This document shows positions 1 to 64,000 of a stretch of 64,000 nucleotides of DNA, piece after piece. Made by a program: the position numbers and the translations under genes. The notes below the pieces were generated by a model that did not search any database, was not told the DNA's origin, and saw only the letters and a list, made by a program, of their open reading frames with translations. Every line of letters starts with the position of its first letter. Position 1 is the first letter of the stretch. Source of the DNA: Achatina immaculata (taxonomy: Eukaryota > Mollusca > Gastropoda > Stylommatophora > Achatinidae); contig CM019721.1 in assembly GCA_009760885.1 (NCBI GenBank), positions 22,329,490 to 22,393,489 on the forward strand, written 5' to 3'.

Positions 1-300
1 TCCCAATCGTATTCCTGCCACGCCTCTAACTGGTCCACATGTTTCCATCTCCGTGCTGATCGGTTCATGTCATGCCGCGTGGCGTAGGCGATCATTTCTC
101 TCCACAATTCCCTGTCTTTTGACTTGATTATGAGATTCGCCGGTGACTTTCTTCCTAGCCACGGTGACAGCCCATCCAGTAACTTTTCTCTCTGTCTTCC
201 TCTGTCTCTCCTTCCTTCAATTTTTCAAATTGCCACAGTGTTCCAATTTTCTTCTTCTCAGGAAATGTCCTATAAATCCCGCTTGTCTGCCTCTGATCTT
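1..300 (-). mobile_element. RTE-like retrotransposon C-terminal fragment (family F)
   Basis: On the reverse strand this stretch translates, with one stop, into a basic GRRDRGRQREK motif followed by LLDGLSPWLGRKSPANL and a final DRELWREMIAYATRHD block. That is the typical C-terminal tail of the endonuclease-reverse transcriptase of RTE-like non-LTR elements, downstream of the RT domain. Only the tail is present, and the left part may run off the window. It abuts the (ATC)n tail of the next element at about 305. It is a dead fragment; clade assignment is by motif style only. Confidence 0.65.
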
Positions 301-302
301 TG

Positions 303-775
303 CTATCATCATCATCATCATGTGCCGTGCCGACTGGCGTTGGCTATTATGCTTCTCCAGAGTATCCGATCCTTCATGTAGGCCATCAGCTCAGTTGGTG
401 ATCTCCTCTCACACCATCCCGTCAGACTGTCCACTATCATTTCTCTTGGTCTTCCTCTTGATCTTCTTCCTTCTATTTTTCCTGTTGTTATAATATGTTC
501 AATGCCCCCTCTTCTCATTGCATGTCCTATGAAAGTACATTGTCTCTCTCTTATCTTTTTGACAAGGTTTTTTTGTCTCTCCAGCTCTTCTCCTACATTC
601 TTCATTAGTTATTTTTGCTGTCCAGGGGATTCGCAACATTCTTCTAATAAACTACATTTCTGCTGCTTCCAATGATTTTTGTGCAGACTTGCCTATTGTC
701 CATGATTCACTTCCATATAACAAGATAGGCTCAATATAGCATTTCTTTGCTATACTTTACTTTTTATCTCCTGCC
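303..775 (-). mobile_element. RTE-like retrotransposon 3' fragment (family B, copy 1)
   Basis: The reverse strand encodes, from 605 down to 318, a C-terminal block (ELERQKNLVKKIRERQ, FIGHAMRRGG, GRRSRGRPREM, LTGWCERRSP) and, from about 775 to 605, the preceding palm/thumb region with frame breaks. A (ATC)n run at 305-321 is the 3' microsatellite tail. The same family recurs at 45.2-47.5 kb, where the endonuclease and YADD regions are also visible. This copy is 5'-truncated and joins another RTE fragment at about 775. Confidence 0.75.
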
Positions 776-779
776 TCTC

Positions 780-1130
780 TTAAGACTTCTTCGTTGATTT
801 TCTTGGCTGACCATGGTACCTTTAACATCCTTCTTTTAAACCACATTTTCATGACCTCCATTTCTCGCTGTACTCTCTTATTCACAGACCATGCTTCACA
901 TCCATAAAACAAAATTGGCTCGATGTAATATTTAAGTACTCAGTATCTTGTTTCCATTGATATGGATCTGTTGCACAAGATGTGTCTCGTTGTCTGGAAT
1001 GCTGACTTGGCCCGAGCACGTCTGCTTTTTATTTCATTGTGACATTTCCCATCGGTGCTTACCTATCAGTTTAGTGATGTCTAATATCAGTCCCTCTATT
1101 TCACTGCCCATGGCAGTTTTTGCCTCTACC
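780..1130 (-). mobile_element. RTE-like retrotransposon fragment (family C)
   Basis: Reverse-strand translation gives an RTE C-terminal signature: IEPILFYGCEAW, then KRVQREMEVMKMWFKRRML and VPWSAKKINEEVLR. In this class it follows the RT palm. It directly abuts the family B fragment, either as a nested insertion or as a diverged continuation of a related element. No intact reading frame remains and no tail was identified. Confidence 0.55.
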
Positions 1131-1147
1131 TGTTGACCGATTACTAG

Positions 1148-1300
1148 TCTTGTCCGCCAGCCAGACGTTTGACGTTTGTTAGCGTTCCGTTTAGCCTTCT
1201 TGTCCGCCAGCCAGACGTTTGACGTTTGTTAGCGTTCCGTTTAGCCTTCTTGTCCGCCAGCCAGACGTTTGACAGCGTTCCGTTTAGCCTTCTTGTCCAG
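1148..1300. repeat. 50-bp tandem repeat, about 3 copies
   Basis: A unit beginning TCTTGTCCGCCAGCCAGACG starts at 1148, 1198 and 1248, so the period is 50 bp. The third copy has an internal deletion of about 10 bp. The first two are identical, so the duplication is recent. It lies between RTE fragments; the sequence from 1300 to 1550 has no recognised identity. Confidence 0.9.
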
Positions 1301-1549
1301 TTTTCGCCTGTTACTTCACTCATAGGATGGTCATGTCGGTCTACTGTACTTATGAGTATCTTTTCTCAGCCTGTCTCTTCATTGGCGTTCTTGTGTCTGT
1401 CCTTTCTATTGATCTGTTTCTTCTGTTTAAACTTGTCAGCTTCCAATGGTCTTTCTCTAGTATCGTGGGGATCAGTTTTTTACCTTGGTCTCTAAAGTTC
1501 ATATCTACCTTTTCTTACTTATTGTAATGGTAACCTTTATAACTATAAT

Positions 1550-1614
1550 ATGTTCACAGTTATAATCATAAGTCCAGGTAATGTTCACAGTTATAATCAT
1601 AAGTCCAGGTTACA
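1550..1614. repeat. Short tandem duplication (about 31 bp, 2 copies)
   Basis: The string GTTCACAGTTATAATCATAA followed by GTCCAGG occurs twice back to back. It lies just before the next retrotransposon fragment. Confidence 0.85.
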
Positions 1615-1689
1615 AGGCACTAAGTTATACATTTAGTATGTAAAACATGTATAATTTACTAATGCTAAGTTAATCTTGGAAGTGCACTA

Positions 1690-2548
1690 TACTTCATAAT
1701 GAAAAAATGCTACACAGATAACACAGGTATTGATTTGGTACGTGGGACCCAACTAGAAGATCTTGATTTTGCTGATGACATAACTCTTATCAGTGACAAT
1801 GTGAATACCATGCAAGAAAAAACAGATATCCTGTCTTCACTGGCTAGCAAAATAGGACTTGAAATTAACAAGGACAGAACAAAAATAATTAAACTTCCCA
1901 TTAATCAAAATGGAAAAATACGCGTAGAAGGGACAGATTTTGAATTTGCACACCTTGGCAGCTGCATAAACCAGGATGGTGACACCAGAAAGGAAGTTAG
2001 AATTAGAATAGCAAAACCAGCATCGATCTTCAAGAATCTTGAGAACATATGGCATTCAAAAGTTATAAGCACAAAAACCAAGTTAAGACTATTCAATTCA
2101 AATGTAATATCCACTCTCATTTATGCATGCGAAAGCTGGAAAACAACTAAAGAAAAACACAATAAATTGGAATCTTTTGGAAACAAATGCCTAATGAAAA
2201 TACTCGGCATCAAATGGAACGAAATCAAGAACAAGCAGAGATAAGACAGATGACTGAACAACAACCAGTCTCATGGGTGATCAGGAAAAGGAGATGGACA
2301 TATATTGGTCATGTGATGAGAAGAAACGATCAGAGAATCCCAAAACAAGCTATCAAGGGGAACACAACGGGCCGAAAAAAAAGAGGCAGACTGCGTGAAA
2401 CTCTGAAGAGGACATTGTTAAGAGAGGCCAAATTAATAGGCCTAAAATCCTTAGATGAGGTTGAAAGACTCGCCGAAAACAGGAAAAATTGGCGAACTAC
2501 TTTGCGAGCCCTATGTGACGTTTAACGACACGGGAAGGATATAAGATA
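1690..2548 (+). mobile_element. RTE-like retrotransposon 3' half (family D, copy 1)
   Basis: The forward frame from 1699 encodes the RT catalytic region LEDLDFADDITLISDN (FADD in place of YADD), then KIGLEINKDRTKII, FAHLGSCINQDGD, RLFNSNVISTLIYACESW and GNKCLMKILGIKWNE. After a frameshift near 2190-2240 the C-terminal tail continues: RKRRWTYIGHVMRRND, TGRKKRGRLRETLKR and AENRKNWRTTLRAL, ending near 2524. The 3' end carries GGATATAAGATATAAG, a short tail repeat shared with the copy at 30.7 kb. The endonuclease and N-terminal RT are missing (5' truncation). The insertion is relatively young judging by the 181-codon open stretch, but it is not functional. Confidence 0.8.
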
Positions 2549-2549
2549 T

Positions 2550-3590
2550 AAGAAGTTAATCTTAGTATCTAAAATAGTAAAACAAAAATAGTGGTTATAT
2601 TTTTATCAGTATTGCAACAAAATATTGTACATAAACTATTTTAAGCTGTTCAAGAGTATGCAACATGATGATGATGATATTTAGTTTTGCCAGTCAATGT
2701 TTTGAGGAAACGGGTAAAGGGGGTGGGGTGGGGGAGGCGGAGAAGAGCAGAGGAAAACAACCATCCAAAGTAAACTTTATTTATCCCTGGCGTATCTTTC
2801 TCATGTCCATCTATTTCTACCTGTACCGGCTCTTCCCACCCAACATATCTCTCCCCTGCTCCTCTTTCACCAGGAAAAGTAATGTAGTATTTGCCAACAC
2901 CCAGTAACCTAGTCAGCTGTTTACACGAGTGTCCGCATCTAACCGTCTCGCTCACGTTCACCGTAAATTACTGCAGGAAAGAAATTATAAGCAAATGCAA
3001 AGAAGGAGATTTTCGTGTGTCTGTGCGTGGGGAAAAATATAACCAGGTGAGGATGGATTGTGTGGAATCATTTCAGGAAGATGAGGAGATAAGAAAAGAG
3101 AAGTCTGCAAGAAGATTTTTTACAACTAAAGGAGAAGGTAATAAGTAATGGAAAACAAAGTAGAGAGTTACAGAGCTATGTTAAGTGCTGTTAAAAAAAA
3201 AAAAGGTATGGATACATGAGAGACAGACATTAATACTTGATGGTTTGAGATGCGTGTGTGTAGATATAAACGTTTGTATAAGAAGAGAGAGAGAGAGACA
3301 AAGACATAAGAATTGTGCTTATTCTGCTCTTTTGTCTCGATATTTTCATTTTGTCTGTGAAGCTCTGACTTACATGAAATGATGTTATGGTTAGAAAGAC
3401 ATTGCAACTGATGATGTAAAAAGTAAACTTCACATTTAGAAAAAAAAAAATCACATTTCTGTTTATCTATGTCAACAGCTCTCAGTAGACACTATAACAT
3501 GGAAAAATGATGTTTTCTTTACCATCATCTTCTCGTGTTGTCGTCTTTATGAGGTCATCTTATTAGCGCTGTTTATGTCATCTTATTAGC
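2550..3590. other. Spacer without recognised gene
   Basis: No coding similarity, RNA gene or element was recognised. It holds a (GAT)n run near 2666, a G-rich patch near 2717-2740, a poly-A tract near 3192 and a GA-rich run at 3285-3298. Open frames here are short and of biased composition. Confidence 0.5.
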
Positions 3591-3835
3591 GCTGTTTCTG
3601 TTTGTTCTTACATAAAACACATCTTAGAAGTTGATTAGTGCTACGGTTAGAGTTAAAATTAATTTAGAGCTAAGGTTAAATTTAGAATTAGTTGTAAAGA
3701 TATAGTTCAAGTTAGGGTGTTATTAAATTTAGAGCTCGGGTTGAATTAAATTCAGAGTTTGTGTTAAAATTAGATTTAGTGTTATGGTTAACATTTAATT
3801 TACAGTTCAGGTTAAAGTTATATTTTTTTAATATA
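3590..3835. repeat. Degenerate tandem repeat (GGTTAGAGTTAAAATTA type)
   Basis: Loosely repeated elements such as GTTAGAGTTAAAATTAATTT, AAGGTTAAATTTAGAATTAG and GGTTAAAGTTA occur with irregular spacing. The array is old and diverged, with no clean period. Confidence 0.5.
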
Positions 3836-3887
3836 CATCAGCCATAAATGATTTTTTTTTTGCTGATTCAGTACGTTCTGATTCAGA

Positions 3888-6800
3888 AAAATGTTTAACA
3901 TATTCCAGCAGTTTGTTCACATTCAACAAATTCCGGCATCTTTTTCACATTCAACAAAATATTCAACAAATGTCAGCAGATTGTTCACATTCAACAAAAT
4001 ATTCAACACATGCTTGTTCACATTCAGCACAATATTCAACAAATGCCAGCAGCTTGTTCACATTCAAAACATTATTCAACACATGCCAGCAGCTTGTTAA
4101 CATTCAACAAAATATTCAACAAATTCCAGCAGCTTGTTCAAGTCCAGCACAATATTAAGCAAATGCTAGCAGCTTGTCCACATTCAGCACAATATTCAAC
4201 AAATAACAGTAACATGTTCATATTCAGTAAAATATTCAACAAATGCCAGTAGCTTATTCATATTGATCAAAATATAAAACAAATGCCACCAGCTTGTTGA
4301 CATTCAGCAAAATATTCAATAAATGCCAGCAGGTTGTTTATATTCGGAACAATATTAAACACTTGCTATCACTTTGTTCAAATTCCTCACAGTGTTCAAC
4401 AAATGACAGCAGCTTATTCACATTCAACAAAATATTCAACAAATGCCAGCATCATGTGCACAATCAGCGCAGTATTCAACAAAGGACAGTAGCTTGTTCA
4501 TATTCAGCACAAATTTGGCAAATGCTAGCTGCTTTTTCACATTCAACAATTTATCTATCGATCGCCAATAGCTTGTTCACATTCAACAAAAATATTCAAG
4601 AAATGCCTGCAGCTTGTTCACATACAACAAAATATTCAACAAATGCCAGCACCTTGTTAACAATAATCAAAATATTGGGCAAATGCCAACAGCAGGTTCA
4701 CATTAAACAAAATATTTAAAAAATACCATAAGCTTCTTCAAAGTCAACAAAATATTCCACAAATGCCAAAAGCTTGTTCACATTCAATAAAAACATTCAA
4801 CAAATACCAGCAGATTGGTCACGTTCAGCACAAGTTTAAACAAATGCCAGCAGCTTGTTGACATTTAAAAAATTCAACAAATGCCAGCAGCTTGTTTATT
4901 TCAGAGTAATATTCAACAAATCCTAGCCGCTTGTTCACATTCCACAAAATATTGAACAAATGCACTAAGCTTGTTCAGATTCAACAAAATATTGAACAAA
5001 TTCCAACAGCTTGGTCACATTCAACCAAATATTCAGCAAATGTCAGCATTTTGTTCACACACAGCACACTATTTAACAAAGGCTAGCAGTTTGTTCACAT
5101 TCAGCACAATATTCAACAAATGCCAGCAGCTTGTTCACATTCAACAAAATATGCAACAAATTCCAGCAGCTTGTTCTCATTCAACAAAGTACTCTCAACA
5201 ACAACAACAAGCAGCTTGTTTACATTCAGCCCATTAGTCAACAAATGCAAGACGTTTGTTCAAATTAAACAACATATACAAGAAATGAGACCAGTTTGTT
5301 CACATTCAGCAAAATATTTAATAAATGATAGCTTGTTCACATGCAGCACAATATTAAAAAAATGCCAGCATCTTGTACACATTCAACGAAATATTAAACA
5401 AATGCCAGCATCTTGTTCACATTAACTAAAATATTCAACAAATGCTAGTAGCTTGTTCACATTCAGCAAAATATTCAAAAACTACCAGTAGCTTTTTCAC
5501 ATTCAACAAATTGTTCAACAAATACCAGCATCATGTGCACATTCAGCCCAATATTCAACAAAGGACAGCGGCATGTTCACATTCAGCACATTATACAGCC
5601 AGATTTTTCACATACAACAATTTATTAAACAGACACCAATAGCTTGTTCACATTCAACAAAATCTTCAACAAATGCCCAAAGCTTGTTAACATTCCCCCA
5701 AAATTTTAATACCTGCCAACAGCTTGTTCACATTCAACATAATAGCCAACAAATGCCAGCAACTTGTTCACATTCAACAAAATATTCAACAAATGTCAGC
5801 CGCATGTTCACATTCAGCACAATATTCAACAAATGCCAGCAGATTGTTCGCATTGAACAAATATTAAATGCATGCCAGCAGCTTGTTCATATTTAACAAA
5901 ATGTTCAACAGTTGTCAGCAGCTTGTTTATATTCAACAAATGTCAGCTGCGCTTTTATATTTAACAAAATATTCAACGGAAGTCTGTGGCTTCTACACAT
6001 TCAGCACAATATTCAACAAATTAAAGCAGCTTGTTCACATTCAACAAAATATTGAATACTTGCAAGTAGCTTGTTCACATTCAACAAAGTATTTAATAAA
6101 TGCCAAAAGCTTTTTCACATTCAACAAAATATTCAACAGATGAAAGCATCCTGTTCATATTCAATAAAATATTCAAGAAATGCCTGTGGCTTCTTCAAAT
6201 TTACAACAATATTCAACAAATGGCAACAGCTTTTTCATATTCAACAACATATTCCACAAATTTCTGCTGCTTGTTCACACTGAGCACAATATTTAACAAA
6301 GGCCAGCAGCTGATTCACATTTAACAAAATATTCAACAAACGCCAACAGCATGTTAAGATTCCACAAAATATTCAACAAATGCCAACAGCTTGTTCACAT
6401 TCCACAAAATATTCAACAAACGCCAACAGCATGTTAAGATTCCACAAAATATTCAACAAATGCCAACAGTTTGTTCACATTCCACGAAATATTCAACAAA
6501 TCCCAGCAGATTGTTCACATTCAACTACACATTCAACAACTACCTGCAGTTTGTTCATATTCAGCACAATATTAAAAAAATGCTAGCAGCTTGTTCACAT
6601 ACAGTATGGTATTCACCATTCAACAGAATTTTCAACAAATGTAAGAAGTTTGTTCAGATTCAGTACAATAGTCAAAAAAATGTCAGAAGCTTGTTCACAT
6701 TCAACAAAATATTCAACAAATGCCTGTTGTATATCAATATTCTACAAAATATTCAACAAATTCCACATGCTTGTTCATATTCAGCACATTATTCAACAAA

Positions 6801-9600
6801 TACCAGCAGCTTGTTCATGTTAAGCACAATATTCAACAAATGGCAGCAGCTTGTTCACATTCAGCACAATATTTTACAAATACCAGCAGCTTGTTAATAT
6901 TCCTCAAAATTTTAACAAATGCCCGCAGCTTTTTTTCACATTCAAAAAAACATTAAAAAAATACCAGTAGCTTTGTGAAATTCAGTGAACCATTCAACAA
7001 ATGCTAGCATCATGTGCACAATCAGCACAATATTCAGCAAAAGCTAGCAGCTTTTCACATTCAACTATTTATTGAGCAAACACTAATAGCTTGTTCACGT
7101 TCAGCAAAATCTTCAACAGATGCCCGCAGCTTGTTCATATTCAACAAAATCTTCAACAAATGCCAGCAGCTTGTTAACATTCATGAAATTTTTAACACCT
7201 GCCAACAGTTTGTTCGCATTCAAAATAATAGCCAACAAATGCCAGCAGCTTGTTCACATTATACAAGATATTCAACAAATATTATTCGCTTGTTCACATT
7301 CAGCACACTATTCAACAAATGCCAGCAGCTTGTTCACATAGAAGAAAATATTCAGTGCATGCCAACATCTTGCTCACGTTCAACAAAATATTTTGCAAAT
7401 GCCAGCAGCTTGTTCATATTCAACAAAATATTCAACAAAAATTTATGTGGCTTCTTCAGATTCGGCATAAAATTCAACAAATAAAAGCAGCTTGTTCATA
7501 TTCAACAAAATAATCAAGACATGCAAGGAGCTTGTTCACATTCAACAAAATAGTTAACAGATGCCAACATCTTTTTCACATTCAACACAATATTCAACAA
7601 GTGCCAGCATCTTGTTCACATTCCACAAAATTTACAACAAATACCCGAATCTTGTTCACATTCAGCAGATTAGTAAACATTTCCATAGGTTGTTCACAGT
7701 CAACAAAATATTCAAGACATGTCAACAGCTTGTTCACATTCAGGACAATACTCAGCAAATACCAGCAGCTTGTTCAAATTCAGCACAATATTCAACAAAT
7801 GCCAGCAGCTTGTTCACACTGAACAAAATATTCAACCCATGCCTGCAGCTTGTTCATATTCTACAAAATATTCAACACATGCCAGCAGCTTGTTCATATT
7901 CAACAAAATAGTCCAGAAATGCCAGCAGTGTGTTAACATTCAACAAAATAGTAGACACATACCAGCAGCTTGTTCACACTCAACAAAATATTTGACAAAT
8001 TGCAGAAGCCTGTTCACATTCAACAAAATATTCAACAGATGCAACAGCATGTTCATACTCAGCACAATATTCAGCAAATGTCAGATTCAACAAAATATTG
8101 AACAGGTGCCAACAGCTTGTTCACACTCAATAAAATCTTCTTTCTTGTTCACATTCAACGAAATATTCAATAAATGTCTGCAGCTTGTTAGCACTTCACA
8201 AAATATTCAACAAATGCCAACAGCTTGTTCATATTCCACAAAATATTCAACAATTTGCAGCATCTTGTTCACATTTAGCAGAATATTCAACAAATGCCAG
8301 TAGCTTACTCAGTACAGTATTCAACAAATGCAACAGCATGTTCACATTCAGCACAATATTCAGCAAATGCTAGCAGCTTGGTCAGATTCAACAAAATATT
8401 GAAGAAATCCCAACAGCTTGTTCACACTCAATAAAATCTTCAAGAAATGCCTACAGTTTGTTAACATTCAACTAAATATTCAATAAATGGCAGCAGCTTG
8501 TTAGCATTCCACAAAATATTCAACAAATGTTGAGACTTGCACTTGTTTACATTCCACAAAATATTCAACAATTGGCAGCATATTGTTCACATTTAGCAGA
8601 ATATTCAACAAATGCCAGGAGCTTATTCATACTCAGCAAAATATTTGTTTCAATTCAGCACAAGATTAAAAAAATATCAGTAGCTTGGTTACATTCAACA
8701 AAATATTCAACAAATGCCAGCATCCTGTTCATTCAACACTATATTCAACAAATGCCAGTAACTTGTTAATATTCAGCAAAATAGTTAACACATGCCAGCA
8801 GCGTGTTCACATTCAGCACAATGTTCAGCAGATGCAAGCATCTAAGACACATTCAACAAAATATTGAACAAATGAAAGGACCTGATCACATTTAACACAA
8901 TTTTTAACACAATGCGGCAGCTTGGTCACATTCAGCACAATATTCAACAAATGCCAGCAGCTTGTTCACATTCACCAAAATATTCAAAAAATGCCAGAAG
9001 CTTGGTCACATTCACCAAAATAATCAACAAATGCCAGCAGCTTGTTCACATTCACCAAAATAATCAATAAATGCCAGCAGCTTGTTCACATTCACCAAAA
9101 TATTCAACAAATGCCAGCAGCTTTTTCACATTCGACAAATTTTCAACAAATTCCAGCAACTTGCTCACATTGAGCAGAATGTTTTACAAATTACAGCAGC
9201 TTTTTCACATTCAGCAATGTATTCAACAAAGTCTAGCAACTTGTTCACATTAATATAATGTTTAAAAAATGCTAGCAGCTTATTCATATTCAACAAATGC
9301 CAACAGCTTGTTCCAATTCAACAAAACATTAAACAAATACCAGCAGCTTGTCCACGTTCCCTAAAATATTCAACAAATGCCAGGAGTTTTTTCAGATTCC
9401 TCAAAATATTCAACAAATTCCAGCAGTTTATTCACATTCAACAAAATATTTAGCACGTTCCAGTAGTTTGTTCATATTCAACAAAAGATTCAACATGTTC
9501 CAGGAGTTTTTTCACATTAAAAAGAATTTCATCACGTTCTGGATGCTTGTTCACACTGAACAATGTATTTAGTAGATTTCTGATGTAAATTTTTTCATAA
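3888..9600. repeat. 40-bp satellite-like array, roughly 140 copies
   Basis: The unit is about 40 bp, reading TTGTTCACATTCAACAAAAT then ATTCAACAAATGCCAGCAGC. It recurs over 5.7 kb with moderate divergence and occasional indels. Because 40 is not a multiple of 3 and the unit lacks stops in all three forward frames, many short open frames appear (up to 194 codons, 7719-8303). They encode the same peptide themes (CSHSTKYSTNASS, FTFNKIFNKCQQ, VHIQQNIQQMPA) in rotation. Higher-order structure is visible, since a marker variant ATCATGTGCACA recurs at about 4451, 5530 and 7009. I treat it as non-coding tandem DNA. Confidence 0.92.
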
Positions 9601-10080
9601 CATGCTATCAGAAATTCTGCTGCTAAGATTTGTAAATAGGTATAAAATTGCAACAATAGTTATGATGATAATTCAGTTGACTTTTGTGTGAGCTCAGTAG
9701 ATCAGTGTGCTAGGAGATGCTCACAGAATACCCGATCATGCAGCTTATTGATGTGAAGTTTGTCGCTGGGCTTTTGACACTGTCAGACGCTTCTGTTTCT
9801 AGAGTCTCAGTGTGTGCACTGACTTTCGTGAGATGGCTTAACGTCCACCTTGACGTGTGCACTGACTTTCGTGTGAGAGCTTAACATCCACCTCGACCTG
9901 TGCACCGACTTTCCCAAATGGAATCACAGGCGATTTGGATGGCTTTCAGGAAATGGGCTTCCTCAGTACTTTTGATAGGTGGAAGAAGCCCTTGGACAGC
10001 TGTGTATGTTTGCCACCTTTAGAGAAAAAATTCCGGGTTTAGCTTATTTAAATTTAATCGTCATTCTTTTCAAAACAGTC
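9600..10080. other. Spacer with a short degenerate repeat
   Basis: A phrase beginning TGTGCACTGACTTTCGTG recurs two to three times at 9810-9910. No coding or element similarity was recognised. The right part (10021-10085) is the outer flank of the 26-bp array and may be the distal end of the reverse-strand mariner. Confidence 0.4.
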
Positions 10081-11568
10081 TGTCACCACCATGTTTAGTA
10101 CAGGTCTGCTATCACCATGTTTAGTACAGGTCTGCCACCACCATGTTTAGTACAGGTCTGCCACCACCATGTTTAGTGCAGGTCTGTCACCACCATGTTT
10201 AGTACAGGTCTGTCACCACCATGTTTAGTACAAGTCTGCCACCACCATGTTTAGTACAGGTCTGCCACCACCATGTTTAGTACAGGTCTGCCACCACCAT
10301 GTTTAGTACAGGTCTACCACCACCATGTTTAGTACAGGTCTGCCACCACCATGTTTAGTACAAGTCTGTCACCACCATGTTTAGTACAGGTCTGCCACCA
10401 CCATGTTTAGTACAGGTCTGCCACCACCATGTTTAGTACAGGTCTGCCACCACCATGTTTAGTACAAGTCTGTCACCACCATGTTTAGTACAAGTCTGTC
10501 ACCACCATGTTTAGTACAAGTCTGCCACCACCATGTTTAGTACAAGTCTATCACCACCATGTTTAGTACAGGTCTTCCACCACCATGTTTAGTACAAGTC
10601 TGCCACCACCATGTTCAGTACAAGTCTGCCACCACCATGTTTAGTACAAGTCTGTCACCACCATGTTTAGTACAAGTCTGCCACCACCATGTTCAGTGCA
10701 GGTCTGTCACTGCCATGTTTAGTACAAGTCTGTCACCACCGTGTTCAGTGCAGGTCTGCCACCACCCTGTTTAGTACAAGTCTGCCACCACCATGTTTAG
10801 TACAAGTCTGCCACCACCATGTTTAGTACAAGTCTGCCACCACCATGTTTAGTACAAGTCTGCCACCACCATGTTCAGTGCAGGTCTGTCACCACCATGT
10901 TCAGTGCAGGTCTGCCACCACCCTGTTTAGTACAGGTCTTCCACCACCGTGTTTAGTACAAGTCTGCCACCACCATGTTTAGTACAAGTCTGCCACCACC
11001 ATGTTTAGTACAAGTCTGCCACCACCATGTTTAGTACAAGTCTGCCACCACCATGTTTAGTACAAGTCTGCCACCACCATGTTTAGTACAAGTCTGCCAC
11101 CACCATGTTTAGTACAGCTCTGCCACCACCATGTTCAGTGCAGGTCTGTCACTGCCATGTTTAGTACAAGTCTGTCACCACCGTGTTCAGTGCAGGTCTG
11201 CCACCACCATGTTTAGTACAAGTCTGTCACCACCGTGTTCAGTGCAGGTCTGTCACCACCGTGTTTAGTACAAGTCTGTCACCACCATGTTTAGTACAAG
11301 TCTGCCACCACCATGTTTAGTACAAGTCTGCCACCACCATGTTTAGTACAAGTCTGCCACCACCATGTTTAGTACAGGTTTATCACCACCATGTTTAGTA
11401 CAAGTCTGCCACCACCATGTTTAGTACAAGTCTGCCACCACCATGTTTAGTACAAGTCTATCACCACCATGTTTAGTACAAGTCTGCCACCACCATGTTT
11501 AGTACAGGTCTGCCACCACCATGTTCAGCGCAGGTCTGCCACTGCCATGTTTAGTGCAGATCTGTCAG
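10080..11568. repeat. 26-bp minisatellite, about 57 copies, on the 3' side of a mariner
   Basis: The unit is CCACCACCATGTTTAGTACA followed by RGTCTG (26 bp), with variants TTCAGTGCAGG and TGTCACTGCC scattered through the array. The reverse complement of the same unit forms a 10-copy array at 62995-63265. In both places the array follows the 3' end of a mariner transposase through a shared flank containing CTCATGRAATYCATGCATTA. The array therefore appears to be part of, or fixed next to, the transposon. Confidence 0.92.
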
Positions 11569-11569
11569 A

Positions 11570-12800
11570 TCTTCACTAATGCATGAATTCCATGAGAAAA
11601 CATATCTTTTCACCAATACTGTACCCTTCTATGCACGGCCTCTTTATACTGAACTTCTTCCTACCTAATGTCTCCTTGAGGGGTCTAAAATCATGATAAT
11701 CACATGGTGCGAGGTCGGGTGAATATGTGAAATGTGGAACACATTCCAAATGTAGATTTGTATTTGTGTAGCTGGTGCACATGCTGTGTGAGGTCGCACA
11801 TTGTCGTATTGTGAAAACACACTTTTTACTGAGCAAAAGCATTATGACACGCACGTTATGACCCGATAGCAGGCAGGTTCCAATGGTTCTAAAGCAGATC
11901 ACGGAATTCTTCATTGTTGATAGTAGTTACTCTGAGACTGTAATTTTTCAAATATGAGATATTACAGTCCTATAAGTGAGTGAGCATTAATTTTGCAGTC
12001 GACAATTTGTTTTCCTGATGGCTGGCATATAGGTTATCATGTTTTCCCACAATTCCCTGCTCTAAGTGCTGATTATATGCTGTGCTGGTGTTCTTCAGTC
12101 TGTGCCATTTTGTTGGTCCATTCAACATTTTCTCTGCCTCGATCTCTTTTGCTTTCTATTTTTCTCATTGTCACAGTGTATTCTAGCTTGCCTCACCATA
12201 GAACGTGTCCTAAGAATTTGGATTGTCTTTTTTTGACTTTTGTTATTGTTTTGTGTCATATCTCCAGATTTTAGCCGATAGAGAATGTCACCACTCCTTG
12301 TTAGTTCGCTTTGCCTCTGGTTGGTCTCTGGTTTGTACTCAGCATTCGTCTCCAGCTACTATACATCGAAGAAAGCTATCTCCTTCAGTTTCAAAACGTC
12401 GTAAAAGAGTTTCATAAACATCCTAACAGCGTTCTTTCACAGTTAATTGGGTGAGTTGATTCGGAATCGACCTAGCGGACAATTTTTAGTACTGCAGCAA
12501 CTAGTGAAATCTTCAGTTCTTCAGACACCTTGTCGATTGTTACCCACCAGTTTTCCATTATTATTCTTTCCACGTCAGCGTTAGGGTCTGGCCTATTTGC
12601 AGTATGAGGCTGGATGGAGCAAACTGAATCTGCTGCATCTGACATTGCACTTTTAAACTTACTGTACTGTTCATGTACCTGCTGAAGCAGCACACCTGTG
12701 CCCCCATATCTGCAGGTTTCTCACCTTCACTATCTAAGATAAAAATAACTGCCACAGTGCTTCTCTCCTGCATGAGTCCATTTTATGGGGGTCAGACATC
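11570..12800 (-). mobile_element. Mariner-family DNA transposon, disrupted (copy 1)
   Basis: Reverse-strand fragments in order from 12800 down cover most of a mariner transposase. The N-terminal helix-turn-helix region has SEGEKPADM and QYSKFKSAMSDAADSV. Next come ERIIMENWWVTIDKVSEELK and the first catalytic block VAGDECWVQ (12.35-12.40 kb). The C-terminal part at 11914-11576 has TYSPDLAPCDYHDF (third catalytic aspartate region), then PLKETLGRKKFS. The middle, with the second catalytic aspartate, is replaced by an RTE-like fragment at about 11990-12275. Stops and frameshifts make it non-functional. No clean terminal inverted repeat was identified; the 3' side runs straight into the 26-bp array. 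Confidence 0.8.
11990..12275 (-). mobile_element. RTE-like C-terminal fragment inside the mariner
   Basis: Reverse-strand translation gives QSKFLGHVLW, YTVTMRKIESKRDRGREN and VEWTNKMAQTEE, a degraded RTE C-terminal tail comparable to the family F fragment at the left window edge. It sits where the middle of the mariner transposase should be, so it is either a nested insertion with deletion or a recombination product. Confidence 0.5.
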
Positions 12801-12879
12801 ATTGATCTGGTCTGCTGACGTCATATTTCAACCACTAACTACCTCCACAGACACAGTTAGAGTGTAGTAGGCCTTCCTA

Positions 12880-13130
12880 CAAATGTCTACTACTCAATTT
12901 ACTTGTACTACAACTGTCTGCTACTTGATTTACTTGTACTACAACTGTCTACTACTCAATTTACTTGTACTACAACTGTCAGCTACTCAATTTACTTGTA
13001 CTACAAATGTCTACTACTCGATTTACCTATACTACAAATGTCTACTACTCGATTTACCTATACTACAAAAGTCTACTACTCGATTTACCTGTAATACAAC
13101 TGTCTACCACTCGATTTGGATTCTTAATGC
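12880..13130. repeat. 31-bp tandem repeat, about 8 copies
   Basis: The unit is about TGTCTACTACTCAATTTACT followed by TGTACTACAAC (31 bp), with CTATACTACAAA variants in the right half. Confidence 0.9.
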
Positions 13131-13670
13131 AAAATTAAAGCCCTAGCATAGTTGATTTCTATCACATCATGCACCTGACAACAGTCAACTGCACCAAAAC
13201 TGCAGTCAGGTCTGTGTTTCACTCAACAGCAGACTTTAATCTTGGTATGTTATCTCACAGATCTGACAGGAGCACCTAGCAATTAAGTTTTCTACTGAAA
13301 GAGGAGATTAAAACCATTGGTTAAGACATAAAGCGGGTTATAAAAGCCTGTGACAGGAAATGAAACATTAAACAGAACATAAACTGAAGTCTGCAAATCC
13401 AGAATTAACTGATAAAACCATCATTAATTTTACAGCAGAATACTTTTGCGTTCCTGATCAAACTGAATAGAAACTTGCTTTAGCAGCTTTTTTTTTAACC
13501 TACAGGATCAGAACAAGGTAATATAAACTTCTGACTTGTCACAGAGTGTGTAACATGTTGATTCTCACACTCCCACTCCACTGTACCCAAGACACACAAG
13601 GTTACTTGTAGCAAGAAATGTTCACTTTTTTCGATGCTCTGATATTCTTAAAATAAACGCTCACACCCAC
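13130..13670. other. Spacer without recognised gene
   Basis: Unique AT-rich sequence with no recognised coding, RNA or element similarity, and only short biased open frames. Confidence 0.45.
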
Positions 13671-13858
13671 AATGTGAAATATATTGAACAATTTTTTATA
13701 AATAGGAAACTACGAGGTTTTGGTACGGTAAAGTAAGAGAACAAATATTGTAGGATTAAACCTCGAAAAAATCGTAGACAAAGCACTTCACGTCTCACTA
13801 AAGTGCTTTGTCTACGATTTTTTCGAGGTTTAATCCTACAAAATGTGAAATATATTGA
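13671..13858. repeat. 41-bp near-perfect hairpin flanked by 17-bp direct repeats
   Basis: Arms 13748-13788 and 13801-13841 are reverse complements as far as can be read, around a 12-nt loop. The arm core includes AAACCTCGAAAAAATCGTAG. The motif AATGTGAAATATATTGA occurs at 13671-13687 and again at 13842-13858, so the hairpin-bearing segment of about 154 bp is bracketed by a 17-bp direct repeat that resembles a target-site duplication. Confidence 0.9.
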
Positions 13859-13859
13859 T

Positions 13860-14230
13860 TCGTTCACTTTATGACATCACTTAACTAGTTCGTAAAATAA
13901 GGGAATAGATATCGACCAAATTAGATATTATTTTCTGTGTCTGATTTGAGATTTATGAACCTCACTTCTGTTAAACTGAGAATACAGTCTCCAAACATGC
14001 CTGATCCTCTCCAGTGGTTTTACTAACACAATAAAGAAGCTGTGTCATTTGTGTAAAGACTGCGAGCTGTACTCGGTGTCACGACACGGTAAGCCTTTGG
14101 ACCACTTCACCATTTCCGTTAAGGATATTTGAAAGTTTCTTTCCAGAGTTATAATCCTTTTCGCTTCAGAATGCAATGAACTGATATAGTCAGTACATGG
14201 GAAGTTATGAATACATGGAATTGAATGACA
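13860..14230. other. Spacer without recognised gene
   Basis: Unique sequence; nothing recognised on either strand. Confidence 0.45.
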
Positions 14231-14234
14231 GATA

Positions 14235-14515
14235 CTGCGAAAACATGGAATAATCAAATAGAGACAAAAGAGTGAAAAAGTTGAAACTACATAAAATATA
14301 GAGACAAAGAGTGAAGAAGTTGAAACTACATAAAAAAAAGACAAAGAGTGAAGAAGTTGAAACTACATCAAATAGAGACAGAGAGTTAAAAAGTTGAAAC
14401 TACATTAAATAGAGACAAAGAGTGAAGAAGCTGAAACTACATCAAATAGCGACAAAGACTGAATAAGTTGACACTATGTCAAATAAACTAAAATAAACAA
14501 AGAGGGAGAAGTTGG
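14235..14515. repeat. ~37-bp tandem repeat, about 7 copies, grading into the next array
   Basis: Units read roughly ATAGAGACAAAGAGTGAAGA then AGTTGAAACTACATCAA with variable length. The array is more diverged than, but related in wording to, the 45-bp array to its right. Confidence 0.8.
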
Positions 14516-14569
14516 GAACGCATGGAATAAATAAATAGAGAGAATGAAGGAAGAGGTTTGGAATACACG

Positions 14570-16562
14570 GAATAAGCTAACATAGACAAGATGTGAAAAA
14601 GTTGACATTACAAAATAATATAGGCAAGATGGAAAGAAGTTGACATTACAAAATAATATAGGCAAAATGGGAAGAAGTTAGTAGAACAAACTAACATAGA
14701 TAAAATTTTAAAAGTTGGCAGTAAATGAGATAAACTAACATAGACACAGTGGGAAAAAGTTAGTAGTACATGAGATAAACTAGCATACACACAGTGGGAA
14801 AAAGTTGGCAGTACATGATATATACTAGCATAGACAAGATGGGAAAAAGTTGGCAGTACATTAGATAAACTAGCATAGACAAGATGGGAAAAAGTTGGCA
14901 GTACATGATATATACTAGCATAGACAAGATGGGAGAAAGTTGGCAGTACATGAGATAAACTAGCATAGACAAGATGGGAAAAAGTTGGCAGTACATGAGA
15001 TAAACTAACATAGACAAGATGGGAAAAAGTTGGCAGTACATGAGATAAACTAGCATAGACAAGATGGGAAAAAGTTGGCAGTACATGAGATAAACTAGCA
15101 TAGACAGGATGAAAAAAAGTTGGCAGTACATGAGATAAACTAGCATAGACAAGATGGGAAAAAGTTATTAGTGCATGAGATAAACTAGCCTAGACAATAT
15201 GGGAAAAAGTTGGCAGTACATGAGATAAACTAGCATAGACAAGATGGGAAAAAGTTGACAGTACATGAGATAAACCTACATAGACAAGATGAGAAAAGGT
15301 TGGCAGTACGTGAGATAAACCAGCATAAACACAATGGGAAAAAGTTAGTAGTGCATGAGATAAACTAGCCTAGACAATATGGGAAAAAGTTGGCAGTACA
15401 TGAGATAAACTAGCATAGACAAGATGGGAAAAAGTTGGCAGTACATGAGATAAACTAGCATAGACAAGATGGGAAAAAGTTGGCAGTACATGATATATAC
15501 TAGCATAGACAAGATGGGAAAAAGTTGGCAGTACATGAGATAAACTAGCATAGACAAGATGGGAAAAAGTTGGCAGTACATGAGATAAACTAGCATAGAC
15601 AAGATGGGAAAAAGTTGGCAGTACATGAGATAAACTAGCATAGACAAGATGGGAAAAAGTTGGCAGTACATGAGATAAACTAGCATAGACAAGATGGGAA
15701 AAAGTTGGCAGTGCATGAGATAAACTAGCATAGACAAGATGAGAAAAAGTTGGCAGTGCATGAGATAAACCTACATAGACAAGATGAGAAAAAGTTGGCA
15801 GTACATGAAATAAACCTACATAGACAAGATGAGAAAAAGTTGGCAGTACATGAGATAAACTAGCATAGACAGGATGAAAAAAAGTTGGCAGTACATGAGA
15901 TAAACTAGCATAGACAAGATGAGGAAAAGTTGGCAGTACATGAAATAAACCTACATAGACAAGATGAGAAAAAGTTGGCAGTACATGAGATAAACTAGCA
16001 TAGACAAGATGAAAAAAAGTTGGCAGTACATTAGATAAACTAGCATAGACAATATGGGAAAAAGTTGGCAGTACATGATATATACTAGCATAGACAAGAT
16101 GGGAAAAAGTTGGCAGTACATGAGATAAACTAACATAGACAAGATGGGAAAAAGTTGGCAGTACATGAGATAAACTAGCATAGACAAGATGGGAAAAAGT
16201 TGGCAGTACATGAGATAAACTTACATAGACAAGATGGGATAAAGTTGGCAGTACCAAAGATAAACTTACATAGACAAGATGGGATAAAGTTGGCAGTACA
16301 TGAGATAAACTAGCATAGTCAAGATGGGAAAAAGTTGGCAGTACATGAGATAAACTTACATAGACAAGATGAGATAAAGTTGGCAGTACAGAAGATAAAT
16401 TTACATAGACAAGATGGGAAAAAGTTGGCAGTACATGTGATAAACTTACATAGACAAGATGGGAAAAAGTTGGTAGTACATGAGATAAACTTACATAGAC
16501 AAGATGAGAAAAAATTGGCAGTACATGAGATAAACTTACATAGACAAGATGGGAAAAAGGTG
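14570..16562. repeat. 45-bp minisatellite, about 44 copies
   Basis: The unit is TAGACAAGATGGGAAAAAGT then TGGCAGTACATGAGATAAAC then TAGCA (45 bp, 15 codons). The period is a multiple of 3 and the unit lacks stops in two reverse frames, so long reverse frames result. One is 444 codons at 15370-16704 (repeat VYASLSHVLPTFSHL); another has the theme MLVYLMYCQLFPILS. Both frames on one strand are open equally and there is no flanking gene context, so I read them as by-products of repetition. Confidence 0.93.
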
Positions 16563-16564
16563 AG

Positions 16565-17000
16565 AAGTTTGGAATAACTGCATTTGCCAAGCTGATCTGC
16601 CTGTCTGTCTTTTTCTCTTTTTTTCTGGACATCATTTTAAATTTACCTTTTGATTTTAAATTATGTTTCTTTGTATCTACATTTGACTGTAACTTCCAAT
16701 TCAAAATTGTACCTTGTTTATAACCCTAACTTATAACCCTATTTTCCAACATTTCATTTCTACTTTTAGTCGCCACTCTCATCAATGTTACACTTAACTT
16801 TGCTAATCAATTAAACGATCTATTATTTTATTTTTTGTTTTTGAGATGCCTTTATGTGGTCTGTTTCATGTTTGTTAAGTGCTGAAGTTTGAATATATTG
16901 TTCAGTATTGTCACCAGTATATAGACATTACAAGGCAGACTGCTTGAAAGTCCACACATTGGGATATTTTTGTTGTCAGTCCATGTTCAAATCTGTATAT
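16565..17000. other. Spacer without recognised gene
   Basis: AT-rich sequence with no recognised similarity. A TTATAACCCTA phrase is duplicated at about 16718-16740. Confidence 0.45.
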
Positions 17001-17245
17001 TTCCTGTACATATACTGTACTTTCCAATCTGTATATTTCCCATACATATACTGTACTTTCCAATCTGTATATTTCCCATACATATACTGTACTTTCCAGT
17101 ATGTATATTTGCCGTGCATTTACCATACTTTCTAATCTGTATATTTGCCGTACATTTCCTGTACTTTCTAATCTGTATATTTCCCCTACATTTACTGTAC
17201 TTTCTAATCTGTATATTTCCCCTACATTTACTGTACTATCTCTTG
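17000..17245. repeat. 36-bp tandem repeat, about 7 copies
   Basis: The unit is about CAATCTGTATATTTCCCATA followed by CATATACTGTACTTTC, grading from a CATACATATACTG variant to a CCTACATTTACTG variant. Confidence 0.9.
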
Positions 17246-17375
17246 ACCGTCAGCTTACTGTGTTATACGAGTATATTTATCTGTCCACTTACTGTGTTAT
17301 ATGAGTATATTTATTTATACACTTACTGTGTTATATGTGTATATTTATCTATCCATTACTGAGTTTTATATTCAT
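17245..17375. repeat. ~34-bp tandem repeat, left part of an interrupted array
   Basis: Units contain CCACTTACTGTGTTATA and GAGTATATTTATCTGT. Related 'CACTTACTGAGCTAAC' wording resumes at 18640-18830 and 20030-20120, so the older array seems to have been split by the RTE-A and CR1/L2-like insertions between. Confidence 0.7.
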
Positions 17376-18640
17376 TTGCTCATTCACTCATTCATTTGCA
17401 TGTCCCTTGTGGAACTTTGCCTCCCTAACAGCACTCTTGTAGGCCTCTGAGCAAGATGGCCTGCTGATGATGCATCCATTTGCAGATCATCAACGATGTC
17501 TTGCAGCCATCTTCGCCTTGGTCTTCCTCTCTTTCTTTTTCTCATTATGCACCCTTCCAAGACAGTTTTCTCTAAATTGTCATGATGTTTAATGTGTCCA
17601 AAATATTTAAGTTTTCTCTCTTTAATCCTCATTACTAGCCAGCCTTCTTCAATATTAAGTTCTTGTGGTATGGCTATATTTGTTCTTTTTTGTGTCCATA
17701 TTTGAAGAACTCTTCTGTATCATTTACATTTAAAGGCATTTATGTGTTTCTCATCTGTTTTGTTAAGTGTCCAGGTCTCACAGGCATATGTTGTGATGGG
17801 AAAGATGCATGCCCTTAAAAATTTTATTTTTGTAGTTTTGTCTGTTCCTCTCCACAGATTATTTAGTTGTTTTACTTTCTGAAGAGCGATAGATGTCCTC
17901 CTTTTAATTTCCCTCATTGTATCTCCATTACTATTTAGTAGTGATCTAAGATATTCAAAACTCTCCACTTCTTCCAATTTTTCCTTATTGATATATATTT
18001 CAGCTGCGTGTTTGTTTTGTCAGTTGTCATCAATTTAGTTTTCTTCACATTAAGATAGAGGTTTTTGCTCTTCGCTGTTCTTACGGACTGACATAGTTTT
18101 TCCATTCCTTTTTGTGTTGTGGACAGTAACACTGTGTCATCAGTATATCTAATGTTTGGTAATTCGTAACCTCCAATTGTTATGGCATAGTAATATTCTT
18201 TGTCTACATCTTATCTAACATTCATTATTATATTTACAAGTTAAATAAGTAAGGTGACATAAATGCACCTCTGACGGACCCCTTGTTTTATATCAAACAA
18301 AGGTATTGTTTCATATTTATTCTTACTGCTGCCTGTTGGTCTAGATACAGCAATGATGGTAATTGTATCAAATATGTTGGAAATTCTGTTTTTTCCATTA
18401 TTTCCCAAAGTTTCTGGTGTTGTATGCAATCAAATGCTTTTTGAATAGTCTATAAAAGATAAAGATTCACAGTAAACTCTCTGCATTTATCTATTATTAA
18501 TCTTATGTTGAATATATGATCTCTTGATCCTCTTCCTTGCCTGAAACCAGCTTGGACCATATTGACTTCTGCTATTTTCTTATGAAGTCTACCCATTATG
18601 ATTTTTAACAGAATTTTACTGGCATGTCTGCTCACTTACT
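17376..18640 (-). mobile_element. RTE-like retrotransposon 3' part (family A, copy 1)
   Basis: Reverse-strand fragments in order are RT fingers/palm (ASKILLKIIMGRLHKK, NMVQAGFRQGRGSRDH), DIKQGVRQRC, the YADD region (RYTDDTVLLSTTQKGMEK, with T for A), VESFEYLRSLLNSNGDT and LRACIFPITTYACETW. The C-terminal tail follows: ERKLKYFGHIKHHDN, MRKRKRGRPRRRWLQ, DIVDDLQMDASSAGHLA. A GAAT-type tail lies at 17376-17400. The endonuclease is absent. Frameshifts separate most blocks and a deletion removes part of the RT-tail boundary. Six copies of this family occur in the window, all on this strand. Confidence 0.85.
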
Positions 18641-18870
18641 AAATAATTCTTTACTCGACCATTTACTGAGGTACTTGTTTATATGTGCATTTGTTGAGCT
18701 AACTCTTTGACAATCCACTTACCGAGCTACCTTTTTTGACTGCAACTTAGTGTGCTAATGTTTTGACAGTAACTTACTGTGCTAACTTTCTGACAGTAAT
18801 CGTTTTTGCTGACAGTAAGACAGACTGACTAACAAACACACAGTCTACATTAGTGACTATGGCTATCCTC
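18640..18870. repeat. Degenerate ~30-bp repeat (continuation of interrupted array)
   Basis: Phrases such as CCACTTACCGAGCTA and GACAGTAACTTACTGTGCTA recur with irregular spacing, matching the array remnants at 17.3 and 20.1 kb. Confidence 0.6.
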
Positions 18871-18879
18871 ATGCACAAT

Positions 18880-19690
18880 CAGCTCTGCAAATTGAAATGA
18901 ATAGTCTAATTAAATGAAGTAACAAACATGGCATGTTGATAAACACAGACAAAAAAATTCATGCTTATCACACCAACACAGAAGTTACTAAACGCAACAA
19001 AAACAATATTTCACATAATTGTTGGAAAGCCACATATAGAAAATTTTAGTGAACATAAAATGTTAGATACTGACCAACACTTAACTTGGAATTTGAATGT
19101 ACAAAGTCTGAGAAAACTGACAGAACAAAAAATTAGCCAAAAGTACGAATTTCATCAACCAAAACACAAGGAAGACATACTATACATCAAATTACAATCA
19201 CATTAAGAATTCTTGATCTGGGATGATTTATCAGTCTAACATAAAAAAGGTTTTACTAACTTAAAAACCAGACTATACATTTTATTAGCAACATGCATCC
19301 AGCCCAGATCACATATCAGCACAGATCACGGATCAGCACAAGCTACAAATCAGCGTAGAGTACAGATTAGCATAAACTTCAGAATTCTACCTCTCAAAAG
19401 TAAAATCATATTCAAAAAAGGGCAAATTAGTTCATAGAATTATGTGGCAGAATGCTCCGCCCTATATGGGGCCAGTGATTAAATCTAAACCAAAACATAA
19501 GCAACGTGTAAATAATTGCACAGGAAACCTCGGTTTGACTTGTATAAGAAAAGCCTTGCTTACGCTGCCAGTCACATTTGGAATACCGTTTCATTCTATC
19601 TAAGACTTATAAGTAATGTTCACACTTTTAACTTTAAACTTTTAAAATTTCTGTTTGAATCCCAATACATGACCCCATAACACTTCTGTT
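18880..19690 (+). mobile_element. CR1/L2-like non-LTR retrotransposon 3' relic
   Basis: Forward translation, with frame breaks, gives INTDKK, then IENFSEHKMLDTDQHLTWNL, which matches the 'VxxHKxLGVxxDxxLTW' segment after the RT palm of CR1/L2-type elements. Further on, KALLTLPVTFGIPFHSI sits where the conserved 'A(A)SHLWNxIP' C-terminal motif is expected. The relic is heavily mutated, with no open frame over 81 codons and no clear 3' tail repeat. Confidence 0.55.
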
Positions 19691-20030
19691 TGTAAAATTC
19701 AAGGTATGTTCACAGAGAGCTTGTACTTTGGTAATGTATATTAACTTACGTAGTGATAGCAATGCGTTTATGTGCATGAATGTGATAATTACATTGCATT
19801 ATTTAGAACTTTTTTTGTATAATTGAATCATTCAGACATGAATATATGGTTCAGAGGCTGAATGTAAAGTTTGTTTCACCATTTTAAATATTCCTTGCAT
19901 GCTCTTTATGTATTTATTTCTTCATGTACTCAAATAAATATTTGTGACAGCGTGAAACTGAGAGACAGAGAGCAGGCCAATTTTTCACCATTTTAATTAT
20001 AAGTTTGCTCTTTCCATCCACTTTCTGAGC
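19690..20030. other. Spacer without recognised gene
   Basis: AT-rich; nothing recognised. Confidence 0.4.
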
Positions 20031-20525
20031 TAACATTTTAACTATCCAATTAATGAGCTAGCATTTTAACTGTCCAGTTACGGAGCTAACATTTTAATTG
20101 TCCACCTACCGAGCTATCCCTTTGACCATCTTATTTCTTTGACCATCTTATTTCTTTGACCATTTTATCTCTTTGACAGTCTTATTTCTTTGACTGTCTT
20201 ATTTCCTTGATCATTTTATCTCTTTGACCGTCTTATTTCTTTCAGTGTCTTATCTCTTTGACCGTCTCATTTCTTTGACCATCTTATTTCTTTGACTGTT
20301 TTATCTCTTTGACCATTTTATTTCTTTAACTGTTTTATCTCTTTGACTGTCTCATTTCTTTGACTGTTTTATCTCTTTGACTGTCTCATTTCTTTAACTG
20401 TTTTATCTCTTTGACTGTCTCATTTCTTTAACTGTTTTATCTCTTTGACTGTCTCATTTCTTTGACCATCTTATTTCTTTGACTGTTTTATCTCTTTGAC
20501 CATTTTATCTCTTTGATCGTACATT
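20030..20525. repeat. ~30-bp remnant followed by a 17-bp tandem repeat (about 24 copies)
   Basis: From 20030 to 20110, 'GAGCTAACATTTTAACTGTC' units recur. From 20110 the period becomes about 17 bp (TCTTTGACTGTTTTATC, TCTTTGACCATCTTATT variants) until 20525. Confidence 0.85.
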
Positions 20526-21225
20526 TATATTAATATCTTTTTTATTGTCCACTTATTGATCTATTCATCCATTCATCCATCCATTGATGCTTTCACTGTG
20601 GGTTTGTTTGTTTCCTGCCAAAGCTCTTCATTGCTGATGTTATCTGGCCATCTGATCTGAAGGATCTTCCTTAGCACATTTGTTAACACCTGCCTGCCTC
20701 CTATGGAGCTATATATTCAAGAAAATAAGTTGCAGAAACTTCAGACAAAACTACAGATAAAACAAAACAAAAGTATAGACAAGATTACCTGTGTTGCATA
20801 GATCTCAGCATGATTATCTGCATTGCGCAGATTGCTGGTGTAGCAGACCATGACATACAAACAAACAAACAAAAATTGTACTTTACACTTACCTTGGATT
20901 GGCATAGATCCTTTCTTTTTAATTTCTTTATTTGCACCAAAAGAAATCATTTTTATTGAAAACATGTATTTTCTAATATTCAGAAAATTTGCTCAGAGAG
21001 GTTTGAAAGATTAAAATAAGAGCTACTGGCATCAGTTCACTCTTAGAAATATTTTACTGACCTCTTTAAGTCAGTTTTATATGAGTAAATCCAGGTATCC
21101 AGGAAAAGTGACATGGAAATGTATTGTGCTAGAGTCTACATGAAAAAAATCTGCAAATATTTTGAGAATAGTCCAGTGGATGTAATACCAGATACTGAAA
21201 TATGTTGTTTTGTTGATTTTCTATT
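20525..21225. other. Spacer without recognised gene
   Basis: Contains a short CATC repeat near 20560-20585. A possible RTE C-terminal remnant lies near 20590-20700 (reverse strand, weak). No feature is called. Confidence 0.4.
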
Positions 21226-21229
21226 CCAA

Positions 21230-22800
21230 AGATGAAGAAGAAGCAAACATACAACACTTGTTGCATGAAGCTAAAAGAAGGGAAAATAATAATAATGAAG
21301 AAGGAACATAAGGAAAGGTTTACAGATTACATCAATAAACTATATGGACAAGAGTAGATCTAATGCCACAAATGTGTTAGTCCATCAGTACTTGAAAAGG
21401 AATTCCTAGAGCTCATTAAATATATGAAGAAAAGGAGATTAATGAGATCTGATAACAAAATCTGTAGAACAATTATAAGTTCTTAATGAATTTAATGACA
21501 AAGTTCATATTAAAACTGTTGAGCAGCTAAAATATATATATACTGATTTATTTAATTATTAACATATCTAAAGATCTATTGAAATACTAACATATATCTA
21601 GTGATCTGTTTAAATACTAACATATACCTAGTGATCTATTTAAATGCATCTCTATAGCTTTGCCAAAACACACAAAAAAAAAGAAAGAAAAATTCGGGAA
21701 CAAAACAATGTGAAGACTGCAAAACAAACTACCTTTCATGTCACATCACAAAACTACTGCTGAGAATTATAATGAGAAGAACTAGAAAAAATATGAAAAT
21801 AGATGATGAGCAGTTAGGATTTGTACAAGGAGAGGAAAAGTATACTGGCATATATAAAGTAATGCTATGTCAGAAAGACCTCTAATGAAAATGTCAGAGG
21901 ACGTAAAAATTTGTAGTAAATTTCTATGAATACAAAGAAATCAAATATTGGAATCGATAAGCAACCACCAGGCCAGAAAATATAATAGGCAAAATCAACC
22001 AGCAAAGTGAGGGGTTTGCAAGATTGTGCCTCTCACCAGATTTGTTCTCATTGTAGTCAAAATATGACACCAAAACTAAATCAGGAATCCCAGTTGGAGG
22101 CTACGTTGTGAACAGACTAAGATATGCAGATGATACAGTATTAGGAGCCAAAAATGAAAAGAGCCTAGAGAAACTATTAGATTTAGGAGTGAGAGAATGT
22201 GAAAAGAAAGATCTCACTATAAATAGCAAGAAGACAGTAACAATGGTTTTATCTTGGAAGAAGAATTTACCTAAATGTAGTATTAAAGTGTACAGAACAA
22301 CCTAGATGCAAGTACATATATTCAAATACATTGGACATGCTACTAACATTAGATAGAAGTACCTTTAAGAACACAATATGCTACAAGCAGCTTCCAAAAA
22401 TGTTAAGCATCTTGTGTAATGAATCTCTATCACTAGATATCAGGCAAAAACTTATAAAACACAGCAGAGTGCTAAACTTTTATGCACGATGATAATATTA
22501 ATCAGCAGGAGTTGAGATGTTTGGGCAAGTAGCAAGAATTGATGACAACTGTGTCCTGGGGCAAGTACCAAGAACTGATGACAGATTTGTCCTAAGGCAA
22601 GCAACAAAATTTGATGACAGTATACCGGGGCAGGCAGCAAGAACTGACGACAGCCGTGTCCTGAGGTAAATTTTATATATTGAACTTGTGGAGGACAAGA
22701 AGAATTCGTATGGTAGACCAAAGATAAGATACGAAGATAAGATTTTCCTGTCGGCTATGGGACTGCTAATCGAATCACGAGGAGAGCAACTATATACATA
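21230..22800 (+). mobile_element. RTE-like retrotransposon relic (family E) with tandem C-terminal motif
   Basis: Forward blocks with many stops run in the order of an endonuclease-reverse transcriptase. There is a linker helix region (21240-21480), then LSCHITKLLLRIIMRRTRKN (RT fingers; 21735-21790) and DDEQLGFVQG. The catalytic RLRYADDTVLGAKNEKSLEK is at 22108, with LTINSKKTVTMVLS after it. The C-terminal tail starts GQVARIDDNCVLGQ, is repeated four times (22523-22666), and ends with ELVEDKKNSYGRPKIRYEDK. The many stops show an old, inactive copy. Confidence 0.7.
22523..22666 (+). repeat. 36-bp coding-derived repeat, 4 copies, inside the RTE-E relic
   Basis: Units start near 22523, 22559, 22595 and 22628 and translate in one frame as GQVARIDDNCVL, GQVPRTDDRFVL, RQATKFDDSIP and GQAARTDDSRVL. 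A single copy of this 'GHVARMDDxRxPR' motif is normal in RTE C-terminal tails, so the array is an in-frame amplification of transposon coding sequence. The third unit is 3 bp shorter. Confidence 0.75.
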
Positions 22801-23605
22801 AGAGATCAGCATTTGTTTTAGAAGAAAACGAGGGAGAAATCTGAAGAGAACGCACGTAAGCGCATAAACATTAGTTCTTGCAACATAAACATTGGTTACT
22901 TTTGCTGTGGGCAGTTATACACAGCCATATACTCCGTTTAGCAATATGATGCTGGACAAGACCCACACATGCCATGACTGCTTTATAATCGAATTCTAAG
23001 ATGAAGACATGGTAATATATATATATATATATATATATATAACAGACGAAGTAATGAACAGTAATAAATTGTATAATTGATAGATTATTGTTGAAATAAT
23101 GAATAAATAATAATAGAAATCAGTTCTAGATAAAGTCTTGAAGCGCAGGCTAAAACAGCTGCTAGAATGCCTGGGGAACTCTGCAGTTTTTACCAAAGTC
23201 AACTATTGCGCAAGATATCTGGGATGCTATGGCAGAGTGGAATGAAGCAGAAGACAGGCGTTCTAAAGGTAGTGAAGAAACCAAGTTACTTTAAAAAAAA
23301 ACAGGGACAAGATTGTCTTATGATGTAGGAGAACGTGAGGGGCGTGACGTAAGAGAGAGAGAGGGAGAGTGATACATGCTAAACTGGAATGCTAAAGATT
23401 ACACAAAGAGGTAACAGCCAGTGTTGGAAGTGTGATTGTAGCAGGCTACAGAGGGGAGAGGCGATTTCGTGAGTGGGTAGGTGAGTGGAGTGAGTGAGTC
23501 GGCGGAGGAGAGAGAGAAAGAGAGAGCGAAAGAGAGAGAGAGTGAGTGAGTGAATCTAGGACAATAGTAGATAAAAATAGATTTCTAGCAAACATTTCAA
23601 TAAAT
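22800..23605. other. Spacer with microsatellites
   Basis: An (AT)n run lies at 23014-23041, and a GA-rich/GAGT-rich stretch at 23460-23560. No coding or element similarity was recognised. Confidence 0.5.
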
Positions 23606-23639
23606 GTAACATAAATCAGAAAAATATATAGACTTCTCT

Positions 23640-24014
23640 TATTTCAATACATGAGAAAGAAAATTCCGAATTTTTACACTAACAGTTGTGACAATTTCCA
23701 TTTTTCTCCTGCACACACGAATGTCAGATATAGTTTTCAGTCTTACTTGACACACACTAATATCCGTGATAGTTTCCAATCTTTTTCTAGCAAACAAGAA
23801 TGTCTGTGATAGTTTCAAGACTTCTCTAGCGCACAAGAATGTCAGTTATAGTTTCCAGTCTTACGTGGCACACACTAGAATGTCTGTGATAGTTCCCAAT
23901 CCTCTGTGGCACACTAGAGTGTCTGTGATAATTTCCAATCCTCTGTGGCACACTAGAATGTCTGTAATAATTTCTACTATTCTCTAGCACACTAGAATGA
24001 CTGAGAATTTCCAG
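23640..24014. repeat. ~40-bp tandem repeat, left arm (about 9 copies)
   Basis: Units such as GAATGTCTGTGATAGTTTCC followed by AATCCTCTGTGGCACACTA. The reverse complement is present unit for unit at 26302-26650. Confidence 0.9.
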
Positions 24015-24324
24015 TCTTCAGACTTGGACGCTGAATTTGTCAATGAAGCACATCAGTACGACGCCCACATAGTTATGTTTGAAGCTGGTGTGAAAATCTG
24101 TAGAAAAATATTGAAAATATCTTCATTACATGTTGTTGTGTTTTCTTTTTCCCAATGTACTCTCACGTGTACTATCCAGTGTTGTTTGTTACTCTTGTCA
24201 TGGCTTACATATGTTCACAGCAATCACTTCCACCTACCAGTACTTGTATAACTGGCCGCAGTAACAGCAAGCAGTGCTTGTGTTGTAAGAACAAGTCTTA
24301 GTGCACATGAGAGCTTTCTGTTCA

Positions 24325-24745
24325 GATTTCGCCCTCTTTTCCTTCTCAAATAATGCTGTATCCTTACATATAGTCGCCCTCTTTTCCTTCTCAAATAATG
24401 CTGTATCCTTACACATAGTGGCCCTCTTTTCCTTCTCAAATAATGCTGTATCCTTACATATAGTCGCCCTCTTTTCCTTCTCAAACAATAATGTATCCTT
24501 ACACATAGTCGCCCTCTTTTCCTTTTCAAATAATGCATTATCATTATACATAGTCGCCCTCTTTTCCTTCTCAAATAATGCTGTATCCTAACATATAGTC
24601 GCCCTCTTTTCCTTCTCAAAAATGCTGTATCCGTACAAATAGTCGCCCTCTTTTCCTTCTCAAATAATGCATTATCATTATACTTAGTTGCCTTTTTTTG
24701 CTTCTCAAATAATGCTGTATCCATACACATAGTCGCCCTCTTCAT
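24325..24745. repeat. 45-bp minisatellite, about 9.5 copies
   Basis: The unit is GCCCTCTTTTCCTTCTCAAA then TAATGCTGTATCCTTACACA then TAGTC. The period is a multiple of 3 and gives open frames on both strands (for example CKDTALFEKEKRATI on the reverse). It lies inside the foldback-like structure. Confidence 0.92.
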
Positions 24746-25730
24746 TGTGACGGATTCACAGTTTGCTTCGCAAGACTGAGAAAAAATTTGCTTTGAAAAG
24801 AATGGGTTCACCTATTAAGTCATTCATCTGTGATGAGCCTAACATGGCTTTATTGTCTAGGGCATGCGGGAGTACATAGCTATGAAGTGGCAGATACACC
24901 TTATGGACAGGCTAAAATATAATGGCAGACTGAGAATAGACAAGGGTGACACTGCTAAAGCAGTATTGGAAAGACTGCGGGAAAAATGAAGAGCAGGAAT
25001 GAAAGAACACTGAAGCTACTGCTGGAGCTGGGTGGTGGTAGAAAATCTGAATTGTGTGGCAGAAAACGTATCGTAATGAACAAACACTCGATGGAAACTG
25101 TTAGTAAACATACTCTTGGGTGGACAGTGCGAGAGTAGATGGGAAATATTTTCTCTTTTTGTTTGCCTATACATGTAATTGTAGAACGCTATTAAGTTAC
25201 GATGACTAATTTAGTTATGAATGCACTTGAATGATACTAATGTCATTGTCGTTCTTCTCTACCTCCACTGCACTGCTTACTTCGGTAGAGTGTGTTTATA
25301 TATTTATAGGCATTGAATCTCCACTACCCCATGGTACTTCAGACTTGTGGGCCGTTCGTACATAGCTCCTTTAACTGATGCTCTACTTTCAACCCAAAAT
25401 TCTTTCAACAATAACGCTAAATCAATCGACTTAGTGCATCCAGTGCCGATCACAAAACATTTAATTAACGGCCCATGATGATGATGTTGACCAATGAATT
25501 CATGTTGGCGAAATATTTCATGTCATACTTCAAACTGCTCAGCAATAGAATAACAAGAAAATCCAGACGGCTTACATCTCACAAGTAAGATAGCTGCCAC
25601 AGGATACTAAATAAACTATCACACTATTGTTACACAAGAAAACCTCTTGATCACGAACATTCTTATCGACACTGACAGTCACTAGTTCTACACTTACATT
25701 ACCAACTAAAACAATAGTCTTAACACAAAA
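24745..25730. other. Interior of the foldback-like structure, no recognised gene
   Basis: Unique sequence between two minisatellites. No open frame of note and no transposase motif was recognised on either strand. Confidence 0.45.
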
Positions 25731-26245
25731 AACCTAACTATAAACTAACTAAAACAATATGTCCTAACATGACAAAACCTAACTCTAAACTAACAAAAAC
25801 AATACGTCCTAACATGATAAAACCTAACTCTAAACTAACAAAAACAATACGTCCTAACATGATAAAACCTAACTCTAAACTAACTAAAACAGTATGTCCT
25901 AACATAACAAAACCTAACTCTAAACTAACAAAAACAATACGTCCTAACATGACAAAACCTAACTCTAAACTAACTAAAACAATACGTCCTAACATAACAA
26001 AACCTAACTCTAAACTAACTAAAACAATATGTCCTAACATAACAAAACCTAACTCTAAACTAACTAAAACAATATGTCCTAACATAACAAAACCTAACTC
26101 TAAACTAACTAAAACAATATGTCCTAACATAACAAAACCTAACTCTAAACTAACAAAAACAATACGTCCTAACATAACAAAACCTAACTCTAAACTAACT
26201 AAAACAATATGTCCTAACATGACAAAACCTAACTCTAAACTGATC
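25730..26245. repeat. 45-bp minisatellite, about 11.5 copies
   Basis: The unit is AAAACCTAACTCTAAACTAA then CTAAAACAATATGTCCTAAC then ATGAC. Copies are highly alike. Both strands are open across the array (forward TKPNSKLTKTIRPNM, reverse VSLELGFVMLGHIVL), a consequence of a 45-bp stop-free unit. Confidence 0.93.
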
Positions 26246-26301
26246 AAAGATTTAAAAACCTGTCTAACATTCCCACGGACTAGGTAAAGGTAAAGGTAAT
26301 C

Positions 26302-26712
26302 CTGGAAATTCTCACAGTCATTCTAGTGTGCTAGAGACGATTAGAAACTATTACAGACACTCTAGCGTGTCACATAGGATTGGAAACTATCACAGACATT
26401 CTAGTGTGCCACAGAGAATTGGTAACTATCACGGATATTAGTGTGTGCCACATAAGACTGAAAACTATAACTGACATTCTTATGCGCTAGAGAAGACTTG
26501 GAACTATCACAGACATTATTGTGTTCCAGAGAAGACTGGAAACTATCACAGATATTCTTGTTTACTAGAAAAAGATTGGAAACTATCACGGATATTAGTG
26601 TATGTCACGTAAGACTGAAAACTATATCTGACATTCGTGTATACAGGAGAAAAATTTTCTTTCTCATGTATTGAAATAAGAGAAGTCTATATAGTTTTCT
26701 AATTTATGTTAA
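26302..26712. repeat. Right inverted arm (~40-bp repeat plus unique outer end)
   Basis: Reverse complement of 23607-24014 in the same unit order. Just inside it, at 26281-26300, is GGTAAAGGTAAAGGTAA, similar to the tail repeat of the SINE-like sequence at 42.9 kb. Confidence 0.9.
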
Positions 26713-26719
26713 ATTTTCC

Positions 26720-27045
26720 TTCTTCATGATAATGCACCGGCTCACCACGTGGTAGTTGTACAGGAATGTTTGGCCCCAAAACAAGTGTGTGTTCTCAACC
26801 ACCTACCCTATTTCCCAGATATACCTCCATTCGATTATTTTTCTATTCCCAAAATTAAAGTTACCATTGAAAGAACGCTTCTTTGATGATACTGATCACA
26901 TCCAAAGGGCCGTAACATCAAGTTTAAGGGGCTTACCAAGAAGAGAAGTTGAAACAGAAGTGCGTGTGCCTGTGACTTATGTATAGCAGCCACTGTAACA
27001 GTTGGGCCGTACCGCTATCTACACAAAAAAATATGACTACTGAAA
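26720..27045 (+). mobile_element. Mariner-family transposase 3' fragment (copy 3, different lineage)
   Basis: Forward translation shows the second catalytic block HDNAPAHHV (26723 on), then NHLPYFPDIPPFDYF with the third catalytic aspartate region. After a frameshift comes FPKLKLPLKERFFDDTDHIQRAVTSSLRG-type sequence (only part quoted). This 'LFPKLK...IQ' wording is characteristic of mariner C-termini and differs from the copies at 12 and 62 kb. The N-terminal half is absent. The fragment begins immediately at the outer end of the inverted right arm. Confidence 0.75.
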
Positions 27046-27890
27046 TTGGTATGACTACTGGTTTGATTGAATCTTCTTGTGGAGTACAGTTTCAACTTAT
27101 AAGTTTCTTCTTGTTGCTGGTGTTCTAACCATCACCTAATTTTCTGTATTATACACTAAGAAAATACAACAAGACACCCAGGCTTTCCACTCCACAAAAT
27201 TAGTACGAATACAACGACTTAAACGTAACTTGGCAGTCTTCCGACCAAAACAAACTGGTCAACAATGAGAATTTCCACAAAGCCAATTGGTGTAGTTTAT
27301 CATCAGACAACACACATTTATTAATGGACCAAAATGAGGGGTGAACTCATGATGATGGGAATGTAGCCATCAGGCTGAACAGAAATTCACAGTAACAAAT
27401 GCCCGGCGTGAAATGTCTACGCCACGTGGGCAAGGAAAACCTTACAATGATTTATTCATACCAAAAACCATACTTACAAGCTTACCAAGGACTGCAGCCA
27501 CACAGAAAAAACAAACTAAACTAATTCTAACAACGATAAGACTCGCTCTACCCCATTCTCGTTCGCCCAAACACGTCCATCCAGTTCAACGTTCACACAA
27601 AGACTGCTAACGACCGGCTTTTTCACACGGACCTTTCTAACGACATTTTGCACACGGGCCTTCCTAACGACATGAGTTGTGGTCTACGCGAACACAATTT
27701 ATTAGCACTACACAAATAATCTCTGAACAGAATTGCTATTCTGTTACAAACTGCATAGGTCGTTCTAGTGTTTGTTAGATCGTGCCATTCGCTGTAGTAA
27801 TGCAGAAGGGACTTAACAGAATGCAGGTTATATCTCCAACTGTTGTTTATTTTATTTTTTTTATGGAATTTGTCTCATTACTTAATTGTT
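27045..27890. other. Spacer without recognised gene
   Basis: No recognised similarity. Near 27610-27675 a CTAACGAC...ACACGGRCCTT phrase is repeated twice. Confidence 0.45.
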
Positions 27891-27896
27891 GGACCG

Positions 27897-28045
27897 TGTA
27901 TATTTCAGTATTTGTCTATATACTGACTGTCATATATTTCCGTACTTGTTTATACTCACTGTCATATTATTTCAGTACTTGTTTATACTCACTGTCATAT
28001 TATTTCAGTACTTCTTTATACTCACTGTCATTTATTTCAGTCGCC
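27897..28045. repeat. 36-bp tandem repeat, 4 copies
   Basis: The unit is about ATTTCAGTACTTGTTTATAC then TCACTGTCATATT. The RTE-A copy begins directly at its right end. Confidence 0.88.
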
Positions 28046-28804
28046 TCGTTCATGCTTTTTTTTTATTTTCAAATCAGCCAGACTGTCATTCAGTGATTTG
28101 CATGTCCCTTGCGGAACTTTGCCTCCCTAACAGCACTCCTGTAGGCCTCTCGGTTGTAAGCAAGATGCCCTGCTGCTGATGCATCCATTTGCAGATTATC
28201 AATGATGTCTTGCAGCCATCTTCGCCTTGGTCTTCCTCTCTTTCTTTTTCCTATTATGTAAACTTCCAAGACTGTTTTCTCTAAATTATCATGACGTTTA
28301 ATGTGTCCAAAATATTTAAATTTTCTCTCTTTAATCCTCTTTACTAGCCAGTCTTCTTCAATATTAAGATCTTGTAGTATGGATATATTTGTTCTTTTCT
28401 GTGTCCATGATATTTGATGAACTCTTCTGTAGCATTTACATTCAAAGGCATTTATGTGTTTCTCAGCTGTTTTGTTAAGTGTCCAGGTCTCACAGGCATA
28501 CGTTGCGATGGGAAAGATGCATGCCCTTAAAAATCTTATTTTTGTAGTTTTGTCTGTTCCTCTCCACAGATTCTTTAGTTGTTTTATTTTTTGAAGAGCA
28601 ATAGATGTCCTCCTTTTAATTTCCCTCATTGTTTCTCCATTATTAGTTAGCAGTGATCCAAGATATTCAAAACTCTCCACTTCTTACATTTTTTTCCTCA
28701 TTGATACATATATCAGCTGCTTTATTTATTTTGTCAATTGTCATCAATTTAATTTTCTTGGCAATAAGATAGAGGTTTTGTTCTTCACTATATTACGGAC
28801 TGAC

Positions 28805-28946
28805 ATAATTTGTTTTTCCATTCCTTTTTGTGTTATGGATAGTAATACTGTGTCATCAGCATATCTAATCTCTGATATAATTTGTCTTTCCATTCCTTTT
28901 TGTGTTATGGATAGTAATACTGTGTCATCAGCATATCTAATCTCTG
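28805..28946 (-). repeat. Tandem duplication (~72 bp) of the RT YADD segment
   Basis: Two near-identical copies each encode, on the reverse strand, EIRYADDTVLLSITQKGMEK-type sequence. The catalytic segment of the RTE-A reverse transcriptase is present twice in this copy and once in the copy at 44.9 kb. Confidence 0.85.
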
Positions 28947-29266
28947 GTATTTCGTGACCGCCAATGTTATGGCATCGTTATATTCTTTGTCTATATCTTC
29001 TCTAACATTCCTCATTATATTTTCAGTATACAAGTTAAATAAGTAAGGCAACGTTATGCACCCCTGGTGAACCCCTTCTTTTATGTCAAACAAAGTTGCT
29101 GTTTCACCATTTATTCTTACTGCTGGCTGTTGGTCTAGATACAACATTTATGTTAATTAAATCAAGTGTGTTGGCAATCCTATTTTTTCCCATTATTTCC
29201 CAAAGTTTCTGGCGTTGTACACAATCAAATGCTTTTGAATAGTCTATAAAAGATAAATATAGATTC

Positions 29267-30146
29267 TTCTTCTTCTTCTTCTTCGTTCGCTTCTACCACC
29301 ATGACCGCCCTGTGATCCTACTGAATTTACCCCTGTGGTCCTCGATATGTCTCGTGGTCCCCTGTATGATCCCCGAGAGGACCACAGGAGGTTCAGTATA
29401 TCGCAGGGCTTGAGCCTGTATTCTTGGTGGGTCTCAGAAGCGGGATTATGTGACACCGTGGTTTCGTTGCACCAGTTTAGTCTAAAGTTGGACTTTCTCA
29501 CTGGAAAAGCTCGATGTGTTTTGAGATACCCGTGTATCGCCGCCGGGTGAGAGGCGTTGCCCATCCAGTCCAGCATTGGACTTTCTCACCGGAAAACCTC
29601 AGCGTGATTAAGCTACGCATACATCCCCGCCGTGTGAGAGGTTATTGCCTGTCTAGACTGCCATGGTCCAGTGTCTCCGACTTCAGCATTTTGTGGTCGT
29701 GGCCGCTACCCTTCCTAGTTGTGACCAGGATGGAGCTTTAGTCCAGGAGGACGAATCCTCGCTACTAGTGACTTCCACTTCTGGGATGAGCCGGTTTAGG
29801 CATATTATCCCAGTATGGGCGTGTTTATGACGTAACCTACCTCTAGAGCGGAGGTACCGTGGCGTGCATAGCCATCAAGTTTCACCCCTGGTGTAACCCG
29901 GTTTAGGCATATATCATCAGTATGGGTGTATTTCGGACTTGGCTGGCCTCTAGAGCAGAGGTGCCGTGGTATGAGTAAATCTTGCCGCGATACTACTGGA
30001 CATACCGATTACGCTTCATTTTATCCTTTCCATCACCTTTTCACATCGGCGACACACAGCAACCCTGATTGCTTTTCCACATTTTCTTCCTTTGCCGGGA
30101 GGAGTTTCACTCCGCGAGCAGCATCCGAAGAATCTCACTAGCAGTG
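29267..30146 (-). mobile_element. (GAA)n-tailed non-autonomous element, 5'-truncated copy, nested in RTE-A
   Basis: About 880 bp without a coding frame, inserted in the RTE-A copy. The uninterrupted RTE-A copy at 18.45 kb reads straight through the same site. AGATTC occurs at both junctions (29261-29266 and 30147-30152), a likely short target duplication. On the reverse strand the element ends in GAAGAAGAAGAAGAAGAA. The same sequence in opposite orientation makes up 33739-34813, where it has an additional 5' extension. Internal repeats include ~88-bp units ending GGTGAGAAAGTCCAA (two here, three in the other copy) and ~108-bp units containing CTCTAGAGG and AATATGCCTAAACCGG. Confidence 0.8.
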
Positions 30147-30152
30147 AGATTC
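30130..30152. repeat. 23-nt perfect inverted repeat at the 5' junction of the nested element
   Basis: GAATCTCACT, spacer AGC, AGTGAGATTC. It spans the element/host boundary, so it may be created by the insertion itself. Confidence 0.85.
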
Positions 30153-30370
30153 AGATTAAATTCTCTGCATTTCTCTATTATTAATCTTATATTGAATATA
30201 TAATCTCTTGATCATCTTCCTTGTCTAAAATCATCTTGGACCATATTGACTTCTTCTATTTTCTTACGGAGTCTACTCATTATGGTTTGTAATATAATTT
30301 TACTGGCATGACTAATTAGGACAACAGTTTTGTAGTTTGTGCATAATTTCTAGTTACCCTTTTTTGGCAG

Positions 30371-30745
30371 TGTTATGAATACTCTGCATCAAGTGGAACG
30401 AATTCAGCAACAATGCAGAGATAAGACAGATGACTGAACAGCAATCAGTCTCATGGGTGATCAGGAAAAGGAGATGGACACATGTCGGTCACTTGATGAG
30501 AAGAAATGATCAGAGAATCCCAAAACAAGTTATCAAGTGGAACACAACAGGCCAAAGAAAAAGAGCCAGACCACATGAAACTCTGAAGAGGACATTGTTA
30601 AGAGAGGCCAAATTAGCAGGCATAAAATCCCTTGATGAGGTTGAAAGACTCGCCGAAGACGGGAAAAATTGGCGAACTACTTTGCGAGCCCTTATGTGAC
30701 GTTTAACGCCACGGGAAGGATATAAGATATAAGATATGAATACAA
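30371..30745 (+). mobile_element. RTE-like retrotransposon C-terminal fragment (family D, copy 2)
   Basis: Begins within the LGIKWNE segment. It continues as an open frame (30430-30699) with MTEQQSVSWVIRKRRWTHVG, HLMRRND, TGQRKRARPHETLKRTLLRE and GIKSLDEVERLAEDGKNWRT. It ends with the GGATATAAGATATAAG tail seen at 2.5 kb. It abuts RTE-A copy 2 in the opposite orientation. Confidence 0.85.
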
Positions 30746-30754
30746 TATTCATAC

Positions 30755-30960
30755 CTCTGCCAAAGCTGTATTGTATTATTTCTATAAATATTGTATTAAT
30801 TCAATATTTACACAATATTTATATATTGATATTGATACATATTTATATTAATATTAATATTTTATATTTATAGTTTTATATTTTATATAAATATTTATAT
30901 TCATATAATAATTCAATTCATACAGTATTGTATGAATATTGTATGAATGCAATATTCAGA
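30755..30960. repeat. AT-rich low-complexity stretch
   Basis: Almost entirely A/T, with recurring AATATTTATATT and TATTAATATTA motifs. It may be an extended tail of the RTE-D copy or a decayed microsatellite. Confidence 0.7.
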
Positions 30961-31285
30961 TCAGCCATTTCAGCATGTTCCCGACGTATGTAAAAAATGT
31001 CAGCAGCATTCTAATTTCGTTACTAGTGATGATCCGTGAGATATGAAGTTGATTGATGTTTTCTAAATGCCTGACAGTAAGACAGCCAAGCAGAATGAAG
31101 GATAAACATAGAGATAAATAGCCAGAGAGACGCACAAAAAGGCGGATGAGTGCATATACGGACAGAGAGTTTGATTCATACATTACAGACAGACATAGAG
31201 AAAGACAGATATGTAGGTAGGTAGATAGATAGACAGAAAGACAGACAAACAGACTTTGATAAACACTCATACAGAGGCCGACTTA
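30960..31285. other. Spacer with GACA/GATA microsatellite
   Basis: A GTAGGTAGATAGATAGACAG-type run lies near 31210-31255. No coding similarity was recognised. Confidence 0.5.
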
Positions 31286-31287
31286 TG

Positions 31288-31618
31288 AATGTAAAACCCG
31301 CTATTCCACTTATTTTAGCTTAAATGTAAAACCCGCTATCCGACTTATTTTAACATGAATGTAAAACCCGCTATCCGACTTATTTTAACATGAATGTAAA
31401 ACCCGCTATCCGACTTATTTTAACATGAATGTAAAACCCGCTATCCGACTTATTTTAGCATGAATGTAAAACCCGCTATCCGACTTATTTTAACATGAAT
31501 GTAAAACCCGCTATACGACTTATTTTAACATGAATGTAAAACCCGCTATCCGACTTATTTTAGCATGAAAGTAAAACCCGCTATCCTACTTATTTTAGCA
31601 TGAAAGTAAAACACACTA
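31288..31618. repeat. 35-bp tandem repeat, about 9 copies
   Basis: The unit is TGAATGTAAAACCCGCTATC then CGACTTATTTTAACA. The middle copies are nearly identical. Confidence 0.92.
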
Positions 31619-31639
31619 CCCTACTTACTCTGAGATGTG

Positions 31640-32070
31640 TACTATAAAATTTAAACATGCACACCAGATAGGACTAAGACTATATAAGTTAAACACGTAC
31701 ATAAAGTTAAGCATGCACATAAACATTAAACATGCACACCGTTTGGGATTAAAACTATAAAAGTTTAAAAAGTACACACAGAATAGGACTAAAACTATAA
31801 AAGTTAAAAACATACACACGGGATAGGACTAAAACTATAAAAGTTAAAACATACACACAGGATAGAAATAAAACTATAAAAGTTAAAAAATGCACACAGA
31901 ATAGGACTAAAACTATAAAAGTTAAAACATACACACGGGATAGGACTAAAACTATAAAAGTTAAAACATACACACGGGATAGAAATAAAACTATAAAAGT
32001 TAAAAAATGCACACAGAATAGGACTAAAACTATAAAAGTTAAAACATACACACAGGACAGGACTAGCGCT
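31640..32070. repeat. ~39-bp tandem repeat, about 11 copies
   Basis: The unit is GGACTAAAACTATAAAAGTT then AAAACATACACACAGGATA. A three-unit block is itself repeated (31775-31895 and 31910-32020), indicating higher-order duplication. The reverse frame YVLTFIVLVLSRV is a repeat product. Confidence 0.9.
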
Positions 32071-32400
32071 TGTGTCTGGAGGCTGGCACGGTAAAGGTTA
32101 GAATGATAAACAAAACACGTGCTCGACCATCTGGTTTTGTGTGAGTAGATCAAGCCACGCATCATGCACTTTTTCCTGCTTGAATCCCCCACGACTGACA
32201 TCTGTGAAACTTCTAGAATACCTTGTTTGTTTGGACTGTGTGTATGTTCGCTATTTACCTTCGCGTTCTCGTTTTTCAGCTTTGAGAAACTTTTATTTGT
32301 TCCGTTTCTCCTCACATTCTTCTGCTCCTGTGTCGTTCACTCACGCTTTCCTTGTCATAGATCTTTTTTTTTCTTATTTGAAATAAAGGTTATAAACACA
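32070..32400. other. Spacer without recognised gene
   Basis: Unique sequence; nothing recognised. Confidence 0.45.
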
Positions 32401-32797
32401 GAAATGATAACATATACTAAGTCTTCCTTCACATATAGCAAGACAAAAACTGCTGAAATGTCTGACATCATTAAAAAAGTAAAGAGGAATGAAAACAAGT
32501 GCTGAAATGTGTGACATCAAATAGAAAATAATGCTCAAATGTGTGACATCAAACAGAAACAAATTTACTGAAATGTGTGACACCAAACAGGAATAAAATA
32601 CGTAAATGTGTGGCATCAAACAGAAAAAATGTGCTCAAATGTGTGACATCAAACAGAAAAAAGTTACTGAAATGTGTGACATCAAACAGAAAAAAGTGCT
32701 AACGTGTGACATCAGAGAGAAAAAAGTGCTGAAATATGAATAAAATACGTTAATGTGTGACATCATACAAGAATAAATGCTAAAAATTATGACATCA
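32400..32797. repeat. ~30-bp minisatellite, left part (about 13 copies)
   Basis: The unit is about TGCTGAAATGTGTGACATCA then AACAGAAAAA. The same array continues at 34823-35640, so the element between them was inserted into an existing array. Confidence 0.9.
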
Positions 32798-33279
32798 GTC
32801 AGCCGCTCCGAGCTGCACAACGCGGGCTGCTGCTGTTGCCCAGACCGACCGTTCTTTTGGCGAAAAAGCGCTCTCGAGTTCCGTGCTTGGGGAGACAGGC
32901 TTTCGCTCCCTTCCTGGACGGCGAGAGTTAAGGTGTTTCAATGCAGAAGCGAGTGGTTTGTCCGTCGAGCGAAGCATATAAACGGCTAGCCAGCCGGGTT
33001 CGTGCTAACGGTGTACTACATTTTTGTCGACCGATGGTCTCGAAATTGGCCCATCTCTCGCAAAGAATATCGGGTCTGCAGTATGTAATGTGCGTTGTTT
33101 GTGAGTGGCTGGGCTCTCCTCTCGATCGTTAGTGCAGAGAGAGCCGCCGGTCGCCTCCGCCGGTTAAAAGAAATAAAACGCCGCCGGGGTCAAAAGGAAT
33201 CCGCTCTGAGCAGAGCGCTGTCTCCCTTGCCCCGCGTCGGTCTGTCGGTAGATATCCGACTAAGGTTCGATGAAGAAAG
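32798..33279 (+). other. Candidate 5' external transcribed spacer (pre-rRNA leader)
   Basis: 482 bp of GC-rich, CpG-containing sequence unlike the AT-rich surroundings, running directly into the 18S start. Its position makes it the likely 5' ETS, beginning near the Pol I start. This is inferred from position only; no promoter element was recognised. Confidence 0.55.
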
Positions 33280-33500
33280 CTATCTGGTTGATCCTGCCAG
33301 TAGTCATATGCTTGTCTCAAAGATTAAGCCATGCATGTCTAAGTCCACACTGTCTCACGGTGAAACTGCGAATGGCTCATTAAATCAGTCAAGGTTCCTT
33401 AGATGACACGATCCTACTTGGATAACTGTGGCAATTCTAGAGCTAATACATGCTTACCAAGCTCCGACCTTCGTGGAAAGAGCGCTTTTATTAGTTCAAA
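33280..33500 (+). rRNA. 18S rRNA 5' fragment (about nt 1-221)
   Basis: Begins TATCTGGTTGATCCTGCCAG and includes AGTCATATGCTTGTCTCAAA, CTGCGAATGGCTCATTAAAT, CTACTTGGATAACTGTGGCA and TTCTAGAGCTAATACATGC, ending AGAGCGCTTTTATTAGTTCA plus AA. This is the universally conserved start of eukaryotic small-subunit rRNA and is well preserved. It stops abruptly after TTAGTTCAAA, where normal 18S continues, and switches to element sequence, so it is a fragment and not a working rRNA gene. The CACACTGTCTCACGGTGAAA wording suits a lophotrochozoan, plausibly a mollusc. Confidence 0.95.
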
Positions 33501-34340
33501 CGCTGCTGGCAAGATTCGTCAGCTGCCGTGCGTGGAACGGTGCTCCTCCCAGCCAGTGAAGAAAGGTGCAAATGGGGTTGCCGCGGGGCACCACTGCGGA
33601 CAAGGTGGTAGAAAGGATAAAGCGAAGCAAACAGTCAAATCACGGCATTTCTGATCTGGAGGTCGGCCACGTCTTAATTGCACTCATGCACTCATATCGG
33701 GTGAAATGCCTGAACCGGCTTAACCCAGAGGTTAAGATACTGCTGGCGAGACTCTTCGGAAGCCACGCGTGGAGTGAAGCTCCTCCAGGTCAAGGAAGAA
33801 AATGCGGAAAAGAAATAAAAGTTGCTGTGCGGCACCGATGTGAAAAGGTGAAGGAAAGGATAAAGTGAAGTTTAATCGGTATGTCCAGTAGTATCGCTGC
33901 AAGAGCTACACATACCACGGCGCCTCTGCTCTAGAGGCCGGCCACGTCCGGAATACACCTACACTGATGAAATATGCCTAAACCGGCATACACCAGGGGT
34001 GAAACTTGAAGGCTAGGCATGTCATGCGATCTCCACTCTAGAGGTTGGTCACGCCTGATATACACCCACACTGATGAAATATGCCTAAACCGGCTCACAC
34101 CAGGGGTGAAACTTTAAGGCTACGCATGTCATGGTACCTCTGCTCTAGAGGTCGCTCACGTCCCAAATACGCCCATACTGGGATAATATGCCTAAATCGG
34201 CTCAACCCACGGATGGAAGTCACTAGTGGTGAGGATTCGTCCTCCTGGACAAAAGCTCCATTCTGGTCACAACTAGGAAGGGTAGCGGCCACGACCACAA
34301 AATACTGAAGTCGGAGACACTGGACCAGTGCAGTCTAGAT
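33501..34340 (+). repeat. Internal repeats of the (GAA)n-tailed element, 5' half
   Basis: Two ~240-280-bp units start at 33501 (CGCTGCTGGCAAGATTCGTC) and 33739 (CTGCTGGCGAGACTCTTCGG). Within and after them are ~108-bp subunits, each with a CTCTAGAGG-type motif, a CAC-TGATGAAATATGCCTAAA-type block and CCAGGGGTGAAACTT. The truncated copy at 29.3-30.1 kb begins exactly at the CTGCTRG start of the second unit. Confidence 0.75.
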
Positions 34341-34610
34341 AGGCAACAACCTCTCACACGGCGGGAATGTATGCGTATCCTAAATCACGCCGAGGTTTTC
34401 CGGTGAGAAAGTCTAACACTGGACTGGATGGGCAACCGCCTCTCACCCGGCGGCGATACACGGGTATCTCAAAACATGTCGAGGTTTTCCGGTGAGAAAG
34501 TCAAACTCTGGCCTGGATGGGCTACCACCTCTCACGCAGCGGGGATATACTTATATCCAAAACACGTCGAGCTTTTTCGGTGAGAAAGTCCAACTCTAGA
34601 CTAAACTGGT
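34340..34610 (+). repeat. ~88-bp internal repeats of the element, 3 copies
   Basis: Each unit contains CCTCTCACVCGGCGG or a variant, a CGAGGTTTTCCGGTGAGAAA-type segment and GTCCAACTCTGGACTGGATG or a variant. The copy at 29.3 kb has two units. No protein is encoded. Confidence 0.75.
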
Positions 34611-34822
34611 GCAATGAAAACCACGGTGTCACACAATTCCGCTTCTGAGACCCACCAAGAATATAGGCTCAAGCCCTGCGATACACTGAACCTCTTGTGG
34701 TCCTCTCGGGGATCTCGTGTGGTCCTACGGGGGACCACGGGACTTATCGAGGACCACAGGGGTAAATTCAGTAGGATCACATGGAGGTTTTGTTGGTAGA
34801 AACGAAGAAGAAGAAACAGATG

Positions 34823-35640
34823 ATGACATCAAACAGAAACATTCCTGAAATGTGTAACATCAGACAGAAAGAAATGACGAAATGTATGGCATCATCAAAA
34901 ATTAAGGACCACTGAAAAAATACTGAGAACTGTGAAATCAAATAGAGAAAATGCTGAATTCTGGCATAAAATAGGAAACAATGCTGAAGTATGTGACATC
35001 AGACAGAAATAAATGTTAAAAATTGTGATATCAAACAGAATAAAAAGCGCTGAAATGTGTGACATCATTACAAAATAATGAGCACTGAAAATAATTGCTG
35101 AGAACTGTGACATAAAAGATAAAAATGCTGAATTTTGATATCAAAGAGAAAAAAATGCTGAATTGCATGGCATCATCAAAACATAAAGATCACTGGAAAG
35201 AGTGCAGAGAACTATAACATCAAACAGAACAAAAATGCTGAAAAGTGTGACATCGTCAGAAGGTAAAAACACTGGAAAATGCTGAGAATTCTGAAATCAA
35301 AGAGCAAAAAGTGCTGAAATATGTGACACCAAACAAAAATAAATGCTGAAATGTGTGACGTCATACAGAAAAAAGTAATGAAATATGTAAAATCATTTTA
35401 AAAAATAATGAGCACTGAAAAAAACGCTGAGAACTTTGACATAGAACAGATAAAAAATGAAATGTGTGACGTAAGACAGAAAAAAAGTCTTAAAATGAGT
35501 GACATCAAACAGAAAAGGTGCTGAAATGTGTGAGATCAAACAGACAAAAAATGCTGAAATGTGGGACATCTAACAGAAAGAAATGCTGAAATGTATTACA
35601 TCAAACAGAAAATGTAGTTAGGTGGTTGACTCAAGAAGTA
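34823..35640. repeat. ~30-bp minisatellite, right part (about 26 copies)
   Basis: Continuation of the array at 32400-32797, with more diverged units and variants such as TGATATCAAAGAGAAAAAAA and CATCATCAAAACATAAAG. Confidence 0.88.
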
Positions 35641-35794
35641 ATGAAGTTGGTGGAACTGAAATTTAAAAAAAGAAAATGAAAGATAGCAGTTCCTAAGAGT
35701 AACAGCTTGTTTCAATTCTTTCCCCTGAATTTATATCACGCAAGGTTTGTATGGTATTTGTTCTGGTGGCTATATCAGTTAGGCGGACCCAGCC

Positions 35795-36388
35795 TGAATA
35801 GTCTCTGTAGCATATTTCCTAACACACTTCTCTGTATTGTAGCATATTTCCTAACACACTTCTCTGTACTGTAGCTTATTTCCTAACACACTTCTCTGTA
35901 CTGTAGCTTATTTCCTAACACACTTCTCTGTACTGTAGCATATTTCCTAACACACTTCTCTGTACTGTAGCATATTTCCTAACACACTTCTCTGTACTGT
36001 AGCATATTTCCTAACACACTTCTCTGTACTGTAGCATATTTCCTAACACACTTCTCTGTACTGTAGCATATTTCCTAACACACTTCTCTGTACTGTAGCA
36101 TATTTCCTAACACACTTCTCTGTACTGTAGTTTGTTTCCCGACACACACCTCTGTACTGTAGCTTGTTTCCCGACACACACCTCTGTACTGTAGTTTGTT
36201 TCCCGACACACACCTCTGTACTGTAGCTTGTTTCCTGACACACATCTCTGTACTGTAGCTTGTTTCCTGACACACATCTCTGTACTGCAGCTTGTTTCTT
36301 GACACACATCTGTGTACTGTAGCTTTTTCCTTGACATACATCTGTGTACTGTAGCTTGTTTCCTGACACACATCTCTGTACTGTAGTT
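35795..36388. repeat. 32-bp tandem repeat, about 18 copies
   Basis: The unit is CTGTACTGTAGCATATTTCC then TAACACACTTCT. The left half is nearly uniform and the right half shifts to a GCTTGTTTCCYGACACACAY variant. Reverse frames (for example ETSYSTEMCVRKQATVQRCV) arise because 3 units equal 96 bp without stops. Confidence 0.92.
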
Positions 36389-36389
36389 T

Positions 36390-37290
36390 ATAAGGGATGG
36401 CGACTGCAGCAAAACTGATTTAAATAATAAAGGTAGATAGAGGTGTGTAGTGTAGTTTTACAAAGTGGCAGAGGGAGTGAGTAAAGTGAGAAATAAACGA
36501 ATAGAAAATATGAGAATGTGTAAATAAAAAACATACAACATCCGATATTTCGGCGTGAGCCTTTTTCGAGGATTACATGCACAACGAGACAAAAACAAAT
36601 AAGTAAGCGAAGAACTTATCTTAATATGGCCTCCTCCAGAAGTAGGAAACAAATGCGTGTCCACTAAAAGATGCATAGGAACCATGCGGGGCAACACAAA
36701 CGATAAGCCGATGGAGCCATTCGTAAAGAACAGGTGGAGAGAGAGGAGGAAAACAGATGATAGAAGGAGAGGGCAAGGGCAATAGAAACATGATAGCCGG
36801 TAGAGGAGAAGGGGGAGGGGGAAGGGAAAAGGAGAAGCGGAGAGATAATGAATGAAGAACATAAACGCCTGCAGGGAGAAAATCTGAAACTGGTGAATAG
36901 GACAAGACTCAAACACCAATATGTTGCCAGAGAAGAAAAGAGTGTGGCGGTAGGAAGGATAGCTAGGAGAAAGAAAGTAGAGTAAAAAAATGGGGGAGTG
37001 GAACACTAAAGAAGTTACAGAAAGCTGAAGACATTGTTAATTCCAGCTGGGTGGAGACAGCCAGCCTGGAAAATAAGACGCTGTTCTAGGACCCTCCGAG
37101 ATCGCACATCAGCAGAACAAGAGCGGATCGCACTAACAGAAATGTCCTGTTTTCCCCTGTGGTTGCTAAGGCAAAAATGTTTAGCCACAAGTGTCCAGAC
37201 CCTCTTAGAAATATCATTAAGATGTTGGCAAAAACGATCTCCAAAGCGTAAACCGGTCTTCCCTATGCACTTCATACCACGTTTTCACAC
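36390..37290 (-). mobile_element. Penelope-like retroelement 3' end (copy 1): GIY-YIG plus 3' UTR
   Basis: The reverse frame 37275-37015 encodes the C-terminal part of a GIY-YIG endonuclease domain: MKCIGKTGLRFGDRFCQHLN, DISKRVWTLVAKHF, then EQRLIFQAGCLHPAGINN. This domain follows the RT in Penelope-like elements. Downstream is a pyrimidine-rich 3' UTR, then the conserved CCTCGAAAAAGGCTCACGCC / GAAATATCGGATG block at about 36575-36540 and an end at about 36391. RT and the first GIY-YIG strand are missing. The element is inserted at the right edge of the 32-bp array. Confidence 0.8.
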
Positions 37291-37750
37291 TTGTTTCTAA
37301 TAGGTTGTCTGTCTGTTGTTGTAGGAAAAATGTTAGAGTTTAGGTTGTAGTCTCTCTTTTTGTAAGGAAAATGGTAGAGTTTAGGTTTAGTCTGTCTCTT
37401 TGTAGGGAAAATGTTAGAGTTTAGGTAGTAGTCTGACTCCTTGTAAGGAAAATGTTAGAGTTTAGGTTGTAATCTGTCTCTTTGTAGGAAAAATGTTAGA
37501 GTTTAGGTTGTAATCTGTCTCTTTGTAGGAAAAATGTTAGAGTTAAGGTGTAGTCTATCTCTTTGTAGGAAAAATGTTAGAGTTTAGGTTGTAGTCTGTC
37601 TCTTTGTAGGAAAAATGTTAGAGTTTAGGTTGTAGTCTGTCTCTTTGTAGGAAAATTGTTAGTGTTTAGGTTGTAGTCTGCGTCTTTGTAAGGAAAATGT
37701 TAATGTTTAGGGTGTAGTCGGTGTCTTTGTAGGGAAAATGTTAGAGTGTG
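37290..37750. repeat. 41-bp tandem repeat, about 11 copies
   Basis: The unit is GTTAGAGTTTAGGTTGTAGT then CTGTCTCTTTGTAGGAAAAAT. It begins directly at the end of the Penelope fragment. Confidence 0.9.
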
Positions 37751-37769
37751 GGGAATTTAAACACCTCGT

Positions 37770-38195
37770 TTTAAATTTGCTTTCATCATCATCAGGAGGT
37801 GCCATGCCTGTGCACAGATCTTGTTCCTTGAGATTTTCCATCAGTTCAGTTTGTGGTTCAGTTTGTGGTTGGCTGTTTTTTTTTTTTGCTTTTGTTTTTG
37901 TGCCATCACGTTAGACTGTCCATGATGTTTTTATATTTTTTTCTCTTGGTCTTTACCGTTGTTATGATGTTTTCAAGCTCTCCTCTTCTCACTATATGTC
38001 CAGTGAATTAATGATGAGTGTCATTTTCTTCTGGATTTAATTAGGTTCCTTTTTATATTTGCCTTTCATATACATTCCCCGTTGGTCATCTGAGATGTCC
38101 ATGACACTCTTAACATTCCTTTAATAAGCCACATCTCTGTTTCCCTTAGAAACTCTTTATCCATGGCTCACATCTATAGAACATGATTAGTTCAG
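37770..38195 (-). mobile_element. RTE-like retrotransposon C-terminal relic (family G)
   Basis: Reverse-strand translation gives KEFLRETEMWLIKGMLRVSW then TSQMTNGE, with KANIKRNLIKSRRK and a basic EKKIKHHGQSN-like tail, all with stops. This is the 'EMWFIRRMLRIPWTxKxxNxE' region of RTE elements. At its N-terminal edge the preceding motif is expanded into the 46-bp array at 38160-38450. Confidence 0.6.
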
Positions 38196-38450
38196 TGTAG
38201 CATTTCAGAACTCTAACTTCCATAGAAAATGATTAGCTCAGTGTAGCATTTCAGAACTCTCACTTCTATAGAACATGACAGGCTCATTGTAGCATTTCAG
38301 AACTCTCACTTCCATAGAATATGACAGGCTCATTGTAGCATTTCATAACTCTCACTTCCATAGAATATGACAGGCTCATTGTAGCATTTCATAACTCTCA
38401 CTTCCATAGAATATGACAGGCTCAGTGTAGCATTTCAGAACTCTCTTTCT
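38160..38450. repeat. 46-bp repeat, 6 copies, derived from an RTE coding motif
   Basis: GTAGCATTTCAGAACTCT recurs every 46 bp (38197, 38243 and on). The reverse strand of one unit reads RVLKCYNEPVIFYGSE, the conserved 'RVLKCYIEPILLYGSE' segment of RTE C-termini (compare 46.3 kb). The period is not a multiple of 3, so the amplification was not under coding constraint. Confidence 0.85.
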
Positions 38451-38850
38451 GGTGATCAGTAATAGAGATGAATTGCACAGAATATTTTCTCATTTATTTG
38501 GAAGTTGTTTTGGTTTGGCATATTTCCATTCTTGATTTCAGAAGTGCACTTATAATCTGATGTTACTGAAGTGGCCATGCACATGTCTCAGAGTTGTTGC
38601 TTGTAGTTTAACACTGCATTATTTAGATGAGTTCTTCTTTCCTGATTTGACCATTGCCTGTTTTCTTGCTATTTAGGGTGAGTCCTTTCTTCTCATTTTC
38701 TTTTTACAAATGTATACTAATACATCTAAAAATGTTGTTCCATGTACGGCTTGTTCAAGTCTTAAAGGTTTATAGACGTACATTTCAAAGTGAACATTAA
38801 ACGCGAATATTTTAGAGACAAAATACAAAGTGAAGTTTGAACACTGGGCT
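38450..38850. other. Spacer, possibly further RTE relic
   Basis: Wording such as CCATTGCCTGTTTTCTTGCT resembles reverse-strand RTE N-terminal sequence but is too degraded to call. No gene. Confidence 0.35.
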
Positions 38851-39048
38851 GTACTAGACTGTGATAATAGCCCTGTACTAGACTGTGATAATAGCCCTGT
38901 ACTAGACTGTGATAATAGCCCTGTACTAGACTGTGATAATACCCCTGTACTAGACTGTGATACTACCCCTGTACTAGACTGTGATAATACCCCTGTACTA
39001 GACTGTGATAATACCCCTGTACTAGACTGTGATAATAGCCCTACTAGT
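38850..39048. repeat. 24-bp tandem repeat, about 8 copies
   Basis: The unit is CTGTACTAGACTGTGATAAT then AGCC or ACCC. It is nearly uniform. The forward frame VLDCDNSP repeats in register. Confidence 0.93.
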
Positions 39049-39660
39049 GTATTTTTATGGTGATGAAGATTCAGTGATAATCGTTGATTGAGATTTAAGA
39101 AAAAAGCTTATATAACATCCAATGAAATCTGAAGATCCTAAGAAAGGAAAATTACAGTGATGTAAATTTAAATAATATTTTCTTTTTTAAATGGCGCTAC
39201 AAAAAAACTCACCAACAATAAAAGTGTTACAGACATAAGAAAAAACCGTAGAGGCTATCATCATCATTTGTTAACGCAAGATTTAGAGCATGGAGAAAAC
39301 AAGAGCGCTCTCCGACAAATTTCTGTCCGGAATTGAAATCACGTGGCCACAACGTGTCACATTAAAGACAGAGGCGCTTTATACTAATAATTTATGCACT
39401 CTATGTTCCTCTTTTTTTTTTTGGCAACTTATTGCTTCCATTGTGTACTCATAAACCAAAACTGGATGGTAGGAACTTGCAGTACGCACTAACAAGTGTG
39501 CGCCTACAATAGTCGATGAGATGGAAAACATTGCCAACTTCTGGCATATTGCCTGTTTGTCATCTTTTTAATGGAACTCTGTTAGATCATTGTTTGAAGC
39601 CGTTAGATTTGTCCAAAAAGTATTTATATCTCTGAGGAAACTGGAACTGTTTTTATAGGA
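39048..39660. other. Spacer without recognised gene
   Basis: Unique AT-rich sequence; nothing recognised. Confidence 0.45.
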
Positions 39661-40225
39661 CTATGTCAAATACATGAGTTAAACTGTTATAGGACTTGTT
39701 AAACTTATATGTTAAACTGTTATAGAACTATGTTAAACATATGTGTTAAACTGTTATAGTAATGTATTAAACTGTTACGGAACTGTTATAGTGATATGTT
39801 AAACTGTTATAGGAATGTGTTAAACTGTTATAGAGATGTGTTAAACTGTTATAGGACTGTATTAAACTGTTAGAGATGTGTTAAACTCTTATAGAACAGA
39901 GTTAAACTGTTATAGAGATGTGTTAAACCGTTATATGACTGTTAAACTGTCATAGTAATGTGTTAAACTGTCGTAGATATGTGTTAAACTGTTATGTGTT
40001 AAACTGTTATATGACTGCTAAACTGTCATTGAAATGTGTTAAACTGTTATAGACATGTGTAAAAGTGTTGAAGGTCTGTGCAAAATTGTTATATGACAGC
40101 GTTAAACTGTTATATGACTGCACAATTGTTATAGGACTGTTATATTTTTGTTTCAAAAGGTTAGTGTTTTATGTGAAACTGTTATTTTTGTATGAAACTG
40201 TTAGTTTTCTGTGAAACGTGCTTAA
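39660..40225. repeat. Degenerate short tandem repeat (TGTTAAACTGTTATAG)
   Basis: TGTTAAACTGTTATAGRRAT-like units with irregular period (about 18-25 bp) over some 560 bp. Confidence 0.8.
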
Positions 40226-40344
40226 TTCTCTGCCCCGGATGTGTTAGTAATATGTTCAATGTTTTATAAGATTGTTAAATTTTTTATCAGATTATTAAAT
40301 GATTTATAAGATTGCTAACTTTTTTTCTAAAATTATTAAATGTC

Positions 40345-42782
40345 TTATTCATTAATTCATTCATTTGTATGTCCCTTATGGAACTTTGCCTCCCTAACAG
40401 CACTTCTGTAAGCCTCTCGGCTGTGAGCAAGATGGCCTGCTGCTGATGCATCCATTTGCAGATCATCAACGATGTCTTGCAGCCATCTTCACCTTGGCCT
40501 TCCTCTCTTTCTTTTTTCCATTATGTACCCTTCTAAGACGGTCTTCTCTAAATTATCATGACGTTTAATGTGTCTAAAATATTTAAGTTTTCTCTCTTTA
40601 ATCCTCTTTACTAGCCAGCCTTCTTCAATATTAAGTTCTTGTAGTATGGATATATGTATTCTTTTTCGTGTCCATGATATTTGAATATTAAAGTTAGATA
40701 CAGGTGCATGGTGTAGTTTTACAAAGTGGCAGAGAGAGTGAGTAAAGTGAGGAAAAAAACGAATAGAAAGTATGATAATGTATAAATGAAAAACATCAAC
40801 ATCCGATATTTCGGCGTGAGCCTTTTTCGAGGATTACATTTACGAGACAAAAACAAATAACTAAACGAAGAACGTATCTTAATATGAACTCCTCCAAAAG
40901 CAGGAAACAGAAATGCATGTCGATTAGAAGATGCACAGAGACCACTCGGGCAACACAAAAAATACGCCGATAGAGCAAATCGTAAAGAAGAGGTGGAGAG
41001 AGAGCAGGAAAACAAGTGGTAGAAAAGGGTGGGGGGGGGGGGGAAGGCAATAGAAATATGATAGCCGCTAGAGGAGAAGGTGTCGGGGGGGGGAGGAGGG
41101 AAAGTGAAGAGATAATGAGTGAAGAACATAAACACCTGCAGGGAGAAAATGTGAAACTGGTGAATAGGACAAGACCCTATAAACACCAATATGTTGCCAG
41201 GGAAGAAAAGAGGGTGGCGGTAGGGAGGGGGAGCTAGGAGAAACAAAGTAGAGTAAAAATAAAACGGGGGGGGGGGGTGGAAAACTAAAGAAGTTACAGA
41301 AAGCTGAAGACATTGTTAATTCCAGCTGAGTGGAGACAGCCGGCCTGGAAAATAAGGCACTGTTCTAGGACCCTCCGAGATCGTAAATCAGCAGAACAAG
41401 AGCGGATCGCACTAACAGAAATGTCCTGTTTTCCCCTGTGGTCGCTAAGGAAAAATGTTTAGCTACAGGTGTCCAGGCCCTCTTAGAAATATCATTGAGA
41501 TGCTGGCGAAATCGATCTCCTAAGCGTAAACCAGTCTCCCCTATGTACTTCATACCACAACGTTTGCACATGATAGCATAAATAACATTGCGTGAAGTAC
41601 AGGGAAAACCTCCTGAACAGTTCATAGGGGAGACTGTTTTATGCTTAGGAGATTGATTTCTCCAGAATCTTAATGATATTTATAAGAGGGTCTGGACACA
41701 TGTGGCTACACATTTTGCCTTAGCAACCACAGGGGAAAATAGGACATTTCTGTTAGTGCGATCCGCTCTTGTTCTGCTGATGTGCGATCTCGGAGGGTCC
41801 TAGAACAGCGTCTTATTTTCCAGGCTGGCTGTCTCCACCCAGCTGGAATTAACAATGTCTTCAGCTTTCTGTAACTTTTTTAGTTTTCCACTCCCCCCTT
41901 TTTTTCTTCTCTACTTTCTTTCTCCTAGCTACCCTACCGCCACCCTCTTTTCTTCTCTGGCAACACATTGGTATTTATAGGGTCTTGTCCTATTCACCAG
42001 TTTCACATTTGCTCCCTGCAAGTGTTTATGTTCTTCACTCATTATCTCTTCACTTCCCCTCCTCCCCCTCCCCCGACACCTTCTCCTCTAGCGGCTATCA
42101 TGTTTCTATTGCCTTTCCCCCCACCCCTTTCTACAACTTGTTTTCCTGCTCTCTCTCTCTCTCCACCTCTTCTTTATGATTGGCTCTATCGGCGTATCGT
42201 TTGTGTGGCCCGAGTGGTCTCTGTGCATCTTCTAATCAACACGCATTTCGTTTTCCTACTTCTAGAGGAGGCCATATTAAGAAATTCTTTATTTAGTTAT
42301 TTGTTTTTGTCTGGTTGTGCATGTAGTCCTCGAAAAAGGTTCACGCCGAAATATCGGATGCTGCATATTTTTCATTTATACATTCTCATACTTTCTATTC
42401 GTTTTTTTCTCACTTTGCTCACTCCCTTTGCCACTTTGTAAAACTACACCATACACCTCTATCTAACGTTATTATTTAAACCAGTTTTACTGCAGCCGCC
42501 ATCCCTTTTATCTGTCATGATATTTGAAGAGATCTTCTTTAGCATTTACATTCAAAGGCATGTATGTGTTTCTCAGCTGTTTTATTAAGTGTCCAGGTCT
42601 CACAGGCATATGTTGCGATGGGAAAGATCCATGGCCTTAAAAATCTTATTTTTGTAGTTCTGTCTGTTCCTTTCCACAGATTCCATAGTTGTTTTACTTT
42701 CTGAAGAGCGATAGATGTCCTCCTTTTAATTTCCCTCATTGTTTCTCCATTATTAGTTATTAGTGATCCAGGATATTCTTCC
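40345..42782 (-). mobile_element. RTE-like retrotransposon 3' part (family A, copy 3), split by a Penelope insertion
   Basis: The reverse strand has the RTE-A C-terminal tail at 40685-40345 with a GAAT-type tail at the left end. The upstream part is at 42782-42516 (LITNNGETMREIKRRTSIAL, KQLWNLWKGTD, WIFPIATYACETW, KTAEKH). The two halves are separated by the compound Penelope insertion at 40686-42515. A 13-bp repeat CATGATATTTGAA marks both sides. Truncated 5', inactive. Confidence 0.85.
40686..42515. mobile_element. Penelope-like element (copy 2), inverted compound with outward-facing 3' ends
   Basis: Two partial copies lie head to head: reverse strand 41640-40686 and forward strand 41640-42515. 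The reverse half encodes a GIY-YIG segment at 41625-41365: NCSGGFPCTSRNVIYAIMCK, RCGMKYIGETGLRLGDRF, RQHLNDISKRAWTPVAKHF. The forward half repeats the end of that domain (degraded), then a 3' UTR ending CTCGAAAAAGGTTCACGCCG. Both outer ends carry the same terminal sequence. CATGATATTTGAA at 40673-40685 and 42516-42528 is a 13-bp target duplication. Inverted and tandem partial copies are known for Penelope elements. Confidence 0.85.
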
Positions 42783-42784
42783 AA

Positions 42785-42890
42785 GCTTCCTCTGACGTTT
42801 TAGGTATTTGAGAAAACATTTCTTGACCTTTCTCTGAAGATTTAAGTATTTAAGAAAACATTCCTTGACCTCTCTCTGAAGTTTTAGGTA
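42785..42890. repeat. Short ~41-bp repeat (left fragment of the 43.15-kb array)
   Basis: Two to three units with GAAGTTTTAGGTATTTGAGA and AAACATTTCTTGACC wording, also found at 43150-43410. The SINE-like sequence lies between. Confidence 0.7.
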
Positions 42891-43165
42891 AGGTAAAGGT
42901 AAAAAGTAAAATTCCCATTTCCTTATCACTAAGGCATAATGGGGATACCGTGTTAGGTCCGTATTTTCCATTACCTTCGGAACATGAAACTGTGATGTGG
43001 TCAGTATCACGGCTGGCCACATTTACCTTTCCAGATTTCTCTGGTACCCATTTTTACAGGCTGTGTCGACCCCAAGGTTTTTTGGTGTGTACCAGAAGAA
43101 ATTCCAGTGCTGGGACCGAACCCGGTACCACCGGATTAGTAAACCGAGTTTAAGATAGCTGAGAA
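42890..43165 (-). mobile_element. Candidate tRNA-related SINE
   Basis: Reading the reverse strand, the 5' part contains CCGGTGGTACCGGGTTCGGT followed by CCCAGC, an arrangement like a tRNA T-arm/Pol III B box. A ~200-bp body includes TGTGGCCAGCCGTGATACTG and TATCCCCATTATGCCTTAGT, and it ends in TTTACCTTTACCTTACC-type repeats. It is inserted in a ~41-bp array. The A box is not convincing, so promoter function is uncertain. Confidence 0.55.
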
Positions 43166-43415
43166 AAAGATTCTTTTTTCTTGAACTGTCTCTGATGTTT
43201 TACGTATCTGAGAAAGATTTCTTGACCTGTCTCTGATGTTTTAAGTATCTGAGAAAGATTTCTTGACCTGTCTCTGATGTTTTAAGTATCTGAGAAAGAT
43301 TTCTTGACCTTTCTTTGAAGTTTTAGCTATATGAGAAATATTTCTTGGCCTTTCTGTAAAGTTGAGGTATGTGAGAAAAAATTCCTGACCTTTGTGTAAA
43401 GCTGTTGAGGTGGGT
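43150..43415. repeat. 41-bp tandem repeat, about 6 copies
   Basis: The unit is about TGTCTCTGATGTTTTAAGTA then TCTGAGAAAGATTTCTTGACC. Confidence 0.9.
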
Positions 43416-43608
43416 TGCTAGGCTTAAAGGGAAGAAAATAACAATACAGAGGCTATATCAATAGCCCGTGTGCTATACAATTGGTTACCAAACTAAGGTT
43501 CGTGTCCTTCACAAGTTTCAGAAAAACTCGGCTATACAAACTGAGGTCTGTGACCTTCACAAGTTTCAGAAAAACTCGGCTATACAAACTTAGGTCTGTG
43601 ACCTTCAC

Positions 43609-44097
43609 ATTCATTCATTCCTTTGCATGTCCCTTGCGGAACTTTGCCTCCCAAACAGCACTCCTGTAGGCCTCTCGGTTGTGAGCAAGATGGCCTGCTG
43701 CTGCTGCATCCATTTCCAGATCATCAACGATGTCTTGCAGCCATCTTCGTTTCGGTCTTCCTCGTTTTCTTTTTCCCATTATGTATCCTTCCAATACGGT
43801 CTTCTCTAAATTATCATGACGTTTAATGTGGAAAAAATATTTAAGTTTTCTCTCTTTAATCCTCTTTACTAGCCAGCCTTCTTCAATATTAAGCTCTTGT
43901 AGTATAGATATATTTGTTCTTTTTTGTGTCCACGATATCTGGAGAACTCTTCTATAGCATTTACATTCAAAGGCATTTATGTGCTTCTCAGCTGTTTTGT
44001 TAAGTGTCCAGGTCTCACAGGCATATGTTGCGATAGGAAAGATGCATGCCCTTAAAAATCTTATTTTTGTGGTTCTGTCTGCTCCTCTCCACAGATT
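43609..44097 (-). mobile_element. RTE-like retrotransposon 3' end (family A, copy 4)
   Basis: An open reverse frame holds CIFPIATYACETWTLNKTAE, KCYRRVLQISWTQKRTNI, LNIEEGWLVKRIKERKLKY, GKRKRGRPKRRWLQ and DAAAAGHLAHNREAYRSAV, then the GAAT tail (ATTCATTCATTC on the given strand). CTTCAC at both edges (43603-43608 and 44098-44103) is a short candidate target duplication. 5'-truncated within the RT C-terminus. Confidence 0.88.
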
Positions 44098-44173
44098 CTT
44101 CACAAGTTTCAGAAAAAATGAGCTGTACAAGTACAAACTGAAGTCTGCGACCCTCGTGAATTTGAGAAACACT

Positions 44174-45039
44174 CATTCATTCATTCATTTGCATGTCCCT
44201 TGTGGAGCTTTGCCTCCCTAACAGCACTCCTGTAGGCCTCTCGGTTGTAAGCAAGATGGCATGCTGCTGATGCATCTATTTGCAGATCATCAACGATGTC
44301 TTGCAGCCATCTTCGCCTTGGTCTTCCTCTCTTTCTTTCTCCCATTATGTACCCTTCCAAGACTGTTTTCCATAGATTATCATGATGTTTAATGTGACCA
44401 AAATATTTAAGTTTTCTCTCTTTAATCCTCTTTACTAGCCAGCCTTCTTCAATATTAAGTTCTTGTAGTATGGATATATTTGTTCTTTTTTGTGTCCATG
44501 ATATTTGAAGAACTCTTCTGTAGCATTTACATTCAAAGGCATTTATATGTTTCTCATCTGTTTTGTTAAGTTTCCAGGTCCTGTAGACATATGTTACGAT
44601 GGGAAAGATCCATGCCCTTAAAATCTTATTTTTGTAGTTTTGTCTGTTCCTCTCCACCGATTCTTTAGTTGTTTTACTTTCTGAAGACCGAGGGATCTCC
44701 TCCTTTTAATTTCCCTCATTGTATCTCCATTATTAGTTAGCAGTGATCCAAGATATTCAAAACTCTCCACTTCTTCCAGTTTTTTCCTCATTGATATATA
44801 TATATCAGCTGCCTTGTTTGTTTTGTTAGTTGTCATCAATTTAGTTTTCTTCGCATTAGGATAGAGGTTTTGCTCTTCACTATATTACGGACTGACATAA
44901 TTATTTTTTCCATTCCTTTTTGTGTTGTGGACAATAATACTGTGTCATCAGCATATCTAATCTCTGGTATTTCATAACCTCCGATTGTTATGGCATCGTA
45001 ATATTCTTTGTCTATATCTTCTCTAACATTCCTTATCAT
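44174..45039 (-). mobile_element. RTE-like retrotransposon 3' end (family A, copy 5)
   Basis: Reverse strand, in order: MRNVREDIDKEYYDAITIGG, EIRYADDTVLLSTTQKGMEK, KKLEEVESFEYLGSLLTNNG, the CIFP-like segment WIFPIVTYVYRTW, FGHIKHHDN, GERKRGRPRRRWLQ and DASAACHLA, then a GAAT tail. AAACACT at 44167-44173 and 45040-45046 is a 7-bp target duplication. It has several frameshifts and lacks the endonuclease and RT fingers. Confidence 0.9.
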
Positions 45040-45160
45040 AAACACTGCGTTATTACAAATAGATGTCTGCGACCTTCACGATTTTGAGAAAAACTCGGCC
45101 AAATGACCAAAGGAGAAATAATCCGCTAAGAAATTGATTTTTAAAAATATTCTTAAAATA

Positions 45161-45172
45161 GCATCATCATCG

Positions 45173-45206
<34 letters not shown>

Positions 45207-47510
45207 TATCAGGAGCCGTGCTGACTCGCATTGGCTATTATGCTTTTCCAGAATTCACGATCCTTCATGCAGGCCATCAGTTCAGTTGGTGATCTCCTCT
45301 CACACCATCCCGTCAGACTGTCCAGTATCATTTCTCGTTGTCTTCCTCTTCTTCCCTTTGTTTTTCCTGTTCTTATAATACTTTCAATGCCCCCTTTTTT
45401 CATTGCATGTCCTATGAAAGTACATTGTTTCTCTCCTATTTTTTTGACAAGATTTTTTTGTCTCTCTAGCTCATTCATTCATTCATTCCTTTGCATGTCC
45501 CTTGCGGAACTTTGCCTCCCAAACAGCACTCCTGTAGGCCTCTCGGTTGTGAGCAAGATGGCCTGCTGCTGTTGCATCCATTTCCAGATCATCAACGATG
45601 TCTTGCAGCCATCTTCGTTTCGGTCTTCCTCTTTTTCTTTTTCCCATTATGTATCCTTCCAATACGGTCTTCTCTAAATTATCATGACGTTTAATGTGGC
45701 CAAAATATTTAAGTTTTCTCTCTTTAATCCTCTTTACTAGCCAGCCTTCTTCAATATTAAGCTCTTGTAGTATAGATATATTTGTTCTTTTTTGTGTCCA
45801 CGATATTTCCATGATTGCTGCTTGGGTTTCTTGGTATGTTTCCAGAAGGTAGTTTACCATTGCTTTCCTTCCGGGCAGTGACTGTACTAGTCAGTGATCG
45901 TAGCCATTGTCCCTACATTGAGATCATCTGCCTACCATCATAGAATGGTGACCATAACCAACATTATCTGTCAGCTGCTCTCCCATTCCATCCACCACCT
46001 GCTCCCATGGCTTCACGTCACCCTGATCGGGGGGCTATACGGGTACTCCACCTTGCCCAAGGGTGTCCCGTAGACTGACGGAGGTAAGGAGGCGTCTTAC
46101 TTCTCCTTTGATAGGGGATACCCCTACCCCGCTAACTCTAGCTCATTCTCCATTAATTATTTTTGCTGTCCAGGGGATTCGCAACATTCTTCTAATAAAC
46201 CACATTTCTGCTGCTTCCAATGATTTTTGTGCAGACCTGCCTATTTTCCATGATTCACTTCCATATAACAAGATAGGCTCAATATAACATTTTAGGACCC
46301 GTTTTCTAACATTCATTATTAAGATTGTGTTGCATAATATATTTCTCATTCTCTGAAATGCAGTCTTTGCTTGGCCTATTCTGTTCCTAATTTCTGTTCT
46401 GCATTTTCCATCAGAAGTTATTACTGCTCCAAGGTATTTTAATTTCTGCACCTGCTTTATAATAGTTCCGCTTAATTTTATACTGAATTTTGGTGGATTC
46501 TGTTTCTTAGATATAACCATAGTCTGTCTTTTTGATGTTTAAAGTAAGGCCTTTCTGTTCACTTCCTTTAGCGACTTTATCAAAGAGATTGTGTAGGTCT
46601 TGTTGGTTTTCAGCTATCAGTACTATGTCGTCAGCATACCGAAGGATGTTAATATTGTAACCTCCACTTTTTTATGCCTGGTTCTGTGATGATCGTTCTT
46701 AGAATATTATCGCTGTACATTCTTCGGGGATGTTGTTTAAACCAGGTGTTTCATACAACCATGCTGTGTATTCTTGCCCATTCAATTAATTTACTATCTC
46801 TGTCATTCCTCTCCCCCAGTCCATAGTCACCAACGATGTCTGAAGTTCTTCCTTTACCAACTTTGGCATTAAAATCTCCACCACTATAGTAACTTCATGT
46901 GACTTTGTGTGTTTCAGAGCTGTCTCTGTGTCATTATAAAATAGCTGTACATCTTCTTCAGAACTTTCAGATGTTGGAGTGTACACTTGTATAATATTTA
47001 TGTTTATTGTTCGTCCTTTCAGTTGGGCTAGCAGGACTCGGTCCTAGATGCTCCAGTATCCTACAGTTGTCCTCGCTGTTTGTTCGTCAAATATTCCTGC
47101 TCCTCGTTCATGTTTCTCACTTCCTGAATATATTATTGTATATTTATCAGAGTTTATCTTCCCTGCACCTGTCCATCTAACGTCAGTCATTCCTATTATG
47201 TTGATCTTCATCCTTTCCATTTCCCTCTTTACATTTTCTAATTTTCCAGGTTGGAATAAAGTTCTAACATTCCATGTTGCTATTTTGAACATGTTAATTT
47301 TGGCACCAGTAGCTTGATGACAATCTGGTCTCACCTGTGGCTCGTGAGCTGCCCTACCGGACAAGATTGTTCCAGAGGAACATCCATTAACGTCGTTCAT
47401 GACAAATCTATTACTCTGAATAAGCATAATTGTTCTTGGGAGCTACAACAGTGGTTTCCCGTTGCCTTCTGTCGTAAAATAGCATACAGAGGTAATATTG
47501 CTTGCTGAAA
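45161..47510 (-). mobile_element. RTE-like retrotransposon (family B, copy 2), internally deleted and interrupted
   Basis: From the right end, the reverse strand encodes the start of an AP-type endonuclease (MFKIATWNVRTLFQPGKLEN, MTDVRWTGAGKIN; 47427-47044), then more endonuclease (MYTPTSESSEEDVQLFYND; 46986). A junction near 46.75 kb skips the rest of the endonuclease and most of the RT. The RT resumes at GYNINILRYADDIVLIAENQ (about 46.65 kb). KLKYLGAVITSDGKCRTEI, VLKCYIEPILLYGSESW and WFIRRMLRIPWTAK follow (46520-46143). After an inserted RTE-A piece, the tail continues at 45478-45209 (FIGHAMKKGG, ILDSLTGWCERRSP). A (ATC)n run at 45161-45210 is the 3' tail. It is non-functional, but the most complete plan of this family here. 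Confidence 0.88.
45477..46135 (-). mobile_element. RTE-A copy 6: 3' end fused to a non-coding 5' segment, nested in RTE-B
   Basis: The insertion is bounded by CTCTAGCTCATTC at 45464-45476 and 46136-46148, a 13-bp target duplication. The left ~330 bp is the RTE-A C-terminal tail and GAAT 3' tail (open reverse frame 45860-45483). It switches near 45807 to about 330 bp of GC-richer non-coding sequence that includes GGGTACTCCACCTTGCCCAA. One continuous insertion with a 3' end and a foreign or 5'-UTR-like head fits an internally deleted, non-autonomous derivative. Confidence 0.8.
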
Positions 47511-48675
47511 TATAATGGCGTGTGCGTGAGTTTCTGTATGTATGGATGTGTGTGTGTAGGTGGGTGGGCTGCTTTGTGAATGGAATATTACAGATCATAA
47601 TTTATCCACGTTTATTTTTTTCTGGCGTAAATCTTTTTAGATCAGAACGAAATTATATATATATAAAATGAATAGCTGAAATCATTCATCACTTGACAGT
47701 TTTTACCAGAAATTCTACCTGGCCATAAACAAATCTCCAAGACCTGAAAGAAAATAATACAGTGAAGCCCTTATAAAGTATCTGTATATTTAGAAGATTT
47801 GTTAAGTTACTTCAGACAATAACTATCCTTCTTTCACTTGATTATTGCTATACTGATATATTGCTGTACTGATATATTGCTATACTGAGATATTGCTATA
47901 TTGATATGTATTGATATAATGATATTATAATATTATGAGAATTGAGGAAGTTTTGGAATATTTCAAGTTACCAAATTTCAGGAATTGTTTCTGTTTGCGT
48001 TTAATTGTTTGTTTTAACGATATGTATATGCTTGTATGTGTATTTTTATGTGTCAGGAAACGTTTGTATATGCATTTGTTGTATTCAGGAAGTGTTTCTA
48101 TGTGTGTTTGTTGTATGTCAGGAGGTATTTGTATGTGTGTTTGTTATGTGTCAGCGCATGTTATTGTTCAAATTGTTTGTGTGTGTATGTGTGTGTGCGT
48201 GTGTGCTTGTAATATCATGTTTCGAGTGAAAGTATTTGAAACTAGTTGTTGCTTTTTTAAAAAAAAAGGATAAACTGATTACATCTGGTCCTCAGGTGTG
48301 TTACCGTACGCAATCAAGTCGATTCCTAGTATAATTCCTAGCCAGTTTGGGTAAGTCATCATCATCATTTCATCTCCACAGCCCTGCACACCCACCCACA
48401 CACACACACACACAGAAGTAACCACATAAGACAAACTAGAAAGGTTGGTGATTAAATTCATCGTCTTCAAATATCTTTTCATAAGAAACACTGAATGTTA
48501 TTTCTGAAGAATTAACATGTGCTGTTATTTCTAAAAGGAGTAACATGGACTGTTATTTTTTAAACGAGTAAACCTTTTTTTGCTGTTTTTAAATGAGTAT
48601 TTTAAATAATGTTAGTCTGTTACATCCGACCATTGTTCCTTCATGCGCTTTAAGACTGCGTGTATATTGCCAGCA
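47510..48675. other. Spacer with short repeats
   Basis: There is a ~17-bp repeat ATATTGCTATACTGAT at 47848-47925, a GT-rich stretch at 48010-48215 with three loose TATGTGTGTTTGTTGTATGT units, and a CA run near 48395. No gene recognised. Confidence 0.5.
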
Positions 48676-48679
48676 CAGT

Positions 48680-49300
48680 ACAGCAAGGATCTGCCTGTCG
48701 CAATAGGAGGACATAGGTCTGCCTGTCACAATAGGACGACATAGGTCTGCCTGTCACAATAGGACGACATAGGTCTGCCTGTCACAATAGGACGACATAC
48801 TTCTGCCTGTCACAATAGGACGACATACTTCTGCCTGTCAATATAGGACGACATACTTCTGCCTGTCACATTAGGACGATATACTTCTGCCTGTCACTAT
48901 AGGACAACATACTTCTGCCTGTCACAATAGGACGACATACTTCTGCCTGTCACTATAGGACGACATAGGTCTGCCTGTCACTATAGGTCGGCATAGATCT
49001 GCTTGTCACTATAGGTCGGCATAGATCTGCTTGTCACTATAGGACGGCATACTTCTGCCTGTCACAATAGGTCGGCATACTTCTGCCTGTCACAATAGGA
49101 CGATATACTTCTGCCTGTCACTATAGGACAACATACTTCTGCCTGTCACAATAGGACGACATAGGTCTGCCTGTCACTATAGGACGACATAGGTCTGCCT
49201 GTCACTATAGGTCGGCATAGATCTGCTTGTCACTATAGGACGACATATACCTGCTTGTCACTATAGGTCGCCATGGATCTGCCTGTCATAATGAGCACCA
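48680..49300. repeat. 28-bp tandem repeat, about 22 copies
   Basis: The unit is GCCTGTCACAATAGGACGAC then ATACTTCT, with a CTATAGGTCGGCATAGATCT variant clustered on the right. Confidence 0.93.
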
Positions 49301-50035
49301 CAGATCTGCCTATCACTGATTCTCTGTTTTTTGTGCCAAAATATCTGGCACTGCATTTTGGGATTTCCGTGTTTTATTTTCTATTGTTTGTTATGTACTG
49401 TATGTTTGCTTATGTGTAATGAGCTCAAGAACAGAAGATGAAAGATTAGATGTAGTGTAGATGTTTTCTTGCATGAAGCGGATGATGGTTGTTGTTGTTT
49501 TTAATTGGCATTATTATCTGAATCATTACTAATTCCTACATATAATAAAGGTAGACACAAGTAAATCGTTCTGTTTTACAAAATAATAATAAGTAGAAGA
49601 AGAAGAAGAGGACACTTATCGTATCTTCACCCTGGATGTAGTGTCCTTGTACACATCCATCCCTCATGACCAGTAACCCCAGGCTGTCGAGTTCTTTTTT
49701 AACAAAAAACATGATCCATGCATTCTTTTCCACGACTTTACACGAGCTGTACTGGAATTCAGCTCATCTAACAGCCTATATCTCGACCAGGTCAGCGGTG
49801 TGGCCATGGACAATAAAATGGCTCCAAACTACGCGTACTCTTTAATGTGTAATTTCGAACACCAGGTCATGGAATCTTATGAAATGACTTTTTCCAACTT
49901 TCCCATGGAAGCTACATTGATGACGGCATCGGCGTCACATTCATGTCAAAGAATGATCTTTAAAATTTTATCAGTTTCGTTTGTAACTTTAATCATCTCT
50001 TTGATTTCTTTAATCTCCCATTTCTTTATAATATC
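49300..50035. other. Spacer without recognised gene
   Basis: Unique sequence with a GAA-rich patch near 49590. The 95-codon frame at 49800-50087 has no recognised family and no context to support it. Confidence 0.4.
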
Positions 50036-50690
50036 TGTAGTCGATAAAAGGGATGGTGACTGCAGTAAAACTGGTTCTAACAAATAAAGGTAGATAGAGG
50101 TTTATGGTGCAGTTTTACAAAGTGGCAGAGGGAGTGATTAAAATAAGAAAAGTGAAGGAAAAAAACGAATAGAAAGTGTGAGAGCCAGATGAGAATGTGT
50201 AAATGAAAAACATACAAAATGCAATATTTCGGCTTGAGCCTTTTTCGAGGATTACATAAACAAACAATACAAAAACGTATAACTAAACGAAAAACGTATC
50301 TTAATGTGGCATCCTCCAAAAGTATGAAACACAGAGAAATACGTGTCCACGAAGAATAGAGACCACGCAGGACAACACAAAGGATAAACCCATAGCGCCA
50401 ATTATAAAGAAGAGGTGGAGAGAGGAAGGGAAACAGGTGGGGGAAGGGTAATAGAAAAATGATAGTCACTGATAGTGAAGGTGTCAGGGTGGTGGGTGAA
50501 AGAGGAAGCGGAGAGATAATGAAAGAAGAACATAAACACCTGCAGTGAGAAAATGTGAAACTGGTGAATAGGACAAGACCCTATACACCTCTAGGTCGCC
50601 AGAGAAGAAGAGAAGGTGGCGATAGAGAGGGGAGCTAGAAGAAAGAAACAAGAAAGTAGAAAGAATGAACATGAAGTCACGGACAAAACA
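50036..50690 (-). mobile_element. Penelope-like element 3' UTR/terminal segment, inverted arm (copy 3)
   Basis: The sequence matches the 3' UTR and terminus of the copies at 36.4 and 40.7 kb on the reverse strand: GTTTTACAAAGTGGCAGAGG near the end, a GCCTTTTTCGAGGATTACAT block at 50238 and a purine-rich stretch. It lies immediately upstream of the forward-strand Penelope RT at 50.79 kb and mirrors the terminal sequence at 55.03-55.12 kb. Together they give an inverted terminal arrangement. Confidence 0.8.
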
Positions 50691-50779
50691 ATCTAGAAGA
50701 TTCTACAAAAACATACAATCATTATGGGCGTAACTCTGAGATGTTGGTTCAGAGTTATATCGAAGATTAGATACCCTTA

Positions 50780-51250
50780 ATCAAATACTGTCACATTGCC
50801 GTCACTATCGGACCTTCAGAACTTACCACTTTAATTTACCATAAACCCACTGATTCTCATAGTTATATCTTGTAGTCTTCCTCTCACCCAGATCGTGCAA
50901 GGACTCTATTCCTTTCTCTCAGCTTCATAGGTTGCGACTTCCAGGTGCTGAAGATCTTGATTTCCATGAGTAAGCCCACAGGATGCTGGATTTCTTTCGC
51001 CATCGGAGCTATCCTGAACATGTTCTCGCTTCGTCCTAGAACCCCATCAGCCACATCTCGTGTGAACATGCTGTCACTCATAAACCATCTTGTAGCTCGG
51101 ACAGAGTAAAACTGGAACTTACATACAACCCCCACAGTTTGTCAGTAAAGGACACCTTGTTTCGTCATCTCCATCTCCTCCAGACCGAGCCTAGTACACA
51201 TGAACTCTTTGTGGAAGGCTCACTGGTGGCGTGGCGTACAGACTGGACAA
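50780..51250 (+). pseudogene. Penelope-like reverse transcriptase, C-terminal part
   Basis: Forward translation with frameshifts reads AVTIGPSELTTLIYHKPTDS then HSYI, the strand-turn 'YxKPTDxHxYL' that marks Penelope RTs. It continues as SSSHPDRAR, FSQLHRLRLPGAEDLDFHE, MLDFFRHRSYPEHVLA, VKLELTYNPHSLSVKD and TLFRHLHLLQTEPSTHELF. The region ends YRLDKNLKDILVGSRL, the linker between RT and GIY-YIG, and runs without a break into the repeat array. The catalytic YADD half upstream is missing. The copy cannot make an enzyme. Confidence 0.8.
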
Positions 51251-54185
51251 GAACTTGAAAGACATATTAGTTGGAAGTCGCCTTCAGTCTAATGACAAGA
51301 ACTTGAAGGATACATTAGTTGGAAGTCGCCTTCAGTCTAATGACAAGAACTTGAAGGATACATTAGTTGGAAGTCGCCTTCAGTCTAATGACAAGAACTT
51401 GAAGGATACATTAGTTGGAAGTCGCCTTCAGTCTAATGACAAGAACTTGAAGGACACATTAGTTGGAAGTCGCCTCCAGTCTAATGACAAGAACTTGAAG
51501 GACATATTAGTTGGAAGTCGCCTTCAGTCTAATGACAAGAACTTGAAGGACATATTAGTTGGAAGTCGCCTCAGTCTAATGACAAGAACTTGAAGGATAT
51601 ATTAGTTGGAAGTCGCCTCAAGTCTAATGACAAGAACTTGAAGGATATATTATTTGGAATTCGCCTCCAGTCTAATGACAAGAACTTGAAGGACATATTA
51701 ATTGGAAGTCGCCTCAGTCTAATGACAAGAACTTGAAAGACATATTAGTTGGAAGTCGCCTTCAGTCTAATGACAAGAACTTGAAGGATACATTAGTTGG
51801 AAGTCGCCTTCAGTCTAATGACAAGAACTTGAAGGATACATTAGTTGGAAGTCGCCTTCAGTCTAATGACAAGAACTTGAAGGATACATTAGTTGGAAGT
51901 CGCCTTCAGTCTAATGACAAGAACTTGAAGGACACATTAGTTGGAAGTCGCCTCCAGTCTAATGACAAGAACTTGAAGGACATATTAGTTGGAAGTCGCC
52001 TTCAGTCTAATGACAAGAACTTGAAGGACATATTAGTTGGAAGTCGCCTCCAGTCTAATGACAAGAACTTGAAGGATATATTAGTTGGAAGTCGCCTCAA
52101 GTCTAATGACAAGAACTTGAAGGATATATTATTTGGAATTCGCCTCCAGTCTAATGACAAGAACTTGAAGGACATATTAATTGGAAGTCGCCTCCAGTCT
52201 AATGACAAAAAATTGAAGGACATATTAGTTGGAATTCGCCTCCAGTCTAATGACAGGAACTTGAAGGACATATTAGGTGGAATTCGCCTCCAGTCTAAAG
52301 ACAAGAACTTGAAGGACATATTAATTGGAAGTCGCCTCCAGTCTAATGACAAGAACTTGATGGACATATTAGTTGGAATTCGCCTCCAGTCTAATGACAA
52401 GAACTTGAAGGACATATTAGTTGGAAGTCGCCTCCAGTCTAATGACAAGAACTTGAAGGATATATTAATTGGAAGTCGCCTTAAGTCTAATGACAAGAAA
52501 TTAAAGGACATATTAGTTGGAAGTCGCCTCAAATCTAATGACAAGAACTTGAAGGATATATTAGTTGGAATTCGCCTCCAGTCTAATGACAAGAACTTGA
52601 AGGATATATTAGTTGGAAGTCGCCTTCAGTCTAATGACAAGAACTTGAAGGACATATTAGTTGGAAGTCGCCTCCAGTCTAATGACAAGAACTTGAAGGA
52701 CATATTATTTGGAAGTCGCCTCCAGTCTAATGACAAGAACTTGAAGGACATATTAGTTGGAAGTCGCCTTCAGTCTAATGACAAGAACTTGAAGGATATA
52801 TAAGTTGGAAGTCGCCTCCAGTCTAATGACAAGAACTTGAAGGATATATTAGTTGGAAGTCGCCTCCAGTCTAATGACAAGAACTTGAAGGACATATTAA
52901 TTGGAAGTCGCCTCCAGTCTAATGACAAGAACTTGAACGACATATTAGTTGGAAGTCGCCTCCAGTCTAATGACAAGAAATTGAAGGACATATTATTTGG
53001 AAGTCGCCTCAAGTTTGAAGACACGAACCTGAAGGGCCTATTAGTTAGAAGTCGCCTCCAGTCTAATGACAAGAACTTGAGGCTCTATTAGTTAGAAGAC
53101 GCCTCACGTCTAATGACAAGAACTTGAGGCCCTATTAGTTAGAAGTCGCCTCAAGTCTGAGGACAAGAACTTGAGGACCTATTAGTTAGAAGTCGCCTCA
53201 AGTCTAAGGACAAGAACTTGAGGACCCGTTAGTTAGAAGTCGCCTCAAGTCTGAGGACAAGAACTTGAGGCCCTATTAGTTAAAAGTCGCCTCAAGTTTG
53301 AGGACAAGAACTTGAGGACCTGTTAGTTAGAAGTCGCCTCAAGTCTGAGGACAAGAACTTGAGGCCCTATTAGTTAGAAGTCTCCTAAAGTCTGAGGACA
53401 AGAACTTGAGGACCTGTTAGTTAGAAGTCTCCTAAAGTCTGAGGACAAGAACTTGAGGACCTGTTAGTTAGAAGTCGCCTCAAGTCAAGAACTTGAGGAA
53501 CTATTAGTTAGAAGTCGCCTCAAATCTGACGACAAGAACTTGGGAAGACCTATTAATTAGAAGTCGCCTCAAGTATAAGACAAGAACTTGAGGACCTATT
53601 AGTTTGAAGGCACCTCAAGTCTAAGGACAAGAACTTGAGGACCTGTTAGTTAGAAGTCGCCTCAAGTCTAAGACAAGAACTTGAGGACCTATTAGTTTGA
53701 AGTCACCTCAAGTCTAAGGACTAGAACTTGAGGACCTATTAGTTAGAAGTCGCCTCAAGTATAAGGACAAGAACTTGAGGACCTATTAGTTAGAAGACGC
53801 CTCAAGTCTGAGGATAAGAACTTGAGGACCTATTAGTTAGAAGTCGCCTCAAGTTAGAGGACAAGAACCTGAGGACCTATTAGTTAGAAGTCGCCCTGTT
53901 AGTTAGAAGTCGCCTCAAGTATAAGGACAAGAACTTGAGGACTTATTAGTTAGAAGACGCCTCAAGTCTAGGACAAGAACGTGAGGACCTATTAGTTAGA
54001 AGACGCCTCAAGTCTAGGACAAGAACTTGAGGACCTATTAGTTAGAAGTCGCCTCAAGTCTGAGGACAAGAACTTGAGGACCTGTTAGTTAGAAGTCGCC
54101 TCAAGTCAGAGGACAAGAACCTGAGGTCCTATTAGTTAGAAGTCGCCCTGTTAGTTAGAAGTCGCCTCAAGTCTAAGGACACGAC
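51240..54185 (+). repeat. 47/48-bp minisatellite (about 61 copies) derived from the Penelope linker
   Basis: To about 53090 the unit is 48 bp (DKNLKDILVGSRLQSN, 16 codons). Beyond that it is a diverged ~47-bp form (GTTAGAAGTCGCCTCAAGTC then TGAGGACAAGAACTTGAGGA then CCTATTA). The first unit is the natural continuation of the Penelope frame, and the last unit runs back into Penelope linker sequence (TKRCGCGMCDLSVCC). The 48-bp part stays open for 356 codons at 51733-52803. A 10-unit block (51251-51728) is duplicated at 51729-52208, and the left copy has two single-base losses. Confidence 0.93.
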
Positions 54186-55125
54186 TTTCTCTGGTACCAA
54201 ACGTTGCGGTTGTGGTATGTGACTTGTCCGTTTGTTGTCCAGACGAGCTAGATTTTCTTCCCATAGTCCTCCATGTTAGCAGTTCAAGAGAGCTTACCTG
54301 CGTCGTTTATGCCACTATGTGCTCGCAGAGACAGGTTTTGCGAACATCTGAGTGATATATCTAAGATGGCACTGTTACCTGTCGCCAAGCACTTCCGCCA
54401 AGAAGTCCATTAAGAAAATTCTGGAACAGAGCCTTATTTTCCACCCTGGTGCTGAAATGAACAAATGTAGGTTTATTTGAACTATTTCACATTTCTGCCT
54501 ATTTGCCATCTATTTCTATTTCTGCATGTGCTCTTTCCAGCCCTTTCTATCCTTATTTTCTAGCTGCCAGAGGGCCTAGATCTCTTCCTTGTCCAGACAT
54601 CCTAAGCGAACAGGCTGTCTTCTCATTGACATGTATTCACTCTTAACATTCTTCCATCCACCCTCTCCACATTGTATTATCTGCGCCATCAAGGCGCCAT
54701 TTGCTTGAGTCATAGTTATACAACAGCAACTAGATGGGGATATACCGGGCGTGACGTCATGTTTTGTTTTTTCCAGCTCTTTGTCTCTTTTCTCAGCCAA
54801 TCACATGTTTTTACTTTTAGCTTACCTACATCTAACTGAGCGTATTTTGTGTAGGCTTTTCTTACTAGAAGGATAGCTAAGAGCTGAGTGTTTATTTTTC
54901 ATCTGTTTTTCCTGTTTTTATCTTTTGTGTTGTTTTTTGTATATGATCCTAGGAAAAGGCATCTGACGAAATAACTTTATGTTCTCCATTTATATGTCCT
55001 CATCTGACTTTCTGCCAGCCTCGTTCCTGCCTATTTTCTTCACTTTTTTAAAACTGAACCATACATCTCTGTCCACCTTTGCTACTAGAACCATTTTTAA
55101 CGCAATCGTCGTTTCTTTTATCTGT
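54185..55125 (+). mobile_element. Penelope-like element linker, GIY-YIG remnant and 3' UTR (copy 3)
   Basis: After the array the forward strand reads TKRCGCGMCDLSVCCPDELD (cysteine-rich linker), then RELTCVVYATMC (GIY-YIG start). A frameshift leads to RFCEHLSDISKMALLPVAKH and EQSLIFHPG-like sequence (54340-54450). The 3' UTR contains ATCCTAGGAAAAGGCATCTG then ACGAAAT at 54947, the counterpart of the block in the other copies. The end, near 55125, mirrors the inverted arm at 50036. Diverged from copies 1-2, with stops and frameshifts. Confidence 0.75.
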
Positions 55126-55286
55126 TATCATTACCACACGATACTTTTTATTCATCATATGATACAGGTATCATTACCTTTCTAGTACTTCTAAATCACA
55201 ATTCTAAGTAGAGTTTTCCTAGCTCTTCCATATTGCGCTTTTGATGCTTGTCTAGTACAGATCTTCTTCCAGGTGGAGGTGGGTGA

Positions 55287-55660
55287 GTGCATCAGAGTAC
55301 AGTAAGTGTCGGTACAACTATAATGTGTGTCGGTACAGCTATAGTGTGTGTCGCTACAGCCATTGTGTGTGTCGCTACAGCCATTGTATGTGTCGGTACA
55401 GTCAATGTCTGTGTCGGTACAGCCATTGTGTGTGTCGGTACAGCCATTGTGTGTGTCGGTACAGCCATTGTGCGTGTCGGTACAGCCATTGTGTTTGTCG
55501 GTACAGTCAAGGTGTGTGTCGGTACAGCCAATGGGTGTGTTGGTACAGCCATTGTGTGTGTCGGTAAGTCAGTGTCTGTGTCGGTACAGCCATTGTATGT
55601 GTCGGTACAGTCAATGTCTGTGTCGCTACAGCCATTGTGTGTGTCGGTAGTTATTGTCTG
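55287..55660. repeat. 21-bp tandem repeat, about 17 copies
   Basis: The unit is CAGCCATTGTGTGTGTCGGT then A (7 codons). Open frames on both strands (VGTAIVC, TMAVPTH) are repeat products. Confidence 0.92.
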
Positions 55661-55729
55661 TGCATTTCATCATATTCTTGTCGTTATTTTGTGTAATTTT
55701 TGCTATGGCTATTAGGGTTTGTTAAGGCG

Positions 55730-56220
55730 GTGAAGCTGAACTGTGCTTCTCCTTAGTCATGGTCTGATATTGTTACAACTGTAATTCTCCCTAGATATTG
55801 TCTGATAATATTACAACTTTACTTCTTCATATACATTGTCTGATATTGTTACAACTGTAATTCTCCCTAGATATTGTCTGATAATATTACAACTTTACTT
55901 CTTCATATACATTGTCTGATATTGTTACAACTGTAATTCTCCCTAGATATTGTCTGATAATATTACAACTTTACTTCTTCATATACATTGTCTGATATTG
56001 TTACAACTGTAATTCTCCCTAGATATTGTCTGATAATATTACAACTTTACTTCTTCATATACATTGTCTGATATTGTTACAACTGTAATTCTCCCTAGAT
56101 ATTGTCTGATAATATTACAACTTTACTTCTTCATATACATTGTCTGATATTGTTACAACTGTACTATTCCTTAGAACTGTACTTCCCCCTTGACATGGTC
56201 TGATATTGTTCTACTGTACT
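55730..56220. repeat. 38-bp repeat arranged as a 76-bp dimeric higher-order unit, about 5.5 dimers
   Basis: Two variants alternate: CTCCCTAGATATTGTCTGAT then AATATTACAACTTTACTT, and CTTCATATACATTGTCTGAT then ATTGTTACAACTGTAATT. The dimers are nearly identical, so the dimer was the unit of recent amplification. Confidence 0.92.
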
Positions 56221-56339
56221 TCTCCGTTGACAGTGTCTGATATTGAGATAATTGTACTGTCTGTTGTCAGATATTTCTCTTTTTATTACCTTTTTATTAC
56301 ACAACCTGCATTTTATGCATGGAAGAGTTTTCCAGTCAG

Positions 56340-56610
56340 TTTTTCGATATAGTTCGTATTACGTTTTGGTAAGTTTGTCGGCATAGCTAGTGTCATGTTT
56401 TAGTCAGTTTGTCGGCATAGGTATTGTCATGTTTTAGTCAGTTATTGGCATAGCTGGTGTCATGTTTTAGTCAATTTGTTGGCATAGCTAATGTCATGTT
56501 TTAGTCAATTTGTCGGCATAGTTGGTGTCACGTTTTAGTCAATTTGTCGGCAAAGTTGGTGTCACGTTTCAGTCAATTTGTCGACGTAGCTGGTGTCACA
56601 TTTTGATCAG
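56340..56610. repeat. ~34-bp tandem repeat, about 7 copies
   Basis: The unit is about CGGCATAGCTGGTGTCATGT then TTTAGTCAATTTGT. Confidence 0.88.
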
Positions 56611-56689
56611 TATGTGAGAGTTGTAGTAGTCGATGTCATTAACATCCGTGTCAGTACGTTAGTTGTATGTATTTTGTATCAAGACCGAC

Positions 56690-56818
56690 TGGTCAATACG
56701 TAGGAGGTATGTAGCTGGTGTCATGAACGATTGGTCAGTATGTGGGCGGTATGTAGCTGGTGTCATGAACGATTGGTCAGTATGTGGGCGGTTTGTAGCT
56801 GGTGTCATGAACGACTTT
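56690..56818. repeat. 42-bp tandem repeat, 3 copies
   Basis: The unit is ATTGGTCAGTATGTGGGCGG then TATGTAGCTGGTGTCATGAACG. It shares the GTAGCTGGTGTCAT segment with the preceding array, so it is probably a derived form. Confidence 0.9.
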
Positions 56819-57112
56819 TTTCGTATTATTTTTAGAGCACAAGTCTGGGATACAACAGTAGAAATAATAGGAAATGGGTAGCCTGCGTGTGTTTGTGGAG
56901 GGGAGGGGTTTGATTTGTGTGGGGTAGTGACGCCCACTCTCTCTCTCTCTGCTGAGTTAGAAATGACGTTGTCAGGCTAAAGCAACAGTATCAACAATAA
57001 TAAATAATGATTATACTGACGTATAAAAGCACTGTTTTCTTGCTACACACAGTTTTTGCTCTTTCTTGTGGCAAATAAGAGGTTATTAGGTACATTTATG
57101 TCATAAGTTCTT
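56818..57112. other. Spacer without recognised gene
   Basis: Unique sequence with a CT microsatellite at 56937-56951; nothing else recognised. Confidence 0.45.
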
Positions 57113-57114
57113 CT

Positions 57115-57405
57115 TTCAAACTTCATGTTGTGAAGCTATAATGTGGTGAATCTTATCAAAGCTTCACACTGTGAAGCTAGAATGAAGTGAATCTTATCAA
57201 AGCTTCACACTGTGAAGCTATAATGTGGTGAATCTTATCAAAGCTTCACACTGTGAAGCTAGAATGAGGTGAATCTTATCAAAGCTTCACACTGTGAAGC
57301 TAGAATGTGGTGAATCTTATCAAAGCTTCACACTGTGAAGCTAGAATGTGGTGAATCTTATCAAAGCTTCACATTGTGAAGCTAGAATGAGATGAATCTT
57401 CATGT
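57115..57405. repeat. 41-bp tandem repeat, about 6-7 copies, each with a 19-nt palindrome
   Basis: The unit is GAATGTGGTGAATCTTATCA then AAGCTTCACACTGTGAAGCT then A. AGCTTCACA-C-TGTGAAGCT is a perfect inverted repeat in each full unit. Confidence 0.92.
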
Positions 57406-57690
57406 ATATCTTGAATATTGTGTATCTTTTTTCTTTCATTTTTTTTTCTTCTCTTAGCAGAGAAAACAATGAGCAGAGAAATAAAATCACGTGACACAGA
57501 TAAAGCGCACGAGTCTCACAACAACCTCACACTGGTACGCTGCTACTGCTTTTGTGTGTGGGTGTGAGCGTGTGCGTGTATGTGCTTCTGGCATTTATCT
57601 AATATGTTTATCTTTTACTACCGGGTGGTATGCAGTGGTTTATGTTTATTTTTGTTCGTCCTCATCGACGATTATATTTCTTTTTTCATT
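57405..57690. other. Spacer without recognised gene
   Basis: T-rich unique sequence; nothing recognised. Confidence 0.4.
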
Positions 57691-58020
57691 ACAAAGTTCC
57701 TTCACTGTTAATAACTTTTTTATTATTACAAAGTTCCCTCATTGTTGATAACTTTTTTATTATTACAAAGATCCTTTATTGTTAATAGCTTTTTTATTAT
57801 TACAAAGTTCCCTCATTGTTAATATCTTTTTTATTATTACAAAGTTCCCTCTTTGTTAATAGCTTTTTCTATGTTACAAAGTTCCCTCATTGTTAATAGC
57901 TTTTATATTATTACAAAGTTCCCTCATTGTTAATAGCTTTTATATTATTACAGAGTTCCCTCATTGTTAATACCTTTTTTATTATTACAAAATTCTCTCA
58001 TTGTTAATAGCTTTTTTCTG
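57690..58020. repeat. ~40-bp tandem repeat, about 8 copies
   Basis: The unit is ATTATTACAAAGTTCCCTCA then TTGTTAATAGCTTTTTT. Confidence 0.9.
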
Positions 58021-58335
58021 AGTGTATCTTGTGCTTCATTTCCTGATTGACAAGGAAACGCGTGCGGTTATAAATAAATAATAATAATAGCTGTGTTGAT
58101 GAAACCACGTAACATTGACAATAATTCTGCTTCAGGTAAAACGTAGACACTAGTGGACACATAAAAATAGTTCTCAGAAAGTCGTGACATGATTTTATTA
58201 TGCCGGGAATAATTCTACTGTCAGTGAAAACTTACAGTTAGTAAATATAAAACATAAACTCTTTAAATAATGAAAAGAAAAATTTCTGCAAAATTTTGTA
58301 ATAAAATCCAATTTCATTTTATGTGGTTACTATTT
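58020..58335. other. Spacer without recognised gene
   Basis: AT-rich; nothing recognised. Confidence 0.4.
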
Positions 58336-58830
58336 ATATTATGTCACTACAACAGAAATAGTATGTTACTACAGTATTCTGTATTGTTTATCAGCACAAC
58401 AGAAATAGTATGTTACTACAGTATTCTGTATTGTTTATCAGCACAACAGAAATAGTATGTTACTACAGTATTCTGTATTGTTTATCAGCACAACAGAAAT
58501 AGTATGTTACTACAGTATTCTGTATTGTTTATCAGCACAACAGAAATAGTATGTTACTACAGTATTCTGTATGTTTATCAGCACAACAGAAATAGTATGT
58601 TACTACAGTATTCTGTATGTTTATCAGCACAACAGAAATAGTATGTTACTACAGTATTCTGTATTGTTTATCAGCACAACAGAAATAGTATGTTACTACA
58701 GTATTCTGTATTGTTTATCAGCACAACAGAAATAGTATGTTACTACAGTATTCTGTATTGTTTATCAGCACAACAGAAATAGTATGTTACTACAGTATTC
58801 TGTACTGTTTATCCGCTCAATAGATATAGT
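58335..58830. repeat. 47-bp tandem repeat, about 10.5 near-identical copies
   Basis: The unit is CAGCACAACAGAAATAGTAT then GTTACTACAGTATTCTGTAT then TGTTTAT. Apart from a one-base deletion in two units the central copies are identical, and divergence is confined to the edges. Confidence 0.94.
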
Positions 58831-58927
58831 ATGCTATGCTTTTATATCACTGCAACAAAAATGGTATTCTATAGCATTCAAAGCCCCAAATATAGTTTAT
58901 ATACCACCACAACAAAACAGGTATTCT

Positions 58928-58990
58928 ACAAGGTCTGACGATTAAGTAATGGGACTGATTTTATTATGGACAAGACAAAAATGGCATGTA
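58928..58990 (+). mobile_element. Mariner-type terminal inverted repeat remnant
   Basis: CAAGGTCTGACGATTAAGTA followed by ATGGGACTG resembles the 5' terminal repeat of some mariner elements. No transposase follows; RTE-D sequence begins within about 100 bp. A likely solo end or deleted copy. Confidence 0.4.
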
Positions 58991-59069
58991 TGAAGCACAG
59001 CATGGAATCCAAAGAGGCAATCTTAATCTATGATCTGACAGCTTACCAAACAGTTCACTGCATTCAGTG

Positions 59070-60430
59070 AGGTAGAGGAGACAGATAAAGATGAATTATG
59101 GCATTCTTACAGCACAGCCATAATTACAGCAGCTAAAACAAGTGCTGGACTGCAAACAACAAACAGAAAAGCAAGGATATCAGATAACACATGGAAATCC
59201 ATCCATGAAAGACGGGCAGATTAGCCATGTTGAATGTAAAGACAGATCTTGGAAGAGATTTGACAAAAGCAACATACAAAGAACTAAACAAAAAAATAAA
59301 AAGTTCAGCTAGAAAGGATAAAAAAGAATACACGGACAATATGGCGAAAGAAGCAGAGAAGGCATAAAAAACAGGAGAAAGCAAAACTCGATATAACATA
59401 CAGAAGAGGCTAACAGATACTATTGCATCCAAAGAAAGATCAATACTTTGCAAAACTGGCACACTATTAACATCAAGTAAAGACCAAAAGCAAAGATGGG
59501 CCAAAGACTTCCAAGAAATATTTAATCGACCACACCTAAATAAATTGATAGACCTTGAAACGGACTTACCATTCCCACAACTAAATGTCAGTCTAATTGA
59601 AATTACATTGCATGAATTTGAAACAGCAGTGAGTCTAATGGCTAACAACAAAGCTGCAGGTGAAGATTAAATAACACCCGAAATGTTAAAAACTATTAAC
59701 ATTAACAACATGAACCAACTACAGAGAATATTTAATAAAGTTTGGAAAGAGAAAAAGTCCCTTCTAAATGGAAAAAAAGGAATATTTGTTAAAATACCGA
59801 AAAAAGGTCAACTTAGCGATTGCAATAACTGTCAGTAATTTCAAAAGTATTCTGCAAAGTTATTCTGAAAGGAAGTTAGAATTCGAATTGCAAAAGCAGC
59901 ATTGACCTTAAAAGATCTTGAGAACATATGGTATTCAAAATTTTTAAGCGCAAAAACCAGGTTAAGATTATTCAATTCAAATGTGATATCCACCCTCATT
60001 TATGCACATGAAAGCTGGAAAACAACTGAAGAAATAGACAAGAAATCAGGCTCTTTCGAAAACAAATGCCTAATGGAAATTCTCGGTATAAGGTGGAACT
60101 AATTCAAGAACAACGCAGAGATAAGACAGATGAGCAAATAACAACTTGTCTTATGGGTTTTCAGAAAAAGAAGATAGACATATATCGGTCATGTGATGGA
60201 AAGAAACAATCAGAGAATTACCCAAACAAACTATTAAGTGGAACACAATAGGCCGAAGAAAAAGAGGTCGACCACGGGAAACTCTAAAGAGGATATCGTT
60301 AAGAGAGGGCAGTTCAGTGGGCATAACATGCCATGATGAGATTGAATAACTCTCTGAAGACAGGAAGTCTTGGCGAACTACTATGCAATCCCTATGTGAC
60401 GTTTATCGGCACTGGAAGGGCTTAAGATGT
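59070..60430 (+). mobile_element. RTE-like retrotransposon (family D, copy 3), internally deleted
   Basis: Forward translation with many breaks covers the endonuclease-RT linker (KARISDNTWKSIHERRADLA, LTKATYKELNKKIKSS, EYTDNMAKEAE, RWAKDFQEIFNRP) and then the start of the RT (ETAVSLMANNKAAGED, FNKVWKEKK, IPKKGQLSDCNN). At about 59870 it jumps to the C-terminal region (KDLENIWYSKFLSAKTRLRL, FNSNVISTLIYAHESWKTT, RKRGRPRETLKR), so the palm with the catalytic aspartates is deleted. The 3' end at about 60430 matches copies 1 and 2. It supplies the 5' part missing from those copies. Confidence 0.8.
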
Positions 60431-61560
60431 ATATTTATCATGTAAACACGGTTAACAAAATTATTAAAACAATTTCCTTGAATACTGGGGTTTGGTTCAG
60501 ATTGTAACAAACGTAACTAAGTGCCAAGAATATATTCAGATACATATGCATATAATCAGTAATATAAATTAAGTGCATATAAAAACATACTTCCATATTA
60601 CACAAAAGAATATCAAAATCTTACATAGAACTATGTAAAGCTATGTAAAGGTGTAAACCTTCGCTGAGTTATGATTATTCATTACCATATATAACACAAT
60701 CCTAACAAAATATTTACCTAAGGGGATCGGAATTGATCGAGGGAGCCCATATCACAGCTTGAATTCATCCACATCACAAAATAGCAGCCTATACTACCCT
60801 AAAACATATTGGTTCTCATCCGGCGAATAAAATTTCTCACTTACTGTTGAACAATAACATGGCTGCCCCGATCGCTGGCCTCATACGTGCTCAACTTACA
60901 AAATTCCGACCACTTAAAATTCTATCGTCTTTTCTTTATATACTTGACTAGAGGCGGCCTACCAGAATTGCGCACTTCTGGTGCTAGCCTGTCTCTGACC
61001 AGTGGGGTTGCCAATAAACCCAGGTAGCTAATGAGCTTAATCTGTTCCCTACACTGATAGATTTTACTTCTTTGTGTGGTGTCTACAGAGAATGAAAAAA
61101 AATCTCTTGGCCGTATACTAGAGAAAAATAGTTTCTTTTCTCACAAGTCAACTATTAGCAAAAGATCAAGTTCCATTTTTAAACTCTTTCAGGTTAAGTC
61201 CAGTGTTTTATTCCAAACTGCAGTCAAATAGTTGGGCGTAGAAAATGATGAGGACAGAAAGGAGTGAGTGACAAATATAGTAATAAGAGAAATCTTACAG
61301 CTGAACAAAGCTTACACTATGCTAGAGCTGGATGCATGTCAACTTACACTCATCAGTGACGACATTTCTGTGCTATCAGCTCATACAGCTCAAGCAAGAA
61401 AAATATCTTCTGAACGATAACGTGAATGATGAATGAACAGAGTTTTAATTGTTCCGTGAGGCATGCGTAGTTGTGTATTTCGGTTTTGTTTCCTCTTTGT
61501 TCCGTAATTTTGTATGAGTTACAAATCTCACATATACACATACACGCGCATACACACACA
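60430..61560. other. Spacer without recognised gene
   Basis: Unique sequence. A TATGTAAAG duplication lies near 60630 and a CA-rich run at 61530-61560. No gene or element recognised. Confidence 0.45.
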
Positions 61561-61564
61561 TACA

Positions 61565-62990
61565 TGAGGGTGAGTCTAACCTTAATTTGTCATGGAAGTA
61601 GTAGACAGTTGTAGTACGGATATTTTATGCCATACGGCTCTAGATGTGGGTGAGGAGACATATTACTCAGCAAATCAGATCAACTATGGCTGCTACCTTG
61701 GAAGCAAGCATGAGAGAAGAATAGCCCACAGATATTCTTTCTTGGGTGGTGAAGGTGAGAAACCTGAAGATATTCATCGTAGAATGAAGAGTCAGTATGA
61801 AGACAGGTATTTGTTGCTTCAGGGACTATATGAATGGCATAGGAAATTTAAAAGTGTGGTGTCAAATTTGGTGGATGCAGTTCACTTGCATCGGTCTCTC
61901 GCTGCGAATAGATCTGACCCTTGCGTTGACGTGGAATGAATGATACTAGAAAACAGGCGATTAACAACTGATGAGGTGGCTGGAGAAGTGAAGATTAGTC
62001 ATGGCTGGGCACATCACATCATTCATAAAGTGCGTTAAAATCTCTGCCAGGTGGGTACTAAGACAACTCACTCTTGATCTGAACGAATGTCGTAAGGATA
62101 TTTGTAAAACTCCTCTTCTTGTAATTGAAAGACACTACTACGTGTAACCACTGGAGACAAATGATGGCTACATTACTTCCAGCCAGAGAAAAAGCGAGCC
62201 AGCAAGGAGTGGCCACATTCTTTCTGTCTGAAACAAAAGAAATTCTGTACAGCTCTATCAGCCGGAAAATTGATGCTCATGCTCTATGGGACTGTAAAAA
62301 TCCATTTCTGGAACACTACATGCCCATAGTAATTACTATCAGCAGTGATGTATACTATGATCTTCTTGAAAACCACTTTTTACCTACTATTAAGTCGAAA
62401 CTTCGCGGTTTGCTCACTTCTGGTATGTTGTTACAGTATGGTAAGGCACGGTCTCACACAGCACGTACAAAAGTTCGACAAATTATGGATCTGCGTTATG
62501 AGTGTCTCCCATACACCGAATATTCAGCAATCTTGCATCACGTGATTGTCATGTCTTTTTGTCCATTAAGAAGGCTCTGTGTGAGAAGTTCAAACTGGAC
62601 GAAAAGATTAGAGAGGCCGCTCATTGTTGGGTACAGAGTCAGTGTGACAAGTTCAGTCCTGACTAAAATATTAGAGAAGCCGCTCATAGTTGGATAAAGA
62701 GTCAGTGTGAGAATTTCAGTCCTTACGAAAAGATTAGAGAGGCCGCTCATATTTGGGTACAGAGTCAGTGTAAGAAGTTCAGTCTGGACGAAAAGATTAG
62801 AGAGGCCGCTCATAGTTGGCTAAAGAGTCAGTGCGAGAAGTTCAATCTGGACGAAAAGATTAGAGAGGCCGCTCATAGTTGGGTACAGAGTCAGTGTGAG
62901 AAGTTTAGTGCATACGAAAAGATTAGAGAGCCCGCTCATAGTTGAGTAATGAGTCAAACAAATTTATATTTTTCTCATGAAATCCATGCA
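61565..62990 (+). mobile_element. Mariner-family DNA transposon, decayed (copy 2)
   Basis: The forward frame 61592-61939 holds the N-terminal helix-turn-helix region (GGEGEKPEDIHRRMKSQYED, LYEWHRKFKSVVSNLVDAV). After a stop it continues MILENRRLTTDEVAGEVKIS. The frame 62125-62697 holds LWDCKNPFLEHYMP, SDVYYDLLENHFLPTIKSKL and LLQYGKARSHTARTKV, where HDN of the second catalytic site has become YGK. The third catalytic block near 62.52 kb is scrambled by frameshifts. The C-terminal helix is expanded into six 63-bp repeats (62580-62950). The family is the same as the 12-kb copy, sharing the 3' flank and the 26-bp array. Inactive. Confidence 0.85.
62580..62950 (+). repeat. 63-bp in-frame repeat, 6 copies, of the mariner C-terminal coding segment
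   Basis: Units start at 62580, 62643, 62706, 62769, 62832 and 62895, exactly 63 bp (21 codons) apart. They read CEKFNLDEKIREAAHSWVQS plus Q with substitutions. A single copy of this helix is normal at the transposase C-terminus, and the 12-kb copy has no tandem here. Confidence 0.92.
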
Positions 62991-62994
62991 TTAG

Positions 62995-63268
62995 TGAATC
63001 TGTGTCAGACCTGCACTGCACGTGGCGATGACAGACCTGCACTGTCCATGTCAGTGACACACCTTCACTGGCCTTGACGGTGATAGACATGCACTGAACG
63101 TGCCGGTGACACACCTTCATTGGCCCTGGCGGTGACAGACGTGCACTGAACGTGCTGGTGACAGACCGGCACGGAATGTGGCGGTGACAGACTTGCACAG
63201 TCCGTGGAAGTGACAGACCAGCATGGATTGTGGCGGTGACAGACCTACAATGAACGTGACGGATGCTT
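62995..63268. repeat. 26-bp minisatellite, about 10 copies (same family as 10.1-11.6 kb)
   Basis: The unit is GTGACAGACCTGCACTGAAC then GTGGCG, the reverse complement of the array at 10080-11568. It begins after a shared TCATGAAATCCATGCATTAG segment downstream of the mariner C-terminus. Confidence 0.9.
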
Positions 63269-64000
63269 TGTTGGAAGTGCTAAAGAGCTTTCGATAACAT
63301 TTGTACATTTTATTAATACAGTTTTGAGTTGCCCTTGTATAATTTCATAAAAGGTTTTGTCTAGTAGAAAATAATGTTTGTTAAAAACAGGCGCTGGTTT
63401 TAGTGTTCTGTTGCTAGGACCTTGTTTTGTTCTAAAATCACTTTCACCGTGTTATCTTTTCCTACCTTTCCTCATTTTTGTTTTGTTTTGTTTTGTTTCA
63501 AGTTTTCCAAATGCCGCTTTGTCTCCATGTTTTCAAAATTACAGTTATATTTGGACAATTTTAATTTGAAGTTGAATGCCTTACTGTGTTTTTTATTAAA
63601 AATGATGTAAAGTAGTATCACTATTTTTAAGTGATAAGTTACCGAGATTGTGTGTGCTACTGCTTTATGAGTTTAAGTGGAGTAAGTTATAATCAATTTG
63701 ACTGTTGAATCTGATAGTATAAGCAATTGTTTCTTTGATATACGCAGGGAAATAAACACACTCAGGCACACAACTCCAACTTAGATCACAGCAGCACAGT
63801 ATGAGAACCTCTGACATTTCCGAGACACAACCACAGATAACATCGTGTAGTGGCTTGACAAGATGTGAAGTACAAAACAAGTTTTACTAATGAGTACTAA
63901 TATTAGGTGACATGATGTGAAGAATGTTAAACAATAGGTACAGTTGGGCTTCACCCCCAGCAAGACAGAAGTTTGCCATTTGGAAAGTGGATGCTCTACA
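63268..64000. other. Right edge of window, no recognised gene
   Basis: Contains a (TTTTG)n run near 63478-63498. Sequence just after the array may be the distal end of the mariner, but no terminal repeat was identified. Confidence 0.4.

Follow-up and report, generated by a model that had tools for sequence, protein, structure and literature searches.

In 5' transduction, an upstream promoter drives a retrotransposon RNA that carries flanking sequence with it into a new copy. R2, R1 and the non-autonomous R2 SIDEs rely on co-transcription with the rRNA unit (PMC3414825, PMC3774820), R2 itself being site-specific in the 28S gene and releasing itself by an HDV-like ribozyme (PMC3414825, PMC3774820). 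Because the ribozyme can cut as much as 36 nt upstream, within the 28S, many R2 RNAs retain a 28S stretch of up to that length (PMC3774820), and template jumps of R2 to U12 and tRNA are also on record (PMC3414825). In hydra, the R2-clade retroelement R8 resides in 18S genes (PMC5035012; PMC7650587). Fusions of cellular RNA to retroelements, accompanied by target duplications, are described for LINE-1, whose chimeras with 28S, 5S, U3 and other RNAs include 28S pieces of 50-482 nt at 18 loci (PMC13174262), and for the WEIRD/Mg-SINE/MGL chimeras of Magnaporthe (PMC2104539), and both have been attributed to template switching or ligation (PMC13174262; PMC2104539).

The element described here would share with R2, R1 and the R2 SIDEs a reliance on co-transcription with the rRNA unit; it differs from R2 in inserting widely, in giving no Rfam ribozyme match and in having daughters that retain the upstream pre-rRNA. 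Whereas R8 belongs to a target-specific R2 group (PMC5035012), this element would have used many 18S sites, lacks coding capacity and has dispersed daughters. Unlike the LINE-1 and Magnaporthe chimeras, its heads begin where the pre-rRNA begins, and their break points track a nick motif. As compared with 5' transduction at large, the promoter would be the Pol I promoter of the rDNA, reused repeatedly. The listings returned by a literature search contained no dispersed family headed by the external transcribed spacer (ETS) and 18S, and R-type elements were the only ones for which they mentioned co-transcription with rDNA. The best reading of the data, and one we regard as probable, is Pol I read-through of copies resident in rDNA followed by their retrotransposition.

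The window, to which all coordinates refer, comprises 64,000 nt of Achatina immaculata CM019721.1 (GCA_009760885.1). Its plus strand holds, at 32798-34822, a single insertion with a 9-bp direct repeat on either side, ATGACATCA at 32789-32797 being identical to the 9-mer at 34823-34831; both boundaries thus agree exactly with the preliminary description. That account had placed a single insertion in an array of about 30 bp, of which the insertion stands and the unit length does not: the array (32391-32797 and 34823-35625), which the insertion splits, has a unit closer to 33 bp. It holds 12 TGACATCA units, and the ATGACATCA reading occurs in only the two that border the insertion. Minisatellite arrays are very numerous across window 1-64000 (129 TRF rows), several of them kilobases long, with units of 26-50 bp.

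In order, the insertion consists of a 483-nt leader, 18S rRNA nt 1-220, a 1,322-nt non-coding body and (GAA)n. The leader (32798-33280, plus strand) lies directly upstream of the 18S and corresponds to the pre-rRNA ETS; its first bases, GTCAGCCGC, are presumed to mark the start of Pol I transcription, and its last base immediately precedes 18S nt 1. The 18S part (33281-33500, plus strand) was recognised by the Rfam eukaryotic SSU model RF01960, which matches from 33284 (E 4e-27), and was placed on the complete 18S found at locus L065; the model alignment is genuine 18S only up to 33500, the remainder being forced. Past TTAGTTCAAA the window no longer follows the complete L065 18S, nor two eukaryotic 18S sequences in plasmid records, which continue as 18S, in keeping with the earlier proposal that the 18S breaks off at this point. 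Within the 220 nt, it differs from the majority of the heads discussed below at 4 positions. The two plasmid records are bacterial (NZ_CP050525.1 and NZ_CP082873.1), and the eukaryotic 18S within them, 80-86% identical to the window, is probably contamination. An 18S pattern had 0 matches in the genome_contigs and viral_contigs collections, and the body had none in the genome_contigs, viral_contigs, plasmids and phages collections.

The body (33501-34822, plus strand) begins with an A subrepeat (33501-33737), the second of its kind starting from 33738. It further contains three 107-bp subrepeats (33917-34237), three 88-89-bp subrepeat cores (34350-34590), a stable 3' stem-loop (34690-34763; z -4.6, retained in the second copy with z -5.1) and the (GAA)n tail (34804-34815), all on the plus strand. 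The stem-loop is a possible recognition element for a reverse transcriptase. In the alignment of the 88-89-bp subrepeats, 95% of cells are paired, with covariation not above that of shuffles (344 of 500 were as high). The longest open frame in the insertion spans 105 codons, and hence no reverse transcriptase of the R2 type is encoded; R8, in contrast, has coding capacity. Pfam matched one of seven window ORFs, by DUF6451 and a sub-cutoff RVT_1, and none of the other six. The hallmarks sought of a Pol III SINE were absent as well: there is no B box (A-box-like matches exist), no tRNA and no match to an Rfam small RNA. At E<=1 Rfam found SSU rRNA only, and no ribozyme, in 32700-34900. A rough search for HDV-like folds produced 14 loose matches in the insertion and 1 in the second copy; with a core requirement it gave one match per copy, located inside a subrepeat and not at the 5' end.

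The second copy of the body, which is headless, occupies 29267-30146 on the minus strand, with the repeat GAATCT at 29261-29266 and 30147-30152. It interrupts a reading frame for reverse transcriptase, which is open across the site once the flanks are joined, and aligns with 33501-34822 in pieces at 83-89% identity. The preliminary description had drawn attention to a 5'-truncated copy at 29.3-30.1 kb; its reverse orientation and its own junctions are borne out, whereas random truncation is not, since the copy starts in the same A-subrepeat register as the body does after the 18S. Elsewhere in the window, this register is matched only at the internal second A unit.

The 1.65 Gb assembly from which the window derives (145 contigs) was searched with three queries, the first-look candidate counts of which do not equal verified copy numbers: the whole insertion (18,160 candidates), the head alone (2,504) and 18S nt 1-1226 of L040 (1,685). 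For each query 40 candidates were scored, those of the head being 91-100% identical. Among the 40 scored with the whole insertion, 10 rows contained head and body in one piece and 30 had no head in the row, although two further headed copies, split into separate head and body rows, are counted among these 30. As many as 26 of the 30 headless rows begin at query 703-705, i.e., window 33500-33502, which identifies 33501 as the 5' end of the body. Consistent with this, in five of the 16 body-only loci fetched (L015-L030) a target duplication lies directly at 33501 or precedes it by 1-3 nt. Of the others, eight bear a further head, termed head X, one a 28S piece and two (L015, L016) are unclassified. 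Head X is about 215 nt long, has a near-constant 5' end and joins the body at a point with the TY/R spacing described below (the slash marks the nick). It occurs at L017, L020, L022, L023, L025-L028, L045 and L057; in L045 and L057 the order is 18S, head X and body, and in L049 18S is followed by part of X and then by the body from 646. In L028 (1001-3963) two X-headed copies lie about 1.64 kb apart with equal identity to the query, probably as a local duplication.

In total, 48 distinct headed loci were examined, namely the window, L004-L014, L032-L060 and L063-L069 (L003 and L031 are the same place, as are L040 and L062). For 25 headed loci the retrieved sequence included the 3' end, and 22 of these are flanked by target duplications of 9-14 bp, no two of them alike, the exceptions being L043 and L053 with 8 bp and L048 with none. 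Together with the five headless loci, this makes 27 loci with duplications of 9-14 bp, 13 of which are of 12 bp. Loci fetched later include three with 11-bp duplications (L064, L066, L067) and one, L065, at which none was found. Wherever the retrieved sequence reached the 3' end of a copy, a tail of the (GAA)n type is present as well, while heads and 5' ends vary. Variable-length duplications, a constant simple 3' tail and variable 5' ends are the features of non-LTR elements that move by target-primed reverse transcription; four LINE 3' ends checked within the window have tails other than (GAA)n. The many dispersed copies with duplications of their own confirm the earlier proposal that the body is a mobile family. 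That the preliminary description had been misled by an assembly artefact, or by ordinary intergenic spacer beside truncated rDNA, is scarcely credible. The repeat-rich setting is all that speaks for it, whereas the rRNA/body junction recurs at many loci, each with its own target duplication, the (GAA)n tails occur at many unrelated sites and a body copy free of rRNA sits inside a reverse-transcriptase frame; ordinary spacer is likewise at odds with dispersed, duplication-flanked body copies.

The 5' ends of the heads are largely uniform. The start GTCAGCCGC, or a variant of it by 1-2 bases, is found in 41 of the 48 headed loci (35 of the first 41, of which 34 were recognised by pattern and L034 by eye, and 6 of the 7 later ones). 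At loci with both the shared start and a duplication, the head begins 0-3 extra bases after the duplication or overlaps it by 1-2. Most heads thus share one first nucleotide, at which Pol I presumably starts the pre-rRNA; this accords with the earlier prediction for the 5' boundary of the insertion. Exceptions are L004, L007 and L009, which start at head position 53-55, and L042, L055, L056 and L068, which start elsewhere. The heads of L004, L007 and L009 begin at ETS 53-55 directly after their target duplications, and an inner head of L069 likewise begins at about 54; this position is possibly an ETS processing site or a second start.

In contrast to their 5' ends, the heads end at many points. 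For 45 of the 48 loci the 18S end could be placed on the complete L065 18S, L014 being left out for its internal deletion, L052 for its junction with another element and L065 for its ITS1, and the ends fall into 11 clusters from nt 204 to about 1240: 204 (one locus), 217-224 (21), 348-349 (3), 542-545 (6), 560, 628, 644, 818 and 857 (one each), 893-895 (2) and 1236-1240 (7). These counts are to be read with the manner of selection in mind, since L004-L010 were chosen via the full-length query, with a bias toward the 220 junction, L032-L060 by identity to a head with 18S 1-220, so that shorter 18S heads are under-sampled, and L063-L069 by identity to 18S 1-1226, with a bias toward long young heads. 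Among the 30 loci fetched via the head query, 12 have junctions at 217-224. The head of L065 includes the whole 18S (Rfam 1-1831) and ITS1 before the body, which argues that the source RNA is unprocessed pre-rRNA; 28S pieces occur in L019, as the sole head, and in L069. Hence, the joining of 18S to body recurs in the genome, and not at one junction only, there being 11 clusters in 18S in addition to ITS1 and 28S. With this spread and the dispersed daughters, the element also lacks the single conserved rDNA target of R2-type elements.

This diversity bears on the possibility that one ancestral chimera of ETS and 18S (1-220) spread together with its head. Such a subfamily could account for the 21 of 45 located junctions at 217-224; however, the bases vary within that cluster, ten further clusters exist, and a head with no promoter upstream of it would not be expected to regenerate the same 5' end. 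Additionally, when head class was mapped on a tree of the bodies (45 of 46 bodies listed, with long branches for L032 and L042 and bootstrap not settled), class 217-224 needed 14 changes as against a shuffled mean of 14.3, with at least 5 forced. The lack of clustering suggests that heads arose repeatedly, and a single origin is most improbable. For the family as a whole it is refuted by the many junctions; a small group of sibs could exist.

The preliminary description had offered two routes to the head, i.e., read-through by Pol I and a reverse transcriptase switching from element RNA onto pre-rRNA, and the data are in line with that framing. The latter, template jumping, is the main rival, and several observations are such as it would produce. 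The exact 5' end of the body is the rRNA join point in 36 of the 48 heads, and it is at this terminus that a jump would occur; the scatter of head classes over the body tree is what independent jumps would predict; and there is precedent in the jumps of R2 to U12 and tRNA (PMC3414825) and in the LINE-1 chimeras, for which jumping was considered alongside ligation (PMC13174262). Further, 18 of the 45 located junctions contain 1-5 extra nucleotides, mostly C/T, which a jumping reverse transcriptase could add. Headless copies, however, likewise show extra bases where the body meets the duplication, and at both places they are expected if the rRNA junctions are ordinary insertion junctions. The remaining heads join at internal body positions 6, 18, 239, 277, 480, 675 and 850, or at X, another element or a head. 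No RNA end is expected at 277, 480 and 675 for a jump to start from, whereas 5'-truncated insertions in rDNA would yield such joins.

The two routes part over where in the rRNA the heads should end. If the element once sat in rDNA, each break point would be the end of a target duplication, and a nick motif should therefore lie 9-14 nt upstream. The 27 duplications define this motif as T (25/27), Y (25/27), nick, R (24/27), i.e., TY/R. For the final test the motif was taken from 32 sites (the 27 and L017, L019, L020, L022 and L023), the L065 18S served as background, and each cluster was counted once, with a coordinate chosen within it where it spans several (222, 544, 894, 1239). In the interval 9-14 nt upstream of the 11 18S clusters, the highest score for the motif averages 2.97, versus 0.34 over all 18S positions (permutation p = 0.00013), and a strict TY/R is present upstream of 9 of the 11, against a background of 35.5% (p = 0.0023). 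Inclusion of two 28S sites, the ITS1 site and X, giving 15 sites, yields p = 7e-05, with 12 of 15 strict. Earlier versions of the test were a per-locus one at 10-14 nt, one with 11 sites at 9-15 nt (p = 0.0013) and one with p = 0.000375. When fourteen overlapping ranges of spacing were compared, the signal lay at 9-14 nt (p = 0.00035, the next being 0.042), the motif set in this comparison and in the p = 0.000375 version still holding two misplaced sites, L025 and L026, which were left out of the final one.

The populous 217-224 cluster lies after TTTT/ATT/A; of the four nick sites that score highest in the 18S, two (209 and 212) are found there. In the window, the corresponding stretch at 33490-33500 (plus strand), TTTT/ATTAGTTCAAA, would be the duplication generated when the element formerly inserted into rDNA, the nick motif preceding the join of rRNA and body by 11 nt. 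The other two top sites (627 and 1383) have no cluster 9-14 nt downstream, 1383 being outside the sampled range. The strict motif is absent at clusters 628 and 857 and at the ITS1 site, and cluster 204 has the strict motif with a score below background. Since the rRNA break points lie 9-14 nt past the nick motif, read-through is favoured over a jump, for which this spacing of one target duplication is unpredicted, and we consider template jumping unlikely. Similarly, pre-rRNA fragments with discrete 3' ends could have been ligated to element RNA before reverse transcription, and the discrete 18S ends common to different body start points would be compatible with this. Nevertheless, plain ligation adds no bases, as opposed to the 1-5 seen at 18 of 45 junctions, and it gives no reason for the spacing, making it a very unlikely source of the heads.

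Under Pol I read-through, a LINE-type endonuclease and reverse transcriptase is predicted to insert the element at any TY/R nick site, those in rDNA included. Pol I would then transcribe a sense copy lying within 18S, ITS1 or 28S from the pre-rRNA start, and the broken pre-rRNA might escape processing, such that spacer and partial 18S remain on the element RNA. The chimera is found at new sites with duplications of 9-14 bp, a (GAA)n tail and a head that in most cases extends fully to the one constant 5' nucleotide. Such events would have taken place at many 18S positions, making the headed copies a fossil record of hits on rDNA. No copy resident in rDNA was seen: a search for the opposite junction of one such hit, (GAA)3 joined to 18S from nt 210 with <=3 mismatches, gave 0 matches in an assembly in which no rDNA array was identified. 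As to timing, the 18S of L063, L064 and L066-L069 is 99.8-100% identical to that of L065 over 1,230 nt (0-3 bases or one gap). This near-identity, together with the intact 11-bp duplications of L064, L066 and L067, points to a process that is probably recent in this lineage, judged from a comparison among dispersed copies with L065 as the reference.

A broader view, to which we would give an even chance, is that rDNA serves as the standing launch pad of this family. With no recognised promoter of its own, the family would use ordinary nick sites in 18S, ITS1 and 28S and borrow Pol I, its daughters would preserve dated pre-rRNA starts, and its spread to dispersed sites would be driven by Pol I in a cycle that nested heads would mark as repeatable; the genome would hold up to thousands of these fossil snapshots. 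If this is correct, Pol I and rDNA would constitute a recurrent engine for a retroelement that is not site-specific, and every copy with a head would both record a past hit on rDNA and locate the Pol I start with single-base precision. Damage to rDNA by mobile elements, which is normally erased by concerted evolution, would become countable and datable, and the heads would naturally preserve a record of how the external spacer has changed over time.

Two of the loci have more complex heads. In L069 (2740-3471), 18S nt 1-1239 is followed by ETS from about 54 with 18S nt 1-37, a 28S piece and the body; one headed element thus sits inside another 18S head, which suggests repeated rounds. In L052 (with L061), 18S extending past about nt 616 continues into the 3' end of another element, one with the tail ATATAAGATA, and hence the acquisition of pre-rRNA heads may not be limited to one family. 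The 3' end of this ATATAAGATA-tailed element is present in the window too, near 2532 and 30715.
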